A stretch of 64,000 nt of DNA from an uncultured Pseudokineococcus sp. (GTDB taxonomy: Bacteria; Actinomycetota; Actinomycetes; Actinomycetales; Quadrisphaeraceae): the NCBI RefSeq assembly GCF_947499845.1, contig NZ_CANMPM010000013.1, positions 1-64,000 on the forward strand, given 5' to 3'. Each line of letters opens with the position of its first letter. Positions within the stretch are counted from its first letter, which is position 1. The position numbers were made by a program, and so were the translations under genes. Shown piece after piece: positions 1-64,000 of the stretch. Below the pieces are notes generated by a model. It saw only the letters and a list, made by a program, of their open reading frames with translations, did no database searches and was not told the origin of the DNA.

Positions 1-43
1 AGCTCGTGGGGCGGGGAAGCCTGGTGGGGCGGGTACCGCACGC

Positions 44-80
44 GGGGCGGGGCACCGGACGACGTCCGGTGCCCCGCCCC
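44..80. terminator. Strong hairpin, probable terminator
   Basis: Perfect 17-bp inverted repeat (44-60 against 64-80) with a 3-nt loop. It lies about 60 bp beyond the stop codon of the leftward aminopeptidase gene, so it most likely ends that transcript. There is no T-run, as usual for high-GC actinobacteria. It could also serve a rightward gene outside the window. Confidence 0.75.
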
Positions 81-137
81 TCGTGCGTCCCCCTGCGTGC
101 CTCCGTCCGTGCCCGGCGCCGGGCCCGGGCGAGACGC

Positions 138-1820
138 TCAGCCCCGGAGCGAGGCCATCCACTCCTCCACGGCGCCCGGGTCGCGCGGGAGGGCGGCGGA
201 GAGGTTCTCGCAGCCGTCGGCCGTGACGAGGACGTCGTCCTCGATGCGCACGCCGATGCCCCGGAGCTCCTCGGGGACGAGCTCGTCGTCGCTCTTGAAG
301 TACAGCCCGGGCTCGATGGTGAAGACCATGCCGGGCTCGAGGACCGCGTCGAGGTACATCTCCCGCCGCGCCTGCGCGCAGTCGTGGACGTCGAGGCCCA
401 GGTGGTGCGAGGTGCCGTGGACCATCCAGCGGCGGTGCTGGCCGCCCTCGGCCGACAGGGCCTCCTCGGCGTCCACCGCGAGCAGGCCCCACTCGTCGAG
501 ACGGGCCGCGATGACGCGCATGGCCGCCTCGTGGAGGTCGCGGAAGCGCGAGCCCGGGCGGGCCACGGCGAAGGAGGCGTCCGCCGCGTCCAGCACCGCC
601 TGGTAGACGCGGCGCTGCGGCTCGGTGAAGCGGCCGTCGACCGGCAGGGTCCGGGTGACGTCGGCCGTGTAGAGGCTGTCGACCTCGACCCCGGCGTCGA
701 GGAGCACGAGCTGCCCGGGGCGCACCGGCCCGTCGTTGCGGGTCCAGTGCAGGGTGCAGGCGTGCTCGCCGGCGGCGGCGATCGTCTCGTAGCCGACCCC
801 GTTGCCGTCCTCCCGGGCCCGGGCGGCGAAGGCGCTCTCGACGACCCGCTCGCCGCGCACGTGGTCCAGGGCGCGCGGCAGCGAGCGCACGACGTCCTCG
901 AAACCGCTGGCGCTGGCGGCCACGGCCAGGCGCATCTGCTCGACCTCGTGCTCGTCCTTGACGAGCCGCAGCTCCGACAGCGCGACGACGAGCTCGTCGT
1001 CGGCCACCTCGGCGGCCGCCGGGTCCGTGCCGGCGGCCGTGCGCAGGGCGGAGACGCGGGCGGTCAGCGCGGGGTCGGCGTCCGCGACGACGCGCAGGGG
1101 CGCACCGCCCTCGGCGAGGAGGTCGTCGAGGTCGCGCGCGTCCCGGCACGTCAGCCCGAGCTCGGCCTCGGCGTCGGCGAGCGAGGGGCGCGCGCCCACC
1201 CAGAACTCGCCGTAGCGAGCGTCGGCGAAGAACTCCTCCGACGTGCGCGGCGTGCGGGGGCGGAAGAGCAGGACGGCCTCGTGCCCCTCGTGCCCGGCCT
1301 CTCCCCGCTGGGCGCCGTCCTCCGACGCGCGGGGGTCGAGGACGAGCACGGCGTCGGGCTCGCGCTCGCCGCCCAGGCCCGTGAGGTGGGCGAAGGCGGA
1401 GTGGGCGCGGAAGCGGTAGTCCGTGTCGTTGGAGCGGGTCTTGAGCGGACCCGCCGGGATCACGAGGCGCTCGCCGGGGAACATCCGCGAGACCTCGGCG
1501 CGGCGGGCGGCCGCGAAGGGCGCGGCGGCCGCGCGCCCGGGGGTGCCCTCCTGAGCGGCCGCCCAGCCGGACGCCATGAGCGCGCGGAACGCCTCGGACG
1601 TCGGGCGCTGGCGGTGGCTGCGCGCGGCCTGCCGGGCGGCGACGTCGTCGGGGGCGGCCCCGCCCTCGCCCTCGGAGGAGGAGTCGCCCTCGCCGGGGTG
1701 CGCCGGCGGCTGCAGCGGGGCGCCGCCCTCCGTCGCCGGGGCGTCCGCGCCGGGGGAGGTGCGGGCCTGCTGGGCCGGTGCGGTGGACGTGCGGGGGGCC
1801 GGCGTCGTCGGCGTCGTCAT
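138..1820 (-). CDS. pepP: Xaa-Pro aminopeptidase (aminopeptidase P, M24B family)
   Basis: Cytoplasmic dimetal peptidase that removes an N-terminal residue preceding proline. The product is 560 residues: a low-complexity Ala/Pro/Gly N-terminus of about 70 residues, an aminopeptidase P N-terminal domain, then the creatinase-fold catalytic domain. All five expected metal ligands are visible: Asp about 375 and Asp about 387 (DAGVEVDSLYTADVTRTLP), His about 472 (HGTSHHLGLDVHD), Glu about 503 (TIEPGLYF) and Glu about 527 (VRIEDD). The ATG at 1820 was chosen because upstream in-frame sequence runs into the promoter region of the divergent DUF2332 gene. The disordered N-terminus makes the exact start uncertain. 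The gene appears monocistronic. Confidence 0.93.
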   Translation of the reverse strand: MTTPTTPAPRTSTAPAQQARTSPGADAPATEGGAPLQPPAHPGEGDSSSEGEGGAAPDDVAARQAARSHRQRPTSEAFRALMASGWAAAQEGTPGRAAAAPFAAARRAEVSRMFPGERLVIPAGPLKTRSNDTDYRFRAHSAFAHLTGLGGEREPDAVLVLDPRASEDGAQRGEAGHEGHEAVLLFRPRTPRTSEEFFADARYGEFWVGARPSLADAEAELGLTCRDARDLDDLLAEGGAPLRVVADADPALTARVSALRTAAGTDPAAAEVADDELVVALSELRLVKDEHEVEQMRLAVAASASGFEDVVRSLPRALDHVRGERVVESAFAARAREDGNGVGYETIAAAGEHACTLHWTRNDGPVRPGQLVLLDAGVEVDSLYTADVTRTLPVDGRFTEPQRRVYQAVLDAADASFAVARPGSRFRDLHEAAMRVIAARLDEWGLLAVDAEEALSAEGGQHRRWMVHGTSHHLGLDVHDCAQARREMYLDAVLEPGMVFTIEPGLYFKSDDELVPEELRGIGVRIEDDVLVTADGCENLSAALPRDPGAVEEWMASLRG

Positions 1821-1953
1821 GCCGCCAGGATGCCACCGGTGCCGGCCCGCGGCTGCGGGCGACGGCGCTGCCCTCGGCGTCGTCGTCAGCGCTGCGCGCG
1901 GTGCTCTCCGTCCGCGCTGCGCGGGAGGGCGCACCGGGTGGCACCGTGGGGCG

Positions 1954-3165
1954 GTGGTCAGCGGTGCGGGCGGAGCGGGTGCGCGGGGCGGCTCGGAGGG
2001 CGAGCTGGCGGACGGCGTCGTCGAGCACCTGCGGCAGCAGGCGGCGACGTGCCGTGGCCTCGGGGCCCGCTTCACGGCCGCGCTCTGCGAGGCCGCCGCC
2101 GACGACGCGGAGCGCGGCGGGCCGGTGGCCCGCGTCCTGCGCGGGCAGGAGGGCGAGCCCGGTCCCTCGGCGCTGGCCCTGCGCCTCGTCGGCGCCCTCG
2201 GCCGCCTGGTGCTGCGGGGGGCCGCGCCGGAGCTGGCCCGGGCCTACCCGGCCGACGAGGGCGACGACGGCGCGCCGGGGCCGCGGCCGGGCGACGCGGC
2301 GCGGGCCGCCGCGCTGCTGCCCGGGGTCGTGGCCGCCCACGAGGACGCGCTGCGGGCCGACCTCGGTGCCGCGCCGCAGACCAACGAGGTGGGCCGCGCG
2401 GCGGCGCTGTGGGGCGGCCTCCTCCACGTCCTCGCCGAGGGGGCGGGCCGGGGGGTCGCGGGCGCGGACGACGACGTCCCCGTGCGCCTGCACGACGTCG
2501 GCTCCTCGGCGGGGCTGCTGCTGCAGGCCGACCGGATGCGCATGACGGCCCGCGACGGCGGGGCCTGGGGCCCGCCCGGCTCGCCGGTGCAGCTGGGGGG
2601 CGCCTGGGACGTGGCGCCGTGGCGCGCGGCGGGCGGGGGCGACGCCCCGCCCCGCGCCGTCGTCGTCGAGCGCGTCGGCGTCGACGTGGCGCCCCTCGAC
2701 CCGGGCGACCCGCGGGACGCCCGGCGGCTGCTCTCCTTCGTCTGGCCCGAGCAGCGCGAGCGCGTGCACCGGCTCCGCGGCGCCCTGGAGCTGGCCGCGG
2801 CGCACCCGGTGGCCGTCCGCCGGGCGGGGGCCGGCGACCTGGCCCGGGGGCTGGCGCTGCGCGAGGGCGCCGTCACCGTCGTCTGGCAGTCCGTGGTGCG
2901 CCAGTACGTGCCGCCCGCCGAGCGCCGCGCGGCGGAGGCGGACCTGGAGGCGCTCGGGCGGCGCGCCTCGCCGTCCGCGCCGCTGGTGCTCCTGGCCCTC
3001 GAGCCGCGGCGCCTGCCGGGCGAGCGCCACCAGCGGTTCTGCGTCGAGGCCCGCGTCCACGGCGCGCCCCCCGGCTCCCGGGCGGCCGCGGCGGGCGCCG
3101 GGCTGCGGCTGCTCGGCGAGGCCGCCCCGCACGGGGTCCCCGTCCGGTGGGGCCTTCCGGGCTGA
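1954..3165 (+). CDS. DUF2332 family protein
   Basis: About 403 residues and recognisable as DUF2332, an actinobacterial family of unknown function. The N-terminus carries the family pattern of a helix followed by an early CRGLGARFTAALCEAAADD segment, with QTNEVGRAAAL in the middle and a DVGSSAGLLLQADR segment resembling a Rossmann nucleotide-binding turn; a methyltransferase-like fold is possible but unproven. The GTG at 1954 starts just before the family homology. Earlier in-frame starts overlap the divergent pepP gene. The last eight codons lie inside the first unit of a 24-bp tandem repeat, so the C-terminus and stop codon are part of that repeat. Confidence 0.8.
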   Translation: MVSGAGGAGARGGSEGELADGVVEHLRQQAATCRGLGARFTAALCEAAADDAERGGPVARVLRGQEGEPGPSALALRLVGALGRLVLRGAAPELARAYPADEGDDGAPGPRPGDAARAAALLPGVVAAHEDALRADLGAAPQTNEVGRAAALWGGLLHVLAEGAGRGVAGADDDVPVRLHDVGSSAGLLLQADRMRMTARDGGAWGPPGSPVQLGGAWDVAPWRAAGGGDAPPRAVVVERVGVDVAPLDPGDPRDARRLLSFVWPEQRERVHRLRGALELAAAHPVAVRRAGAGDLARGLALREGAVTVVWQSVVRQYVPPAERRAAEADLEALGRRASPSAPLVLLALEPRRLPGERHQRFCVEARVHGAPPGSRAAAAGAGLRLLGEAAPHGVPVRWGLPG

Positions 3166-3284
3166 GTCCGGTGGGGCCTCCGGGCTGAGTCCGGTGGGGC
3201 CCTCCGGGCTGAGTCCGGTGGGGCCCTCCGGGCTGAGTCCGCTGGGGCCCTCCGGGCCGAGTCCGGTGGGGCCCTCCCGGCTGA
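3142..3284. repeat. 24-bp tandem repeat, six copies
   Basis: Six head-to-tail copies of a 24-bp unit beginning GTCCGGTGGGGCCCTCCGGG and ending in CTGA or CCGA, at 3142, 3166 (23 bp), 3189, 3213, 3237 and 3261. Copies differ by one or two bases. The first copy encodes the C-terminus and stop of the DUF2332 gene; the rest are intergenic. Each unit contains an in-frame TGA, and readthrough would meet repeated stops. The function is unknown. Confidence 0.95.
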
Positions 3285-3351
3285 GCCGCGCGGCCCCGGG
3301 CGGACGGCGGTGGCGGGCGCGGGTGCGGCGGGGCGCTCGCCCGGCGCCACC

Positions 3352-3357
3352 TAGGCT
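3352..3357 (+). promoter_or_regulatory. -10 box TAGGCT of a probable leaderless promoter
   Basis: TAGGCT ends 6 nt before the GTG of the PHP gene and fits the actinobacterial TANNNT -10. Transcription would begin at or next to the start codon. There is no Shine-Dalgarno sequence, which agrees. Confidence 0.65.
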
Positions 3358-3363
3358 GCCGGG

Positions 3364-4206
3364 GTGACGATCGACCTCCACGCGCACTCCAGCGCGTCGG
3401 ACGGCACCCAGCCGCCGGGCGAGGTCGTGGCCGCGGCGGCAGCCGCGGGCCTCGACGTCGTGGCCCTCACCGACCACGACACGACGGCCGGGTGGGACGA
3501 GGCCGTCGCCGCCTCGCTCGCCACGGGGACCGCGCTCGTGCGCGGCGTCGAGATCTCCTGCCACAGCGGCGGGGTGAGCGTGCACCTGCTCGCCTACCTC
3601 CACGACCCGGCGGCCCCGGGCCTGCGGGCGGCGCTGGCCCGCTCGCGCGCCTCCCGGCTCCACCGGGCCCGCGCCATGGTGGACCGCCTGTCGGCCGACC
3701 TGCCCCTCACGTGGGAGGACGTCCTCGAGCAGGTCGACGGCGAGGCCACCGTGGGGCGCCCGCACCTCGCCGACGCGCTCGTCGCGAAGGGTCTGGCCCG
3801 CGACCGCGGGCACGCCTTCGCCACCGTCCTGTCGACGCGCTCGCCGTACTTCGTGGGCCACGCGGCGCCCGACGCGGTGGAGGCGGTGCGCCTGGTCCGG
3901 GAGGCGGGCGGGGTGCCGGTCTTCGCCCACCCGCGCGCCGTGCTGCGCGGGCGGGTCGTGCCCGACGCCGTCGTCGAGGAGCTCGCGGACGCGGGCCTCG
4001 TGGGGCTGGAGGCGCACCACCGCGACCACGACGCGCGCGCCGTGCGCGAGCTCGAGGACCTGGCCGCCGCGCTGGGGCTCGTCGTGACCGGCTCGAGCGA
4101 CTACCACGGCGCCGGGAAGGCCAACCGGCTGGGCGAGCGCACGACGAGCCCGGCGGCCCTCGAGGTCGTCGAGGCCCTCGGCGCGCTCGAGGTCGTCCGG
4201 CCGTAG
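3364..4206 (+). CDS. PHP-domain metal-dependent phosphoesterase (TrpH/RNase AM-like)
   Basis: 280 residues, the usual length for the YciV/TrpH-like PHP family, whose characterised members are 5'-3' exonucleases or nucleotide phosphatases with three metals. The metal ligands are all visible: DLHAHSSASDGT at the start, LTDHDTTAGW about residue 38, VEISC about 62, FAHPRAVLRG about 182 and GSSDYHGAGK about 244. The helical insertion typical of the family sits in the middle. The GTG start is 6 nt after a -10 box. The gene converges with the leftward DUF2236 gene. The substrate in this organism is inferred. Confidence 0.9.
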   Translation: MTIDLHAHSSASDGTQPPGEVVAAAAAAGLDVVALTDHDTTAGWDEAVAASLATGTALVRGVEISCHSGGVSVHLLAYLHDPAAPGLRAALARSRASRLHRARAMVDRLSADLPLTWEDVLEQVDGEATVGRPHLADALVAKGLARDRGHAFATVLSTRSPYFVGHAAPDAVEAVRLVREAGGVPVFAHPRAVLRGRVVPDAVVEELADAGLVGLEAHHRDHDARAVRELEDLAAALGLVVTGSSDYHGAGKANRLGERTTSPAALEVVEALGALEVVRP

Positions 4207-4224
4207 GGGCCCGGTCGGCGGCGG

Positions 4225-5169
4225 TCAGGCGAGCAGGCGCTCCCCGGCGTCGCGGCCGGCGGCGGCGAGGCGCTCGCGCGCGGCGCGCAGGGGCGGTGGC
4301 TCCCGCAGCGCGGGGACGACGACCTGCAGGCCGCCCACGCCCGCCCGGACGGCCCGCAGCGCCGTCGTCGTCGCGGCGTCCGAGGCGCGCGCGAGGACGG
4401 CCGGGCGGGGCACCGCGTACAGCCGCAGCGCCCACGGCGGCAGCGTGGCGAGCGCGAGGCCGGCCATGGACGCCCACAAGGGGAGGGCCGGCGTGGCGAG
4501 GGCGACGACCAGCGGCATCGGCGGGGCGACGACGCGGGCGACGGCGTCGCGCGCCGCGGGGCTCGAGCGCAGCGCGGGCCGGTAGGACTCGAGCGCCCGG
4601 GTCAGCTCGACCCGGTTCGCCGGGGCGCGGTCGGCGGGGATGCCGACGAGCTCGGCGGCCCGCACCTGCTCGCGCACGTAGGCGTCGCCGTCCTCGGCCG
4701 TGAGAGGGGCGCCCGCCCGCTCGGCCGTGGTGAGGAAGCTGTCCACGAGGCAGCAGTGCACCCACCGGAGCAGCTCGGGGTCGGAGGCGGCGTAGTCCTC
4801 GCCCGTCTCGGGGTCCGTGCCCCGGACGCGGCGGTGAACGCCGCGCACGCGGGCCGCGAGCGCCGTCGCCTCGGCCGTCGACCCGAAGGTCGTCGTCGCG
4901 ACGAAGTCCGCCGTCGTCGTGAGCCGCCCCCACGGGTCCACGCGGAAGCGCGAGTGCTGGTCGACGCCCGCCATGGCGAGCGGGTGCAGCGCCTGCAGCA
5001 GCAGGGCGCGCAGGCCGGCCACCCCCGCCACGGGGTCCGCGTGCAGGCGCCAGGTGACGCTGTCGGGACCGAAGAGGCCGGGATCGCCCGCCGCCGGGTC
5101 CCGGTCGGCGCCGTCGCCGCGGCGCGCCGGCCCGCCCGGCCCGGTCCCGCGTGCGGCGCGCGGCGTCAC
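4225..5169 (-). CDS. DUF2236 / MpaB-family oxygenase-like protein
   Basis: 314 residues of the DUF2236 family, which includes the rubber oxygenase Lcp and MpaB-type proteins. Recognisable segments are LHPLAMAGVDQHSRFRVDPW, FVATTTFGS, WVHCCLVDSFLTT and a Pro/Leu-rich C-terminal helix region (PALPLWASMAGLALATLPPW). The His residues in the first and third segments are the expected cofactor-associated ones; activity is unknown. The GTG at 5169 overlaps the stop codon of the upstream anti-sigma-like gene in the arrangement GTGA, which fixes the start and implies translational coupling. Confidence 0.82.
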   Translation of the reverse strand: MTPRAARGTGPGGPARRGDGADRDPAAGDPGLFGPDSVTWRLHADPVAGVAGLRALLLQALHPLAMAGVDQHSRFRVDPWGRLTTTADFVATTTFGSTAEATALAARVRGVHRRVRGTDPETGEDYAASDPELLRWVHCCLVDSFLTTAERAGAPLTAEDGDAYVREQVRAAELVGIPADRAPANRVELTRALESYRPALRSSPAARDAVARVVAPPMPLVVALATPALPLWASMAGLALATLPPWALRLYAVPRPAVLARASDAATTTALRAVRAGVGGLQVVVPALREPPPLRAARERLAAAGRDAGERLLA

Positions 5170-5633
5170 GAGGCGAGAGGTGCGCTCGCCCGGAGCTCGA
5201 ACCAGACGCACTTGACGGGCCGGCCGTCGTCGTGGTGGCGCCTGTCGTGGAGGCGGGAGCCCCATGCCGACGACAGCATCTCGACCAGCTGCAGGCCCCG
5301 GCCGCCGAGGTCGTCGAGGTCCGGGTCCTGCGGACGGATCGGGCTCGGGCTCGCGTCGTCGACCTCGACCCGCACCACGCCCGCACTGACCTCGGCGTGG
5401 ACGTGGACGGGCGGGCGCCCGTGGCGGACGGCGTTGGTCACGAGCTCGGAGGCGAGCAGGAGGGTCGTGTCGGTCGCGTCCTCGTCGAGCTGCCAGGCCT
5501 GCAGGGCCCGACCGAGCAGCTGCCGGGCCCGGGGCACCTCGGCGGTGTCGGCCTCAAGCTCGGCGATCAGCTGCACGCCGGGATTGTGCCCTACGGCACC
5601 CGTGTCCCGGTCGACGGGGAGGTCGGTCGGCAC
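5166..5633 (-). CDS. ATP-binding protein, RsbW/SpoIIAB-like anti-sigma type
   Basis: 155 residues with a GHKL ATPase fold of the HATPase_c_2 group. The N box is ELVTNAVRHG, the G1 box VEVDDASPSP and the G2 region DLGGRGLQLVEMLSSAWG. Actinobacteria encode many such stand-alone domains; some are anti-sigma kinases and most have unknown targets. No anti-anti-sigma or sigma gene lies nearby. The GTG at 5633 sits 5 bp after the DEAD helicase stop with GAGGGG about 8 nt upstream, inside the helicase end. A downstream GTG at 5576 is an alternative. It is translationally coupled to the DUF2236 gene. Confidence 0.82.
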   Translation of the reverse strand: MPTDLPVDRDTGAVGHNPGVQLIAELEADTAEVPRARQLLGRALQAWQLDEDATDTTLLLASELVTNAVRHGRPPVHVHAEVSAGVVRVEVDDASPSPIRPQDPDLDDLGGRGLQLVEMLSSAWGSRLHDRRHHDDGRPVKCVWFELRASAPLAS

Positions 5634-5637
5634 GCCG

Positions 5638-7506
5638 TCACCCCTCGGTGGACGTGTCGGCGCCCGGCCGGCGCCCGCTCGCGAGGGAGCCGCTGGGCAG
5701 CTCGCCACCGGTCTGGCGGGCCGCGGGGGCGCCGCCCTCGGCGCGCCCCTGCCCCTGCTTCGGTCCCCGGTCCTGGGTCTGGCCCTGCGGCTGGCCCTGG
5801 CCGCCGGTGGCGCCCCCGCGGCCACCCCGGCGGCGCCGGCGCGGGCGCCGGGTGCCGTCCGCGTCCGCGCTCCCGCCGCCCGCACCGTCGGAGGTGCTGG
5901 GGCCGGTCGACGGCGCGTCCGCGGGGGCCTGCGCGGCCGCCGTCACCGCGTCGTCGTCGCCGCGGGTGCGACGTCGGCGGCGCGGGCGTCCCTCGCCCTC
6001 GCCGCTCCCGCGCTCGGCGTCCCCGCGCTCGGCGTCCCTACGGCCGCCGTCCCCGCGCCCGCCGCTGCGGGGCCTCTCGTCGCGGCCCCCCTCGCGGGAG
6101 CGCTCGCGCGGGCCGCCCCGGCCGCCCCGGCCGGTCTCGCCGAGGTCCTCGAGCTCCTCGGCCGCGAGGCCCGCGCGCGTGCGGCGGCTGCGGGGCAGCC
6201 GCCCGGTCGTGCCCTCGGGGATGTCGAGGTCGGAGAAGAGGTGCGGGGAGGTGGAGTAGGTCTCCACCGGCTCCGGGTGCCCGAGCCCGAGCGTGCGGTC
6301 GATGAGGCCCCAGCGCGGGACGTCGTCCCAGTCGACGAAGGTGACGGCGATGCCCGTCTGGCCCGCGCGGCCCGTGCGGCCGATGCGGTGCACGTAGGTC
6401 TTGTCGTCCTCGGGGCACTGGTAGTTGATGACGTGGGTGACGTCGGTGACGTCGATGCCGCGCGCGGCGACGTCGGTCGCGACGAGGACGTCCACCTTGC
6501 CGCTGCGGAACGCGCGCAGCGCCTGCTCGCGCGCCCCCTGGCCGAGGTCGCCGTGCAGCGCGCCCGCCGCGAAGCCGCGCTCCACGAGGTCGTCGGCCAC
6601 CTTGGCCGCCGTCCGCTTGGTGCGGGCGAAGACGATGGTGAGCCCGCGGCCCTCGGCCTGCAGGATGCGCGCCAGCACCTCGACCTTGTCCATCGCGTGG
6701 GCGCGGTAGACGACCTGGCGGATGGCCTTGACGACGGCGCCGGCGTCGTCGGGCTCGCTGGCCCGGATGTGCGTCGGCTGCGTCATGTACCGCCGGGCCA
6801 GGGCGACGACCGGGCCCGGCATGGTCGCGGAGAAGAGCATCGTCTGGCGCCCGGCGGGCGTCATGGCGAGGAGCTTCTCGACGTCGGGCAGGAAGCCGAG
6901 GTCGAGCATCTCGTCGGCCTCGTCGAGGACGACGGTGCGGGCGTGGGCGAGGCGCAGGTGCCCCTGGCCGGCCAGGTCGAGGAGGCGGCCGGGGGTCCCG
7001 ACGACGATCTCGACGCCCTTCTCGAGCGCCTCGACCTGCGGCTCGTAGGCCCGCCCGCCGTAGATGGTGAGGACGCGCACGGAGCGGCGCGCGGCGGCGG
7101 CGGTGAGGTCGCCGGACACCTGGACGGCGAGCTCGCGGGTGGGCACGACGACGAGCGCCTGCGGCGCGCCCGGCTCGGCCAGGGCGTCGAAGCCCTCCTC
7201 GCCCGGCCCGGCGGCGCGCTGGATCGCCGGGATGCCGAAGCCGAGGGTCTTGCCGGTGCCGGTCTTCGCCTGGCCGATGATGTCGTGGCCGGACAGCGCG
7301 ACGGGCAGCGTCATCGCCTGGATGGGGAAGGGGCGCTCGATGCCCTTGGCGGCGAGCGCGTCGGCGATGGCCTGCTGGACGCCGTGCTCGACGAAGGTGG
7401 GGACGAGGGCGGCGGCCTCGGGCGCGGGCGCCTCGAGGGTCTCGACGGCGACGTCCTCGACGTCGGCGGGCGCGCCGGTGGTGGTCTCTGCGGTCTCTGC
7501 GGACAT
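5638..7506 (-). CDS. DEAD-box ATP-dependent RNA helicase
   Basis: 622 residues with a complete DEAD-box core: Q motif RPFPIQAMTLP about 58, Walker A AKTGTGKT about 80-87, PTRELAVQV, TPGRLLDL, VLDEADEMLDLGF, SAT, VFARTKRTA, ATDVAARGID and HRIGRTGRAG. The last 200 residues are Arg/Gly/Asp-rich and disordered, the usual RNA-binding tail of actinobacterial RhlE/CsdA-like helicases. In mycobacteria the equivalent gene (rhlE) stands in the same place upstream of the TetR/DUF3107 pair. The ATG at 7506 was chosen as closest to the conserved core; in-frame starts at 7647 and 7656 would add about 50 residues of low complexity. It likely acts in RNA remodelling and cold or stress adaptation. Confidence 0.92.
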   Translation of the reverse strand: MSAETAETTTGAPADVEDVAVETLEAPAPEAAALVPTFVEHGVQQAIADALAAKGIERPFPIQAMTLPVALSGHDIIGQAKTGTGKTLGFGIPAIQRAAGPGEEGFDALAEPGAPQALVVVPTRELAVQVSGDLTAAAARRSVRVLTIYGGRAYEPQVEALEKGVEIVVGTPGRLLDLAGQGHLRLAHARTVVLDEADEMLDLGFLPDVEKLLAMTPAGRQTMLFSATMPGPVVALARRYMTQPTHIRASEPDDAGAVVKAIRQVVYRAHAMDKVEVLARILQAEGRGLTIVFARTKRTAAKVADDLVERGFAAGALHGDLGQGAREQALRAFRSGKVDVLVATDVAARGIDVTDVTHVINYQCPEDDKTYVHRIGRTGRAGQTGIAVTFVDWDDVPRWGLIDRTLGLGHPEPVETYSTSPHLFSDLDIPEGTTGRLPRSRRTRAGLAAEELEDLGETGRGGRGGPRERSREGGRDERPRSGGRGDGGRRDAERGDAERGSGEGEGRPRRRRRTRGDDDAVTAAAQAPADAPSTGPSTSDGAGGGSADADGTRRPRRRRRGGRGGATGGQGQPQGQTQDRGPKQGQGRAEGGAPAARQTGGELPSGSLASGRRPGADTSTEG

Positions 7507-7717
7507 GGGGGAGGAGGCCTTCGGGTCGTCGGGCGGGGCCGCACGCGGGCCGGGCGCTCGGGCGCTCCGCACCACACGGGCCTCTCGCGCCGGGGGGGTG
7601 GCGGCCGATCGCTCTTGACGACCGGGCGTAGGCGTGTTCCCGTCCATGGTAACCACGAGCGGCTCGCCCCCGGGCGCGCGCGACGTCCGCGCGGCCGCGC
7701 GGCACCCGGCCCGGACG

Positions 7718-7757
7718 CGCCGAAGGCCGCCACCCGGGCGGGTGACGGCCTTCGGCG
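7718..7757 (-). terminator. Terminator of the GlsB-like gene
   Basis: Perfect 12-bp arms CGCCGAAGGCCG (7718-7729) and CGGCCTTCGGCG (7746-7757), 12 bp downstream of the GlsB-like stop. The remainder of the 7507-7717 spacer holds only the uncertain N-terminus and promoter of the helicase; I see nothing else in it. Confidence 0.8.
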
Positions 7758-7769
7758 GCGGTGCGTCGG

Positions 7770-8042
7770 TCAGCGGCGGACGCTCTTGCGACCGCTGGTG
7801 CCGCCCACGATCGCCACGCCGATGACGGCGAGGACGACCTGGATGATCAGGGTGATGATGGAGAAGCCGTCGTCACCGCCCGTGATCGCGTTGCCGATGA
7901 AGCCGCCGATGAAGGCGGCGACGAGGCCGATGAGGATCGTCAGCAGGATGCTGATGTTCTGCTTGCCCGGCAGCACGAGCCGGGCGAGGGCCCCGACGAT
8001 GAGCCCGACGATGATGGCGCTGATGATGCCGCTGACGGTCAT
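7770..8042 (-). CDS. GlsB/YeaQ/YmgE-family small membrane stress protein
   Basis: 90 residues with three hydrophobic helices: residues about 3-24, 31-55 and 60-82. The family glycine patterns are GLIVGALARLVLPGKQ and GLVAAFIGGFIGNAI. It is a transglycosylase-associated family inner-membrane protein, typically induced by envelope, acid or osmotic stress; its molecular function is unknown. The start is supported by GGAGAGG 6 nt upstream. A GTGACGTCAC palindrome lies in its leader. The gene is monocistronic, with a hairpin terminator downstream. Confidence 0.92.
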   Translation of the reverse strand: MTVSGIISAIIVGLIVGALARLVLPGKQNISILLTILIGLVAAFIGGFIGNAITGGDDGFSIITLIIQVVLAVIGVAIVGGTSGRKSVRR

Positions 8043-8060
8043 GGCGGTGCCTCTCCGTGA

Positions 8061-8104
8061 GGTGACGTCACCGGTCGAAGGCCCGGTCGGGCCGGTGGTG
8101 ACGT
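8061..8104 (-). promoter_or_regulatory. Two GTGACGTC boxes upstream of the GlsB-like gene
   Basis: GGTGACGTCACC at 8061-8072 is a perfect 12-bp palindrome in the 5' untranslated region. A second half-site-containing copy, GGTGACGTC, occurs at 8096-8104. The pair is a plausible operator for a stress regulator, but no regulator can be named. The 8105-8232 interval contains no gene that I can see. Confidence 0.4.
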
Positions 8105-8232
8105 CTGGTGATCACACCGTGCCAGAGGCGCACCGCACCCGCGCGTCGAGATCGCGGGCGGCGACGGGCCGGGCCCGCTGACCACCCGGTCGGGTCGTCA
8201 CCGGGCCCCGCCGACGGCGGTGCGGGTCGCGC

Positions 8233-8460
8233 TCAGGAGGAGCCGAAGCCGACCCGGCGGGGGCTCTCGGCCGCGACCTCCACGTAGCCGAGCACGCCGG
8301 ACGGCACGACGACGCGGCGGCCGCGCTCGTCGACGAGGTCCAGGACCGCCGCCGAGCCGGACAGGGCGGCGTCGACCGCGCTGCGCACCTCGTCGGCCGA
8401 CTGCGACGACTCCAGGACGATCTCCCGCGCCACGTTCTGCACGCCGATGCGGATCTCCAC
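8233..8460 (-). CDS. DUF3107 family protein
   Basis: 75-residue acidic protein matching DUF3107, an actinobacterial family of unknown function (mycobacterial homologue TB9.4). It begins VEIRIGVQNVAREIVLES and ends GVLGYVEVAAESPRRVGFGS. The GTG start has AGAGGAGA about 7 nt upstream. The gene sits beside a TetR regulator, as in mycobacteria; here both are leftward with about 220 bp between them. Confidence 0.93.
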   Translation of the reverse strand: MEIRIGVQNVAREIVLESSQSADEVRSAVDAALSGSAAVLDLVDERGRRVVVPSGVLGYVEVAAESPRRVGFGSS

Positions 8461-8679
8461 AGCTGCTCTCCTCTGGGTCGGGTGGCGGGCCGCGGACGGC
8501 TCCCCGGCGCTCGGCGCCGCGGGGGCCCGCCTGCGGCGAACCTAGCCCCGGCGCGCCCGGCGGGCCGCCCCCGGGCCGCGCTGTTCGCCAGCGGCGCAGC
8601 CGGTGCCGTGGTGGGGCGGGCCGTCAGGGCGGACGGGGCGCCGGGCGGGCCGGGTGCGGGGCGCGAGGGGCTCGGGCCC

Positions 8680-9348
8680 TCAGCGCTCCTGGCGGGGCAG
8701 GCCCCGCAGGCCGCGCCAGACGAGGGAGGAGATGAGCGCGGCGGCCTCCTCGCGCGGGACCTCGCGCCCGGCGGCCACCCACGAGCGCGCGGCGACCTGG
8801 GCGCTGCCGGCCAGCGCGACGGACAGCACGTGGGCGCTGGCGCGCGGCAGGCCGGTGTCGGCGGCGACGACGTCGGCGATCGCGGCGGCGCACGCGGACT
8901 CGAGCGCGTCGAGCCGCTCGCGCACCGCGGGGTCGCTCGTGAGGTCGGACTCGAAGACGAGGCGCGCGCCGTCGTCCTCGTCGACGAAGGCGAAGTAGGC
9001 GCCGATCGTCGCCGCGACGCGGACCCGGTTGTCGTCCGTCCCGGCCAGGGCCGCGCGCACCGCGGCCTCGAGGTCGGCGCAGGCCCGGTCGACGACGGCG
9101 AGGTAGAGGTCCCGCTTGCCGGGGAAGTGCCGGTAGAGCACCGGCTTGGTGATGCCGGCGCGCTCGGCGATCGCGTCCATGCCGCTGCCGTGGTAGCCGG
9201 CCCGGGCGAAGACGCGCTGGGCGGCGCGCAGCAGCTGCGCGCGCCGGGCGGCACGGCCGAGGCGCGCCGGGGCCGTCGCGGGTCCGGCCGCCGGCGCGCC
9301 CGCAGCGCCGTCCGGGGTGCCGTCGGTGTCGTCCGGGAGGCGGTCCAC
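8680..9348 (-). CDS. TetR-family transcriptional regulator
   Basis: 222 residues. The helix-turn-helix occupies about residues 34-80 (LLRAAQRVFARAGYHGSGMDAIAERAGITKPVLYRHFPGK, abridged), followed by a ligand-binding domain of the TetR_C type. The first 28 residues are low complexity. The GTG at 9348 is preceded by GAGGAGG at ideal distance. It is divergent from the DUF3152 gene across a 90-bp spacer, so an operator there would let it control itself and perhaps the DUF3152-moeB-ATL operon. It is the syntenic counterpart of the mycobacterial TetR next to TB9.4. The effector is unknown. Confidence 0.92.
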   Translation of the reverse strand: MDRLPDDTDGTPDGAAGAPAAGPATAPARLGRAARRAQLLRAAQRVFARAGYHGSGMDAIAERAGITKPVLYRHFPGKRDLYLAVVDRACADLEAAVRAALAGTDDNRVRVAATIGAYFAFVDEDDGARLVFESDLTSDPAVRERLDALESACAAAIADVVAADTGLPRASAHVLSVALAGSAQVAARSWVAAGREVPREEAAALISSLVWRGLRGLPRQER

Positions 9349-9424
9349 GGCTCCTCCTCGGGGCGGGCGTCGTCGGTCGGTGCGCTCGTCGGCGGGCCTG
9401 CCCGGCCCCGGCAGCCGCCGATCG

Positions 9425-9430
9425 TAGGCT
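9425..9430 (+). promoter_or_regulatory. -10 box TAGGCT, leaderless promoter
   Basis: TAGGCT lies 7 nt before the DUF3152 GTG, with no Shine-Dalgarno sequence between. A leaderless transcript is predicted. Confidence 0.65.
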
Positions 9431-9437
9431 GCGCCGG

Positions 9438-10286
9438 GTGGTGAGCAGGAGGGTCGTCCGCCGCCGCCGCCAGGTGCTCGCCGGCGGCGTCGGCGTCCTG
9501 GCGATCGGCACGGCGCTGGCCCTCGCAGGCGGCGGCGACGAGGACCGGGGCGATCCGGGGGCGGCGGCCCCGGCGTCCTCCGCGCTGCCGCCGCCCTCCA
9601 CGCCGGAAGCCACCGGCGCGAGGGTGGCCGGCGCGTCCGGCGGCCCGGACGGCGAGGCCCCGCCGGACGCCCGGCCCGGCGTCCCCGCGGAGGAGGTGCG
9701 CCCGGCGGGGGCCGACGAGCGCGCGGGGGTCCTCTCGGCGGAGGTGCCCGACGCGGGGACGGGCCGGCTCGTCACCGTGCCCGGCACCGCGCCCGCGGCC
9801 GAGGGCGGCGGGGACGGGCCGGTGGTGCAGGTGCGCGTCCAGGTCGAGGAGGGCCTGCCGGCCGACGGGGCCGCGGTCGCGGGCACCGTCATGGACGTGC
9901 TGCAGGACCCCCGCGGCTGGGGTCCCGACGGCTGGGCCTTCGCCCGCACCGACGACGCGGCCGGCTCGCCCGCGGCCGACGTCACGGTCGTCCTCGCGAG
10001 CCCCCGCCTCACCGACGAGCTGTGCGCCCCCCTGCGGACGGGCGGGGTGCTGTCGTGCCGGGACGGCGAGCGCGCGGTGCTCACGTGGTACCGCTGGGCG
10101 GGCGGCGCCGAGGCGTACGGCGAGGACCGGGAGGGCTACCGGCGCTACCTCGTCTCCCACGAGGTGGGCCACTTCCTCGGCCACGGCCACGAGCCGTGCG
10201 CCGGCCCGGGCGAGCCCGCGCCCGTCATGCTCCAGCAGACGAAGGGGTTGGACGGGTGCGCGCCCCAGCCGTGGCCGCACCCGTGA
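9438..10286 (+). CDS. DUF3152 protein, secreted or anchored metalloprotease-like
   Basis: 282 residues. A basic N-terminus (RRVVRRRRQ) and one hydrophobic helix (about 13-31) give a signal anchor, followed by an Ala/Pro/Gly linker to about residue 110 and the DUF3152 domain to the C-terminus. The zinc-protease signature SHEVGHFLGHGHEPC (about 238-252) is clear, with HExxH plus a third His seven residues later, resembling metzincins. DUF3152 is widespread in actinobacteria and substrates are unknown. The stop overlaps the MoeB start (GTGA), so the two are coupled. The same gene order occurs in mycobacteria. Confidence 0.88.
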   Translation: MVSRRVVRRRRQVLAGGVGVLAIGTALALAGGGDEDRGDPGAAAPASSALPPPSTPEATGARVAGASGGPDGEAPPDARPGVPAEEVRPAGADERAGVLSAEVPDAGTGRLVTVPGTAPAAEGGGDGPVVQVRVQVEEGLPADGAAVAGTVMDVLQDPRGWGPDGWAFARTDDAAGSPAADVTVVLASPRLTDELCAPLRTGGVLSCRDGERAVLTWYRWAGGAEAYGEDREGYRRYLVSHEVGHFLGHGHEPCAGPGEPAPVMLQQTKGLDGCAPQPWPHP

Positions 10287-11467
10287 GCGCGACGAGCGGG
10301 CCCTTCCCGCCGCTCGTCGCGCCCGGACCGCCGCTCGGCGCCGAGCGCCGCCGGCGGGCGGCCCGCCACCTCGTCCTCGCCGAGCTGGGGGAGGAGGGCC
10401 AGCGGCGCCTCGCCGCGGCGCGGGTGCTCGTCGTCGGGGCGGGCGGCCTCGGCTCTCCCGTCGTGAGCTACCTCGCGGCCGCGGGCGTCGGGACGCTCGG
10501 CGTCGTCGACGACGACGTCGTCAGCACCTCCAACCTCCAGCGCCAGGTGCTCCACGGGGCGGCGGACGTCGGGCGGCCCAAGACGGCGAGCGCCGCGGAC
10601 GCCGTCCGCGCCCTCGACCCGGGCGTGGGGGTCGTCGAGCACGGGCGCCGGCTCGCGGACCCCGACGAGGCGGCCGAGCTCGTGCGCGGGTACGACCTCG
10701 TCGTCGACGGCGCCGACAACTTCCCGACCCGCTACCTCGTCGCCGACGCCTGCGCGGCGGCCGGCGTGCCGGAGGTGTGGGGGTCGGTGCTGCGCTGGGA
10801 CGGCCAGGTCAGCGTCTTCTGGCCCGGCCGCGGGCCGACCTACCGCGACCTCTTCCCCGCCCCGCCGCCGACCGGCTCCGTGGCCTCGTGCCAGGAGGCG
10901 GGCGTGCTCGGGGCGGTGTGCGGCGTCGTCGGCTCGGTCATGGCGGCCGAGGCCGTCAAGCTCCTCACCGGCACGGGCCGCCCGCTCGTCGGGCGCGTCG
11001 TCGTCCTCGACGCCCTGGCGATGTCGTGGCGGGAGCTGCCCCTGCGGGCCGGCGGTCGCGACGCCGCCGCGGCCGCAGCGCCCGAGGAGGGGCGGCGGCG
11101 CGGGGACCACGGGCAGGTCGTCGCCGCCGACCGCCCCGGCGTCCCCGAGGTGGCCCCCGAGGACCTCGACGCCCTCCTGGCCTCGGGCGCGGCCGTGGTG
11201 GACGTCCGCGGCGAGGCCGAGCGGGCCGCCGCGCCCGTGCCCGGCGGCGTCCGCGTGGACCTGCACGAGGTGCTCGCCGCGCCGGGCCGGCGACCGGCGG
11301 CCCTGGAGGAGGGCGGCGCGCTGGCCGACCTGGACGCGTGGGCGCCCGTGGTCGTCGTGTGCTCCACGGGCGTGCGGTCGCTGCTGGCGGCCGAGCAGCT
11401 GCAGGACGCCGGCTTCGCGCGGGTGCTGCACCTGCGCGGCGGCGTCACCGCCTGGCTGGAGCGGTAG
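10283..11467 (+). CDS. moeB: MoeB/ThiF adenylyltransferase-sulfurtransferase with rhodanese domain
   Basis: 394 residues. The E1-like domain has the ATP-binding VGAGGLGSPVVSYLAAAG (about 54-71), NLQRQVLH and DGADNFPTRY, and the conserved Cys in TGSVASCQEAGVLG. A C-terminal rhodanese domain carries the active-site Cys in VVVCSTGVRSLLA. Such proteins adenylylate and sulfurate the C-terminal Gly-Gly of MoaD, ThiS or CysO-like carriers for molybdopterin, thiamine or cysteine synthesis. As in mycobacterial MoeB, the Cys pair for structural zinc is not obvious. The GTG at 10283 overlaps the DUF3152 stop; an in-frame GTG at 10271 is possible. Confidence 0.92.
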   Translation: MSATSGPFPPLVAPGPPLGAERRRRAARHLVLAELGEEGQRRLAAARVLVVGAGGLGSPVVSYLAAAGVGTLGVVDDDVVSTSNLQRQVLHGAADVGRPKTASAADAVRALDPGVGVVEHGRRLADPDEAAELVRGYDLVVDGADNFPTRYLVADACAAAGVPEVWGSVLRWDGQVSVFWPGRGPTYRDLFPAPPPTGSVASCQEAGVLGAVCGVVGSVMAAEAVKLLTGTGRPLVGRVVVLDALAMSWRELPLRAGGRDAAAAAAPEEGRRRGDHGQVVAADRPGVPEVAPEDLDALLASGAAVVDVRGEAERAAAPVPGGVRVDLHEVLAAPGRRPAALEEGGALADLDAWAPVVVVCSTGVRSLLAAEQLQDAGFARVLHLRGGVTAWLER

Positions 11468-11869
11468 GTGGTCGGCCCGCCGGCGGACGGCGCCCCCCGG
11501 CGCCCGCCCTCTGGGCACCCGCCCCCGGGAGGTCGGCCGGCCGGGCGCCGGCTGCGGGGGGAGGAGTGGACGCGCGCCGTCCTCGACCTCGTCGAGCAGG
11601 TGCCGCCCGGGCGCGTCCTCACCTACGGCGACGTGGCGGAGCTGCTCGGCAGCGGCGCCGCGAGGTCGGTGGGGCGCACGATGGCGCTCCACGGCGCCGA
11701 GGTGGCCTGGTGGCGCGTGGTCCGCGCCGACGGCACCCTGCACGACCCGCTCGTCCCACGGGCCGCCCGCGAGCACGAGCGCGAGGGCACGCCCCGGCGC
11801 CCGGGCGGCGCCGTGGACCTCGAGCGGGCCCGCTGGGACGCCGCGGGGTGGGACGGCGCCGCGGGCTGA
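11468..11869 (+). CDS. Alkyltransferase-like protein (ATL, MGMT family)
   Basis: 133 residues. The O6-alkylguanine-DNA alkyltransferase C-terminal fold is seen in VPPGRVLTYGDVAELLGSGAARSVGRTMALHG, abridged. The catalytic PCHR motif is replaced: the equivalent position reads WWRVVRADG with no Cys, the hallmark of ATLs. ATLs bind alkylated guanine and hand it to nucleotide excision repair. The GTG follows the moeB stop with no gap, so it is in one operon with DUF3152-moeB. The first 30 residues are Pro/Arg-rich and may not be translated from this exact codon. AdnAB follows after about 100 bp. Confidence 0.88.
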   Translation: MVGPPADGAPRRPPSGHPPPGGRPAGRRLRGEEWTRAVLDLVEQVPPGRVLTYGDVAELLGSGAARSVGRTMALHGAEVAWWRVVRADGTLHDPLVPRAAREHEREGTPRRPGGAVDLERARWDAAGWDGAAG

Positions 11870-11974
11870 GGCCCGGCCCGCCCCGGCCCGCCCCACCACC
11901 GGCGGACGGCGCGGCGGCACGGGCCGCTCCCGAGGTCGCCCCGCGCTGTCGGGGGCGCGTGCTTGGGTGGCGAC

Positions 11975-14900
11975 GTGGTGGACGAGCAGCGCAGCGGGGC
12001 GGCGCCGGCGGGGCGCGGGCGCCCGGGGGCGTCCGGCGCGGTGCGCCTGGTCCGCCGCCCCCGACCCTTGCGCGCCCTCCCGGTGGACGACGCGCAGCAG
12101 CGGGCCGTCGTCGCCTGGCCGCCCGGCGCCGGGCGGCTCGTCGTCCTCGGCGCGCCCGGCACGGGCCGCACCACCTCCCTCGTCGACCTCGTCGCCGCCC
12201 GCGTCGAGCAGCACGGGGCCGACCCGGGGGCGCTGCTGCTCCTCGCGCCCGGCCGCCTGGCGGCGGCCTCCCTGCGCGACCGGGTCGGGGAGCGCCTGCG
12301 CCGCACGGCCGTCGAGCCCGCCGCCCGCAGCTGGCACGCCTACGCCTTCTCCCTGCTGCGCCGCACGGCGCTCTCCCGCGGCGAGCCCGCGCCGCGGCTC
12401 GTGTCGGGGCCGGAGCAGGACAGGGTCATCGCCGACCTCCTCTCCGGGCACGCCGCCGGCCGGGGGCACCGCCCCGGCTGGCCCGCCGGCGTGCTGCCCG
12501 CGCTGGGCCCGTCGGGCACGGGCCTGCGCGGCCTGCGCGACGAGCTGCGGGACCTGCTCATGCGCTGCCTCGAGCGGGGCACCACGGCGGGGGAGCTCGC
12601 CGACCTCGGGCGCTCCGCCGACCGCCCCGAGTGGGTCGCCGCGGCCTCCGTCCTCGCGGAGTACGAGGAGGTGGCGGCCCTGCGCGGCGGGGGCGCCCAC
12701 GACCCCTCGGCGCTCGTCGACGCCGCGGCCCGCCTCCTCGAGGAGGACGAGGAGGTGGCCGACGCGGAGCGGGCGCGCTGGAGCCTCGTCGGCGTGGACG
12801 ACCACCACGAGGCCGGCGCCGCCGTGGCCCGCCTCCTCGACGCGCTGAGCCCCTCCGGCACGGCGCCCGACCTCGTGGTCACGGGGGACCCGGACTCCAC
12901 CACCCAGTCCTTCCGCGGGGCCGACCCGGCCCACCTCGCGGAGCTCGCGTCCCGCTCGCGCGTCGTCGTCCTCGGCACCCGGCACCGGTGCGGCCCCGCG
13001 CTGGCCGCCGCGGTGCGCCGGGTGGCCGACGGCGTCCCCAGCGCGGGCCTGGTGGCCCAGCGCCGCGCGACCGCCGGCCCCCCGCCCGGCGCCGCGCCGG
13101 AGCCCTCCCCCGGCGCGCCGGGGGAGGACGGGCGCGAGGAGCCGCCCGCGGTGTCCCGCGCCGTCCTCGCCTCCGTCGCCGCGGAGGGCGCCTACGTCGC
13201 CCACGTGCTGCGCGAGGCGCACCTGCTGGGCGGGCTGGCCTGGGACCGGATGGCGGTCGTCGTCCGCAGCGCCGGGCGCACGGGCGGCCTGCGGCGGGCG
13301 CTCTCGGGCGCCGGCGTCCCGGTCGGGGACGCCGGGCCGGGCCTGCCCGTGCGCGACGAGCCCGCGGTGCGCCCGCTGCTGCTCGCGCTGGCCGTCGCGC
13401 TCGACCTGCGGGCCGGCACCCGCGAGCACCTCGACGCCGACGCGGCGGTCGCCCTGCTCACCTCGCCCCTGGGCGGGGCCGACCCGGTCTCCCTGCGGCG
13501 CCTGCGCCGGCGGCTCCGGGCGCTGGAGCGCGAGGCCGCCCCCGACGCGCCGCCCCGCAGCAGCGACGAGCTGCTCGTCGCCCTCCTCGCCGACGAGGCC
13601 GGGCCCGCCGCGGCCCGGGCCCTCGCCGAGGACGACCGCGACGTCGCGCCCGCCGCCGCGGTCCTGCGCGTGCTGCGGGCGGCCGTCGCGGCCCTCCCGC
13701 CCCCCGCGGCGGCGGCGTCGACGTCGCCGGGGGAGGGGTGCTGCACGAGCGGGGCGGACGCGCCCCCGCGCGCGAGCGGCGGCGACCCGGGCGACGCCGA
13801 GGAGGTGCTGTGGGCCCTCTGGTCGGCCAGCGGCCTCGGGCCGCGCTGGCGCGAGCAGGCGCTGGCCGGGGGAGCCGCCGGGCGCCGGGCCGACCGCGAC
13901 CTCGACGCCGTCGTCGCGCTCTTCGAGGCCGTGGCCCGCTTCGCCGACTCCGCCGTCGTGCGCGGGCCGCGGGCGCTGCTGGCCCAGCTCGCGGGGCAGG
14001 ACCTCCCGCAGGACACCCTCGCCGAGCGCGCGCCGGCGGGCGGCAGCGTCGCCCTGCTCACGCCGCAGGCCGCGGCGGGCGGGGAGTGGGACCTCGTCGT
14101 CGTGGCGGGCCTGCAGGACGGCGTCTGGCCCGACACGCGCGTGCGCGACGGGCTGCTCGGCGCGCAGGCGCTCGTCGACCTCCTCGCGGGGCGCGGCGAC
14201 GGCGGGGCGCGCAGCGCCGGGGCCCGGGCCCAGGTGCTGGCCGACGAGCGCCGCCTGCTCCACGTCGCCGTCTCGCGGGCCCGTCGGCGGCTGGTCTGCA
14301 CGGCCGTCGCGGACGGCGACCTGCGCCCCTCGCCCTTCCTCGACGTCGTGGTGCCGCCGCCCCCGGCCCGGCCCGGCGGCGAGGCCGACGGCGAGGTGGA
14401 GGAGCGCACGCGCGTGCCCCGCCAGGTCTCGCTGCCCGCGCTCGTGGCCGAGCTCCGCCAGGTGCTCACCACGCCCGACGGCGGCCGCGACGGATCGGGC
14501 CGGGCCGTCGACGAGGAGCGGCGAGCCGGCGCGGCCGCCGAGCTCGCGCGCCTCGCCGCGGCGGGCGTGCCCGGGGCCGACCCCGACGACTGGTACGGGC
14601 TGGCGCCGCTCAGCGATCCCGGGCCCCTGCACCCCGGCGACGAGCCGGTGCCCGTGTCGCCGTCGAAGGTCGAGCAGCACGGCGCCTGCCCGCTGCGCTG
14701 GGTGCTCGAGGCGTCGGGCGCCGTCGCGCAGGAGTCGTCGTCGGCGGGCGTCGGGACGCTGGTGCACGACCTCGCGGCCACCGCGCCGGACGCCGACCGC
14801 GCCGCGCTCGGCGCCGAGCTCGACCGCCGCTGGCACGAGCTCGGGGTGCCGGCCACCTGGGCCGGTCGGCGCGAGCGCGCCCGGGCGGAGCGGATGCTCG

Positions 14901-15469
14901 ACAACCTGGCCCCCTACCTCGCCACCTCGGGCGGCCGCGAGCTGCTCGGCACGGAGGTCGAGGTGCGGGTGGCCGTCGGCCGGGCGCTGCTCACGGGCCG
15001 GGTCGACCGGCTCGAGCGCGACGCGCAGGGCCGCCTCGTCGTCGTCGACCTCAAGACGGGCTCGGCCGCGGCGAAGGCGGAGCTGGCCGAGCACCCCCAG
15101 CTCGGCGCGTACCAGGCGGCCGTCGAGGCGGGCGCCTTCGCCGCCGTCGCCCGGCCGGGGGAGGACGGGTCGGGGGAGGACGGGTCGGTGGAGCAGGGGT
15201 CGGGGGAGCGCGGGTCGGGCGCGGGCGGGTCGCGCAGCGGGGGCGCGCGCCTCGTCAACGTCGCCCCGACGCGCGGCAAGGCCCTCGAGCAGGCCCAGGC
15301 CCCGCTCGAGGCGGCCGAGGACCCGGGCTGGGCCCGGGCGCTCGTCGAGCGCACGGCCGAGGGGATGGCCGGGGCCGTCTTCCCCGCCCAGGACGGCCCC
15401 CAGTGCCGCACCTGCCCCGTCCGCACCTCGTGCCCCGTGCGCGCCGAGGGCCGGCAGGTGGGCCGGTGA
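11975..15469 (+). CDS. adnA: AdnA, helicase-nuclease subunit of the AdnAB resection complex
   Basis: About 1164 residues. An N-terminal UvrD-like motor is followed by a RecB-like nuclease. The motor is degenerate: the P-loop reads GAPGTGRTTS (about 59-68), with Arg in place of the usual Lys, and motif II reads VGVDDHHEA instead of DEYQ. This matches the vestigial motor of mycobacterial AdnA. The nuclease region has KVEQHGACPLRW (Cys about 905), VVVDLKTG and the terminal CRTCPVRTSCPV, giving four Cys for a [4Fe-4S] cluster. AdnAB resects double-strand ends. Start uncertain: GTG 11975, GTG 11978 or TTG 11963. The end overlaps adnB by 4 bp. Confidence 0.93.
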   Translation: MVDEQRSGAAPAGRGRPGASGAVRLVRRPRPLRALPVDDAQQRAVVAWPPGAGRLVVLGAPGTGRTTSLVDLVAARVEQHGADPGALLLLAPGRLAAASLRDRVGERLRRTAVEPAARSWHAYAFSLLRRTALSRGEPAPRLVSGPEQDRVIADLLSGHAAGRGHRPGWPAGVLPALGPSGTGLRGLRDELRDLLMRCLERGTTAGELADLGRSADRPEWVAAASVLAEYEEVAALRGGGAHDPSALVDAAARLLEEDEEVADAERARWSLVGVDDHHEAGAAVARLLDALSPSGTAPDLVVTGDPDSTTQSFRGADPAHLAELASRSRVVVLGTRHRCGPALAAAVRRVADGVPSAGLVAQRRATAGPPPGAAPEPSPGAPGEDGREEPPAVSRAVLASVAAEGAYVAHVLREAHLLGGLAWDRMAVVVRSAGRTGGLRRALSGAGVPVGDAGPGLPVRDEPAVRPLLLALAVALDLRAGTREHLDADAAVALLTSPLGGADPVSLRRLRRRLRALEREAAPDAPPRSSDELLVALLADEAGPAAARALAEDDRDVAPAAAVLRVLRAAVAALPPPAAAASTSPGEGCCTSGADAPPRASGGDPGDAEEVLWALWSASGLGPRWREQALAGGAAGRRADRDLDAVVALFEAVARFADSAVVRGPRALLAQLAGQDLPQDTLAERAPAGGSVALLTPQAAAGGEWDLVVVAGLQDGVWPDTRVRDGLLGAQALVDLLAGRGDGGARSAGARAQVLADERRLLHVAVSRARRRLVCTAVADGDLRPSPFLDVVVPPPPARPGGEADGEVEERTRVPRQVSLPALVAELRQVLTTPDGGRDGSGRAVDEERRAGAAAELARLAAAGVPGADPDDWYGLAPLSDPGPLHPGDEPVPVSPSKVEQHGACPLRWVLEASGAVAQESSSAGVGTLVHDLAATAPDADRAALGAELDRRWHELGVPATWAGRRERARAERMLDNLAPYLATSGGRELLGTEVEVRVAVGRALLTGRVDRLERDAQGRLVVVDLKTGSAAAKAELAEHPQLGAYQAAVEAGAFAAVARPGEDGSGEDGSVEQGSGERGSGAGGSRSGGARLVNVAPTRGKALEQAQAPLEAAEDPGWARALVERTAEGMAGAVFPAQDGPQCRTCPVRTSCPVRAEGRQVGR

Positions 15470-18400
15470 GCGGCGCCGGGACGCCGCGAGGAGGGGCTGC
15501 CGCCGCGGCAGGCGCCGTGGGCGAGCAGCTGGGCCTGGACCTGCCGGGCCCGGGCCCGGCGCCGGCGCCGCGGGTCCCCGACGCGCTGGAGGTGGCGCGG
15601 CTCCTGCGCCGCCACCCGCCCACCCCGGAGCAGCGCGCCGTCGTCGAGGCGCCCCCCGAGCCGCTGCTCGTCGTCGCGGGCGCCGGGTCGGGCAAGACGG
15701 AGACGATGGCCGCCCGCGTCGTGCAGCTCGTCGTGTCCGGGGCCGTGGCGCCCGACCGCGTCCTCGGGCTGACCTTCACGCGCAAGGCCGCGGGCGAGCT
15801 GGCCGAGCGCGTCCGCCTGCGGCTGCGGGCCCTGCGGGCGGCGCTGGAGGCCGCCGGCGACGCCTCGGCGCCGGTGGTCCCGGACGGCGAGCCGGTCGTG
15901 GCCACCTACCACTCCTACGCGGCCGGCGTCCTCGCCGAGCACGGCCTGCGGGTCGGGGTCGAGCCGGGCGCGCGCGTGCTCGGCGAGGCGGCGGCCTGGC
16001 AGCTGGCCTCCGAGGTCGTCGAGCGGTGGACGGGGGACCTGCCGAACGTGGACTCCGCCGTCTCCACGGTGGTCCAGGGCGTGCTCTCCCTGGCCGCCGA
16101 GAGCGCCGAGCACCTCGTCGAGCCCGACGAGCTCGACGACGCCCTGGGCGAGGTCCTCGAGCGGGTGGGCCGGCTGCCGAAGGACGAGGCGGGCGGGGCG
16201 CCCGCGCGGCCGACGCCGTCCTCGCCCCTGGGGAAGGCGGTCGGGGCGCTGCGCGCCCGTCGCGCGCTCGTGCCGCTGCTGCACGCCTACGCCGAGCGCA
16301 AGGCCGCCGCCGAGGCCCTGGACTTCGGCGACCAGGTGCGCCTCGCCGCGCTCGCCGCGGCGCGCGCCCCGGCCGTGGGCGCCGCCGAGCGCGCCCGGTA
16401 CGGCGTCGTGCTCCTCGACGAGTACCAGGACACGAGCCACGCCCAGCTCGAGCTGCTGCGCAGCCTCTTCGGCGGCGGCCACCCGGTCACGGCGGTCGGG
16501 GACCCGCACCAGTCGATCTACGGGTTCCGCGGCGCGAGCGCCGGCGCCCTCGAGCGCTTCCCCGAGCACTTCCCCCGGGCGGGAGGAGCTCGCTCGCGCG
16601 TGCTGCACCTGTCGACGAGCTGGCGCAACGACCGGACGGTGCTCGTGGCGGCCAACGCCGTCTCGGCCCCGCTGCGGGACGGCGGCGCGGCGGTCCCGCC
16701 CCTCGGCGCGCGCCCGGGCGCCGGGGAGGGGGAGGTCCGCGTCCGCTGGTCCGGCACGGCGGACGACGAGGCGAGCGCCCTGGCCGCCGCCGTCGCGCGC
16801 GAGTGGCGCGCCGACGGGCCGCGGCCCACCGCCGCGGTGCTGTGCCGCCGCCGGGCCCAGATCCCCGCCGTCGAGCAGGCGCTGCGCGCGGAGGGGCTGC
16901 CCGTCGAGGTCGTCGGCATGGGCGGGCTCCTGGAGCGGCCCGAGGTGCTCGACGTGCTGGCCGTGCTGCGCGTCCTCCACGACCCCGGCCGCGGCGACGC
17001 CCTCGCCCGCCTGCTCACGGGCCCGCGCTGGCGCCTCGGGCCGCGCGACCTGCGGGCGCTCGGCCGCTGGGCCCGCAGCCTGGCGGCGGACGCCACCGGC
17101 GTCCCCGCCCCCGCGCCGGCCGGGGAGGTGCGCGACCCGGTCGAGGGGGGCGCGGCGGCTGCGGCGCCGGAGGCGGCGACGGGGGAGCCGGCGGGAGCGG
17201 CGACCGGGCCGGCCCGTCGGGACCACCCGGAGCCGTCGGAGGCCGGCGGCCTCGTCGAGGCGCTGGCGTCGCTCGCCGACGACCGTCCCGACGGGCGCGG
17301 GCGGCACGGGCTGTCGCCGGAGGGCCACCGCCGGCTCGTCCGGCTCGCGCGCGAGCTGGCGGGCCTGCGCGCCCGGGCCGGCCAGCCCCTGCCCGACCTC
17401 GTGGCGGACGTCGTGCGCGCCGCCGCCCTCGACGTCGAGCTGGCCGCCGCCCCCGGCGCGGCGCCGTCGGCGGCGCGCGCCCAGCTGGACGCCTTCGTCG
17501 AGGTCGCGGCCGCCTTCGCCGACGCGGCCCGCGGCGCCTCCCTCGGGGGCTTCCTCGCGTGGGTCGACGCCGCCGCGGCCCGCGAGCGCGGCCTGGAGCA
17601 GGCGGAGGAGGACGACCCGGTGGGCGAGCCCGACGAGGTCGAGCCGAGCCGCACGGCCGTCCAGGTGCTCACGGTGCACGCCGCGAAGGGCCTCGAGTGG
17701 GACGTCGTCGCCGTCCCGGGGCTGGCCGAGGGCACCTTCCCCAGCCGCGCCGGCGGGGGCCGCGCCGCCGGCGCCGGCGCGCCCGCGGACACGGCCTCGG
17801 GGTGGCTCGTCGGGCTGGACGCCCTGCCGTACGAGCTGCGGGGGGACGCGCCGTCCCTGCCGCGCTGGGCCTGGCGGACGGCGACCTCGCTGGCCGACCT
17901 CACGGCGCTGACCGCGGCGTTCAAGGAGGAGTGCGGCGCCCACGCCGTCGCCGAGGAGCGGCGTCTGGCCTACGTGGCGCTGACGCGCGCGCGGCGGCTG
18001 CTCCTCCTGTCGGGGGCGTCGTGGACGCCGGGCCGGTCGACGCCGGTGCGCCCGTCGCGCTTCCTCCTCGAGGTGGCGGCCGCGCTCGGGGCCGACGTGC
18101 TCGAGGAGGTCGAGCGCGCCGCCGCGGAGGCCGGTGACGGCGCTCCGCCGCCCGAGCGCGCCACGGCGCCGTGGCCCGACCCGGCCGGCCCGCCCGCCGT
18201 CCTGCGGGAGGCCGCCGCGGCCGTGCGGGCGGCGGCGCGCGCCGGGGGGCCGGCTCCCGCCACCGAGTGGACGCGGGAGGTCGACCTCCTCCTCGCCGAG
18301 CGCGCGGCGTCGCGCCGGCCCGTGCGCGACGTCGAGCTGCCCCCGCACCTGTCCGCCTCGCGGCTCGTCGCGCTGGCCCGCGACCCGGCGGCCCTGGCGC

Positions 18401-18945
18401 TGGCCGTGCGCCGTCCGGTGCCCTCGCCGCCGGCGCGGGCCGCCCGGCGGGGCACGGCCTTCCACGCCTGGCTGGAGCAGCGCTGGGGCGCGGCGCCCCT
18501 CGTCGAGCTCGACGACCTGCCGGGCGCCCAGGACGAGGGGGCGGCCGACGACGCCGCGCTGCCGGCGCTGCAGGCGAGGTTCGAGGCGTCGGAGTGGGCG
18601 TCGCGCACGCCCGTCGCGGTCGAGGTGGCGGTGGAGACGCCGGTGGACGGCACGGTGCTGCGCGGACGCCTGGACGCCGTCTTCCGGACGCCGTCGGGCG
18701 GGTACGAGGTCGTGGACTGGAAGACCGGCCGCCCGCCCGCGGCGGAGGACGCGGCCGCGGCGGCCGTGCAGCTCGCCGTGTACCGCCTGGCCTGGTCGCG
18801 CGTCGCCGACGTGCCCCTCGACCAGGTGTCCGCGGCCTTCTTCTACGCGGCCACGGGCACCACGGTGCGCCCGGTCGAGGGCCTGGACGAGGCGGCGCTC
18901 GTCGCCGTCCTGCGCTCGGCGGCCGTGCTGCCGGCGGAGGCCTGA
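15466..18945 (+). CDS. adnB: AdnB, active motor-nuclease subunit of AdnAB
   Basis: About 1159 residues, UvrD/PcrA-like helicase plus RecB-family nuclease. Intact motifs are Walker A AGAGSGKTET (about 71-80), TFTRKAAGEL, VVLLDEYQDTSHAQ (about 317), GDPHQSIYGFRGA, VLTVHAAKGLEWDVV and YVALTRARRLL. The C-terminal nuclease has FHAWLEQRWG and the catalytic VVDWKTGRPP (about 1082). It is the ATP-driven translocating subunit that pairs with AdnA in end resection for homologous recombination. The GTG start overlaps the adnA stop (GTGA), giving balanced coupled synthesis. A variable Ala/Gly/Glu-rich insertion lies around residues 550-590. Confidence 0.95.
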   Translation: MSGAGTPRGGAAAAAGAVGEQLGLDLPGPGPAPAPRVPDALEVARLLRRHPPTPEQRAVVEAPPEPLLVVAGAGSGKTETMAARVVQLVVSGAVAPDRVLGLTFTRKAAGELAERVRLRLRALRAALEAAGDASAPVVPDGEPVVATYHSYAAGVLAEHGLRVGVEPGARVLGEAAAWQLASEVVERWTGDLPNVDSAVSTVVQGVLSLAAESAEHLVEPDELDDALGEVLERVGRLPKDEAGGAPARPTPSSPLGKAVGALRARRALVPLLHAYAERKAAAEALDFGDQVRLAALAAARAPAVGAAERARYGVVLLDEYQDTSHAQLELLRSLFGGGHPVTAVGDPHQSIYGFRGASAGALERFPEHFPRAGGARSRVLHLSTSWRNDRTVLVAANAVSAPLRDGGAAVPPLGARPGAGEGEVRVRWSGTADDEASALAAAVAREWRADGPRPTAAVLCRRRAQIPAVEQALRAEGLPVEVVGMGGLLERPEVLDVLAVLRVLHDPGRGDALARLLTGPRWRLGPRDLRALGRWARSLAADATGVPAPAPAGEVRDPVEGGAAAAAPEAATGEPAGAATGPARRDHPEPSEAGGLVEALASLADDRPDGRGRHGLSPEGHRRLVRLARELAGLRARAGQPLPDLVADVVRAAALDVELAAAPGAAPSAARAQLDAFVEVAAAFADAARGASLGGFLAWVDAAAARERGLEQAEEDDPVGEPDEVEPSRTAVQVLTVHAAKGLEWDVVAVPGLAEGTFPSRAGGGRAAGAGAPADTASGWLVGLDALPYELRGDAPSLPRWAWRTATSLADLTALTAAFKEECGAHAVAEERRLAYVALTRARRLLLLSGASWTPGRSTPVRPSRFLLEVAAALGADVLEEVERAAAEAGDGAPPPERATAPWPDPAGPPAVLREAAAAVRAAARAGGPAPATEWTREVDLLLAERAASRRPVRDVELPPHLSASRLVALARDPAALALAVRRPVPSPPARAARRGTAFHAWLEQRWGAAPLVELDDLPGAQDEGAADDAALPALQARFEASEWASRTPVAVEVAVETPVDGTVLRGRLDAVFRTPSGGYEVVDWKTGRPPAAEDAAAAAVQLAVYRLAWSRVADVPLDQVSAAFFYAATGTTVRPVEGLDEAALVAVLRSAAVLPAEA

Positions 18946-18987
18946 GGGGCCGGGGCCGCTCCCCGTCCGTGGTGGGCGCGCGTCGCG

Positions 18988-19935
18988 TCAGCCGCGCGCG
19001 GGCACCTCGAGGTCCACGCACAGGGGGCGGTGGTCGCCGACGCCGAGCGCGAGGTCGACCTCGTCCGTGCGCCAGGGCAGCAAGGGGTGGTCGCGCCGGT
19101 CGCCGGCGGGCGGCAGCGCGAGGACGTGGTCGAGCTGCCGGGTGGGCTCGGGCAGCGGGTAGGTGGGCCGGGTGACGAGCGCGCGGGCGCGCAGGACGCG
19201 CGCGGGCAGCGAGCCGGGCAGGTTGAGGTCGCCGACGAGCAGCACGGGCCCCGGCAGGGAGGCCGCCCAGGCGCGCACGGCGCGCAGCTGCCGCAGGCCG
19301 ACCGGGGGCGCGAAGGACAGGTGGGCCGCGACCACCGTGACGCCGTCGAGCTCGGCCGCCACGGCGACGCGGGGCTCGTCTCGCACGACGAGGAGCCCGG
19401 GGCGGTCGGTCGTCGGGTGCCGCACGGGCAGCGGGAGGGGCAGGCCGCCGGCGCGCAGGGGCAGGGCGCTCCAGCGGCGCACCGGGCGGCGCACGAGCAG
19501 GGCCGTGCCGTAGCGGGGGCGGTCGTCCTCGGGCCAGCGCGGGTCCTCGAGGCGCCCGGCGACGGGCAGCTGCTCGGCGCCGGAGCCGGGGACCCCGAGG
19601 ACGGTGGGGGCGAAGCGCCAGTCGACGTCGCCGCCCGCGGCGGCCAGGGCCCGGGCGACGACGGACGGCTGGTGGACGCCGCCGGAGCGCTCGGCGCCGA
19701 CGTCGAGCTCCTGCACGGCGAGGACGTCCGGGGCGACGTCGCCGAGGGCGGCCAGGGCCGCCCCCAGGGCGTCGGCGTCGCGCACGTGGCTCGGTCGGGT
19801 GGGGTCGGACGCGCCCGACGGGGAGCTGCCGTCCTCGGCGGGGTCGCCCGAGGAGGGGGCCGGCGGAGCGAGGGGCGGAGCCGTGCCCGGCCCGCGGCCG
19901 GAGGCGATGTTGGCCGTGGCGACGCGGAGCCTCAG
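18988..19935 (-). CDS. Endonuclease/exonuclease/phosphatase family protein
   Basis: About 315 residues with EEP-fold motifs: LRVATANIASG at the start, VLAVQELDVG, VVAAHLSF, VLLVGDLNLPG, RQLDHVLAL and the terminal VGDHRPLCVDLEV. All expected catalytic residues (Asn, Glu, Asp, His) are present. Members hydrolyse phosphodiesters in DNA, phosphoinositides or sphingomyelin; the substrate here is unknown. No ATG, GTG or TTG exists in frame near the conserved start. The likeliest initiation codon is CTG at 19935, overlapping the TGA of the preceding kinase-like gene (CTGA) with GGGGGCGAGG upstream. It converges with adnB. Confidence 0.8.
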   Translation of the reverse strand: MRLRVATANIASGRGPGTAPPLAPPAPSSGDPAEDGSSPSGASDPTRPSHVRDADALGAALAALGDVAPDVLAVQELDVGAERSGGVHQPSVVARALAAAGGDVDWRFAPTVLGVPGSGAEQLPVAGRLEDPRWPEDDRPRYGTALLVRRPVRRWSALPLRAGGLPLPLPVRHPTTDRPGLLVVRDEPRVAVAAELDGVTVVAAHLSFAPPVGLRQLRAVRAWAASLPGPVLLVGDLNLPGSLPARVLRARALVTRPTYPLPEPTRQLDHVLALPPAGDRRDHPLLPWRTDEVDLALGVGDHRPLCVDLEVPARG

Positions 19936-20867
19936 AGCGCCTCGCCCCCCACGTCCGAGTCCAGGTCGCGCAGCATCTGGACGGCGTCGTCGACGACGGA
20001 CGCGTCGTCGGTCCGGACGCCGTGGAGGAGCCAGCGCACGAGGGCCACCTCGCCGGACAGCTGCGCCCGCACCGGCAGGTGCCGGTCGGGCTGCTCGTGG
20101 CGGGCGACGGCGTAGGCCTCGAGGACGGTGTCGAGCGCGTCGGTGTCGGCGCCGACGGCGACCCACGCCAGGTCGTCGGCGGGGTCGCCGACGCGGGCCT
20201 CGCCCCACTCGACGACGCCCGTGACGTCGCGGCCGTCGGCGAGGACCCGCTCGGGCGTCAGGTCCCCGTGCAGCAGGCACGGGGAGAAGCGCCAGCGGCC
20301 CACGTCCTCGGTCGCCTTCTCCCACCGGCTGAGCAGGCCCGGCGGCACCTGCCCCGTGCTGGCGGCGCGGTCGAGCTCGACGAGGCGGCGCTCGCGGTGC
20401 TCCTCGGCGGTGTAGCCGGGCAGGCCGACCTCCTCGGCGAGAGAGGCCGGCAGGTCGTGGAGGCGCCCCAGCGCGGTGCCGAGGGAGGAGGAGAGGCCGG
20501 GCCCGGGGTGCAGGTCGCCCGGGTGCAGGGGCCGCCCCGGCAGGCGGCGGTGGACGACCGCGCGGCCGCCGCCCTTGAGGGCGGCGCTGCCCGCCGGGTC
20601 CGGCACCGCGAAGGGGAGGGCGTCGGGCTCGAGGGCGCGCAGGCGCCGGAGCAGCGCCCCCTCCTGCTCGAGCAGGAGGCCGGAGCTGGCGTCGACGGGC
20701 GCGCGCACGACCCACTCGGCGCCCGCGTCGTCGGCCACGACGGCCGCGTCCACCTCCTCGCCCACGCCGTCCTCGACGCCCGCGCGGCGGGCTCCGGAGA
20801 CCACGAGCCCGGGGACGGCGGCGCTGGCGAGGGCCGCGAGCACGAGGGGGGAGCGGGGCACCGGCAC
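19932..20867 (-). CDS. Aminoglycoside/macrolide phosphotransferase-like kinase (APH fold)
   Basis: 311 residues. The catalytic loop is CLLHGDLTPERVL (about 198-210) and the metal-binding segment VVEWGEARVGDPADDLAW; the expected Asp of the metal-binding motif appears as Glu in VEWGEA. An N-terminal lobe with an ATP-contact region (VVRAPVDASSGLLLEQEGALLRRL, abridged) is visible. Such proteins are common in actinobacteria and usually phosphorylate small molecules; resistance cannot be assumed. The GTG at 20867 has no strong ribosome site; GTG 6 bp downstream is an alternative. The stop codon overlaps the EEP gene, so the two are coupled. Confidence 0.83.
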   Translation of the reverse strand: MPVPRSPLVLAALASAAVPGLVVSGARRAGVEDGVGEEVDAAVVADDAGAEWVVRAPVDASSGLLLEQEGALLRRLRALEPDALPFAVPDPAGSAALKGGGRAVVHRRLPGRPLHPGDLHPGPGLSSSLGTALGRLHDLPASLAEEVGLPGYTAEEHRERRLVELDRAASTGQVPPGLLSRWEKATEDVGRWRFSPCLLHGDLTPERVLADGRDVTGVVEWGEARVGDPADDLAWVAVGADTDALDTVLEAYAVARHEQPDRHLPVRAQLSGEVALVRWLLHGVRTDDASVVDDAVQMLRDLDSDVGGEAL

Positions 20868-21001
20868 ACGGTAGACGCCCGCGGCGCTCCCGCACGCGCG
20901 GCGCGGCTCCCCGTGCGGGTGGCTGTGCGGCGGGGCGCGCGGGCGGCGGGAGCGGCCCCGGCGGGCGCAGGTGGCCCGCTCGCCCGACGCGCGGGCGCGC
21001 C

Positions 21002-21007
21002 TACGGT
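21002..21007 (+). promoter_or_regulatory. -10 box TACGGT, leaderless nudC promoter
   Basis: TACGGT lies 6 nt before the nudC GTG with no ribosome-binding site between. Confidence 0.6.
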
Positions 21008-21013
21008 GGCGGG

Positions 21014-21982
21014 GTGAGCCCCCTGCGCAGCCTCCTGCTCTCCCGCTCCGCGGTCGACCGGGACGGCGAGCGCCGCACCGACCCCGGGCTGCTCGAGGCG
21101 CTGTGGGCCGACCCCGCGACCCGGGTGCTGCGCGTGCGGCCCGACGGGTCGGCGCCGCTGCGCGCCCGGGCGCAGGGGTCGGCGGAGCCGGCGGCGCTCG
21201 AGCTCGTCGCCCCCGGCGACGTCGCCCGCGCCCTCCCCGAGCCCGGACCGGTCGTCTACCTGGGCCGGGAGGAGGACGGCACCGCCCACGTGGCGGTCGA
21301 GGTGCCGGACGACCAGGAGGTCGCCGACGCGGCCGGGTGGCCCGTGCGCTCCGGCGACGAGGAGTGGGCGGGTCTGCGCGCCGTCGCCGCCGAGCTCGAC
21401 GACCGCGACGCGGGGCTGCTCGTCGAGGCCGTCGGCGTCCTCAACTGGCACCGGGTGCACCCGCACTGCCCCCGGTGCGGGTCGCGCACGGCCGTCACGA
21501 CGTCGGGGTGGACCCGCACCTGCCCCGTCGACGGCAGCGAGCACTACCCGCGCACCGACCCGGCGGTGATCATGGCGGTCGTCGACGAGGACGACCGGGT
21601 CCTGCTCGCCCACAACGCGCTCTGGCCCGCGGGCCGCTTCTCCGCCCTCGCCGGCTTCGTCGAGCCCGGCGAGCCGCTCGAGGCGGCCGTGCGCCGGGAG
21701 GTCCTCGAGGAGGTCGGCGTCGTGGTCGGCGAGGTCGAGTACAAGGGGAGCCAGCCGTGGCCCTTCCCGGCGTCGCTGATGCTCGGCTTCACCGCCCGCG
21801 CCGCCTCGACGGGCGTCCGCGTCGACGACGTCGAGATCTCCGACGCGCGGTGGTTCTCCCGCGAGGAGCTCGCGGCCGCCGTCACCTCGGGGGAGGTGCT
21901 GCTGCCGCCGTCGACGTCGATCGCCCTGCGCCTGGTGGAGGACTGGTACGGCGAGGAGCTGCCCGCGCGCCCCTCCTGGTGA
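21014..21982 (+). CDS. nudC: NAD+ diphosphatase (NADH pyrophosphatase, NudC type)
   Basis: 322 residues: N-terminal NUDIX-like domain, zinc ribbon HPHCPRCG...CPVDGSEHYPRTDPAVI (about 149-180), Nudix box beginning GFVEPGEPLEAAVRREVLEE (about 213), and the NADH-specific SQPWPFP (about 246). It hydrolyses NAD(H) to NMN(H) and AMP and removes NAD caps from RNA in characterised homologues. The ribbon has three Cys; the fourth ligand position is non-Cys, as in other actinobacterial NudCs. The position between the adnAB region and mycoredoxin-uvrD2 matches mycobacteria. Confidence 0.95.
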   Translation: MSPLRSLLLSRSAVDRDGERRTDPGLLEALWADPATRVLRVRPDGSAPLRARAQGSAEPAALELVAPGDVARALPEPGPVVYLGREEDGTAHVAVEVPDDQEVADAAGWPVRSGDEEWAGLRAVAAELDDRDAGLLVEAVGVLNWHRVHPHCPRCGSRTAVTTSGWTRTCPVDGSEHYPRTDPAVIMAVVDEDDRVLLAHNALWPAGRFSALAGFVEPGEPLEAAVRREVLEEVGVVVGEVEYKGSQPWPFPASLMLGFTARAASTGVRVDDVEISDARWFSREELAAAVTSGEVLLPPSTSIALRLVEDWYGEELPARPSW

Positions 21983-22027
21983 GGGCCCGCGTCCGCGCTC
22001 GGCCCGGCGGCGCCGGTCTCCGGCCGG

Positions 22028-22750
22028 TCAGGCCCAGGCGCTCGGCGCGTCGCCCGTGACGAGCGCCGGCCGGCGCGGGTCCTCGGCGCGCACGACGAGG
22101 TCGGCGCGCGGGGCCGGGTCGGTCTCCTCGACGTAGAGCGCCCAGGCCCCGGTCTGGCGGTCGGCGTCCGCGGGGGGCAGGCGACGGCGCACGGCGGCGT
22201 CGGAGACCAGCAGGTGCACCGAGAGGTCGAGGGCGTCGGCGGTCTCCCACCGCAGCAGGAAGGGGCCGTCGAGGACGAGCACCGAGCCGGGGGGCGCCGT
22301 CCGCCGCGCGGCGCGGGTGGCGCGGTCGGCCCGCTCGTCCCACAGCGCCGGCAGCCAGGTGGCGGCGCCGCCGGGCCCGAGGGGGTCGAGCACCTCGCGG
22401 CGCAGCCCCAGGTGGTCGGTCCAGCTCGTGTACCCGTTGTCGGCGTCCGTCGGGCCGGCGGACAGGCGCACGGAACGGGGGCGCAGGAAGTCGCGGGCGC
22501 GCACCCGGAGCACGCCGGCGCCCTGCGCGGCGAGGGCCTCGGCGACGGCGTCCGCCACCAGCTCGCCGTCGGCGGGGACGCAGGCGTCGACGCCGACGCG
22601 GACCGCCGCCCCCGCGCCGGGGTCGTCGCGCGCCGCGAGCGCGGCCGCCATGGCGCGGTCGGCCACGCGGGCGGCCAGCACGTCGAGCGCCAGCGGCTCG
22701 GCGACCGCCGTGCGGTGGCCGGGCGCCGCACCGGCAGGTCGTCGGGCCAC
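22028..22750 (-). CDS. Uridine kinase-like protein lacking the P-loop
   Basis: 240 residues resembling actinobacterial uridine-kinase-family proteins: RVRARDFLRPRSVRLSAG, NGYTSWTDHLGLRREVLDPL (abridged), VLVLDGPFLLRWE and DLSVHLLVSDAAVRRRL. The nucleotide-binding loop, expected as GxDGxxxxGKT, reads VGVDACVPADGELVADAV and has lost both Gly-Lys and Thr, so ATP-dependent catalysis is doubtful. It may bind a nucleoside or sugar phosphate without kinase activity. The GTG start is well supported by GGAGGAC about 5 nt upstream. The gene is leftward, downstream of mycoredoxin. Confidence 0.78.
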   Translation of the reverse strand: MARRPAGAAPGHRTAVAEPLALDVLAARVADRAMAAALAARDDPGAGAAVRVGVDACVPADGELVADAVAEALAAQGAGVLRVRARDFLRPRSVRLSAGPTDADNGYTSWTDHLGLRREVLDPLGPGGAATWLPALWDERADRATRAARRTAPPGSVLVLDGPFLLRWETADALDLSVHLLVSDAAVRRRLPPADADRQTGAWALYVEETDPAPRADLVVRAEDPRRPALVTGDAPSAWA

Positions 22751-22790
22751 GGGTCCTCCGTCCTCCTCGGGCGTCGTCGCCGCCGTCGGA

Positions 22791-22817
22791 CCCGGGCGAC
22801 GCGGTGCGCCGCCCGGG
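22791..22817 (-). terminator. Hairpin after mycoredoxin gene
   Basis: CCCGGGCG (22791-22798) pairs perfectly with CGCCCGGG (22810-22817) 8 bp beyond the mycoredoxin stop. It separates that gene from the uridine-kinase-like gene. Confidence 0.6.
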
Positions 22818-22825
22818 CCGGTGGC

Positions 22826-23089
22826 TCAGAGGTGGCTCTTGACCTCGGCGAGCGAGGGGTTGGTGGCCGTCGAGCCGTCGGCGAAGAGCAGCGTCGGGAC
22901 GGTCTGGTTGCCGCCGTTGACGGACGCGACGAACTCCGCCGTGCCGGGCGTCTCCTCGATGTTGACCTCGGAGTAGGAGATGCCCTCGCGGTCCATCTGC
23001 CGCTTGAGGTTGCGGCAGTACCCGCACCAGCTCGTGGTGAACATCGTGACGGCCCCCTCGGCGGGGCGGTGCTCGGTGCTCGCGCTCAT
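22826..23089 (-). CDS. mrx1: Mycoredoxin (glutaredoxin-like, mycothiol-dependent)
   Basis: 87 residues with a thioredoxin fold. The active site is TTSWCGYCRNLK (about 17-28), the CGYC redox pair of mycoredoxins; the cis-Pro motif is QTVPTLLF and the C-terminal part carries the NPSLAEVKSHL helix. It reduces protein-mycothiol mixed disulfides, so it implies mycothiol as the cell's thiol buffer. The ATG at 23089 has GAGGAGAG 3-4 nt further upstream. It is divergent from uvrD2, the same arrangement of neighbours as in mycobacteria. Confidence 0.94.
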   Translation of the reverse strand: MSASTEHRPAEGAVTMFTTSWCGYCRNLKRQMDREGISYSEVNIEETPGTAEFVASVNGGNQTVPTLLFADGSTATNPSLAEVKSHL

Positions 23090-23225
23090 CAGCTCTCCTC
23101 GGTCTGCGCGGGGCCGCCTGGCACCCGCTCGGTCTGCGGACGTCGGTGGTGCGCGGAGCCCCTGCGGGCTCCCGCCGTCCACCGTCCCGCGCTGCAACGC
23201 GGCGGACGGCGCGCGTCATCCACGA

Positions 23226-23290
23226 CCGGAGCCCGTCGACCACGGCCGGAGCCCCTCGTCCACCGCCGGAGCCCCTCGTCCACCGCCGGA
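23226..23290. repeat. 20-bp tandem repeat, three copies plus fragment
   Basis: CCGGAGCCCSTCGWCCACSG is repeated at 23226, 23246 and 23266, with a truncated fourth at 23286. It fills the divergent mycoredoxin-uvrD2 intergenic region (23090-23339). The last two full copies are identical. No gene is seen in this spacer; the uvrD2 promoter must lie within or beside the array. Confidence 0.9.
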
Positions 23291-23339
23291 GGCGGGGCGG
23301 CGGACGCCGTCGGCGGGCGGTGCGAGCATGGGCCCCGCC

Positions 23340-25463
23340 ATGACGACGCCCGCCGCCCTCCGCCCCGCCGGCGACCCCGACGCGGTCCTCGAGGCCCTCG
23401 ACCCCGAGCAGCGGGAGGTCGCCCGCGCCCTGCAGGGCCCGGTCCGCGTGCTCGCCGGCGCGGGCACCGGCAAGACGCGCGCCCTCACCCACCGCATCGC
23501 GCACGGCGCGCTCGCGGGCGCCTGGCAGCCCACCCAGGTGCTGGCCGTCACCTTCACCGCGCGCGCCGCGGCGGAGATGCGCACGCGCCTGCGCGACCTC
23601 GGCGTCCCGGGGGTGCAGGCCCGCACCTTCCACGCGGCGGCGCTGCGCCAGCTGCAGTACTTCTGGCCCCAGGCCGTCGGCGGCGCCCTGCCGCCCCTCG
23701 TCGAGCACAAGGCGCAGCTCGTGGCCCAGGCCGCCTCCCGGCTGCGCCTGCGCGTCGACCGCGCCGCCGTCCGCGACCTGTCGGCCGAGGTGGAGTGGGC
23801 CAAGGTCGGGATGCTGACGCCCGACGCCTACGTCGAGGAGGCGCGCCGGCGCGGCCGCTCGGCGCCCGCCGGGCTCGACCACCTGGCCGCCGCTCGCGTG
23901 CTGCGCGGCTACGAGGAGGTCAAGACCGACCGCGGCGTCATCGACTTCGAGGACGTCCTGCTGCTCACCGTCGGCATCCTCGAGGAGCGCGAGGACGTGG
24001 CCCGGACGGTCCGCTCGCAGTACCGCCACCTCGTCGTGGACGAGTACCAGGACGTCAGCGGCCTGCAGCAGCGCCTCCTCGAGCTGTGGCTCGGCGAGCG
24101 CGACGACGTCTGCGTCGTCGGCGACGCCAGCCAGACCATCTACTCCTTCGCCGGTGCCGACCCCCGCCACCTGCTCGACTTCGACCAGCGCCACCCGGGC
24201 ACGACGACGGTGCGGCTCGTCCGGGACTACCGGTCCACCCCGCAGGTCGTCGGGCTGGCCAACGGCCTCCTCGACCGCGCCCCGCGCGCTGCCACGCGCG
24301 CCCGCGTCGAGCTCGTCGCCCAGCGCCCGCCCGGCCCCGCGCCGGAGTTCTGGGAGAACGCCGACGACGACGCCGAGGCCGCCCGCGTGGCGTCCTGGGT
24401 GGCCGACCGGATCGCCGAGGGCCACCCGGCCAGCGAGATCGCCGTCCTCTTCCGCACCAACAGCCAGTCCGAGCCGCTGGAGCAGGCGCTGTCCGCGCGC
24501 GGCGTCGGCTACCTGCTGCGCGGCGGCGAGCGGTTCTTCGCCCGCAAGGAGGTGCGTGACGCCGTCCTCCTGCTCCGCGGGGCCGCGCGCTCGGACGACG
24601 GCGAGCAGCCCCTCGGCGCGCTCGTGCGCGACGTGCTGTCGGGAGCCGGCTGGTCCGAGCAGGCGCCGTCGGGGTCCGGCGCCGTCCGCGAGCGGTGGGA
24701 GTCGCTGCAGGCGCTCGTCGCGCTCGCCGACGACGTCGCGGCGGCCCGGCCGGAGGACCGGCTGCCGCAGCTCGTGGCCGAGCTCGACGAGCGGGCGCAG
24801 GCCCAGCACGCGCCGGTCGTCGAGGGCGTCACGCTGGCGTCCCTCCACGCCGCCAAGGGCCTGGAGTGGGACGCCGTCGTCCTCGTCGGGCTCTCGGAGG
24901 GGCTCGTGCCCATCTCCTTCGCGGCCGACGACGCCGACGCCGTCGAGGAGGAGCGCCGGCTCCTCTACGTCGGCGTCACCCGCGCCCGCGAGCGCCTCGT
25001 GTGCTCGTGGACCCTCTCCCGGACGCCCGGCGGTCGCGCCTCGCGCAAGCCGTCGCGCTTCCTCGACGGGCTGCGGCCCGCGTCGGGCTCCGACGCCGTG
25101 CCCGGTCGGGCGGGCGGCGGCGGCCGCGGGGGCCGGTCGGGGCGCCGGGGGGCGACCCTCAGCCGCTGCCGGACCTGCGGCGAGCCGCTGACGACGGCGG
25201 CCGCCCGCAAGACGGGACGCTGCGAGGACTGCCCGCCGACCTACGACGAGGGCGTCTTCGAGGCGCTGCGCGAGTGGCGCTCGCGCACGGCGTCCGAGGC
25301 GAAGGTGCCGGCCTACGTCGTCTTCACCGACGCGACGCTCGTCGCCGTCGCGGAGGCGCGCCCCGTCGACGCCGCCGGGCTGGCGGCCATCGCCGGCATC
25401 GGCCCGGCGAAGCTGGACAAGTACGGCGAGAGCGTCCTCGCCGTCCTCGCCGCCGGCGCCTGA
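23340..25463 (+). CDS. uvrD2: UvrD2, superfamily 1 DNA helicase with HRDC domain
   Basis: 707 residues. Helicase motifs are AGAGTGKTRA (about 38-47), TFTARAAAEMRTRL, VVDEYQDVSG (about 232), GDASQTIYSFAGA, TLASLHAAKGLEWDAV and YVGVTRARERL. A tetracysteine module CRTCGEPL...GRCEDCPP follows (about 610-635), and the C-terminus is an HRDC domain ending AIAGIGPAKLDKYGESVL. The architecture equals mycobacterial UvrD2, a 3'-5' helicase essential there, in which the tetracysteine links motor and HRDC. An in-frame ATG 12 bp upstream (23328) is an alternative start. It is followed by whiB7, as in mycobacteria. Confidence 0.95.
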   Translation: MTTPAALRPAGDPDAVLEALDPEQREVARALQGPVRVLAGAGTGKTRALTHRIAHGALAGAWQPTQVLAVTFTARAAAEMRTRLRDLGVPGVQARTFHAAALRQLQYFWPQAVGGALPPLVEHKAQLVAQAASRLRLRVDRAAVRDLSAEVEWAKVGMLTPDAYVEEARRRGRSAPAGLDHLAAARVLRGYEEVKTDRGVIDFEDVLLLTVGILEEREDVARTVRSQYRHLVVDEYQDVSGLQQRLLELWLGERDDVCVVGDASQTIYSFAGADPRHLLDFDQRHPGTTTVRLVRDYRSTPQVVGLANGLLDRAPRAATRARVELVAQRPPGPAPEFWENADDDAEAARVASWVADRIAEGHPASEIAVLFRTNSQSEPLEQALSARGVGYLLRGGERFFARKEVRDAVLLLRGAARSDDGEQPLGALVRDVLSGAGWSEQAPSGSGAVRERWESLQALVALADDVAAARPEDRLPQLVAELDERAQAQHAPVVEGVTLASLHAAKGLEWDAVVLVGLSEGLVPISFAADDADAVEEERRLLYVGVTRARERLVCSWTLSRTPGGRASRKPSRFLDGLRPASGSDAVPGRAGGGGRGGRSGRRGATLSRCRTCGEPLTTAAARKTGRCEDCPPTYDEGVFEALREWRSRTASEAKVPAYVVFTDATLVAVAEARPVDAAGLAAIAGIGPAKLDKYGESVLAVLAAGA

Positions 25464-25554
25464 CCCGCCCCGCCGGGGGTGCTCGGGCACCCCGCGGCAC
25501 GGCCGCGGCGTGGTGACGCCGAGCCCTTCCCCGGGTGCGCGGGAGGACTGGTCC

Positions 25555-25594
25555 GGAAAAGACGTTGTGCTCGTCCGCGGGGCCCCCTTAGCGT
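25555..25594 (+). promoter_or_regulatory. Predicted whiB7 promoter with WhiB7-type A-rich box
   Basis: An A-rich GGAAAAGA (25555-25562), unusual in this GC-rich DNA, is followed by -35 TTGTGC (25565-25570), an 18-bp spacer and -10 TAGCGT (25589-25594). WhiB7-activated promoters in mycobacteria and Streptomyces have an A/T-rich element just upstream of the -35, and whiB7 is autoregulated. Assignment is by pattern and position only. A leader of about 625 nt results. Confidence 0.6.
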
Positions 25595-25670
25595 CCTCCC
25601 CGGAAGCGCAGGAGCGCGCCCCCGCCAGCCGCGGAGGGCGCCGAGCAGGGCGAGGAGGTGGTCCCCGGTG

Positions 25671-26096
25671 GTGAGCACGACGAACGACGTCCGCACGGGC
25701 CGCGTCCGCATCGCCGAGCACCTGCTCGTCGTCGGCCGCCCCGTCGCCCGCGACGCCGCCCTCCCTGTGAGCGCGCCGCGCCTCGCGCCCGTCGCGGGTC
25801 GGCCCGGGGGAGAGCTCCGTCCGCAGGACGGCGCCGTGCCCGCCGGTCGTGCTCTCGGCGGTCTCGAGCCCACCACCTCCTCCGCGGACCTCACCAGCCC
25901 CGTGAACGGCGCCTCCGGCGCCGTCGTCGCGACCGGCGCCTCCGGCGCCGTCATCGCGACCGGCGTCTCCGGCGCTCTGATCGCGACCGGCGTCTCCGGC
26001 GCTCTGATCGCGAACGGCGCCTCCGGCGCCGAGCGTCCCTTCCGCTCCTGCGGGACCCCCGTCCCCGGCAGCGCTCCGACCGGCACGGCCCCCTAG
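25671..26096 (+). CDS. Upstream ORF in the whiB7 leader
   Basis: 141 codons from GTG 25671 (a second GTG at 25668), with GAGGAGG 10 nt upstream. Codon choice is almost fully G/C at third positions, so it looks translated. The first 40 residues (STTNDVRTGRVRIAEHLLVV region) look like ordinary protein; the rest is low complexity, including four copies of a 9-residue Gly/Ala/Ser/Val repeat. It ends 22 nt before a 16-bp hairpin and 131 nt before whiB7. In mycobacteria and Streptomyces a translated leader ORF lets ribosome stalling antiterminate whiB7/wblC; that role is inferred here. It is unusually long for such a leader peptide. Confidence 0.6.
   Translation: MSTTNDVRTGRVRIAEHLLVVGRPVARDAALPVSAPRLAPVAGRPGGELRPQDGAVPAGRALGGLEPTTSSADLTSPVNGASGAVVATGASGAVIATGVSGALIATGVSGALIANGASGAERPFRSCGTPVPGSAPTGTAP
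25908..26033 (+). repeat. 27-bp tandem repeat inside the whiB7 leader ORF
   Basis: Four 27-bp copies starting at 25908, 25935, 25962 and 25989 plus an 18-bp fragment at 26016. The unit starts GGCGCCTCCGGCGCCGTC and encodes GASGAVVAT variants in frame with the leader ORF. Each unit holds a GGCGCC...GGCGCC dyad in the first 15 bases (GGCGTC...GGCGCT in two copies), so the RNA could form serial small hairpins. Confidence 0.92.
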
Positions 26097-26117
26097 GCCG
26101 CCGCTCGAGGCCCTGCC

Positions 26118-26175
26118 GAGGCCGCGGCTCCCGACCCGGGAGCCGCGGCCTCTCCCGTCCCACCGCCGCGGCTCC
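26118..26175 (+). promoter_or_regulatory. Attenuator: terminator hairpin with overlapping alternative hairpin
   Basis: GAGGCCGCGGCTCCCG (26118-26133) and CGGGAGCCGCGGCCTC (26137-26152) form a perfect 16-bp stem with a 3-nt loop, between the leader ORF stop and whiB7. Downstream CCGCGGCTCC (26166-26175) is a perfect 10-bp complement of GGAGCCGCGG (26139-26148) in the right arm. The right arm can therefore pair either upstream or downstream. If a stalled ribosome or other event occludes the left arm, the alternative hairpin could form. The full stem is far more stable. This is the layout expected for transcription attenuation; no T-run is present. Confidence 0.65.
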
Positions 26176-26227
26176 TCCTGACCGCCCACGCCCGACGCCC
26201 TCGGGCAGCACCACCAGGAGAAGACCC

Positions 26228-26515
26228 GTGCAGCTCACGGCCATGCTCGAGCCGACCGCCCGAGGCGTCGACGACCTCTCCGTCCCCTGCCGGGACGGCG
26301 AGGGCGACCTCTGGTTCGCCGAGGCCCCCGCCGCCCTCGAGGAGGCGAAGGCGCGCTGCGCCCCCTGCCCCCTCCGGGAGGCCTGCCTCGCCGGCGCCCT
26401 CGACCGGCGCGAGCCGTGGGGCGTCTGGGGCGGCGAGATCTTCGACGGCGGAGCCGTCATCGCCCGCAAGCGGCCCCGCGGCCGCCCCCGCAAGCACCCG
26501 GTCGCCGTCGCCTGA
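26228..26515 (+). CDS. whiB7: WhiB7, Fe-S transcriptional activator of antibiotic resistance
   Basis: 95 residues. Four Cys ligate a [4Fe-4S] cluster (21, 44, 47, 53 in C..CxxCx5C), followed by the WhiB7-type GVWGGE turn (65-70) and a C-terminal AT-hook RGRPRKH (84-90), which together separate WhiB7 from other Wbl proteins. It binds the primary sigma factor and activates promoters bearing an A/T-rich box, inducing intrinsic resistance to ribosome-targeting antibiotics. The GTG start has AGGAGAAG at good spacing. The position beside uvrD2 is the canonical actinobacterial one. It is preceded by a long attenuator leader. Confidence 0.96.
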   Translation: MQLTAMLEPTARGVDDLSVPCRDGEGDLWFAEAPAALEEAKARCAPCPLREACLAGALDRREPWGVWGGEIFDGGAVIARKRPRGRPRKHPVAVA

Positions 26516-26598
26516 CGGCGCCCGCCGCACCACCTGCCCTCGCACCACGGCCCGACGACCCGCCAGCCGGGCGGGAGGGCCCGCCCCCGGGAGCCGCC

Positions 26599-26853
26599 AT
26601 GACCACCCGCCCGACCACCCTGACCCCCTTCCCCGACACCGCCGGCGTGATGGCCCGGCCGACGGTGTCCCCGACCACCTCGGCCGTCCTGTCGGCGCGG
26701 GCCCTGCGCGGCTCCCGCGACGAGCGGCGCGTCGCCGACGCGCTCGCCCGGCGCGCCGCCGAGCGCCTCCAGGGGCGCGCCGACCGGGCCGCCGCGCGGG
26801 CCGCCCGGGCCCGCTCGCGGGCCGAGTCCGCCGCCGTCCTCGCCCGGGCGTGA
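26599..26853 (+). CDS. Small hypothetical basic protein downstream of whiB7
   Basis: 84 residues from an ATG with CGGGAG 6 nt upstream, beginning 83 bp after whiB7 and ending before a terminator, so probably co-transcribed with it. The C-terminal half is a highly charged Ala/Arg helix ([20 protein letters not shown]), predicted alpha-helical or coiled. I recognise no family. Third positions are G/C-biased, but any frame here would be, so coding status is moderate. Confidence 0.5.
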
Positions 26854-26913
26854 CGCCCGGCCTCGGACCCGGACCCGGCCGGGGGACCGGTCGGCCCGGC
26901 GTCAGCACGACCC

Positions 26914-26947
26914 CAGGAGCCCGCCACCCGTCGGTGGCGGGCTCCTG
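26914..26947 (+). terminator. Terminator of the whiB7 transcript
   Basis: CAGGAGCCCGCCACC (26914-26928) and GGTGGCGGGCTCCTG (26933-26947) form a perfect 15-bp stem with a 4-nt loop, 60 bp after the small gene. Confidence 0.85.
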
Positions 26948-27002
26948 CCGCTCCCACGCCGGCGCCGGTCGGGACCTCCCCGCGCGCGGGGCGCCCGGTC
27001 GC

Positions 27003-27008
27003 TAGCGT
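27003..27008 (+). promoter_or_regulatory. -10 box TAGCGT, leaderless
   Basis: TAGCGT ends 7 nt before the AIM24-family GTG. Confidence 0.65.
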
Positions 27009-27015
27009 CCGGGGC

Positions 27016-27723
27016 GTGCGCAGCCACCTCTTCGACCCCCGCCACGCCGAGCAGGAGACGCAGGACCGCTGGGCGCGCCAGAACGACAAGATGGCCCGCG
27101 TCGTCCTGGGCCCCGACGTGCTGGCCGCCAAGGGCTCGATGGTCGCCTTCCAGGGCGACGTCCGCTTCGACCACGAGGGCTCGGGCAGCATCGGCCGGCT
27201 CGTCCGCCGGATGGTCTCCTCGGCCGACACCCCCCTCATGCGGTGCTCGGGCCGCGGGGAGGTCTTCCTCGCCCGCCGCGCCGAGGACGTGTTCACCGTC
27301 GAGCTCGAGGGGGACGCCATCTCGGTCGACGGCGCCAACGTGCTCGCCTTCGACGCCGACCTCGACTGGGACGTCCGGCGCGTCCAGGGCGCCGGCACCC
27401 TCACCGGCGGGCTCTTCACCCTGGAGATCAGCGGCCGCGGCACGGTGGCCCTCACGAGCGACGGCCCGCCGGTGCTCCTCGACTGCTCGCGGCAGCCGAC
27501 GTCCGTCGACCTCCAGGCCGCCGTCGCGTGGTCGGCGGACCTGCGACCGGAGCTGCGCAGCAGCCTCAACGCCCGCTCGATGCTGCGGGGCGGCTCGGGG
27601 GAGGCCTTCCAGTACGTCTTCTCCGGGCCCGGGTTCGTCGTCGTCCAGCCGAGCGAGGGCCAGCCGGTGCCGCAGGGCGGCGGCGGGGGCGGCGGCGGGG
27701 GCCTGGGAGACCTCTTCTCCTGA
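27016..27723 (+). CDS. AIM24 family protein
   Basis: 235 residues with the AIM24/TspO-associated beta-sandwich family pattern: [38 protein letters not shown] (abridged), [19 protein letters not shown] and [24 protein letters not shown] (abridged). The C-terminus is a nine-glycine run followed by LGDLFS. The bacterial function is not established; it is probably cytoplasmic. Transcription looks leaderless, and prfB follows after 80 bp with its own promoter. Confidence 0.85.
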
Positions 27724-27791
27724 CCCCGCGGGGGCGGGTCCTCCTGACCCGGCGGGCGCGAGCGTCCGCCGGGCGGGCCGGCGCCCGGGCG

Positions 27792-27797
27792 TAGGCT
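27792..27797 (+). promoter_or_regulatory. -10 box TAGGCT, leaderless prfB promoter
   Basis: TAGGCT lies 8 nt before the prfB GTG with no Shine-Dalgarno between. Confidence 0.6.
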
Positions 27798-27805
27798 CGG
27801 GCCTC

Positions 27806-28930
27806 GTGGCTGCCGTCGACTTCCCCGCCGAGATCCGCGACCTCCGGACCACGTACGGGTCGATCCGCGACGTCACGGACGTCGAGGCGCTGCGCGCCAC
27901 CATCCGCGAGCTGTCCGAGCAGGCGTCGGCTCCGGACCTGTGGGACGACGTCGACCACGCCCAGCAGGTCACGAGCCGCCTGTCGCACGCCCAGGGCGAG
28001 GCCGAGCGCATCGACCGGCTCGGGCGCCAGCTCGACGACCTCGAGGTCCTCGTCGAGATGGCGGAGGCGGCCGAGGGGGAGGAGCGGACCGAGACCCTCG
28101 CCGAGGCCGGGCGCGAGCTCGAGCAGCTGAAGGCCGCCATGGGGCAGCTCGAGGTCCGGACCCTGCTGTCGGGGGAGTACGACCCCCGCGAGGCCATCGT
28201 CACCATCCGCGCGGAGGCGGGCGGCGTCGACGCCGCCGACTTCGCCGAGATGCTCCTGCGGATGTACCTGCGCTGGAGCGAGCGCCACGGCTACCCGACG
28301 GACGTCTACGACACCTCCTTCGCCGAGGAGGCCGGCATCAAGTCGGCCACCTTCAAGGTCGCGGCGCCCTACGCCTACGGCACGCTCTCGGTCGAGCAGG
28401 GCACCCACCGCCTCGTCCGCATCTCGCCCTTCGACAACCAGGGGCGCCGCCAGACCTCCTTCGCGGGCGTCGAGGTGCTGCCCGTCGTGGCGGAGACCGA
28501 CCAGGTCGACATCCCCGAGAACGACCTGCGCGTCGACGTCTTCCGCTCCTCCGGCCCCGGCGGCCAGAGCGTCAACACGACCGACTCGGCGGTGCGCCTG
28601 ACGCACCTGCCCACCGGCATCGTCGTGTCCTGCCAGAACGAGAAGAGCCAGCTGCAGAACAAGGCCGCCGCGCTCCGCGTGCTCCAGGCGCGCCTCCTCG
28701 AGCGGGCGCGCGCCGAGCGCCAGGCCGAGCTCGACGCCCTCAAGGGCGCCGACGCCGGCAGCTGGGGCAACCAGATGCGCTCCTACGTGCTGCACCCGTA
28801 CCAGATGGTCAAGGACCTGCGGACCGAGCACGAGGTCGGCAACACCTCGGGCGTCTTCGACGGCGACATCGACGGCTTCCTCGAGTCCGGCATCCGCTGG
28901 CGCCGCCAGGCCGACCGCGCGTCCGCCTGA
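27806..28930 (+). CDS. prfB: Peptide chain release factor 2
   Basis: 374 residues. It recognises UGA and UAA stop codons. The codon-reading SPF tripeptide is in RISPFDNQ (about 210), and the peptidyl-hydrolysis GGQ is in [14 protein letters not shown] (about 250). The C-terminal RNEKSQ-like segment reads [15 protein letters not shown]. It is encoded in one frame, so the +1 programmed frameshift of enteric prfB is absent, as usual in actinobacteria. It is followed by ftsE, the same gene neighbourhood as in mycobacteria. Confidence 0.97.
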
Positions 28931-29273
28931 CCCGCCCGTCCGCCCCGCCGTCCGACCACGCCGGCTCCCCGCCGCCACCCCTCGGGGGCGCACCTCGCGG
29001 GCGGGCGGCGGGCTGCGCCGTCCGCGTGGTCCTCCACCACGGTCCGGCCACGATCCGTGGTGGATCGTTGACCGATCGTGACCTGTGTGGACGGCCGTTT
29101 CGGGATGCGGTGTGGCAGGACGTATGGTCGGCCACGGCCAGGGAAGCTGCGCGTCCGGCGCGCAGGCGGGTCGAGCAGGACGGCGGTGACCCCGCCGTCC
29201 CGGAGGCCCGCGTCGACGCACCATCCGCAAGGACGACCCCGAGACCCCGAGACCCGGCCCCGCAGGACGTGCA
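28931..29273 (+). other. 343-bp spacer between prfB and ftsE
   Basis: No coding signal or ribosome-binding site is seen. It contains CCACCAC (29035-29041) opposed to GTGGTGG (29057-29063), overlapped by GATCC...GGATC. TTGACC lies at 29068 and TATGGT at 29123, but they are 49 bp apart and cannot form one promoter. TATGGT is the better -10 candidate for the ftsEX operon, giving a leader of about 140 nt. Confidence 0.4.
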
Positions 29274-30071
29274 GTGATCCGCTTCGACGACGTCACGAAG
29301 ACGTACGACCGCACCGCCCGACCGGCCCTCGACGGGGTCGACCTCGAGGTGTCGCGCGGTGAGTTCGTCTTCCTCGTTGGCGCCTCGGGGTCCGGGAAGT
29401 CCACCTTCCTCCGCCTCGTGCTGAAGGAGGAGGACGCCACGTCCGGGGCGGTGCAGGTCGCGGGCAAGGACCTGCGCCGGCTGTCGAGCTGGAAGGTCCC
29501 GCACCTGCGCCGTCAGATCGGCGTCGTGTTCCAGGACTTCCGCCTCCTGCCGGGCAAGACGGTCTTCCAGAACGTCGCCTTCGCGCTGCAGGTCATCGGT
29601 CGCTCCCGCGGCTCCATCGCCGCCGCCGTGCCCGAGGTGCTCGAGCTGGTGGGCCTCGAGGGCAAGGGCGACCGCCTGCCGCACGAGCTGTCCGGCGGTG
29701 AGCAGCAGCGCGTGGCCATCGCGCGCGCCATCGTCAACAGCCCCGCCATCCTCCTGGCCGACGAGCCGACGGGGAACCTCGACCCCACGACGAGCCTCGG
29801 CATCACCCGCCTGCTCGAGCGGATCAACGGCCGCGGCACCACCGTCGTCATGGCCACCCACGACGACGACATCGTCGACAGCATGCGCAAGCGGGTCGTC
29901 GAGCTCGTCGACGGCCACGTGGTCCGCGACGAGCACCAGGGCGGCTACGTCACGGGGGCGATCCCCGTGGTGCCCGCGCCCGAGGTGTCGGTGGACCACC
30001 GGGGCGCGGCGGCCGTGGACGTCCCGGCCGACGGGCGCCCCGTCGCCGAGCAGGGCGGTGGCGCGCGGTGA
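29274..30071 (+). CDS. ftsE: Cell division ATP-binding protein FtsE
   Basis: 265 residues. ABC ATPase with Walker [10 protein letters not shown] (36-44), signature [14 protein letters not shown] (about 139), Walker [14 protein letters not shown] (about 158) and H-loop ATHDDD. The C-terminus extends about 35 residues beyond the E. coli protein. FtsE drives FtsX to activate septal peptidoglycan hydrolases. The GTG start is consistent with the FtsE N-terminus [11 protein letters not shown]. The stop overlaps ftsX (GTGA), giving coupled 1:1 expression. Confidence 0.97.
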
Positions 30072-30973
30072 GGCTCCAGTTCGTGCTCTCCGAGATCGGC
30101 ATCGGCCTGCGCCGCAACCTCGCCATGACGATCTCCGTGGTGCTCGTCACCTTCGTCTCGCTGACCTTCGTGGGCGCCGGCGCGCTCATGCAGCAGCAGG
30201 TGTCGACGATGAAGGGCGACTGGTACGACCGCGTCCAGGTGGCGATCTTCCTGTGCACGCAGGACAGCCTCTCGGCGAGCTGCTCGGGCGCGGCGACGGA
30301 CGCCGACAAGGCGGCGATCGAGCAGGCCCTCGCCTCCCCGCCGCTGTCCCAGTACGTCTCCGAGGTCGAGTTCGAGACGAGCGACGAGGCCTACGCCCAG
30401 TTCCAGGAGCAGGACGCCGAGCTCAGCGCCTCCGTGACGCCGGACCAGCTGCCCGAGTCCTTCCGCGTCGGCCTCGAGGACCCGGAGCGCTTCGGCGTCA
30501 TCAGCGAGAGCTTCCAGGGCAGCCCGGGGGTCGAGCAGGTCGTCGACCAGCGCGAGGTGCTCGAGCCCTTCTTCGCCGTCCTCAACGCCGCGACGGCCGG
30601 CTCGCTGGCCCTGGCGGGCGTCATGCTCGTCGCCGCCGTGCTCCTCATCGGGACGACGATCCGCCTGGCGGCCTTCAACCGGCGCCGCGAGACGGGCATC
30701 ATGCGGCTCGTCGGCGCCTCCAGCACCTTCCTGCAGCTGCCGTTCCTCCTCGAGGGCGTCATCGCCGTCTGCCTCGGGGCGGGAATGGCGGGCGCCGTCC
30801 TGCTGCTGGCCGTGGACCGGGGCGTCACCGGCTGGCTGGCCGAGCAGGTGCCCGCGTTCGACTACATCACCACGACCGACGTGTGGGCCACGATCCCGTG
30901 GCTGTTCGTCGGCGGCATCGTCCTGGCGAGCGTCGCGTCGCTCGTGTCCCTGTCCCGCTACCTGAAGGTCTGA
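30068..30973 (+). CDS. ftsX: Cell division protein FtsX
   Basis: 301 residues. There is one N-terminal transmembrane helix (about 20-45), an extracellular loop (about 46-175) and three C-terminal helices, the FtsX topology. The extracellular domain contains two Cys ([12 protein letters not shown]) likely forming a disulfide, as in mycobacterial FtsX. The coupling-helix region reads [16 protein letters not shown]. It transmits FtsE ATP hydrolysis across the membrane to a periplasmic hydrolase. It overlaps ftsE by 4 bp and is followed after 4 bp by the LytM peptidase gene. Confidence 0.96.
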
Positions 30974-30977
30974 CTCG

Positions 30978-32327
30978 ATGAGCCTGCCCCCCGCGTCGGC
31001 GCTCGTGCGCCCCCGCTGCCTCCTGCGCCCGGCCGTGGCCGCCCTCGGGCTGGCCCTGGCCGTGTCGTTCGTCCCGGGTGGGGGCCCGGCGACGGCGGCC
31101 CCCGGCGACGGCGCCAAGGCCGACAAGCAGGCGGTCGACCAGGCCCTGCACGCGCTGCAGGAGGACCTCGTCGGCACGTCCGAGGAGCTCACCTCGGCCT
31201 ACGCCGAGTACGCCGCGGTGCAGGAGCAGCTGCCCGGCGCCCAGAAGGCGGCCGACCTCGCGCGCCAGGTGCAGGCGGAGGCGCAGGCCCAGGCCGACGA
31301 CCTCGCGCAGCGCCTCAGCGCGTCGCAGAAGGCGCAGACGGCCGCCGAGGAGTCGGTCCGCGAGACCGAGCAGGCCATGACGGCCTCGCGGAGCAACCTC
31401 GGCAACATCGCCGCGTCGGCCTACCGCAGCAACGGCGTGCCGAAGGGCCTGGCGCTGGCGATGGGCTCGGCCGACCCGGACGACTTCGCCTCCAGCACCG
31501 CCGCCGTCTCGAGCCTGTCGACGGCCGAGAAGGACGTGCTCGCGGCGCTGAGCTCCGACGAGGCCGTGCGGCAGAGCGCCACGACGCGCCTGACGGCGGT
31601 GCGCCAGCAGGTCGCCGACCTCAAGGCCGAGGCCGAGCAGAAGCTCGCCGTGGCGACCGAGGCCGCGGAGGCCGCAGCGCAGCGCCAGGCCGAGGTCGAG
31701 ACCCTCATCGCCCGCCAGCAGCAGGCCGTCGCGACGATCGAGTCGCGGCAGGCCGAGGAGCAGGCCCGCATGGACCAGCTCCAGGCGGAGTCCGACTCCC
31801 TGGGCGCTCAGCTGCGCGCCATCGCCGAGGAGGAGCGCGCCCAGGAGGAGGCCCGTCGGGCGGCCGAGGCCGCCGCCGCGCAGGCGTCCGGCCGCAGCGC
31901 GCCCTCGGCGGTCAGCCGCGGCACCTTCCGCGACACCGGGGGCACCTTCCTGCGGCCCGCCGGCACCATCAGCTCGCCGTTCGGCATGCGCATGCACCCG
32001 ATCAAGCACTACATGAAGCTCCACAGCGGGCAGGACTTCGCCGCGGGCTGCGGGACGCCCGTCCGCGCGGCCGCGGACGGCGAGATCGTCTCCGCCGGGT
32101 CGAACGGCAGCTACGGCAACATCACCGTCATCAACCACGGCATCGTCCGCGGCCAGCCCGTGGCCACGGCCTACGCCCACATGCAGAGCTTCGCCGTGAC
32201 GTCGGGCTCGGTGACGCGGGGCCAGGTCATCGGCTACGAGGGCTCCACCGGCGGGTCGACCGGCTGCCACGTGCACTTCGAGGTGCGCGTCGACGGCGCG
32301 CCCACCGACCCCATGGCCTGGATCTGA
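30978..32327 (+). CDS. Secreted coiled-coil LytM (M23) peptidase, candidate FtsEX effector
   Basis: 449 residues. A signal peptide (about 1-38, ending near ATAAPG) precedes a long coiled coil (about 45-290, rich in Ala/Glu/Gln with heptad spacing) and a C-terminal M23 domain (about 325-449). Zinc ligands are visible: LHSGQDFAAG (HxxxD) and the terminal HVHFEVR (HxH). The architecture resembles EnvC and other FtsX-activated hydrolases or activators, but here the M23 ligands are intact, so it may be an active endopeptidase. It begins 4 bp after ftsX and is clearly in the same operon. Confidence 0.92.
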   Translation: MSLPPASALVRPRCLLRPAVAALGLALAVSFVPGGGPATAAPGDGAKADKQAVDQALHALQEDLVGTSEELTSAYAEYAAVQEQLPGAQKAADLARQVQAEAQAQADDLAQRLSASQKAQTAAEESVRETEQAMTASRSNLGNIAASAYRSNGVPKGLALAMGSADPDDFASSTAAVSSLSTAEKDVLAALSSDEAVRQSATTRLTAVRQQVADLKAEAEQKLAVATEAAEAAAQRQAEVETLIARQQQAVATIESRQAEEQARMDQLQAESDSLGAQLRAIAEEERAQEEARRAAEAAAAQASGRSAPSAVSRGTFRDTGGTFLRPAGTISSPFGMRMHPIKHYMKLHSGQDFAAGCGTPVRAAADGEIVSAGSNGSYGNITVINHGIVRGQPVATAYAHMQSFAVTSGSVTRGQVIGYEGSTGGSTGCHVHFEVRVDGAPTDPMAWI

Positions 32328-32383
32328 CCCGGAGCCGTCGGGCGGGCGCCCGCTCCGCCCCGGTCGCCAGGGCCCACGGCTCG

Positions 32384-32389
32384 TAGACT
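32384..32389 (+). promoter_or_regulatory. Candidate -10 TAGACT for smpB
   Basis: TAGACT fits the TANNNT consensus, 108 bp before smpB. A hairpin at 32405-32434 would lie at the very 5' end of the transcript. Confidence 0.4.
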
Positions 32390-32404
32390 GACCTCGGACG
32401 TCCG

Positions 32405-32434
32405 CCGCCGGCGGTCCTCGCGGACCGCCGGCGG
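32405..32434 (+). terminator. Hairpin between LytM peptidase gene and smpB
   Basis: CCGCCGGCGGTCC (32405-32417) and GGACCGCCGGCGG (32422-32434) form a perfect 13-bp stem with loop TCGC. It most likely ends the ftsEX operon; if the TAGACT promoter is real, it could also affect smpB. Confidence 0.65.
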
Positions 32435-32497
32435 TCGTCCGTCCGGGGCCCGCCGGGGCCCCCGGACCGCACGCGCGACGCAGCAGGAGGAGGGGCC

Positions 32498-33013
32498 GTG
32501 GCCAGGGCCGGGCACAAGACCGCCCAGAAGAAGGGCGGGCGCGGCGACGACGGGCGCCTCGTCGTCGCCACGAACCGCCGCGCGCGGCACGACTACCTCC
32601 TCTCCGACACCTGGGAGGCGGGGATCGTGCTCTCCGGCACCGAGGTGAAGTCGCTGCGCGCGGGCCGTGCCTCGCTCGTCGACGGCTTCGTGTCCGTGGA
32701 CCGCGGGGAGGCGTGGCTCGAGGCCGTCCACATCCCCGAGTACACCGAGGGCACCTGGACCAACCACCCGCCCCGGCGCCGGCGCAAGCTCCTCCTGCAC
32801 AAGCTGGAGATCGAGAAGATCGGCGCCGAGGTGCGCGAGGGCGGCATGACCGTCGTCCCGCTCCAGCTCTACTTCACGGGCGGGCGCGCCAAGGTCGAGA
32901 TCGCCCTCGCGCAGGGCAAGAAGAACTGGGACAAGCGCCAGGCGCTGCGCGAGCGCCAGGACACGCGCGAGGCGCAGCGGGCCATGTCCCTGCGCCTGCG
33001 CACCGGCGAGTAG
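32498..33013 (+). CDS. smpB: SsrA-binding protein SmpB
   Basis: 171 residues: a beta-barrel with [20 protein letters not shown] (abridged), [19 protein letters not shown] and the [21 protein letters not shown] tail, whose C-terminal helix probes the mRNA channel in rescued ribosomes. It delivers tmRNA to stalled ribosomes; the tmRNA gene lies 2.5 kb downstream. A strong AGGAGGAGG precedes the GTG. The first 22 residues are a basic extension (Lys/Gly-rich). Confidence 0.97.
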
Positions 33014-33055
33014 GGCCCGCCGACCGGTGGGCCCCCGGACGAGGCGAGGACGTCG

Positions 33056-34120
33056 ATGAGCGGCAGCGAGCAGCCCTTCGAGCTGGGGATCACCACCTTC
33101 GCGGAGACCTACCCCGACCCGAGCACGGGCCGCACCCTCTCCCACGGCGAGCGGCTGCGGCAGGTCGTCGCCGAGGTCGAGCTCGCGGAGCAGGTGGGCC
33201 TCGACGTCTACGGCGTGGGGGAGCACCACCGGGCCGACTTCGCGGCGTCCTCGCCGGCCGTCGTCCTGGCGGCGGCGGCGGCGCGGACGTCGCGGATCCG
33301 CCTGACGAGCGCCGTCACGGTCCTGTCCTCCGACGACCCGGTGCGGGTCTACCAGGACTTCGCGACGCTCGACCTTCTGTCGCAGGGGCGCGCGGAGGTC
33401 ATCGCCGGTCGCGGCTCCTTCATCGAGTCCTTCCCGCTCTTCGGCTACGACCTCGGCGACTACGACGAGCTCTTCGCCGAGAAGCTGGAGCTGCTGCTCG
33501 CCATCCGCTCGGCGTCCTCGCGGGGCGAGCCGGTCACGTGGTCGGGCCGCCACCGCCCGGCGCTGGACCGGCAGGAGGTGCACCCGCGCACGGAGGGGCA
33601 CGAGCTCCCCGTCTGGGTCGGCGTCGGGGGCAACCCGCAGTCGGTCGTGCGGGCCGGCCTGCTCGGCCTGCCGATGGCGCTCGCCATCATCGGCGGGCAG
33701 CCGGCGCGCTTCGCGCCGCTCGCCGACCTGCACCGCCGCGCGGTCGCCGAGGCCGGTCACGACCCGCTGCCCGTCGCCGTCCACGCCCACGGCTTCGTCG
33801 GGGAGGACACCGCCTCGGCCGCCGACGCGTACTACCCGTCCTACGCGACGGCGATGTCCCAGCTCGGCCGCGAGCGGGGCTGGGGCGCCATGACCCGGCG
33901 GAGCTTCGACGAGATGCGCGCCCCGCAGGGCTCCCTCGTGCTGGGCGACCCGCAGCTCGTGGCCGACAAGGTCCTCGCCATGCGGCGCGACCTCGGCATC
34001 ACGCGCTTCCTGCTGCACGTGAGCGTTGGCACGCTGCCGCACGACCAGGTGCTGCGGGCGATCGAGCTGCTGGGGACGCAGGTCCGCCCGCTCGTCGAGC
34101 GCGAGCTCGCCGGGGTCTGA
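33056..34120 (+). CDS. LLM-class flavin-dependent oxidoreductase
   Basis: 354 residues with a luciferase-like TIM-barrel fold: GVGEHHRADFAASSPAVVLAA (abridged), RIRLTSAVTVLSSDDPVRVYQDFATLDLLS (abridged), GRAEVIAGRGSFIESFPLFGY (abridged) and PVWVGVGGNPQS. It uses reduced FMN or F420; the substrate is unknown. The ATG at 33056 is 43 bp after smpB. The stop codon lies inside a 24-bp tandem repeat. Confidence 0.92.
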   Translation: MSGSEQPFELGITTFAETYPDPSTGRTLSHGERLRQVVAEVELAEQVGLDVYGVGEHHRADFAASSPAVVLAAAAARTSRIRLTSAVTVLSSDDPVRVYQDFATLDLLSQGRAEVIAGRGSFIESFPLFGYDLGDYDELFAEKLELLLAIRSASSRGEPVTWSGRHRPALDRQEVHPRTEGHELPVWVGVGGNPQSVVRAGLLGLPMALAIIGGQPARFAPLADLHRRAVAEAGHDPLPVAVHAHGFVGEDTASAADAYYPSYATAMSQLGRERGWGAMTRRSFDEMRAPQGSLVLGDPQLVADKVLAMRRDLGITRFLLHVSVGTLPHDQVLRAIELLGTQVRPLVERELAGV

Positions 34121-34159
34121 GGGCGGGAGCTCGCCGGGGTCTGAGGGCGGGAGCTCGCC
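34103..34159. repeat. 24-bp tandem repeat spanning the LLM gene stop
   Basis: The unit GAGCTCGCCGGGGTCTGAGG (first 20 bases) is repeated at 34103 and 34127 with a 9-bp third fragment at 34151. The first copy carries the LLM stop codon, so duplication began from the gene end. It resembles the stop-codon repeat after the DUF2332 gene in layout, but not in sequence. Confidence 0.92.
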
Positions 34160-34163
34160 GCCG

Positions 34164-34243
34164 GGGAGGACGAACCTCCCGGCGGCGTGCTGCGCCGCAG
34201 GTCAGCGTGCTGCGCCACCGCTCCGGGTGGGGTTCGTCCTCCC
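34164..34243. terminator. Long-range inverted repeat between convergent genes
   Basis: 13-bp perfect arms GGGAGGACGAACC (34164-34176) and GGTTCGTCCTCCC (34231-34243) flank a 54-nt loop, in which GCGTGCTGCGCC occurs twice (34185 and 34206). It lies between the LLM gene and the leftward NADP oxidoreductase, and probably acts as a bidirectional terminator. Confidence 0.55.
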
Positions 34244-34270
34244 GGGCGGCAGCCGGTCGGCGGGCTGCGC

Positions 34271-35296
34271 TCAGAGGTCGGGGTCGAGGCGGACGAGCAT
34301 CTTCCCGGTGTTGGCCCCGGACAGGACGCCGCGGAAGGCGTCGAAGGCGCTCTCGACGCCCTCGGTGGCCGTCTCGCGGTAGACGACGTCGCCGCGGGCG
34401 ATCCACCCGGCCATCTCGCGGGTGAACTCCTCGGTCCGGTCGAGGTGGTCGGTGACGATGAAGCCCTCGAGGCGCAGGCGCTTGCCGATGGCGACGCCCA
34501 GCGTCCGCGGCCCGGGGGGCGCCGAGGTGGCGTTGTAGCCGGAGATGGCGCCGCACAGGGCGACGCGGCCGTGGTCGCGCATGCGGGGGAGGGCCGCCTC
34601 GAGCGTCGGGCCGCCGACGTTGTCGAAGTAGACGTCGGCGCCGTCGGGCAGCAGGTCGCGGAGCAGGTCGGCCGGCGACGCGCTGCGGTGGTCACCGGCG
34701 CGGGTGAAGCCCGCGTCGTCGAGGAGCCAGCGCACCTTCTCCTCGCCGCCGGCCGTGCCGACGACGGCGCTCGCGCCCTTGAGGCGGGCGACCTGGCCGG
34801 CGACCGAGCCGACCGCGCCGGCGGCCCCGGAGACGAGGACGACGTCGCCCTCGCGCATCTGCGCGACGTCGAGGACGCCGACCCAGGCGGTGAGGCCGGT
34901 GGTGCCGAGCACGCCGAGGTAGGCCTGCGCGGGCGCGAGGTCGGCGTCGACGACGCGGACGGCGTCCGCCCGCAGCACGGCGCGCTCGCGCCAGCCGCGG
35001 TCGTGGAGGACGCAGTCGCCCTCGGAGACCCCCTCGACGCCGTCGCCGACGAGCTCGACGACGCCGACGGCGCCGCCGGTCATGGGCTCCTCGAGCCGGA
35101 AGGGCGGCACGTAGGAGGGCCGGTCGTCCATCCGGCCGCGCATGTACGGGTCGACGGAGAGCCAGGTGTTGCGGACGCGGACCTCGCCCGGGCCGGGGTC
35201 GGGCACGTCGACCTCGTCGAGGCGGACGTCGGAGGGCTGCGGCTCGCCCTGCGGGCGGGCGACGAGGGACCACTGGCGGCTGGGGGCGAGGGCCAT
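34271..35296 (-). CDS. NADP-dependent medium-chain oxidoreductase (leukotriene B4 dehydrogenase/CurA-like)
   Basis: 341 residues. It is a zinc-free MDR enzyme of the quinone/alkenal reductase group: LSVDPYMRGRM (about 48), GTTGLTAWVGVLD, Rossmann motif VSGAAGAVGSVAGQ (about 157), YFDNVGGPTLEAAL and the substrate-side GAISGYNA. It probably reduces the C=C bond of alpha,beta-unsaturated aldehydes or ketones with NADPH. The ATG at 35296 lies 6 nt after a TAGCGT -10, so a leaderless transcript is expected. Confidence 0.93.
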   Translation of the reverse strand: MALAPSRQWSLVARPQGEPQPSDVRLDEVDVPDPGPGEVRVRNTWLSVDPYMRGRMDDRPSYVPPFRLEEPMTGGAVGVVELVGDGVEGVSEGDCVLHDRGWRERAVLRADAVRVVDADLAPAQAYLGVLGTTGLTAWVGVLDVAQMREGDVVLVSGAAGAVGSVAGQVARLKGASAVVGTAGGEEKVRWLLDDAGFTRAGDHRSASPADLLRDLLPDGADVYFDNVGGPTLEAALPRMRDHGRVALCGAISGYNATSAPPGPRTLGVAIGKRLRLEGFIVTDHLDRTEEFTREMAGWIARGDVVYRETATEGVESAFDAFRGVLSGANTGKMLVRLDPDL

Positions 35297-35302
35297 GCCC
35301 CG

Positions 35303-35308
35303 ACGCTA
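35303..35308 (-). promoter_or_regulatory. -10 box TAGCGT, leaderless (leftward)
   Basis: On the minus strand TAGCGT ends 6 nt before the ATG of the NADP oxidoreductase. Confidence 0.65.
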
Positions 35309-35373
35309 CGTCGGTGGGAGGGCCGTCGCGGTCGTCCGGTCGGGGCGGTCCCCGCGCGGGTCGGGAACAGCGC

Positions 35374-35403
35374 GTGACCAGCGGCCGTTGTGCGCAGTAC
35401 AGT
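35374..35403 (+). promoter_or_regulatory. Probable tmRNA promoter
   Basis: GTGACC (35374-35379; overlapping TGACCA) and TACAGT (35398-35403) are spaced 17-18 bp and lie about 85 nt before the mature tmRNA 5' end. Confidence 0.55.
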
Positions 35404-35487
35404 CGGTGGCCCAGCGGGCCTCCGGGAGACCGGGCCGGCTGGACCGGGACCACCGCCCAGGCGGCGGCCCCGGGGACAACTCAACAG

Positions 35488-35855
35488 GGGGGTGACAGGT
35501 TTCGACGTCGTTCTCTGAGCCAGGGGAAGCGGGTCGAGGATGCAAGGTCAACTCGTTGATGCTCCTTGCAAACCTATAGGTGCCGATTCCAAGCGCACCG
35601 ACTTCGCCCTCGCCGCCTGAGCGAGGAGCAGAGGTCCGTCGGTCTGAGAGTGCTCTCGACTCAGTAACCGGCGTCAGCTAGAGAGCCACTGGGTGCGGTC
35701 CTCGCCATCGGGGCCGCTCCGACATCCAGATGGCTGGGCCCGGGTCAGCGGCGCGCCTGCGCGACCGCTGGGGCCGAGAAACTCCCGAGCAGGCTGCACC
35801 CGGAGAAGCCCTGGCGATGCGACGACGGACCCGGGTTCGATTCCCGGCACCTCCA
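35488..35855 (+). ncRNA. ssrA: tmRNA (SsrA)
   Basis: About 368 nt. The 5' acceptor arm GGGGGTG and the following ACAGGTTTCGAC pair or match the 3' end (GGGTTCGATTCCCGGCACCTCCA) to form the tRNA-like domain; the T-arm GGTTCGATTCC is unmistakable. The tag frame at 35582-35620 reads ADSKRTDFALAA then TGA, the typical actinobacterial ALAA-ending degradation tag. CCA is not encoded: the acceptor is followed by CGT, so it must be added. It works with SmpB, encoded upstream. Confidence 0.96.
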
Positions 35856-35863
35856 CGTGAGAC

Positions 35864-35899
35864 GGCGAAGGCCCCGACCAGCAGGTCGGGGCCTTCGCC
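35864..35899 (+). terminator. tmRNA terminator
   Basis: GGCGAAGGCCCCGACC (35864-35879) and GGTCGGGGCCTTCGCC (35884-35899) form a perfect 16-bp stem with loop AGCA, 9 nt after the tmRNA end. It also serves the convergent oxidoreductase gene. Confidence 0.88.
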
Positions 35900-35922
35900 G
35901 TGCCGCGGGACGGGCGGGCGCC

Positions 35923-37140
35923 TCAGTCGCCCGTGATCCGCCCGCGCAGGGAGCCCTCGTCCTGCGACGAGGTGTCGGCGAGCACCTGCGTGGCCTCGTC
36001 GGTCTTCCCGGGCACGTCCCACAGCAGCACGCCGGTGACGCGGCCGTCGTCGTCGAGGTAGTAGACGACCCCCGGGCCGCCGACGCCGTCGCCCGACTGC
36101 CAGTCCTGCACCGTCCGCGCGGAGCCGTCGAGCGTGCCGACCGCCTCGTACCGGGTGCCGAGCACCTGCGAGTAGAAGAACGGCGTGTGGTCGTGGGCCT
36201 CGGTGCGCCCGGCCATGAGCTCGCCGACCGCCTGCCCCATGGTCTTGGCGTTGTCGACGTGCTCGACCCGCGTCGTCCCGAGCACCCGGTCGGGGTACTG
36301 GGCGACGTCCCCTGCGGCGAAGACGTGCGGGTCCGACGTGCGCAGGTGCTCGTCGACGACGACGCCGTCGTCGACGGTCAGCCCGGCCGCCTCGGCGAGG
36401 TCGGTGAGCGGGACGATGCCGAAGCCGTAGACGAGCGCGTCGGCGCCGAGCGTCGTGCCGTCGTCGAGCTCGACGTCGACGCCGTCCTCGCGGGCCGACC
36501 CGCCCGCCACCTTGGCGCCCGTGCGCAGGGCGACCCCCGCTTGCTCGTACAGGCCCTGGAAGTGGCGGGCCAGCTCGGGCGGGAACATCGAGGCGCCGAG
36601 CACCTCGTCCGGCGTCACGAGGGTGGTGCGCGTCTCGTTCTGGACGAGCGCCGCGGCGAGCTCGGTGCCGATGTAGCTGCCGCCGGCGACCACGACGTGC
36701 CGCTGCTCGCCCGCGAGCCGCCGCAGACGGCGGTAGTCCTGCGCCGTGCGGAAGGACAGGACGCGCGGCCCCTCCTCGACCGGGCCCGGCTTGGGGCGGC
36801 CGCCGGTCGCCAGCAGCAGGGACTCGTAGCCGAGGACGTCGCCGCCGTCGGTCGTCACCGTCCGCGCCGCCGGGTCGAGCGCCGTCACGCGCACCGACGT
36901 GCGCACCTCGGCGCCGGTGGCCGACGCGGTGCCGGCGTCGTTGTCCGCCTCGGTGAAGTCGGGGTCGGTCCAGAGCTTCTTGGACAGCGCCGGCCGCGTG
37001 TAGGGCGGGTCGGCGTCGTCGCCGAGGACGACGATGCGCCCCTCGGGGTCCCGGCTGCGGATGCCGCGCGCGGCCGCGTCGGCCACCATCCCCCCGCCCA
37101 CGATGACGTAGGGCGCCCGGTCCGTCGTCTCTGCTGCCAC
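35923..37140 (-). CDS. FAD-dependent pyridine nucleotide-disulfide oxidoreductase
   Basis: 405 residues: FAD-binding YVIVGGGMVADAAARGI (about 10-27), NAD-binding VVVAGGSYIGTELAAALV (about 148) and the second FAD motif VFAAGDVAQYP (about 275), plus a reductase C-terminal domain. It resembles ferredoxin or rubredoxin reductases of the apoptosis-inducing-factor group; no redox-active CxxC pair is seen. The partner is unknown. The GTG at 37140 has GAGGAGG at good distance. A TAGCGT on the minus strand at 37196-37201 is a likely -10, giving a leader of about 50 nt. Confidence 0.93.
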   Translation of the reverse strand: MAAETTDRAPYVIVGGGMVADAAARGIRSRDPEGRIVVLGDDADPPYTRPALSKKLWTDPDFTEADNDAGTASATGAEVRTSVRVTALDPAARTVTTDGGDVLGYESLLLATGGRPKPGPVEEGPRVLSFRTAQDYRRLRRLAGEQRHVVVAGGSYIGTELAAALVQNETRTTLVTPDEVLGASMFPPELARHFQGLYEQAGVALRTGAKVAGGSAREDGVDVELDDGTTLGADALVYGFGIVPLTDLAEAAGLTVDDGVVVDEHLRTSDPHVFAAGDVAQYPDRVLGTTRVEHVDNAKTMGQAVGELMAGRTEAHDHTPFFYSQVLGTRYEAVGTLDGSARTVQDWQSGDGVGGPGVVYYLDDDGRVTGVLLWDVPGKTDEATQVLADTSSQDEGSLRGRITGD

Positions 37141-37292
37141 GTCTGCCTCCTCGGGCCGTCCCCCGCCGGGGCCGGCGTCGTCGGTCGATGCCGCCACGCT
37201 AGGTCGGCTCCGGGTGACCCGCCCGGTGGTGGTCCCGGTGGTGGCCCCGGTGCTCGGACGCGGCCCTCCCGCGCGCGGACCGCCCCGACCCC

Positions 37293-37298
37293 TAGCCT
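37293..37298 (+). promoter_or_regulatory. -10 box TAGCCT near the GAP-family gene start
   Basis: TAGCCT ends 8 nt before the GTG; a CCGGAG sequence lies in between and could act either as leader or as ribosome site. Confidence 0.5.
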
Positions 37299-37306
37299 CC
37301 GGAGCC

Positions 37307-37984
37307 GTGGTCGGCCTCCTCCTCGCCGTGCTCGGTCTGGCCCTGGCCGGCGTCGACCCCGCGGGGGCGCTGCTCCTCGGGGGCGCCCTGGCGGCCGGCG
37401 CCACGCGCCGCGGCGCCCTCGCCCACGCGGCGGCGTGCCTCGTGGGCGTCCCGCTGATCGGGGTCGTCCTCTCCCTCGTGCTCGGGGTCCGGGCCGACCG
37501 GCTCGACCTCCTCGGGCTGCTGCCCGACGGCCCGGCCGCCGTCGTCGAGGTCGCGCTGGCCGTGGTGCTGGCGGTGTGGGCCGTGCTGCGCCTGCGGGAC
37601 GGCCGACCGCGGCCGGGACGGCGCAGGCGCCTCCGGCCGGGCGATGCCGCCCTGCTCGGGGCGGGGGGCGCCTGGGCCCTCTCCGCCCTCCTCGACCCGA
37701 CCTTCCTGTCCGTCGTCGTCCTCGCCGCCCGCACCGACCGCTGGACCGACGTCGTCGCCGCGCACGCCCTCTACTCGGTCGTCTCCCAGCTGCCCCTGCT
37801 CGTCCTCGCCCTGGCCGTGCTCGGCGGCCGGCACGAGCCCGTCGTCCGGTGGCTCACGCGCACCTGGGAGCGCGTGCGGCCGGTCGCCCGGCACGTGCTG
37901 ACGGCGGCGCTGCTGCTCGTCGCCGTCCTCCTGCTCGCCGACGGCGGGGCGTACCTGCTCACCGGGCGCTTCCTCGTCGGCTGA
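37307..37984 (+). CDS. Multi-pass membrane protein, GAP/LysE-like family
   Basis: 225 residues with about six hydrophobic helices. It starts VVGLLLAVLGLALAGVDPAG, has a basic cytoplasmic loop (LRDGRPRPGRRRRLRP) and ends in LLVAVLLLADGGAYLL. The repeat-like organisation with ALSALLDPTFLSVVVLAA resembles the GAP (Sap) family of actinobacterial exporter-like proteins. The function is unknown, possibly export of glycopeptidolipid precursors or small molecules. It converges on the diguanylate cyclase gene with a 13-bp gap. Confidence 0.75.
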   Translation: MVGLLLAVLGLALAGVDPAGALLLGGALAAGATRRGALAHAAACLVGVPLIGVVLSLVLGVRADRLDLLGLLPDGPAAVVEVALAVVLAVWAVLRLRDGRPRPGRRRRLRPGDAALLGAGGAWALSALLDPTFLSVVVLAARTDRWTDVVAAHALYSVVSQLPLLVLALAVLGGRHEPVVRWLTRTWERVRPVARHVLTAALLLVAVLLLADGGAYLLTGRFLVG

Positions 37985-37997
37985 GGGGTCTGGCGGG

Positions 37998-39590
37998 TCA
38001 GGAGCCCGCCGGGGCGCCCGCTCGCTCCGGCTCGGGGCCGGGAGGCGGCATCGCCGGGCCCCCGTCGGCGAGCCCTCCGGGGGGCGACCAGGTCAGGGTC
38101 CGGGTGGGCCCCCGACCGCGCTTGCGGTCGTACATGGCGCTGTCGGCGCCTCTGAGCAGGACGTCGGCGAGGTCGTCCACCCCGCCTGCCGTCGCGGCGC
38201 CGACGGAGGCGCCCACGCGGACGGCCCGGCCGTCGTCGAGCACCACCGGGGCCGCGACGGCGCTGGCGACGCTCGCGGCCAGCTCGTCGGCACCGCCGGG
38301 CAGGCGCCCGGGGGGCGCCAGGACCGCGAACTCGTCGCCGCCGAGGCGCACCACCAGGAGGTCGGGGCCCGCGGCGACGTGCAGACGCCGACCCACCTCG
38401 CGGAGCACCGCGTCGCCGGCCGCGTGCCCCCAGGCGTCGTTGACGGCCTTGAAGCCGTCGAGGTCCAGCAGGAGGAGGTGGTGGGTGCCCTCGGCGGGCT
38501 CCTCCAGCGCCTCGAGGAGGGCGCGGCGGTTGGCCAAGCCCGTCAGGTCGTCGGTCAGGGCGAGCCTGCGGGCCTCCGTCGCGCTCCGGGCCTGGGCCAG
38601 CGCCAGGTGGAGCCGGACGAGCACCGCACCGAGGGTCGTCACCGCGACGGCGACCAGCGCCGCCCCCGCGGGTCCGGGAAGGAGCCCTCGCAGGCCCAGG
38701 ACGGCGACCGCGGCGGCCGCCGCCACGAGCAGCGGCAGGCTCGACCTCGGCGCCGCCACGGACCTCGTGCCCGGGGAGCCCGCCACCGCACCGGCGGTGA
38801 GGGTCACGAGCCCCACGCCGTAGGTCCAGCGGTGCAGCGCCCCGGCCAGGTCCGGGAGCGGGACGTCGGCGGCGAGCAGACCGTCGGCGCCGGCGAGCGT
38901 CAGGCACCCCGTCGCCAGGAGCGCGGCGCCGGCGTCCGGCCGTCGCTGGCGGCGGAGCACCTGCAGGCCCACCAGGGCCGCCAGCGCCAGCCACACCGCC
39001 GGGTAGCCGAGCGCCAGCGCCTGCTCGGCGTCGAGGTGGCCGAGGTGCAGCGGCACGGCGAGGAGTCCGACGGCGGCGCTGGTGGCCCCGCCCACGAGGA
39101 CGACCACGTCGGCGGCGAGCGCCGCCCACCAGGGCGCCCGCGGCGCCGAGAGCGGGCCGCGGGCGGGCGGTGCCGCGACGTCGAGGAGGAGGAAGGGGGT
39201 GACGCCGAGGAAGGAGGCGGCGAAGAGGCCCTCGACGGGGCTGGGGGAGACGAGGGCCGCGGAGCCGGACCCCTGCTGGGCGACGGCCGACCAGGCGGCA
39301 CCAGCGGACCACAGCAGCCACCCGACGAGCAGCGACGCCGTCGCAGCTCGGCCCCCGGGAGCGGCGAGCCGGAGGCCCAGCCGCGCGAGGGGGAGGCTGA
39401 GCCAGACGACCGTGAGCGCGGTCAGGAGCAGGTCGGCCGCGCCCCCTGGGCTCAGGAGCCCGCCGACGACGAAGCCGACCAGTCCTACCGGGACGCTCGC
39501 CGCCAGCGCGACGTCCGCTCGGTGCGGCCACCGGGCCTCCCCGCCGACCCCCTGCGTCGAGGCTCGACGACGCACCCGTCCCCCCGTCAC
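37998..39590 (-). CDS. Membrane diguanylate cyclase (GGDEF)
   Basis: About 530 residues. Eight or more hydrophobic helices occupy roughly residues 25-330, followed by a short linker helix (HLALAQARSATEARRLA) and a GGDEF domain beginning LTDDLTGLANRRALL. The active site is RLGGDEFAVL, intact. The product-inhibition I-site RxxD normally five residues before it reads AGPD, so feedback inhibition by c-di-GMP is probably lost. There is no EAL domain. It synthesises c-di-GMP in response to an unknown membrane signal. Start uncertain: GTG 39590 chosen; ATG 39653, GTG 39668 and GTG 39575 are possible. Confidence 0.9.
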   Translation of the reverse strand: MTGGRVRRRASTQGVGGEARWPHRADVALAASVPVGLVGFVVGGLLSPGGAADLLLTALTVVWLSLPLARLGLRLAAPGGRAATASLLVGWLLWSAGAAWSAVAQQGSGSAALVSPSPVEGLFAASFLGVTPFLLLDVAAPPARGPLSAPRAPWWAALAADVVVLVGGATSAAVGLLAVPLHLGHLDAEQALALGYPAVWLALAALVGLQVLRRQRRPDAGAALLATGCLTLAGADGLLAADVPLPDLAGALHRWTYGVGLVTLTAGAVAGSPGTRSVAAPRSSLPLLVAAAAAVAVLGLRGLLPGPAGAALVAVAVTTLGAVLVRLHLALAQARSATEARRLALTDDLTGLANRRALLEALEEPAEGTHHLLLLDLDGFKAVNDAWGHAAGDAVLREVGRRLHVAAGPDLLVVRLGGDEFAVLAPPGRLPGGADELAASVASAVAAPVVLDDGRAVRVGASVGAATAGGVDDLADVLLRGADSAMYDRKRGRGPTRTLTWSPPGGLADGGPAMPPPGPEPERAGAPAGS

Positions 39591-39706
39591 CCCGGAGGCC
39601 GGTCCCCCGCCGCGCGGGACTCTGCCAGGGCCCGGCCGCCCCTGAGGGCACATCGGGGGAAGCCGCACGGACGGGTGAGCGTCGTCCTCACGAGGTCCGC
39701 GCCGCG

Positions 39707-39712
39707 TACGGT
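39707..39712 (+). promoter_or_regulatory. -10 box TACGGT, leaderless rnz promoter
   Basis: TACGGT ends 6 nt before the RNase Z GTG. Confidence 0.62.
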
Positions 39713-39718
39713 CGCGCC

Positions 39719-40648
39719 GTGCCGGCCCGCGAGCTCGTCGTCCTCGGGACGTCCTCGGCCGTGCCCACCCGGACCCGCAACCACTCGGGGCACCTCCTGC
39801 GCTGGGACGGCGCGGGGCTGCTCGTCGACCCGGGGGAGGGCACGCAGCGGCAGATGCTGCTGGCGGGCGTCTCGGCGTCCGACGTCGACGTCGTCGCCCT
39901 CACGCACGAGCACGGCGACCACGTCCTCGGCCTGCCCGGCGTGCTGCAGCGGCGGGCCATGGACGGGCTGACGACGCCGGTGCCCCTCGTCTTCCCGGCC
40001 GCCGCGGCGCCCCTCGTCGGGCACCTGCTCGGTGCCGCGGCGCACGCGGGCTCCCTGGCGCTCCCGTGCCCGGTCGAGGGGGACGGCCCGGTGCGCGGGC
40101 CCGACGGCGACCCGCTGGTCGTCGGGGGCGCCGTGCTCCACGCGGTCGCGCTCGACCACCGCGTGCCCGCGTGCGCCTACCGGCTCGTCGAGCCCGACGG
40201 GCGGCGGATGCTCCGCGAGCGGCTGACGGCGCGGGGCGTGCGAGGGCCGGACGTCGGCGTGCTGCAGCGCGAGGGGCGCCTGCGGACGGCGTACGGCGTC
40301 GTCGCGCTCGAGGAGGTGAGCGAGCACCGCCCCGGGCAGGTCGTCGCCGTCGTCGAGGACACCCGGTGGTGCGAGGGGGCGCTGCGCGCCGCCGGGGGCG
40401 CCGACCTGCTCGTCTGCGAGGCGACCTTCGCCGACGCCGAGGAGGAGCTCGCCGGGCCCTACGGTCACCTGACGGCGCGGCAGGCCGGGCGCATCGCCCG
40501 CGAGTCCGGGGCGCGGCGCCTGGTGCTGACGCACTTCTCCTCGCGCTACCCCGACGTCTCGCCGCTGCTGGCGCAGGCGCGCGAGGAGCACGACGACGTC
40601 GTCGCCGCCGTCGACCTCGAGCGCGTCGCCGTCCCGTCGCGCCGCTGA
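39719..40648 (+). CDS. rnz: Ribonuclease Z
   Basis: 309 residues with a metallo-beta-lactamase fold: the Zn-binding THEHGDHVLGLPG (about 61-73), VCEATFADAEEELA (Asp-bearing motif IV), HLTARQAGRIAR (tRNase Z hallmark His) and LTHFSSRYPD. It removes 3' trailers from tRNA precursors. This matters for genes without encoded CCA, such as the tmRNA here. The start is leaderless. It is followed by an intergenic repeat cluster. Confidence 0.94.
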   Translation: MPARELVVLGTSSAVPTRTRNHSGHLLRWDGAGLLVDPGEGTQRQMLLAGVSASDVDVVALTHEHGDHVLGLPGVLQRRAMDGLTTPVPLVFPAAAAPLVGHLLGAAAHAGSLALPCPVEGDGPVRGPDGDPLVVGGAVLHAVALDHRVPACAYRLVEPDGRRMLRERLTARGVRGPDVGVLQREGRLRTAYGVVALEEVSEHRPGQVVAVVEDTRWCEGALRAAGGADLLVCEATFADAEEELAGPYGHLTARQAGRIARESGARRLVLTHFSSRYPDVSPLLAQAREEHDDVVAAVDLERVAVPSRR

Positions 40649-40690
40649 GGCGCCCTCAGGGGTGGCTCCCGGCTCGGCCTCCTCAAGCGG

Positions 40691-40838
40691 GTGGGGGCGT
40701 CACGTCCGCGTGCGAGGGGTCGGCAGGGGTGAAGGAGGCGTCACCTTCGCGTCCGAGGGAGCCTCGGGGGGGAAGGAGGCGTCACCTTCGCGTCCGAGGC
40801 GGTCTCTCGGGTGAAGGGGGCGTCACCTCCGCGTCCCG
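40691..40838. repeat. Four-copy direct repeat, about 41-bp spacing
   Basis: Four similar segments of about 27 bp begin near 40691, 40729, 40770 and 40811, built on GAAGGAGGCGTCACCTTCGC followed by GTCCGAGG. The middle two are identical over that core. They fill the interval between RNase Z and the convergent sulfotransferase gene (40649-40849), which contains no gene that I can see. GGCGTCACC within each copy is the most constant part. Confidence 0.88.
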
Positions 40839-40849
40839 GTGCGTGCGCC

Positions 40850-41737
40850 TCAGCGGTGGAGCCAGGTCCGCAGGTCGTGCGGGAGGAGGGCGCCGACCCG
40901 GGCGTCGTACCGCGCGAGGACGTCGGCCGGCGCCGCCGCGCGCCCGTCGCCCGAGCGGCCGCCGCGGAAGAAGGCGCGCCGGTCGAGCAGGACGCCGGCG
41001 TCGGGCGCCACCTCGTCGGCGCGCTCGCGCATCGCGCCGAGGGTCGTCGCCGCGGCGACGGCCCGGACCTCGTCCTCCGAGGCGTCGACGTCGAGGCGGT
41101 CGGCGAGGCGCCGCACCTCGCCCGGGGGGTCGGCGAGCAGGTCGGCGTAGTGGACGAGGACGACGTCGCGGCTGCCCGTCCGCCGCGCCCACGCGTCGCG
41201 CAGGTGGTGCGCCACGCCCGGCAGGGAGTCCAGCGCGACCCGCGGGTCGGGGTCGTCGTCGACCCACCGCGCGAGCCAGTCCTCGAGCGGCGGGCGCTCG
41301 CGGGCCGGGCCGGCGGCGGGGCGGGGTCCTCCGCTCAGGCGGGCGAGGGCGGCCCGGTCGAGGTTCGCGCCCTGGTGGAAGAGCGACACGGCGGCGTCGA
41401 GCGGGTGCCGCGCCACGACGACGTACGTCACGCCGTCGACGAGCGGGACGCCGTCGAGGGGCGTGTGCGTCTTGAGCACCCGTCGGTGATCCTGCGCGGC
41501 GAGGCGGGCCGCGAGCGCGTCGACCGGCTCGACGAGGTGGTCGACCCACGGCGCCAGCACGGGCAGGCGGTCGGGCAGCGGCCCCGGGCCGTGGAGGAGG
41601 TGGAGGAGCACCGCCTGCACCCACGTCGTCCCGTGCTTGGAGCGCGTGCTGACGACGACGTCGCCCGCCCGCAGCGGCACGGCGTCCCAGCGGGCGCCGT
41701 CCTCGTCGCCGGAGCGGTAGCGGCGGCGCGCGTCCAC
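40850..41737 (-). CDS. Sulfotransferase family protein (PAPS-dependent)
   Basis: 295 residues. The 5'-phosphosulfate-binding loop is TRSKHGTTWVQAVLLHLL (about 31), the 3'-phosphate contact VARHPLDAAVS (about 107), and the C-terminal RRAFFRGGRSGDGR corresponds to the RKGxxGDWK signature. It transfers sulfate from PAPS to an alcohol or amine; the acceptor is unknown. It is cytosolic-type, similar to Sulfotransfer_1. The -10 TAGCGT 7 nt before its GTG overlaps the stop codon of the upstream small gene. Confidence 0.9.
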   Translation of the reverse strand: MDARRRYRSGDEDGARWDAVPLRAGDVVVSTRSKHGTTWVQAVLLHLLHGPGPLPDRLPVLAPWVDHLVEPVDALAARLAAQDHRRVLKTHTPLDGVPLVDGVTYVVVARHPLDAAVSLFHQGANLDRAALARLSGGPRPAAGPARERPPLEDWLARWVDDDPDPRVALDSLPGVAHHLRDAWARRTGSRDVVLVHYADLLADPPGEVRRLADRLDVDASEDEVRAVAAATTLGAMRERADEVAPDAGVLLDRRAFFRGGRSGDGRAAAPADVLARYDARVGALLPHDLRTWLHR

Positions 41738-41744
41738 GGGCGCG

Positions 41745-41750
41745 ACGCTA
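41745..41750 (-). promoter_or_regulatory. -10 box TAGCGT, leaderless (leftward)
   Basis: On the minus strand TAGCGT ends 7 nt before the sulfotransferase GTG. Its TAG is also the stop codon of the preceding small membrane gene. Confidence 0.6.
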
Positions 41751-41942
41751 GCCGCGGCGGCGCCCCACCCTGCGCAGGACGGCCAGCCAGAGCCCGACGA
41801 GGGCGATGACCGGACCGGCCACCGCCCAGAAGCTGCTGCCCGTCATGGGGCTGCCGCCGACGACGCCCACGCCCTGGAGCGTGAAGAGGAGCCCGAGGAG
41901 GAGCAGGACGACGCCGACGACGGTGAGGACGCGGGAGGTCAT
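41748..41942 (-). CDS. Small two-helix membrane protein
   Basis: 64 residues from ATG 41942. There are two hydrophobic helices ([20 protein letters not shown] and [19 protein letters not shown]) joined by a [14 protein letters not shown] loop, with a basic C-terminus (RRVGRRRG). It is typical of abundant small actinobacterial membrane proteins of unknown function. No clear Shine-Dalgarno is seen. It lies between the sulfotransferase gene and the terminator of the formaldehyde dehydrogenase gene. Confidence 0.72.
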
Positions 41943-42010
41943 GGACCCATCGTGGGCGCCGCGCGCTGGCCGTGCCCACCGGCCGCGGGCCCGGCCGGCC
42001 GGCCGGAGAC

Positions 42011-42051
42011 GCCCAGGGGCGCACGTCCGTGGCGGACGTGCGCCCCTGGGC
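42011..42051 (-). terminator. 19-bp stem terminator after formaldehyde dehydrogenase gene
   Basis: GCCCAGGGGCGCACGTCCG (42011-42029) and its exact complement at 42033-42051 leave a 3-nt loop. It is about 43 bp beyond the dehydrogenase stop and is the longest simple hairpin in the window. Confidence 0.88.
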
Positions 42052-42093
42052 GCGGTCGGCGGGCCGGTGAGCGGCACGGCCCGCCTCACGGCG

Positions 42094-43224
42094 TCACGGG
42101 TGCAGCAGCACCTTCGTCCAGCCGTCCTCGCGGTTGTCGAAGTGCTCGTAGCCGCTGGCGGCCTCCTCGAGCGAGAGCTCGTGGCTGACGATGAAGCTCG
42201 GCTCCGCCTTGCCGGCGATGATGAGGTCGCGCAGCTGGCGGTTGTAGGCCTTGGTGTTGCACTGCCCGGTGCCCATGGACTGGCCCTTGAAGAAGAACTG
42301 GCCGAAGGGGAAGCGCAGGCGCCCCTCCTTCATGTCCGGGTCGGGGCCGTTCGGGTCCGCGGGCGGGAAGACCCCGACGACGCCGATGCCGCCCGTGGCG
42401 CGGACGACCTCGACGAGGGTGTCGAGCGTCCCGGCGGGGTGCTCGTCGCCGCTGTGGTCGTGGGCCTGCCAGCCCACGGCCTCGACGCCGCGGTCGACGC
42501 CGACGCCCTTCGTGGCCTCCATGATCTGGTCGACCGGCGAGCCCTGCGAGAAGTCCACGGGGGTGGCGCCGGCGCGCTCGGCCAGCCGCAGGCGGTCGGC
42601 GTGCTGGTCGACCACGTACACCTGGTCCGCGCCCTGGATCCGGGCGGACAGCGCCGCCATGAGGCCGACGGGGCCCGCGCCCATGATCGCGACGGAGTCG
42701 CCCGGCTGCAGGCCCGCGAGCCGCGTGCCGTGCCAGCCGGTGGGGAAGATGTCCGAGAGCATCGTGAAGTCGTTCTCGTGCTCGGTGCCGCCGGGCAGCC
42801 GCAGCGCGTTGAAGTCGGCGAAGGGCACCCGCAGGAACTCCGCCTGGCCGCCGTTGTAGGGGCCCATGTCGGCGTAGCCGTAGGCGCCGCCGGCCGAGCC
42901 CGGGTTCACCTCGAGGCAGAACGCCGTCTTGCCCTGCGTGCAGTTGCGGCAGTGCCCGCAGGCGATGTTGAAGGGCAGCGAGACGCGGTCGCCCTTCTTG
43001 AGGCGCGTGACGCCGGGGCCGACCTCCTCGACGACGCCCATGTTCTCGTGGCCGAGGACCTTGCCCTGCTCGACGTCGGTCCGACCTTCGTACATGTGCA
43101 GGTCGGAGCCGCAGATGTTCGTCGTGGTGATGCGGACGACGGCGTCGGTCGGCGCCTCGACCTTCGCGTCGGGGACGTCGACGACGCTGACGTCCTTCGG
43201 GCCGTTGTAGACGAGTGCTCGCAC
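42094..43224 (-). CDS. fdhA: Glutathione-independent formaldehyde dehydrogenase (zinc MDR)
   Basis: 376 residues. The zinc MDR features are [26 protein letters not shown], the structural-zinc Cys cluster [15 protein letters not shown] (about 92-106) and the NAD-binding [11 protein letters not shown] (about 172). The insertion and the C-terminal [20 protein letters not shown] segment match the glutathione-independent formaldehyde dehydrogenase (Pseudomonas FdhA) subgroup, which oxidises formaldehyde with tightly bound NAD. Actinobacterial members may act on other aldehydes. The GTG at 43224 has AGGAGGT upstream. It is divergent from phosphoketolase across about 200 bp. Confidence 0.9.
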
Positions 43225-43422
43225 GGTGGAGACCTCCTGGTGCTGTGCGCGTCGGCCCCGTGTCTCGGGGCGCTGGCGTGCCTCGACCGTAGGAACGTCC
43301 GGCGCGGCACCGCACGTCGACAACGGTTCTCAGCCGCTCCGACGGTGCGGCCCGTCGTCGGCGCCCCCTCGCGGTGGCGAGCCCGAGGTGTGCCGCGGCG
43401 GCGCTGGGGCCACGCTGGGGCG

Positions 43423-45924
43423 ATGGCGGGCAGCGAGGACGGCCGGGTTCTGGACGACGCCGAGGTGGAGGGCCTCGACCGGTGGTGGCGCGCGGCCAAC
43501 TACCTGGCCGTCGGGCAGATCTACCTCATGGGCGACGACCCGCTCCTCACCCGCCCGCTGGCGGCGGAGAGCACCAAGCCGCGCCTGCTGGGCCACTGGG
43601 GGACGACGCCGGGCCTCAACCTCCTGTGGGCGCACGCCAACCGCTGCGTCCGCGAGCGCGACCTCGAGGCGATGTTCGTCACCGGGCCCGGCCACGGCGG
43701 GCCGGCGATCGTCGCGAGCACGTGGCTCGAGGGCACGTGGTCGGACGTCTACCCCGACGTCACCCGGGACGCCGCGGGCATGGGGAAGCTGTTCCGCCAG
43801 TTCAGCTTCCCCGGCGGTATCCCCAGCCACGTCGCCGCGGACGTCCCCGGCTCGATCCACGAGGGGGGCGAGCTCGGCTACTCCCTCGCGCACGCCCACG
43901 GGGCCGCCTTCGACGACCCCGACCTCGTCGTCTTCTGCGTCGTCGGCGACGGCGAGGCGGAGACCGGGCCGCTGCAGGCGTCGTGGCAGTCCACGGCCTT
44001 CGTCGACGCCGCCCGCGACGGCGCCGTCCTGCCGGTGCTCCACCTGAACGGCTGGAAGATCGCGAACCCGACGACGCTGGCGCGGTTGTCCGACGAGGAC
44101 CTCGTGGCCCACCTCGGCGGCCGCGGCTACGCCCCCGTCGTCGTCGAGGGGCCGCGCGAGGGCGAGACGTCCGCGGACGTCCACCGCCGGCTCGCGGCCG
44201 CGCTCGACGACTGCCTCGACGGCATCGCCGCGATCCAGGCCCGCGCCCGGGGCCGGACCCGCGCCGGCGCGGACGAGGCCGAGGTGACCGCCGCCGCCGA
44301 CGTCCCCCGCTGGCCCCTGCTCGTGCTGCGCACCCCGAAGGGGTGGACGGGGCCCCAGGAGGTCGGCGGCTCCCGGGTCGAGGGCACGTGGCGCGCCCAC
44401 CAGGTGCCGATCTCCGACGTCCGCGGCGACGAGGACGCCCGCCGCCAGCTCGAGGCGTGGATGCGCTCCTACCGCCCCGAGGAGCTCTTCACCGAGGACG
44501 GCGTCCCGCAGCAGGACCTCCTGGACATGGTCCCGCCGCGCGGTCGTCGGATGAGCGACGACCCGCGGACGAACGGCGGTTCGGTCTCACGCCCGCTGCG
44601 GCTCACGGACTTCCGCCGTCATGCCGTCGAGGTCCGCGAACCCGGCGGGAGCGTCCACTCGCCGACGACCGTGCTCGGCGACTGGCTCGCCGAGGTGGCG
44701 CGCGACAACGGCACGACCTTCCGCCTCTTCGGCCCCGACGAGGTCGCGAGCAACCGCCTCCAGGCCGTCGTCGAGGCCGTCGGCCGGGCGTGGGCCGAGC
44801 GCGGCGACGCCGAGGACGACAGGATGCGCCCGTCCGGCCGGGTCATGGAGGTGCTCAGCGAGCACCTCCTGCAGGGCTGGCTCGAGGGGTACCTGCTCAC
44901 GGGGCGGCACGGCGTCCTCACGAGCTACGAGGCCTTCATCCACATCGTCGACTCGATGGTCAACCAGCACGCCAAGTGGCTGAAGGTGACGAGCCAGCTG
45001 CCCTGGCGCGACCCGCTGCCCTCGCTGAACTACCTGCTGTCCAGCCACGTCTGGCGCCAGGACCACAACGGGTTCTCCCACCAGGACCCCGGCTTCCTCG
45101 ACCACGTGGCCAACAAGAAGGCCGAGATCGCCCGGATCTACCTGCCGCCGGACGCCAACACGCTCCTGTCGACGATGGACCACTGCCTGCGCAGCCGGCA
45201 CTACATCAACGTCGTCGTCGCCGGGAAGCAGATGGTCCACGACTACCTGCCGGTGCAGGAGGCCGTCGAGCACTGCGCCCGCGGCCTCGGCATCTGGGAC
45301 TGGGCCTCCACCGACGAGGGCGAGGAGCCGGACGTCGTCATCGCCTCGGCGGGTGACGTGCCCACGCTCGAGGCGCTCGCCGCCGTCGACCTCGTGCGCA
45401 CCCACCTGCCGCACGTCAGGGTGCGCTTCGTCAACGTCGTCGACCTCATGCGGCTGCAGAGCGACCGCGAGCACCCCCACGGCCTCTCCGACGCCGAGTT
45501 CGACACCGTCTTCACCCACGACCGGCCCGTCGTCTTCGCCTTCCACGGCTACCCGAGCCTCGTGCACCGCCTCACCTACAAGCGCACCAACCACGCGAGC
45601 TTCCACGTGCGCGGCTTCATCGAGGAGGGCACGACGACGACGCCCTTCGACATGGTGTCGTCCAACGAGACCGACCGCTTCCGCCTGGCCGTCGACGTCA
45701 TCGACCACGTGCCCGGCCTCGTCCCGCGGTACGCCGCCCTGCGCCAGCGGCTCCTCGACGCACGGCGCCGCGCTCGCGAGTTCGCCTACCTCCACGGCGA
45801 GGACCCGCCGGAGATCAGCGGTTGGCGCTGGCCCCACGGCGGCGTCCACCACCCCATGCCGGGCGGGCAGGCCCAGGCGCCCCTCGCGGACGCCGCGGAC
45901 GGTGCGGGCGACCGTCCCGGGTAG
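43423..45924 (+). CDS. xfp: Phosphoketolase (xylulose-5-phosphate/fructose-6-phosphate)
   Basis: 833 residues, slightly longer than the usual 790-825. Family motifs are [30 protein letters not shown], the thiamine-diphosphate/Mg site [18 protein letters not shown] (about 182), [20 protein letters not shown] (abridged), [13 protein letters not shown] and the XFP_C domain ([13 protein letters not shown]). It cleaves xylulose-5-P or fructose-6-P with phosphate to acetyl-P plus glyceraldehyde-3-P or erythrose-4-P. No acetate kinase or phosphotransacetylase is adjacent. The ATG at 43423 matches the family start. Confidence 0.96.
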
Positions 45925-45988
45925 GCGGCCGGTCGCCGCCTCGGAGGGGCGCGGGAAGCGTCGGAGGTCGGGCGCGGTTGCGGCGCAG

Positions 45989-47062
45989 GTGACCTCCCTC
46001 TTCGAGCCCCTGCGGCTGCGCGACGTCGAGATCCCCAACCGCGTGTGGGTCTCGCCGATGTGCCAGTACTCCTGCGACCCGGTCGGCGCCCCCGGCGTCG
46101 TCCACGACTGGCACCTCGCGCACCTCGGCGCCTTCGCCGTCGGCGGCGCGGGCCTCGTGCTCACCGAGGCCGCCGCCGTCAGCCCGGAGGGCCGGATCTC
46201 GCCGGAGGACGCCGGCCTCTGGACCGACGAGCAGGCGCGCGCGTGGGCGCGGGTCGTCGACTTCGTCCACGCCCGCGGCTCCCGCGCCGGCGTCCAGCTC
46301 GCCCACGCCGGCCGCAAGGCGTCGACGTACCGGCCCTTCGAGGCCGCCGGCTCCGGCTCCGTCCCCGCCGCCGAGGGCGGGTGGTCGACGGTCGCGCCCA
46401 GCGCTGTGGCCTTCGGCGGCTTCGCCGAGCCGCAGGCCCTCGACGCCGAGGGGCTGCGCCGCGTCGTCGACGACTTCGCCGCCGCCACCCGCCGCGCCGA
46501 CGCCGCGGGCTTCGACGTCGTCGAGGTCCACGCCGCCCACGGCTACCTGCTCCACCAGTTCCTCTCGCCGCTCGCCAACCACCGCGAGGACGCCCACGGC
46601 GGAGACCTCGACGGCCGGGCCCGCCTCCTCCTCGAGGTCGTCGACGCCGTCCGCGCCGCGTGGCCGGCCGGCAAGCCCGTCCTCGTCCGCGTCTCCGGCA
46701 CCGACTGGGCCGAGGGCGGCCTCACCCCCGACGAGGTCGTCGAGGTGTCGGGGTGGCTGCGCGAGCACGGCGTCGACCTCGTCGACGTCTCCAGCGGCGG
46801 TCTCGTGCCGGGGGCGAGCATCCCCGTCGCCCCGGGCTACCAGGTGCCGCTCGCCGAGGCCGTCCGCCGCGGCGCCGGCGTCGCCACGGGCGCCGTCGGC
46901 CTGATCACCGACCCCGCCCAGGCCGCCCAGGTGGTGGCGCAGGGCCAGGCCGACGCCGTCCTCCTCGCCCGCGCGCTGCTCCGCGACCCCCGCTGGCCCC
47001 AGCGCGCCGCCCGCGAGCTCGGCGTCGAGCTGCCGCTGCCGCCGCAGTACGCCCGCGCCTGA
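45989..47062 (+). CDS. Old yellow enzyme family NADH:flavin oxidoreductase (YqjM-like)
   Basis: 357 residues with an FMN-binding TIM barrel. It has the YqjM-type N-terminus LFEPLRLRDVEIPNRVWVSPMCQY with a Cys beside the flavin, QLAHAGRKAS, the substrate-binding HAAHGYLLHQFLSPLANHRED (abridged; His-Ala-x-His) and GAVGLITDPAQA. It reduces activated C=C bonds with NAD(P)H. The GTG at 45989 fits the family start. It is 64 bp after xfp and may be co-transcribed. Confidence 0.94.
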   Translation: MTSLFEPLRLRDVEIPNRVWVSPMCQYSCDPVGAPGVVHDWHLAHLGAFAVGGAGLVLTEAAAVSPEGRISPEDAGLWTDEQARAWARVVDFVHARGSRAGVQLAHAGRKASTYRPFEAAGSGSVPAAEGGWSTVAPSAVAFGGFAEPQALDAEGLRRVVDDFAAATRRADAAGFDVVEVHAAHGYLLHQFLSPLANHREDAHGGDLDGRARLLLEVVDAVRAAWPAGKPVLVRVSGTDWAEGGLTPDEVVEVSGWLREHGVDLVDVSSGGLVPGASIPVAPGYQVPLAEAVRRGAGVATGAVGLITDPAQAAQVVAQGQADAVLLARALLRDPRWPQRAARELGVELPLPPQYARA

Positions 47063-47619
47063 CGGGGCACGGCCGCTCGCCCGGCCAGCGGCCCGCCCGG
47101 ATCGGTACAGGGCCAGCCCCGACGGCCGGCTGACCGGCGCGCGAGCGGGCGGGCGGGGGCGCGCGGAGAGCACGTCAGGCCGGCGCCCCGACCGCAGCGG
47201 CGCCCGGCCGGAGAGCGCCGAGCCAGTGCCGGAGCGCGGCCGCGCCCGTCCGCGGACCGGACCTGCGCCCGCTCGGACGGGCGGGGGCTCCGCAGGGTCG
47301 CGGGGGCGGCCACGCGCACGACGCCGGGCCCGCTCCGGCACTGGCTCGGCGCTCCTCGGTCGCCTCGGCGAGGGCTCGGGGCGCCGGCCTGACAGTGAGG
47401 ATGTGGGTGAGCCCCGCAATGGCCGGTCCTGACTCCCGGCCTGACCGGCACGGTTGCCTTCAACACGATCTGTCGGTCCGGCCCGCTGCGGGGCTCGTGC
47501 ACCCACCGACGAGGGTCGTGACCTCATAGGAGCTTGTGCCAGCAAGCACCCGTCACTGTCTTGTCCGCTCTTCGGCGGTGCGTGCCGTCCCGCGCCACCT
47601 ACCAGGAGAGAAGGACGAC
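47063..47619. other. 557-bp non-coding interval upstream of the IS110 transposase
   Basis: It contains a nested palindrome (47174-47393, listed separately) and then about 225 nt of apparently non-coding DNA before the transposase. The latter includes CATAGGAGC at 47525 and AAGGAC before the start codon. No host gene is seen. In IS110-family elements the non-coding end beside the transposase can encode a bridge RNA, so part of this interval may be element DNA. Confidence 0.5.
47174..47393. repeat. Large nested palindrome
   Basis: Outer arms GTCAGGCCGGCGCCCCGA (47174-47191) and its exact complement at 47376-47393 (18 bp) enclose inner arms at 47213-47236 and 47331-47354 (24 bp, perfect; begins GAGCGCCGAGCCAGTGCCGG). 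The unpaired segments between outer and inner arms are exactly 21 bp on both sides, so the whole forms one 63-bp-arm structure with a symmetric internal loop. The central 94 bp contains a further hairpin (CGCCCGTCCG with CGGACGGGCG). Confidence 0.9.
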
Positions 47620-48875
47620 GTGACCACCATCGCACCCGCCTGCCCGCAGACCCAGCCCGACCCGGGCCCCCGGCCCGCGAGGGTGCGCCGCGGTCGCCGC
47701 CAGGCGGTCGCCCCGGTCGCGGTCGCGCTACCGGCCGAACAGGTCATCGGCGGGGTCGACACCCACGCCGAGACCCACACCGCCGCGGCCGTCGACCTCG
47801 CAGGACGCACCCTGGGCCACGCCACCTTCCCCACCACCACAGCCGGGTACATCGCCCTGCTGCGGTGGTTGACCGGCTTCACCACCACCGGCTCCGCCGA
47901 TCACCTCACGACCGGGGTCGCCGGCGAGGACACCACCAGGGTCGTCCGGATCGGGGTCGAGGGCACCGGCACCTACGGCGCCGGCCTGGCCCGCTACCTG
48001 CGCGACGTCGCCGGCGTGGAGGTCGTCGAGGTCGACCGCCCCGACCGCAGGACCCGCCGCTTCGCGGGCAAGTCCGACCCCATCGACGCCGAGGCCGCCG
48101 CCCGTGCCGCCCTCAACGGCCACGCCGCCGGGACGCCGAAGCTGCGCACCGGACCCGTCGAGGCGATCCGGGCGCTGCGGGTGGCCCGCAGCAGCGCCGT
48201 CGGCGCCCGCGCGCAGGCGCTCGTGCAGATGAAGTCCCTGATCACCACCGCACCGCAAGCACTGCGCGAGCGGCTACGGGCCCTGTACACCGCACCCGCG
48301 AAGCTGGTCGCGACCTGCGCCGCGCTGGGCCCGGACCCGGTCGTGCTGGCCACCGGAGACCCCACCGCCGCCGCCGAGGCCAGCCTGCGCGCCCTGGCCC
48401 GACGCCACCAGCACCTGTCCGAGGAGATCACCGAGGCCGACGCCGTCCTCGACCAGCTGGTCGCCGCGACCGCCCCCACCCTGCTGGAGGCCCTCGGCGT
48501 CGGCACCGAGGTCGCCGGGCAGCTGCTGGTCACCGCCGGGGACAACCCCGAACGGCTGCACTCCGAAGCCGCGTTCGCCGCGTTGTGCGGGGTCAGCCCC
48601 GTGCCGGCGGGCTCAGGCCGGACCGACGGCGCGGTACGCCTCAACCGAGGCGGGGACCGCCAGGCCAACAGCGCACTGCACCGGGTAGTGATCACCCGGC
48701 TGCGCCACGACCAACGCACCCAGACCTACCTCCAACGGCGCACCGCGCAGGGCAAGCCGAAGAGGGCGATCCTGCGATGCCTCAAGCGCCACGTCGCCCG
48801 GGAGATCTACCGCCTGATCATGCTCGACCTGGCCCCCACCACAACGCCCCGAGCCACTTGACGGCCCATAGGAGC
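47525..48875 (+). mobile_element. IS110-family insertion sequence (minimal extent)
   Basis: A single transposase gene flanked by CATAGGAGC at 47525-47533 and 48867-48875. IS110-family elements lack long terminal inverted repeats and usually give no target duplication, so these direct repeats mark either the element ends or an end motif; the true left end could be further upstream, up to about 47394. No copy of the element is seen elsewhere in the window. Confidence 0.6.
47620..48861 (+). CDS. IS110-family transposase (DEDD/serine recombinase)
   Basis: 413 residues and apparently intact. The N-terminal RuvC-like DEDD domain has VIGGVDTHAETHTAA (Asp), IGVEGTGTYGAGLARYL (Glu) and FAGKSDPIDAEAAARA (Asp-Asp). 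A coiled-coil region is followed by the Tnp_2/transposase_20 domain with ALCGVSPVPAGSGRTDG, which carries the catalytic Ser, and LNRGGDRQANSALHR. Length and motifs are those of active IS110 recombinases, which use a bridge RNA to choose donor and target. The GTG at 47620 has GAAGGAC 5 nt upstream. Somewhat more A/T at third positions than neighbours agrees with transfer. Confidence 0.95.
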   Translation: MTTIAPACPQTQPDPGPRPARVRRGRRQAVAPVAVALPAEQVIGGVDTHAETHTAAAVDLAGRTLGHATFPTTTAGYIALLRWLTGFTTTGSADHLTTGVAGEDTTRVVRIGVEGTGTYGAGLARYLRDVAGVEVVEVDRPDRRTRRFAGKSDPIDAEAAARAALNGHAAGTPKLRTGPVEAIRALRVARSSAVGARAQALVQMKSLITTAPQALRERLRALYTAPAKLVATCAALGPDPVVLATGDPTAAAEASLRALARRHQHLSEEITEADAVLDQLVAATAPTLLEALGVGTEVAGQLLVTAGDNPERLHSEAAFAALCGVSPVPAGSGRTDGAVRLNRGGDRQANSALHRVVITRLRHDQRTQTYLQRRTAQGKPKRAILRCLKRHVAREIYRLIMLDLAPTTTPRAT

Positions 48876-48968
48876 ATCGTGCTCTCCGCGGACCCGCCGC
48901 TGCACGCTCGTGCAGGGCGTCACCTCTCCGCGGCAGCCGCCGTCCGGAGCCTCCCGCCCGTGGCTCCG

Positions 48969-49886
48969 TCAGGCGGGGGCGGCGCCGCCCGTGGCGAGGC
49001 GCTCGCGGTGGGCGGCGACGGCGTCGCGCAGCGCCGCGAGCACGTAGCCGGGCACCTCCATGCCCTTCTGGCCGGCCCAGAGGAGCTCGCGCTCGACGCG
49101 GGAGATGTCGCGCGCGAAGCCCTCGAGGTCGTCGCCGAGCCCGAGCGTCTGCACGACGCGGCCGTAGTCGGCCTCCTGGCCGGGGCGGTTGACGCCGACG
49201 AGGGCGAAGGAGCGACGGCGCAGCACCTGGGTGAGCCGCAGCTGCCAGGGGGCCAGCAGGCCGGCCTGGAGCATCTGCGTGGCGGCCAGCCGGTAGTAGG
49301 CGAAGTGGCCGGGCTCCTGCTGCTTGATGGGGGCGACGACGGTGCGCGCCGTCGCGGTCTCGCCCAGCCGCTCGAGCCCCTCGGACAGCCGGTTGTAGGC
49401 GAGGACGGCGGACCGCTCGGTCGCGGCGCCCGTCAGGTAGTAGAGGAGGCGCGCCACCTCCTGGACAGGGCGCAGGTGGGCGAGGGCGCCGAGGACGCGG
49501 ATCTTCGGGCTGACGACCGTCGTGTTCGGCTCGGCCGGCTCCATGCCGAGGTCCTGCTGCAGCCGGTCGAGGATGAGGCCGTGCTGGATCTCCTGCGGCT
49601 GCCAGACGTCGGCGAAGAAGAGGCGGTCGGTCTCGTCGACGTCGGGCAGGAGCGTGAGGAGCTCGAGGACGTTGCGGTCCACCTCGAGCTCCACGCGCGA
49701 CAGGTAGGAGATGACGGGCCCGAAGGCCTCGCGCACGGCCGAGGGGTCGTGCACGGTCCGGTCCACGCTGTCGAGCGGGATCGGGGGGTGCTTCTCGCCG
49801 AGCTGGAGGACGTGGTCCCGCAGCTGCTGCGGCGTGATCGTGGCGCGCGGCACGGTGCAGATCTTAAGGACCGTCGCGCGCGACAC
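48969..49886 (-). CDS. Ferritin-like diiron protein, acyl-ACP desaturase-related
   Basis: 305 residues. The helical protein carries ELEVDRNVLELL, then WQPQEIQHGLILDRL and later IKQQEPGHFAYYRLAA: two ExxH motifs plus an additional Glu, the ligand pattern of diiron four-helix bundles such as soluble acyl-ACP desaturases. Actinobacterial members are sometimes labelled as GTP-binding protein LepA, which the sequence does not support (no P-loop). The function is unknown; a redox role on lipids is plausible. The GTG at 49886 is supported by GGAAGG 7 nt upstream; GTG 49853 is an alternative. Confidence 0.78.
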   Translation of the reverse strand: MSRATVLKICTVPRATITPQQLRDHVLQLGEKHPPIPLDSVDRTVHDPSAVREAFGPVISYLSRVELEVDRNVLELLTLLPDVDETDRLFFADVWQPQEIQHGLILDRLQQDLGMEPAEPNTTVVSPKIRVLGALAHLRPVQEVARLLYYLTGAATERSAVLAYNRLSEGLERLGETATARTVVAPIKQQEPGHFAYYRLAATQMLQAGLLAPWQLRLTQVLRRRSFALVGVNRPGQEADYGRVVQTLGLGDDLEGFARDISRVERELLWAGQKGMEVPGYVLAALRDAVAAHRERLATGGAAPA

Positions 49887-49944
49887 GGACGTGCCTTCCG
49901 TCGCACGGACGGCGGTGGACGCCGGAGGCGCCCTGGGCGGCCGC

Positions 49945-49950
49945 TAGCGT
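49945..49950 (+). promoter_or_regulatory. -10 box TAGCGT, leaderless ABC promoter
   Basis: TAGCGT ends 7 nt before the ABC ATPase GTG. Confidence 0.65.
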
Positions 49951-49957
49951 CCCCGGC

Positions 49958-50773
49958 GTGGACGAGGACGGGGGCCGCGCGAGCGCGGAGGACGGCGCGG
50001 GGGCGTCCGGGGCCGGGCCGGCCCTGGAGCTCGTGGGCCTGGTCAAGCGCTTCGGCGGGCGGGCGGTCGTCGACGGCGTCGACCTGCTCGTCCCCGCCGG
50101 GTCGGTGACGGGCCTCGTCGGGCCCAACGGCGCGGGGAAGACGACGACGCTGTCCATGGCGACGGGGCTGCTGCGCCCCGACGCCGGGACGGCGCGCGTG
50201 CTCGGCCACGACGTGTGGGCCGACCCGGTGGGCGCTAAGCGCCTCCTGGGGGTCCTGCCCGACGGGATGCGCCTGTTCGACCGGCTCTCCGGGCGGGAGC
50301 TCGTCCGCACGACGGGCGAGCTGCACGGGCTGGCGCGCGCCGTGGCGCGCGAGCGGGCGGAGGAGCTGCTCGACGTCCTCGGGCTCACCGCCGCCGGGGA
50401 CGAGCTCGTCGTCGACTACTCGGCCGGCATGGCGAAGAAGGCCGCGCTGGCCTGCTCGCTCGTGCACGCGCCGCGGCTGCTCGTGCTCGACGAACCCTTC
50501 GAGGCCGTCGACCCGCTGTCGGGGGCGTCCATCCGCGGGCTGCTCGGGGACTTCGTCGCCGGCGGGGGCACCGTGGTGCTCAGCAGCCACGTCATGGAGC
50601 TCGTCGAGCGGCTCTGCGACCGCGTCGCCGTGGTCGCCGGCGGCCGGGTCCTGGCCGCCGGGACGCTCGAGGAGGTGCGGGGCGGGCGCACGCTCGAGGA
50701 GCGCTTCGTCGAGCTCGCCGGTGGCGGGGAGCGCGGCACCGGCGAGGGGCTCGCGTGGTTGCGGCGCTCCTGA
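49958..50773 (+). CDS. ABC transporter ATP-binding protein
   Basis: 271 residues of the ABC-2 exporter type: Walker A GPNGAGKTTT (about 49-58), signature-region VDYSAGMAKKAAL (the classical LSGGQ is replaced by YSAGM), Walker B LLVLDEPFEAVDP and H-loop SSHVMELVE. The non-canonical signature is shared with other actinobacterial ABC-2 pairs of this type. The substrate is unknown. The 3' end overlaps the permease gene by 19 bp, implying coupling. Confidence 0.93.
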   Translation: MDEDGGRASAEDGAGASGAGPALELVGLVKRFGGRAVVDGVDLLVPAGSVTGLVGPNGAGKTTTLSMATGLLRPDAGTARVLGHDVWADPVGAKRLLGVLPDGMRLFDRLSGRELVRTTGELHGLARAVARERAEELLDVLGLTAAGDELVVDYSAGMAKKAALACSLVHAPRLLVLDEPFEAVDPLSGASIRGLLGDFVAGGGTVVLSSHVMELVERLCDRVAVVAGGRVLAAGTLEEVRGGRTLEERFVELAGGGERGTGEGLAWLRRS

Positions 50774-52368
50774 GGCTGCGCCTCGCGCTGTGGCGCGGGG
50801 CGCTGCGGCGCGACACCTGGCGGGTCGTCGTCCTCGTGCTCGGCGGCTTCTACGGGCTCGGGATGCTCGCCGCGGCGCTCGTCGGCCTCGCGGCGCTCGC
50901 GGGCGCCCCCGTCGAGGTGGCGCGGGCCGTCGTCGTCGCCGGGGGAGCGCTGCTCGTGCTCGGGTGGACGCTCGTCCCGCTGCTGGCCTTCGGCGTCGAC
51001 CCGTCCCTGGACCCGGCGCGCTTCGCGACGCTGCCCGTGCCCCCGCGCCCGCTGGCCGTCGGGCAGCTGCTGGGCGCCCTGCTCGGGGTGCCGGGGGCCC
51101 TCACGCTGCTGCTCGGGGCGGGGACGGCGCTGGCCTGGCTGCGCGGCCCCGCCGCGCCGGCGCTCGGGGTGCTCGGCGTGGTGGGCGGCGTCGTCGGGGT
51201 CCTCACGGCGGTCGCGCTCGGGCGCCTCGTGACCTCCGCGGCGGCGGGGGTCCTGGGCGGCCGCCGCGCCGGCGAGGCGACGGCGGTGGTCGGGGTCCTC
51301 GCCCTCACGCTCCTCGGGCCGGCCTTCGCCGCGGCCGGGGCGGCCGTGCCGGCGGTCGACCTGGACGACCTGGCCCGGGCGCTCGACGTCCTGGCGTGGA
51401 CGCCGCTGGGCCTCGCCTGGGCGGCGCCCGCGGACGCGGCGGCCGGGGCGTGGGGCACCGCGCTGGTCCGCCTGGCGCTCGCCGTCGCCGTCCTCCTCGC
51501 GCTCGTGCTGGCCTGGGCGGCCGTGCTGGCCCGGCGCCTGGTGAGCGCGCGGCCTCCCTCCGCGGCGGCGCCGGCGCACCGGCGCGACCTGCTCGCGCGC
51601 CTGCCGGAGGGGCCGCGGTGGGCGGTCGCCGCGCGCTGCCTGCGCTACTGGCGGCGCGACCCGCGCTACGTCGCCGCGGCCGCCAGCGCCCTCGTGCTGC
51701 CGGTCGTCCTCGCGGCGCTGGCCGGGCTCGGGACCCTGCCCGCCGGCGCCCTGTGGGTCGTGGGTCCCGTGGCCGGCCTGCTGCTCGGGGCGTCCCTGCA
51801 CAACGACGTCGCCCTCGACGGCCCCGCCTTCTGGGCGCACCTCGCCGCGGGCCTGCCCGGGCGCGAGGACCGCGCCGGGCGCACCGCCGCGCTCCTGCTC
51901 TGGGGCCTGCCCCTCGTCGTCGTCGCGAGCGTCGTGGGCGCCGTCGTCGCGGGCGCTCCCTGGACCGCCGGGGCCGCCGACACCGGCGACTGGCTCGGCC
52001 GGGCGGCGGGGGCGCTGGGGGCGGCGCTGGGGCTCCTGCTCTCGGGGGCGGGGGTGTCCGCCGTCGTCAGCGCGGTGCGCCCCTACCCGGCGCAGGCGGC
52101 GGGGGACAGCCCCTTCTCCTCGCCGAGCGGGGCGGCGCTGCCCGGCGCGCTCGCCCAGCTCGTCACCACGGGGGCCACGGGCCTGCTCGCGCTCCCGGCC
52201 GTCGCGCTCGCGCTCGCCTCCGCGCTGTGGCCCTGGTGCGGGGCGCTCGCCCTGGGCGCGGGCGCGGGCCTCGGGGCGCTGGTCGTGCGCGAGGGGGTGC
52301 GGCGGGGCGGCGCGCTGCTCGACCGGCGCGGCCCGGAGCTGCTCGTCGCGGTGCGCCGCGACCGCTGA
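50755..52368 (+). CDS. ABC-2-type permease
   Basis: 537 residues with about twelve hydrophobic segments, beginning [20 protein letters not shown], the amphipathic N-terminus typical of large actinobacterial ABC permeases. The middle hydrophilic stretch ([30 protein letters not shown], abridged) separates two half-domains. It partners the upstream ATPase; the exported substrate is unknown. The GTG at 50755 is preceded by GAGGGG inside the ATPase gene. Confidence 0.88.
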
Positions 52369-52391
52369 GGCGGTGCGGCAGGATGCCGCTC

Positions 52392-53882
52392 ATGCCTGCT
52401 GCCCCGAGCGTCTCCTACTCGATCACGGTCCGCCTCGAGCTCCCGGCGCGGCCCACCGCCGTGAGCGAGCTCACGTCGGCCATCGAGAGCGGGCACGGCA
52501 TCGTCACGGCGCTCGACGTCACGGCCTCCGGCGCTGGCCGGGTCCGGGTGGACGTGACGTGCGCCACGCGCGGCACCGACCACGCCGACGAGATCGTCGA
52601 GCACCTGCGCGCGCTCGACGGCGTCGACATCGGCCGCGTGTCGGACCGGACCTTCCTCGCCCACCTCGGCGGCAAGATCTCCGTCGAGCCCAAGATGCCG
52701 ATCCGCAACCGCGACGACCTCTCGCTCATCTACACGCCCGGCGTCGCCCGGGTCTGCGAGGCCATCGCCAAGGAGCCGGCCGACGCGCGTCGCCTGACCA
52801 TCAAGCGCAACACCGTGGCCGTCGTCACGGACGGCACGGCCGTGCTCGGCCTCGGCGACATCGGCCCGCTCGCGGCGCTGCCGGTCATGGAGGGCAAGGC
52901 CGCGCTCTTCAAGCGCTTCGGCGGCATCGACGCGTTCCCGATCTGCCTCGACACGACCGACACCGAGGAGATCATCAGCGCCGTCAAGGCCATCGCCCCC
53001 GTCTTCGCGGGCATCAACCTCGAGGACATCGCCGCGCCGCGGTGCTTCGAGATCGAGGACAGGCTCCGCGAGGAGCTCGACATCCCCGTCTTCCACGACG
53101 ACCAGCACGGCACCGCCATCGTCTGCACGGCGGCCCTGCTCAACGCGCTCAAGGTCGTGGGCAAGCAGCTGCCCGACGTCCGCGTCGTCATGTCCGGGGC
53201 CGGGGCCGCCGGCACCGCGGTGCTCAAGCTGCTGCTCGCCGCCGGGGCGCGCGACGTCGTCGTCGCCGACATCGACGGGGTCGTGCACGCGGAGCGCCCC
53301 GGCCTGCACCCCTCGGCCCGCTGGACGGCCGAGCACACCAACCCCCGCGGCCTCACGGGCACGCTCAAGGACGCCCTCGCGGGGGCGGACGTCTTCATCG
53401 GCGTCAGCGCCCCCAACATCCTCACCGGCGAGGACATCGCCACGATGGCGGGCGACGCGGTCGTCTTCGCGCTCGCCAACCCGGTGCCGGAGGTCGACCC
53501 GACGGCGGCCGCCGAGCACGCCGCCGTCGTCGCCACGGGGCGCAGCGACTTCGCCAACCAGATCAACAACGTGCTCGCCTTCCCGGGCGTCTTCCGGGGG
53601 CTGCTCGACGCGCAGTCGCACTCGATCGACGAGGACATGCTCCTCGCGGCCGCCCGGGCGCTCGCGGCGGTCGTCGGCGACGACGAGCTCAACGCGGCCT
53701 ACATCGTCCCGAGCGTCTTCCACCCCGACGTCGCCACGGTCGTGGCCGACGCCGTCGAGGCCGCCGCCCGGGCCGCTGGCGCGGGGGAGACCCCCTCGCC
53801 CGTCGTCGCCGCCACCGAGGCCGCCGCCGAGGCGGGCGAGGACGTCGGCTCCTCCGCGGGCGCGGTCGCCGGCACGCTCTGA
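52392..53882 (+). CDS. NAD-dependent malic enzyme with N-terminal ACT-like domain
   Basis: About 496 residues. An ACT-type regulatory domain (about 1-80) precedes the malic enzyme: [16 protein letters not shown] (catalytic Tyr), [21 protein letters not shown] (abridged), Lys-bearing [12 protein letters not shown], metal site [25 protein letters not shown] and the NAD-binding [14 protein letters not shown]. It decarboxylates malate to pyruvate, linking the TCA cycle with glycolysis. The C-terminus has an Ala/Glu-rich tail. ATG 52392 was preferred over ATG 52383 because GGCAGGA lies 7-10 nt upstream. Confidence 0.95.
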
Positions 53883-53965
53883 GGGCCCGGCCCGGCGGGC
53901 GCCGTGGGGACGCCCGTGGTGACGCCCGTCGCGCGGCCGGTCGGGGCGGTGGCGATGATGGCGCC

Positions 53966-54532
53966 GTGGCGAGGGACGGCGACCGGTACGTGGGGCGGCT
54001 GCTCGTGGCCGCGCCCTCGCTGTCGGAGCAGGAGTTCAGGCGCACCGTCGTCCTCGTCCTCGACCACGACGACGCGGGGGCGCTCGGCGTCGTGGTGAAC
54101 CGGCCCCTGCCCGTGCGGGTCGACGCCGTGCTGCCGCCCTGGCAGGAGCACGTCACCGAGCCGGCACGCCTCTTCCGCGGCGGCCCGGTGGCCCTGGACT
54201 CCGCGCTCGGCCTCGTCGTCGTGCCCGGCGACGGCCCCGAGCCCGTCGGCGTGCGCCGCATCATCGGCGCGCTGGGCCTCGTCGATCTCGACGCCGTGCC
54301 CGCCGACGTCTCCCGCTCCGCCTCCGGGCTGCGCATCTTCGCCGGGTACGCGGGCTGGAGCCCCGGCCAGCTCGAGGGGGAGGTCGCCGAGGGCTCCTGG
54401 CTCGTGCTCGACGCCGAGCCCTCCGACGCCGTCACCCCGCGCCCGGCCGGCCTGTGGGCCGACGTGCTGCGCCGCCAGCCGGGCCGGCTCTCGCTGCTGG
54501 CGAGCTTCCCCGACGACCCGACGCACAACTGA
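53966..54532 (+). CDS. YqgE/AlgH family protein
   Basis: 188 residues: [27 protein letters not shown] (abridged), [46 protein letters not shown] and [14 protein letters not shown] are all family hallmarks. The function is unknown; it is conserved in many bacteria as a putative regulator or chaperone-like protein. The GTG at 53966 gives the usual family start (RYVGRLLVA). It is followed by the GTGTGGCCATGT repeat cluster. Confidence 0.94.
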
Positions 54533-54560
54533 CCCGCCCGGCGTCTCGCCCCGCCCCCTC

Positions 54561-54832
54561 GGGGCGATGTGTGGCCATGTCGTCCTGCTGCGCCCTCTCC
54601 GAGGGCGACGTGTGGCCATGTGGCCCTCCCGCCGGACCCTCCCGGGCGATGTGTGGCCATGTCGCCCTCCCGCCGTGCCCTGCCGGGGCGACGTGTGGCC
54701 ATGTCGTGCCTGCAGCGCGTCCCGAGCCCCTACGGCCCGATGTCGCCCCGCGGCGGGGCGATCCGAGGGCGACATGGCCACACGTCGCCCCGCGGGGGAG
54801 CGATTCGAGGGCGACATGGCCACACATCGCCC
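54561..54832. repeat. Six-copy GTGTGGCCATGT repeat cluster with strand inversion
   Basis: A motif of about 22 bp, GGGCGAYGTGTGGCCATGTC, occurs directly at 54561, 54604, 54643 and 54685, then inverted (GGCGACATGGCCACAC) at 54768 and 54810. A partial copy, GATGTCGCCCC, is near 54739. The core centres on the palindrome TGGCCA. The cluster fills the YqgE-DUF3039 interval (54533-54938), which has no supported gene although open frames run through it. Confidence 0.92.
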
Positions 54833-54924
54833 CTCGGGACGGTGGGCGACGGCGGCAGGGCCGCACGTCGACCGTGAGGGCGGCGCGGCCGTCGTCGCTG
54901 CCCGCCGCCGGGGGCGAGCCGACG

Positions 54925-54930
54925 TAGCAT
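54925..54930 (+). promoter_or_regulatory. -10 box TAGCAT, leaderless DUF3039 promoter
   Basis: TAGCAT ends 8 nt before the DUF3039 ATG. Confidence 0.6.
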
Positions 54931-54938
54931 CGGCGCCC

Positions 54939-55256
54939 ATGAGCACCTCCTCGCCCGAGCCCCCCGACGGCCCGTCGTCGGACCCGTCGCGCTCCGCGAC
55001 GTCGGTCCTCGAGCGCGAGGTCGTCGAGCAGCCGCAGCTGTCGGAGCCCGGCGACCACGAGCGCTTCGCGCACTACGTGCGCAAGGAGAAGATCATGGAG
55101 TCGGCGCTGTCGGGGGAGCCCGTCACCGCCCTCTGCGGGAAGGTCTGGGTGCCGGGTCGCGACCCGAAGCGGTTCCCGGTCTGCCCGCAGTGCAAGGAGG
55201 TCTACGAGGGCCTGCGCGAGCCCGCCGACGGCGGCGGCTCCGGCGGCGAGAAGTGA
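54939..55256 (+). CDS. DUF3039 family protein (putative zinc-binding)
   Basis: 105 residues. The conserved core is ERFAHYVRKEKIMESALSGEPVTALCGKVWVPGRDPKRFPVCPQCKEVYEGL (abridged here by family recognition). Three Cys (ALCGK and VCPQC) plus an upstream His suggest a small zinc site. The function is unknown; it is restricted to actinobacteria. It precedes the DEAH helicase gene by 37 bp, an arrangement I recall as common, so a joint role is possible. Confidence 0.88.
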   Translation: MSTSSPEPPDGPSSDPSRSATSVLEREVVEQPQLSEPGDHERFAHYVRKEKIMESALSGEPVTALCGKVWVPGRDPKRFPVCPQCKEVYEGLREPADGGGSGGEK

Positions 55257-55293
55257 CGGCGGCCGCCCGGCCGACCGGGGGCGCACCGGCCGC

Positions 55294-57060
55294 GTGAGCA
55301 CCCGCACCTCCCGCGCCGTCCCCGCCCAGGGGGCGCAGCGCCGCGCCAGCACGCCCGCGCGAGCCCTGCGCGCCTGGCAGAGCGCCGCCCTCGACCTCTA
55401 CGACGCCGAGCCCGGCCGCGAGGACTTCCTCGTCACGGCCACGCCCGGCGCCGGCAAGACGACGTTCGCGCTGGCCCTCGCCTCCCGCCTGCTCGAGCGC
55501 CGGGTCATCGACCGCGTCGTCGTCGTGTGCCCGACCGACCACCTGCGCACCCAGTGGGCCGACGCCGCCGACCGCGCCGGCGTCGTCCTCGACCCGGCGC
55601 TGCCCAACAGCGTCGGGCCCGTGCCCGCCGGCGCCCAGGGGTACGTGACGACGTACGCGCAGGTCGCGGGCAAGCCGGCGCTGCACGCCGCGCGCTCCAC
55701 CGCCAAGCGCACGCTCGTCGTGCTCGACGAGGTGCACCACGCCGGCGACGGCCTCTCGTGGGGCGACGCGTGCGCCGAGGCCTTCGAGGGCGCGCGCCGC
55801 CGCCTGTGCCTGACGGGGACGCCGTTCCGCACGAAGCCCGGGGAGCGCATCCCCTTCGTCCACTACGAGGACGTCGGCGGCGGCGAGCTGCGCAGCCGGG
55901 CCGACTACACCTACGGCTACCGCGAGGCGCTCGCCGACGCCGTCGTGCGCCCCGTCGTCTTCGCCGCCTACACCGGCACCTCGCGGTGGCGGAACAGCGC
56001 GGGCGAGGTCGTCGCGGCGTCGCTGTCCGAGCCGGGCACGCGCTCGGTCGAGGCGGCGGCGTGGAAGACGGCCCTGGACCCGCGCGGCGGCTGGGTGCCC
56101 CATGTCGTCGCGGCCATGGACGACCGGATCACCCACCTGCGCGAGACGGGCATGCCCGACGCCGGCGGCCTCGTCCTCGCCAGCGACCAGGACGACGCGC
56201 GCGCCTACGCCGACGTCGTCAAGCGGGTCACGGGGACGGCGCCCGTCCTCATCCTCTCCGACGACCCGAAGGCGTCGAGGAAGATCGAGGACTTCGCGGC
56301 GGGCACCCAGCGGATGGCCGTCTGCGTCCGCATGGTCTCCGAGGGCGTCGACGTGCCGCGGGCCGCGTGCCTGGCGTGGATGACGAGCTACCGCACGCCC
56401 CTCTTCTTCGCCCAGGCCGTCGGGCGCGTGGTGCGCTCCCGCTCGCCGCGGGAGTCCGCCACCGTCTTCCTGCCGGCCGTGCGGCCGCTGCTGGCGCTGG
56501 CGGCCGAGCTCGAGAGCGAGCGCGAGCACGTCCTCCCGGCCCCGGCGCAGGCGCCCGACGACGCCCTCGACCTGCTGCCCCCGCCGGAGCGGGAGGCGTC
56601 CGACGCCGTCGGCCAGCACGAGTCGCTGGAGGCCGACGCGCAGTTCGCGCACGTCCTCCACGGCGGGCGCGCGGTCGTGGCGGAGCCCGCGGGCCCGGAG
56701 GACGAGGAGTTCCTCGGCATCCCGGGCCTGCTCACGCCGGAGCAGACCGCGTCGCTGCTCGCGAGCCGCGACGAGGAGACCCGACGGCGGATCGCCGCCT
56801 CCCGCGGGGGTGACGGCGCTGAGGACGAGGGGGCCGCCGTCGAGGACGCGCCCGAGGAGCCCGACGAGGCCGCGTGGCGCAGCACCGCGGGCCTGCGCCG
56901 GGAGGTCAACCGGCTCGTGGGCCAGCTCGCGGCGCGCACGGGCGTCCCCCACGCGGTCGTCCACCGGCGTCTGCGCACCGAGGTCCCGGGGCCCGGCTCG
57001 GCGACCGCGTCGCCCGAGCTGCTGGCGCGGCGGCGCGACCACCTCCTCGCCTCCCTCTGA
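55294..57060 (+). CDS. DEAD/DEAH-box superfamily 2 helicase
   Basis: 588 residues. The Q-like ALRAWQSAALDLY is followed by Walker A VTATPGAGKTTFAL (about 46), VVVCPTDHLRTQWADAA, motif II VVLDEVHHAGD (DEVH, about 144) and motif III CLTGTPFRT. The C-terminal RecA lobe has RMVSEGVDVPRAA and QAVGRVVRSRSP with the arginine finger. A 150-residue acidic C-terminal extension ends in a helical RREVNRLVGQLAARTG segment. It is a common actinobacterial SF2 helicase, probably DNA-directed; the role is unknown. The GTG start lacks a strong ribosome site. Confidence 0.9.
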   Translation: MSTRTSRAVPAQGAQRRASTPARALRAWQSAALDLYDAEPGREDFLVTATPGAGKTTFALALASRLLERRVIDRVVVVCPTDHLRTQWADAADRAGVVLDPALPNSVGPVPAGAQGYVTTYAQVAGKPALHAARSTAKRTLVVLDEVHHAGDGLSWGDACAEAFEGARRRLCLTGTPFRTKPGERIPFVHYEDVGGGELRSRADYTYGYREALADAVVRPVVFAAYTGTSRWRNSAGEVVAASLSEPGTRSVEAAAWKTALDPRGGWVPHVVAAMDDRITHLRETGMPDAGGLVLASDQDDARAYADVVKRVTGTAPVLILSDDPKASRKIEDFAAGTQRMAVCVRMVSEGVDVPRAACLAWMTSYRTPLFFAQAVGRVVRSRSPRESATVFLPAVRPLLALAAELESEREHVLPAPAQAPDDALDLLPPPEREASDAVGQHESLEADAQFAHVLHGGRAVVAEPAGPEDEEFLGIPGLLTPEQTASLLASRDEETRRRIAASRGGDGAEDEGAAVEDAPEEPDEAAWRSTAGLRREVNRLVGQLAARTGVPHAVVHRRLRTEVPGPGSATASPELLARRRDHLLASL

Positions 57061-57216
57061 CGTGGCCGCCCGCCCCGCGGCCCGCCCGGCTGTGGTCCCA
57101 TCTCCTGAGATGCGCCGCGGCCGAGGCGTGGACCGCGAGAGGATCGTCGGCGGTGCCCGCCCCCTCGGGGTCGGCGCTCCGCCCGGCGTCCCGGTCCTGA
57201 CCTGCGGAGGTGCTGC

Positions 57217-58539
57217 GTGAACGAGCGCGTGCTGCGCGTGGCGCTGCTCGGCTGCGGCGTCGTCGGCTCGGAGGTGGTCCGCGAGCTGCTCGAGCAGCCC
57301 GAGGAGCTCGCCGCCCGGTGCGGCGCGCGCCTGGAGCTGGTCGGCGTCGCCGTCCGCCGCCCCGGCCGCCAGCGACCGCCGGGCCTCGACCCGGCCCTGC
57401 TGACGACCGACGCCGAGGGCCTCGTCGAGCGCGCCGACCTCGTCGTCGAGGTCATCGGCGGCATCGAGCCCGCCCGCTCGCTGCTGCTGCGGGCCATGGC
57501 GCACGGGGCGTCCGTCGTCACGGCGAACAAGGCGCTGCTGGCCGAGGACGGCCCGCGGCTGTACGCGGCGGCCGACGCCGCGGGCGTCGACCTCTACTTC
57601 GAGGCGGCCGTGGCGGGGGCCATCCCCATCGTCCGCCCGCTGCGGGACTCCCTCGTGGGCGACCGCGTGGACCGGGTGCTCGGGGTCGTCAACGGGACGA
57701 CGAACTACGTGCTCGACCAGATGGACACGACCGGCGCGGGCCTCGACGAGGCCGTGCAGGAGGCGCAGGCCCTGGGCTACGCCGAGGCCGACCCGACGGC
57801 GGACGTCGAGGGCTTCGACGCCGCCGCGAAGGCCGCGATCATCGCCTCCCTCGCCTTCCACACGCGCGTGAGCGCCGCCGACGTCCACCGCGAGGGCATC
57901 ACGGGCGTCACGGCCGGGGACGTCGCGGCCGCGCGCGAGGCCGGCGCCGTCGTCAAGCTCCTCGCGATCTGCGAGCGCACGGCGGGGGACGACGGCGACC
58001 CCGAGGGCCCGGGCGCCGGCGTCTCGGTGCGCGTGCACCCCGCGATGGTCCCGCGCACGCACCCGCTGGCGGGCGTGCGCGGCGCCTTCAACGCCGTCTT
58101 CGTCGAGGCGCGCGGGGCCGGGCCGCTGATGTTCTACGGGCAGGGCGCCGGCGGCGCCCCGACGGCCAGCGCCGTCCTCGGCGACCTCGTCGCCGTCGCC
58201 CGCCACCGGGTCACCGGGGGCCGCGGGTCGTCGGAGTCCGCCCACGCGGACCTGCCGGTGCGGCCCATGGGGGAGGCGCTGACCCGCTACCACGTGCGCC
58301 TGGAGGTCCAGGACCGGCCGGGCGCGCTGGCGCAGGTCGCGCAGGTCTTCGCCGACCACGGCGCGAGCGTCGAGACGGTGCGGCAGACGCCGCTCGGCGA
58401 CGGCGCCGAGGGCACGGCGGCGCTCGTCGTCGCCACGCACGAGGCCCGCGACGCGGCCCTGGCCGCGACCGTGGAGGCGCTGGAGGCCGCCCCGGCGGTG
58501 CTCGGCATCACCTCGGTCCTGCGCGTCGAGGGCGCCTGA
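57217..58539 (+). CDS. hom: Homoserine dehydrogenase
   Basis: 440 residues: NAD(P)-binding [18 protein letters not shown] (about 8-25), the catalytic-domain [13 protein letters not shown] with the active Lys, [35 protein letters not shown] (abridged) and a C-terminal ACT domain ([31 protein letters not shown], abridged) for threonine feedback. It reduces aspartate semialdehyde to homoserine. The GTG follows CGGAGGT with 6-nt spacing. The 57061-57216 spacer holds CATCTCCTGAGATG, a small dyad. Confidence 0.97.
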
Positions 58540-58657
58540 GCCGCACGACCGCAGGAGCACTCGGCCCGGCGGCGACGCCGGCGGGCCGCCACCCGGAGCC
58601 CGCGCCCGTCGGGGGCGCCGACGAGGCGCGACGAGCGCCGCAGGAGGGGAGCTGACC

Positions 58658-59743
58658 GTGGCCCACGTCTGGCGCGGCGTCATCGAGGAGTACCGCGACC
58701 GGCTGCCCTTCGGCGGCGACGACCCGGTGGTGACGCTGGGGGAGGGCGGCACCCCGCTGGTGCGCGCGCACGCGCTGTCCGAGCGCACCTCCTGCGAGGT
58801 CTTCGTCAAGGTCGAGGGCTGCAACCCCACCGGGTCGTTCAAGGACCGGGGCATGACGTCGGCGATCTCGCGGGCCAAGGGGCTCGGGGCGCGGGCCGTC
58901 ATCTGCGCGTCCACGGGCAACACGTCCGCGTCGGCGGCGGCCTACGCCACGGCGGCGGGGATGGCCTGCGGCGTGCTCGTCCCCGAGGGCAAGATCGCGC
59001 TCGGCAAGCTCAGCCAGGCCATCGCCCACGGCGCGACCCTGCTGCAGGTCGACGGCAACTTCGACGACTGCCTCACGCTGGCCCGCAAGCTCGCCGAGGC
59101 CTACCCCGTCGAGCTCGTCAACAGCGTCAACCCGTACCGCATCGAGGGGCAGAAGACCGGCGCTTTCGAGGTCGTCGACGTCCTCGGCGACGCGCCCGAC
59201 GTCCACTGCCTGCCCGTGGGCAACGCCGGCAACATCACGGCGTACTGGAAGGGCTACACGGAGTACACGACGTCGTCGCCGCAGCCGGGGCCCGCGACGC
59301 GGACGCCGCGGATGTGGGGCTTCCAGGCCGCGGGCGCGGCGCCGATCGTCCTCGGGCACCCCGTCGACGCGCCCGACACGCTGGCGACGGCGATCCGCAT
59401 CGGCAACCCCGCGTCGTGGGAGCAGGCGGTCGCGGCCCGGGACGACTCCGGCGGGCTCGTCGCGAGCGTCACCGACGAGGAGATCCTCGCCGCGCACCGC
59501 CTCCTGTCGAGCGAGGACGGCGTCTTCGTCGAGCCGGCCTCGGCCGCCGGCGTCGCCGGGCTGCTCCAGCGGCACGCCGCCGGCGACCTCGACCCGGGCC
59601 TGCGCGTCGTCGTCACGGTGACGGGCCACGGGCTCAAGGACCCGCAGTGGGCGCTGCGCGCGGCGGACGGCGAGGAGGTCTCGCCCGTGCGCGTGCCCGT
59701 CGACGCCATGACCGCCGCGGCCGCGCTCGGCCTCGAGGGCTGA
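58658..59743 (+). CDS. thrC: Threonine synthase
   Basis: 361 residues, the short bacterial form. The PLP Lys is in [16 protein letters not shown] (about 58-65), with the phosphate-binding [16 protein letters not shown] and the earlier [15 protein letters not shown]. It converts O-phosphohomoserine to threonine. CAGGAGGGGAGC precedes the GTG. It is in an operon with hom (118 bp upstream) and thrB (5 bp downstream). Confidence 0.97.
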
Positions 59744-59748
59744 GCGCC

Positions 59749-60735
59749 GTGGCGGGCCCGACGGCGGGCGCAGCGGTCAGCGCGTCGGGGGACTCCTCGG
59801 AGGGTGCGGCGCTGCGCCAGGCCGGCCGACCGGGGACGGGCGCGCGCGCCTCGGTGCCCGGCTCCAGCGCCAACCTCGGCCCCGCCTTCGACGCCGTCGG
59901 CCTGGCGCTCGACCTGCGCGACGAGCTCGAGGTGCGGCTGCTCGAGCGCGGGGCGGGCGCCCGGGTCGAGGTGTCCGGCCAGGGGGCCGGCCGCGTCGGC
60001 GCGGGGGAGGACCACCTCGTGGTCCGGGCCCTGCGCGCGGCCCTGGAGCGGGTCGGTGCGCCGCAGCCCGACCTGGCGCTGACCTGCCGCAACGGCGTGC
60101 CCTTCGGGCGCGGCGCCGGGTCGTCGGCGGCGGCGGTCGTCGCCGGCGTCGTCCTGGCGCGCGGCCTGCTCGAGGACCCGTCCGCCCTCGACGCCGCGAC
60201 GGCGCTCGACGTCGCCGCCGGGCTCGAGGGGCACCCGGACAACGCGGCGGCGAGCCTGCTCGGCGGGGCCACCGTCGGCTGGGTCGAGGACAGGACGTCC
60301 CGCGCCGTCCGGGTCGAGCCGCACCCCGACCTGGTCGCCGTCCTCGCCATCCCGGACGCCGAGCTCCTCACCGCGCGCGCCCGCGCCATGCTGCCGCCCG
60401 CCGTGCCCCTGGCCGACGCCGTCTTCAACGCCGGGCGCTCGGCGCTGCTCGTCGAGGCCCTCGCCCGCCGCCCGGACCTCCTGCTGCCGGCCACGGCCGA
60501 CCGGCTGCACCAGGACACCCGGGCCCCGGCGGCCCCCGCCACGGCCGCGCTGGTGCGCGGGCTGCGCGCGGCGGGCCTCGCGGCCGCCGTCTCGGGCGCC
60601 GGCCCGAGCGTGCTCGTGCTCGGGGCGGGGAGCGCGGCCGACCTCGCGGCGCGCGTCGCCGACGTCGCCGGCGCGGGGTGGGACGTGCGCGCGCCCGCCG
60701 TCGACCGCGACGGCGCCCGCTGGTCGCCCTGCTGA
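59749..60735 (+). CDS. thrB: Homoserine kinase
   Basis: 328 residues of the GHMP kinase family: SVPGSSANLGPAFDAVGLAL near the start of homology (about 36), the ATP loop VPFGRGAGSSAAAVVAG (about 120), EGHPDNAAASLLGG and the C-terminal AAVSGAGPSVLVLG. It phosphorylates homoserine for ThrC. The GTG at 59749 lies 5 bp after thrC. The first 30 residues are not conserved, so the start could be slightly later. The last gene of the threonine operon. Confidence 0.96.
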   Translation: MAGPTAGAAVSASGDSSEGAALRQAGRPGTGARASVPGSSANLGPAFDAVGLALDLRDELEVRLLERGAGARVEVSGQGAGRVGAGEDHLVVRALRAALERVGAPQPDLALTCRNGVPFGRGAGSSAAAVVAGVVLARGLLEDPSALDAATALDVAAGLEGHPDNAAASLLGGATVGWVEDRTSRAVRVEPHPDLVAVLAIPDAELLTARARAMLPPAVPLADAVFNAGRSALLVEALARRPDLLLPATADRLHQDTRAPAAPATAALVRGLRAAGLAAAVSGAGPSVLVLGAGSAADLAARVADVAGAGWDVRAPAVDRDGARWSPC

Positions 60736-61276
60736 CGCCGCCCCCCACGGACGCACTAGCCCCCCTCCGCCGTCGGGGGCTCCCGTCGTGAGCTTCGTAG
60801 CCCTTCTCCGCCCTCGGGGGCGCCTGTCGCGGACTTCGTAGCCCTTCTCCGCCGTCGGGGCCTTCCGCCGCGGACTTCGTAGCCTCTCTCCGCCGTCGTG
60901 GGCGCCTGGTGCGGAGTTCGTAGCCCTCTCCGCCGGGGGTCGACGGAGACGCCGCCGCCGTCGCCGGCACGGCCGTGCGCCGTGGTGCCTCGGACGTGCA
61001 CCCGGTCGGGTGACGGCGGCGAGCCCTGGGGCGGCCGGGGGGTGCGGTGCTACAGTCGTGCTGCCGGACCTGCTCCGGGTGATCGCCGCGGTCCTCCGCG
61101 GCGCCGCCGCCCGTGGGAGCCCCGGCACTCTCACCTCCCCGCCGGTGCGACTGCGCCCGACCCTGTTCCCGGGCTCTCGCGCGACCGTCCGCGGACGGGC
61201 AGGTGGTCCCTGCCGGCCTCTGTGCGCCGGCGCACCCTGCGGCCTCCCGCGCCGCTGACGAGGGGGAAGGACCTTC
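60736..61276. other. 541-bp spacer between thrB and rho
   Basis: The first third is a 41-bp tandem repeat. The rest forms the rho leader: TACAGT at 61051-61056 is a candidate -10, and CCGCGG...CCGCGG dyads lie near 61088. An open frame from GTG 61058 to 61258 could encode a leader peptide of about 66 residues, but support is weak. Confidence 0.45.
60760..60939. repeat. 41-bp tandem repeat, four copies plus fragment
   Basis: Units end at 60800, 60841, 60882 and 60923 with a 16-bp remainder. Each contains TCTCCGCCGTCGGGGGC and ends GACTTCGTAG or a variant. Copies differ by several substitutions, more than in the 24-bp array near 3.2 kb, so this array is older. It lies directly downstream of thrB. 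Confidence 0.93.
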
Positions 61277-63550
61277 GTGACAGACACCACCGACATCGCC
61301 CAGCCCGAGGCGCAGGGCGACGCCGCCCCGTCCCGCCGGGCCCCCCTGTCCCAGCTGCGGCTGGGGCAGCTGCAGGAGCTCGCGAGCTCGCTGGGCGTGC
61401 AGGGCACCGCGACGATGCGCAAGAGCGACCTGCTCGCCGCCATCCGCGCCGAGCAGGGCCCGTCGACGCGCGGCCGCCGCGCCGCGGCCCCCGCCGACGC
61501 CGACGCCCCCTCCCGCCCCGAGCAGAGCCGCCCCGAGCAGGCCCAGCCGCCGCAGCCCCGCCGCGGCGACGACGACGCGCCGGCCCAGGCCCCCGCGGCC
61601 GACCGGACCGCCGCTCCCGCGCAGGCCGCCGCTCCGGACGAGGCGCCCACGGGCCGCCGCGGCTCCCGCCCGCGCCGCGCCGAGCGGCCCGCCGGCGCCC
61701 CCGACACCCGTACCACCCCGGCGCAGGACGACGCCGCCCAGCGCGTCTCCCAGGAACGGGCTCAGCAGGACCGGGGCGGGGACGCAGCGACGGAGCGCCC
61801 GGCGCCCGAGGGCCACGGGTCGGCCGACGGCGGCCGGGAGGCCCGCGCCCCCCGCCGCGACCAGGACGGCCGCGACCGCGACCAGCAGGGCCAGCCGCAG
61901 GGCCGTGACCAGCAGGGCCGTGACCAGCAGGCGGGGTCGGCGCAGGGCGGCGACCGCCGCCTCGACGCGCGGGCCCAGCTCGAGCAGTCGCTCGACCTGC
62001 GCGAGCGCGCCCGTCACCGCCGCGGCGACGAGGCCGAGGACGAGCGCGGCGACCGCGCGCGCGGCCGCGACGACCGCCAGGACCGCGGCCGCGAGGACCG
62101 CTCCGAGCGCGGCGAGCGCCAGGACCGCGGGGACCGGCCGGACCGCGGCGCCGGCCAGGGCCAACAGGACCGCCAGGACCGCTCCGGAGGGCAGGACGAC
62201 GACGACGAGCTCGGCGGCCGCCGCGGTCGTCGCGGCCGCTACCGCGACCGCAAGCGCCGCGGGCGCGGCGAGGGCGCTCCCGGCGGCGGGTCGGCGCCCG
62301 ACGCCGAGCCGGAGGTGTCCGAGGGCGACGTCCTCGTGCCGGTGGCGGGCGTCCTCGACGTCCTCGACAGTTACGCCTTCGTGCGCACCTCGGGCTACCT
62401 GCCCGGGCCCAACGACGTCTACGTGACGCTCGCGCAGGTCAAGAAGCACGGGATGCGCAAGGGCGACGTCATCACCGGCGGCGCCCGGGCGAAGGGCGAC
62501 GGCGACGGCGACGGGCAGGACGCCCCGAGCGGCAGCGGCCGCAGCGGCCGCCAGCAGCGCCAGCAGCGGGCCCAGAAGTTCAACCCGCTGGTGCGCGTGG
62601 ACACGGTCAACGGCCTGCAGGCGGACGAGGCGCGCCGCCGCCCCGACTTCACCAAGCTCACCCCGCTGTACCCGCAGGACCGCCTGCGCCTGGAGACCGA
62701 GCGCGGGCACTACACCCAGCGCGTCATCGACCTCGTGGCGCCCATCGGCAAGGGCCAGCGCGGCCTCATCGTGGCGCCGCCCAAGGCCGGCAAGACGATC
62801 GTCATGCAGCAGATCGCCAACGCGATCACGCGCAACAACCCGGACGTCCACCTCATGGTCGTGCTCGTCGACGAGCGGCCCGAGGAGGTCACCGACATGC
62901 AGCGGACGGTGAAGGGCGAGGTCATCGCCTCGACCTTCGACCGCCCCGCCGAGGACCACACGACGGTCGCCGAGCTGGCCATCGAGCGGGCCAAGCGCCT
63001 CGTCGAGCTGGGGCACGACGTCGTCGTGCTGCTCGACTCGCTGACGCGCCTCTCGCGGGCCTACAACACCTCGGCCCCGGCGTCCGGGCGCATCCTCTCC
63101 GGCGGCATCGACGCCTCGGCGCTGTACCCGCCGAAGCGCTTCTTCGGCGCCGCCCGCAACATCGAGCACGGCGGCTCGCTGACGATCCTCGCCTCGGCGC
63201 TCGTCGAGACGGGCTCGAAGGCGGACGAGGTCATCTTCGAGGAGTTCAAGGGCACGGGGAACATGGAGCTGCGCCTGGCGCGGCACCTGGCCGACAAGCG
63301 CATCTTCCCGGCGGTCGACGTCAACGCCTCCGGCACGCGGCGCGAGGAGATCCTCATGTCGCCCGAGGAGCTCAAGGTCGTCTACAAGCTCCGCCGCGTG
63401 CTCGGCGCCCTGGACTCCACCCAGGCCATCGAGCTCGTCCTCGGCAAGCTGCGCGAGACCGGCAGCAACGCCGAGTTCCTCATGCAGGTCCAGCGGACGG
63501 CGCCCTCGGGCCCGGGCGGGGACCAGCGCAGCGAGCTCTCCCCGAGCTGA
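61277..63550 (+). CDS. rho: Transcription termination factor Rho
   Basis: 757 residues. The N-terminal SAP-like helical domain ([20 protein letters not shown], about 22-60) is followed by a long Arg/Asp/Gln/Gly-rich insertion (about 65-340), characteristic of actinobacterial Rho and thought to add RNA binding. Then come the cold-shock RNA-binding domain ([22 protein letters not shown], abridged) and the hexameric ATPase with Walker [14 protein letters not shown] (about 499), [25 protein letters not shown] and [12 protein letters not shown]. It is an RNA translocase terminating untranslated transcripts. The GTG follows AGGGGGAAGGAC. Confidence 0.97.
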
Positions 63551-63554
63551 CCGC

Positions 63555-63585
63555 AGCGGGCGGGCGCGGCGCGCGCCCGCCCGCT
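63555..63585 (+). terminator. Terminator after rho
   Basis: AGCGGGCGGGCGCG (63555-63568) and CGCGCCCGCCCGCT (63572-63585) form a perfect 14-bp stem with a 3-nt loop, 5 bp beyond the rho stop. Confidence 0.82.
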
Positions 63586-63744
63586 CCAGCCGCCCGGCCC
63601 GCCCGGGCGGCGGGAAGGCCGAGGCGCCCCCCGGCGTTGTGGGGGGTGGTCGAGGTCGTGGCACCATCGACCGCGCCGTCCCGGTTCACGTGCGCGCGCG
63701 ACCAGCGCCGCACGACCCGGGGCACCGACGAGAGGACGCACCAG

Positions 63745-63966
63745 ATGAAGGCCGGGCAGCACCCCGAGTACGTGACGACCACGGTGTCGTGCACGTGCGG
63801 CGAGACGTTCACCACGCGCAGCACCGACAAGAGCGGCGAGATCAAGGCCGACGTCTGCTCCGCGTGCCACCCGTTCTACACGGGCAAGCAGAAGATCCTG
63901 GACACCGGCGGCCGCGTGGCCCGGTTCCAGCAGCGCTACGGCAAGAAGGCCGGCGCCTCCAAGTAG
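63745..63966 (+). CDS. rpmE: 50S ribosomal protein L31 (zinc-binding form)
   Basis: 73 residues beginning [16 protein letters not shown]. Four Cys in CTCG...[13 protein letters not shown] give the zinc-ribbon (C+) form of L31, the version replaced by Cys-less paralogues during zinc starvation. GAGAGGAC lies about 7 nt before the ATG. Its position after rho is the conserved actinobacterial arrangement. Confidence 0.97.
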
Positions 63967-64000
63967 GCCCGCCCCGACGGCGCCGGTCCGCCCCCTGCAG

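What the first reader, a model, noticed from the sequence alone, without database searches (positions are those of the whole stretch)
47174..47393. About 220-bp nested palindrome with symmetric internal loop beside an IS110 element
Two perfect inverted-repeat pairs (18 bp outer, 24 bp inner) are separated by exactly 21 unpaired bases on each side, and the 94-bp centre folds further. Such exact symmetry suggests a selected structure: a structured RNA, a protein-binding cruciform, or a REP/attC-like palindrome. IS110-family elements are known to target palindromic repeats, and this lies about 130 bp from the transposase-side CATAGGAGC. It is explained by no coding gene.
Basis: partly seen in the sequence, partly recalled or inferred. 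Interest (0 to 1): 0.65.

Follow-up and report, generated by a model that had tools for sequence, protein, structure and literature searches.

The report
RNA-guided jumping gene inside dispersed hairpin
The odd nested palindrome is two back-to-back copies of a hairpin repeat found, so far, only in this bacterial genus, and a mobile element that appears to be guided by its own RNA has inserted into one of them, so it is a fresh example of a known targeting habit rather than a new kind of structure.

Summary
The palindrome is real and its reported geometry is exact. It is not one selected 220-bp structure but two inverted copies of a ~126-nt dispersed intergenic hairpin repeat. The repeat has 19 model hits in this genome and 15, 12 and 6 in the three other genomes of the genus; in 297 genomes of the order it was found in these 4 only. 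Its outer stem covaries strongly. The right-hand copy stops at 47393 and resumes at 48879; between them lies a ~1,485-bp IS110-group element. Joining the flanks gives a 26-mer present letter for letter in 4 of the genome's other 18 copies. The element's left end folds like a bridge RNA. Its left target guide (47437-47445) matches the repeat 9 of 9; over 22 related elements, own-target matches beat all 2,000 permutations. So: a new instance of IS110 targeting of REP/ERIC-like repeats, a known association. The repeat family matched no Rfam family and its function is open; I favour a structural role at gene 3' ends.

The parts
47137..47262 (+). Left copy of the dispersed hairpin repeat, complete
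   Evidence: covariance model R1, 88.8 bits, E 1.3e-15 for the genome
47333..47393 (-). Right copy of the repeat, part left of the insertion (core from GTCAGGCC inward)
   Evidence: R1 hit 47333-47398 on the minus strand, model 34-98, 45 bits; the last repeat letter is the C at 47393
48879..48915 (-). Right copy of the repeat, remainder beyond the insertion (begins GTGCTCTCCGCG); outer limit approximate
   Evidence: flanks joined give GGCGCCGGCCTGACGTGCTCTCCGCG, present exactly in 4 of the other 18 copies
47394..48878 (+). IS110-group insertion element, ~1,485 bp; one C (47393 or 48878) is shared between the two junctions
   Evidence: ends conserved in relatives (AGTGA.GATG left, TAGGAGCATC right) and interruption of the repeat
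47394..47590 (+). Left-end non-coding region, predicted bridge RNA with two stem-loop domains; 3' limit approximate
   Evidence: fold z -2.1 with 9 of 200 shuffles as good; consensus fold over 15 left ends, 14 of 31 pairs with two-sided changes
47437..47445 (+). Predicted left target guide CGGCCTGAC
   Evidence: 9 of 9 identical to the target left of the junction; permutation tests
47463..47469 (+). Predicted right target guide ACACGAT; CACG pairs with the target's CGTG, AT pairs with letters that the right end supplies
47525..47533 (+). CATAGGAGC, predicted left donor guide, copy of the right end 48867-48875
47553..47558 (+). TCACTG, predicted right donor guide, complementary to CAGTGA at 47393-47398
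47620..48861 (+). IS110 recombinase gene (413 aa from this GTG; an upstream in-frame GTG is at 47536)
   Evidence: PF01548 E 2.5e-18 and PF02371 E 1.3e-14; IS621 recombinase in the PDB, E 9.7e-6
48867..48878 (+). Right end of the IS, CATAGGAGCATC
   Evidence: conserved in relatives

Best explanation
The palindrome is an inverted pair of a genus-specific, ~126-nt intergenic hairpin repeat. A single IS110-group element has inserted inside the right-hand copy, at the edge of the repeat's nearly invariant internal loop (GGCCTGAC^GTGC). Shown by sequence: the repeat family, its structural covariation, the interruption, and the restored empty site. Inferred from established IS110 biology plus guide-target matching: the left end is transcribed as a bridge RNA whose first loop pairs with the repeat and whose second loop pairs with the element's own ends, and the recombinase then inserts the circular element there. 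Least certain: the repeat itself most likely acts as a structured element at gene 3' ends; for the IS it is a harmless address present in many copies.
For: Dispersed copies and genus restriction (4 of 297 genomes). Covariation 0.318 against 0.086 +/- 0.008 in shuffles, 17 of 18 outer-stem pairs with two-sided changes; 12 of 32 pairs on an alignment not fitted to the model. Empty-site 26-mer exact in 4 of the other 18 copies. Recombinase domains and IS621 relation. Left guide: 178 of 198 letters over 22 elements, permuted mean 132.5, maximum 148, 0 of 2,000; 16 elements after dropping near-duplicates: 129 against a maximum of 112, 0 of 5,000. Right guide, all 19 with a readable flank: 105 of 133, permuted mean 83.2, maximum 96, 0 of 5,000. 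Guide 12-mer CGGCCTGACGTG: 14 sites in the genome, 12 inside repeats, 1 for the reversed control. In congeners the same intergenic place holds a repeat and no IS of this kind was found there.
Against: One insertion only, so target preference cannot be counted within this genome. The left-end fold alone is modest (z -2.1). Relatives L021, L022 and L099 also have targets ending in CCTGAC, so part of the match is shared by kinship: the window's target scores 7.0 of 9 on average against other elements' left ends, maximum 8. 4 of 22 elements (L038, L040, L043, L052) have their best left match outside the usual place. The right guide is weak when only target letters are counted and near-duplicates dropped (61 of 78 with 1 of 5,000 permutations as high; over a wider range 65 of 78 with 6 of 5,000). 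The two junctions share one C, not the two-base core known from IS621. Neither RNA has been shown to be transcribed. The 3'-end role of the repeat rests on a crude gene caller.
Confidence: 0.87

Rival explanations
1. The IS landed in the repeat by chance or through the recombinase's own preference, without RNA guiding.
For: Single insertion in this genome; related elements target other sites with the same CCTGAC ending.
Against: The guide carries the repeat's own letters (CGGCCTGAC here, CCGCCTGAC in L021, matching each one's own target); permutation tests on both sides; 12 of 14 perfect sites for the 12-mer are in repeats.
Confidence: 0.06
2. The nested palindrome is itself a selected unit (cruciform, protein site or one long structured RNA), and the repeat match is secondary.
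For: The two copies pair with each other in the minimum-energy fold of the region; exact spacing.
Against: Other inverted pairs have the opposite orientation; in congeners the place holds one detected repeat, in G003 in the other orientation; covariation supports a stem within each copy.
Confidence: 0.03
3. About the repeat only: it is a non-autonomous mobile element (MITE or REP/ERIC kind) spread by a transposase, with no host function.
For: Many dispersed copies, tandem and inverted clusters, genus restriction, imperfect-palindrome shape.
Against: No Y1_Tnp (RAYT kind) in this genome (other transposase kinds not searched for). 8 of 13 repeat sites have a repeat-bearing locus with orthologous flanks in a congener, so many copies are old and kept. 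Compensatory changes in the stem suggest selection on pairing.
Confidence: 0.4
4. About the repeat only: it is a cis-acting RNA or DNA hairpin at gene 3' ends (transcript end, stability or a protein site) kept by selection.
For: 37 sites: none inside a gene, 22 tandem, 13 convergent, 1 divergent, 1 undetermined, against 15, 2 and 4 (tandem, convergent, divergent) for window gaps of at least 150 bp; covariation and nearly invariant internal loop.
Against: Counts come from a rough caller and cover 37 of 52 hits; window baseline is small; no transcript data; no T run seen after the stem in the copies read by eye.
Confidence: 0.45

Closest known systems
IS621 and the IS110 group with bridge RNA (PMC11208160 and PMC11208158; passages read)
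   Same: Recombinase family; non-coding RNA predicted upstream of the gene; two loops with target and donor guides in the same order; insertion in a repeated extragenic palindrome
   Different: Recombinase related only distantly (E 9.7e-6); junctions share one C rather than a CT core; the repeat is 126 nt and unrelated by name to E. coli REPs (sequences not compared)
ISPpu9, ISPpu10, ISPa11, ISRm19: IS110-family elements inserted in REPs (PMC1525189, abstract and passages; PMC11187229, passages)
   Same: IS110-family element sitting inside a dispersed extragenic palindrome
   Different: Those have several copies at REPs (4 to 7 of as many); here one copy. ISPa11 is used in PMC11187229 as an IS1111-type element with its RNA downstream of the gene; here it is upstream
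ERIC/IRU and similar intergenic repeats (PMC2229807, passages)
   Same: About 127 bp, intergenic, long stem loop, dispersed
   Different: Confined to one actinobacterial genus as far as searched; nearly invariant internal loop; terminal repeats with TA and target duplication not tested
REP elements with RAYT transposases (PMC2817692, search listing only)
   Same: Extragenic, palindromic, in inverted pairs
   Different: 19 hits rather than the >100 per genome given there; longer; no Y1_Tnp found in the genome

Membership tests
IS110 family, IS110 group | DEDD RuvC-like domain plus Transposase_20 domain | tested here: met
   PF01548 and PF02371 above their cut-offs
IS110 family, IS110 group | Catalytic DEDD residues and serine (D11, E60, D102, D105, S241 in IS621) | tested here: inconclusive
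   In the weak alignment an E (GTGTY region), two D (KSDPIDAE) and the S of SGR line up with IS621 letters; the first stretch alone is not significant (i-Evalue 66), and the first D lies outside it
IS110 family, IS110 group | Non-coding region with bridge RNA upstream of the gene | tested here: met
   Two-domain consensus fold over 15 left ends; prediction only
IS110 family, IS110 group | Guides matching both strands of target and both donor ends | tested here: met
   Left target guide; right target guide weaker; donor guides
IS110 family, IS110 group | Two-base core shared by both junctions | tested here: inconclusive
   One C shared (..GAC left..ATC right) here and in relatives
IS110 family, IS110 group | Circular intermediate, RNA expression | not testable with these tools
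   needs RNA or PCR
REP/BIME with RAYT | Y1 transposase of the RAYT kind in the genome | tested here: not met
   PF01797: 0 matches; control genomes ring in 5 of 14
REP/BIME with RAYT | High copy number (>100 per genome, listing) | tested here: not met
   19 model hits
ERIC/MITE-like repeat | ~100-200 bp, intergenic, long stem loop | tested here: met
ERIC/MITE-like repeat | Terminal inverted repeats with TA and target-site duplication | not tested
   no filled/empty site pair of the repeat was looked for
Known RNA family | Match to an Rfam 15 covariance model | tested here: not met
   46900-49100: one sub-threshold match, inside the recombinase gene
Integron attC site | R/L box pairs and an integron integrase nearby | not tested

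The most novel reading that the evidence does not exclude
The repeat is an undescribed structured RNA (or protein-binding hairpin) of one actinobacterial genus, kept at gene 3' ends across species. Its nearly invariant asymmetric internal loop (GUCA-GGCC / GAGCC-A) is a functional recognition motif, and the IS110 bridge RNA reads exactly that motif, so the target cannot easily escape by mutation.
Probability: 0.2. Interest if true: 0.55.

Novelty: new member of a known kind. Interest (0 to 1): 0.33.

Why it matters
It gives a clean, sequence-only case in which an IS110 insertion, its empty site, four predicted guides and the repeat family it reads can be laid side by side in an actinobacterium. 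It also supplies a genus-specific hairpin family with strong covariation that can be tested for a role at transcript ends. It does not change the known picture of IS110 targeting.

Tried and rejected
Rejected: a single selected cruciform (other pairs differ in orientation); a known Rfam RNA; a RAYT-driven REP; the IS beginning at CATAGGAGC 47525 (relatives and the interrupted repeat place the end at 47394).

Led nowhere or left open: paper searches for an earlier description of such a repeat gave nothing relevant; the organism's name is unknown to me, so 'Kineococcus' was a guess, and these two searches do not show that the repeat is undescribed. The scan of viral contigs with an 18-mer gave 3 contigs that I did not examine. 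The promoter/terminator scan was not run; the lack of a T run after the stem was read by eye.

Choices that affect counts: one search used 47 of the 80 relatives kept (255 were found); 24 of the 47 showed the left-end motif, and one search used 21 of these plus the window (L023, L030 and L039 left out: contig edge with L021's flank, no right end found, same flanks as L038). The right-guide test had the window's slice wrong by two bases (it still gave 122 against a maximum of 118). Its repeat, left out L038, L040, L043 and L052, and its search range was set; result 89 of 112 over 16 elements, maximum of permutations 83. Because that choice was biased I repeated it with all elements, with near-duplicates dropped, with a wider range and with target letters only; the signal stays but is weak in the strictest form. 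Gene-context counts cover 37 of 52 hits. The core-length count (15 of 16 cores of 60 nt, one of 62) comes from a pattern that misses diverged copies.

Full report
Observation. The palindrome is exactly as described: 18-bp outer arms (47174-47191/47376-47393), 24-bp inner arms (47213-47236/47331-47354), 21 nt between them on each side and a 94-nt centre. First-order Markov versions of the window never gave an arm above 17 bp within 400 bp in 40 trials.

What the arms are. Searching the window's own genome (3.72 Mb, 76 contigs) with 47100-48960 returned 51 matches, most of them to the stretch around 47121-47275 or to its reverse complement. 16 distinct cores were read out by pattern; 15 run 60 nt from GCAC to GTGC and one 62 nt. 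In the alignment of 15 copies two blocks are invariant or nearly so (GCAC-GTCAGGCC-GGCGCC and GCGCC-GAGCCA-GTGC) around a variable apical part. The symmetry therefore follows from homology.

The repeat family. A covariance model finds 19 hits in this genome and 15, 12 and 6 in the three other genomes of the genus, and none in the other 35 of 39 genomes searched at E <= 0.01. An order-wide scan found it in 4 of 297 genomes, 1 of 95 genera, at E <= 1e-4 with stricter filters. On an alignment of matches (63 rows, 44 distinct), 93.2% of pair cells are standard pairs and 17 of 18 outer-helix pairs show two-sided changes; the covariation score is 0.318 against 0.086 +/- 0.008 in shuffles (0 of 500) and 0.041-0.063 when partners are slid. 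That alignment was fitted to the structure, which favours it; on the unfitted alignment of 15 copies, 12 of 32 predicted pairs show two-sided changes. Inner helices hardly vary and so say little. No Rfam match in 46900-49100. Of 37 sites examined with a rough gene caller (of 52 hits) none lies inside a gene: 22 tandem, 13 convergent, 1 divergent, 1 undetermined; the window's own site counts as tandem only because of the IS gene. The same caller on the window gives 15 tandem, 2 convergent and 4 divergent for gaps of at least 150 bp. This hints at a place at gene ends and is no proof. Of 13 repeat places in this genome 8 have a repeat-bearing locus with orthologous flanks in a congener, among 19 congener loci held. 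The window's place, downstream of the flavin oxidoreductase gene, does so in all three; in G001 the contig ends shortly after the repeat, and in G003 the repeat is in the other orientation and the next gene differs.

The insertion. The right-hand copy breaks off after GGCCTGAC (47393) and continues with GTGCTCTCCGCG at 48879. The join, GGCGCCGGCCTGACGTGCTCTCCGCG, is found letter for letter in 4 of the other 18 copies: two on C19, one on C8, and the window's left copy. The 1,485 bp between carry an IS110-family recombinase (PF01548, PF02371; IS621 in the PDB at E 9.7e-6). It was found in 1 of 13 genomes of the family at E <= 1e-20, and its left end in 1 of 7 genomes. The closest relatives in public genomes are 54-61% identical (Geodermatophilaceae URHA0031 and an actinobacterial MAG). 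Relatives with recognisable ends begin AGTGA.GATG and end TAGGAGCATC or close to it. In three Streptomyces copies (two of one genome) the flanks join over one C into a reading frame that I recognise as A-D-K-G/A-Y of transposases (read by eye; the name is recalled). This agrees with a one-base overlap.

How it targets. IS110 elements encode a bridge RNA: the first loop pairs with the target, the second with the donor, the 5' side with the left and the 3' side with the right half (PMC11208160, passages). The left end here folds into two such domains (z -2.1, 9 of 200 shuffles as good), and 15 left ends share the fold, 14 of 31 pairs with two-sided changes. The first loop carries CGGCCTGAC (47437-47445), identical to the 9 nt left of the junction, and ACACGAT (47463-47469); of the latter CACG pairs with the target's CGTG and AT with letters supplied by the right end. 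The second loop carries CATAGGAGC (47525-47533), a copy of the right end, and TCACTG (47553-47558), complementary to the left end. Left guide over 22 elements: 178 of 198 letters, permuted mean 132.5, maximum 148, 0 of 2,000; 18 of 22 best matches lie at offset 37-45, L038, L040, L043 and L052 elsewhere. With 6 near-duplicates dropped: 129 of 144, maximum 112, 0 of 5,000. Right guide over 19 elements: 105 of 133, mean 83.2, maximum 96, 0 of 5,000; with target letters only and near-duplicates dropped 61 of 78, reached by 1 of 5,000, and over a wider range 65 of 78, reached by 6 of 5,000. In the genome CGGCCTGACGTG occurs 14 times, 12 inside repeats, against 1 for the reversed control.

Reading. 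Most likely the genus carries an old structured intergenic repeat, and an IS110 element arrived later and reads the repeat's internal loop, as IS621, ISPpu9, ISPpu10 and ISPa11 are reported to insert in REPs (PMC1525189, abstract and passages; PMC11187229, passages). The repeat's own role is open: ERIC repeats of like size are said to affect transcript stability (PMC2229807, passages), and a 3'-end role is my best guess, with a mobile origin as the main rival; no Y1 transposase was found. Not shown by any search: transcription of either RNA, recombination, the organism's name.

Noticed in passing
window 54560-54835: A second dispersed repeat family: units like GGGCGAYGTGTGGCCATGTCGYCC in direct and inverted copies, arms up to 26 bp, intergenic, 74 blastn matches in this genome including overlapping ones on both strands.
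   Followed up: partly
window 48969-49886 (-): 305-aa protein conserved in the genus (87%, 57% and 56% identity in G002, G001, G003) with no Pfam match at E <= 1.
   Followed up: no
G000 C7:163722 and C8:70613: The only two exact genomic sites for the guide 12-mer CGGCCTGACGTG that lie outside the repeats found.
   Followed up: no
L153, L154, L155: Three viral contigs hold the repeat's 18-mer GCACGTCAGGCCGGCGCC exactly.
   Followed up: no
L088, L090 (Streptomyces filamentosus) and L096 (S. hirsutus): Related IS110 elements sit at one and the same kind of site, in what reads as another transposase gene, with matching left guide (8 of 9).
   Followed up: no
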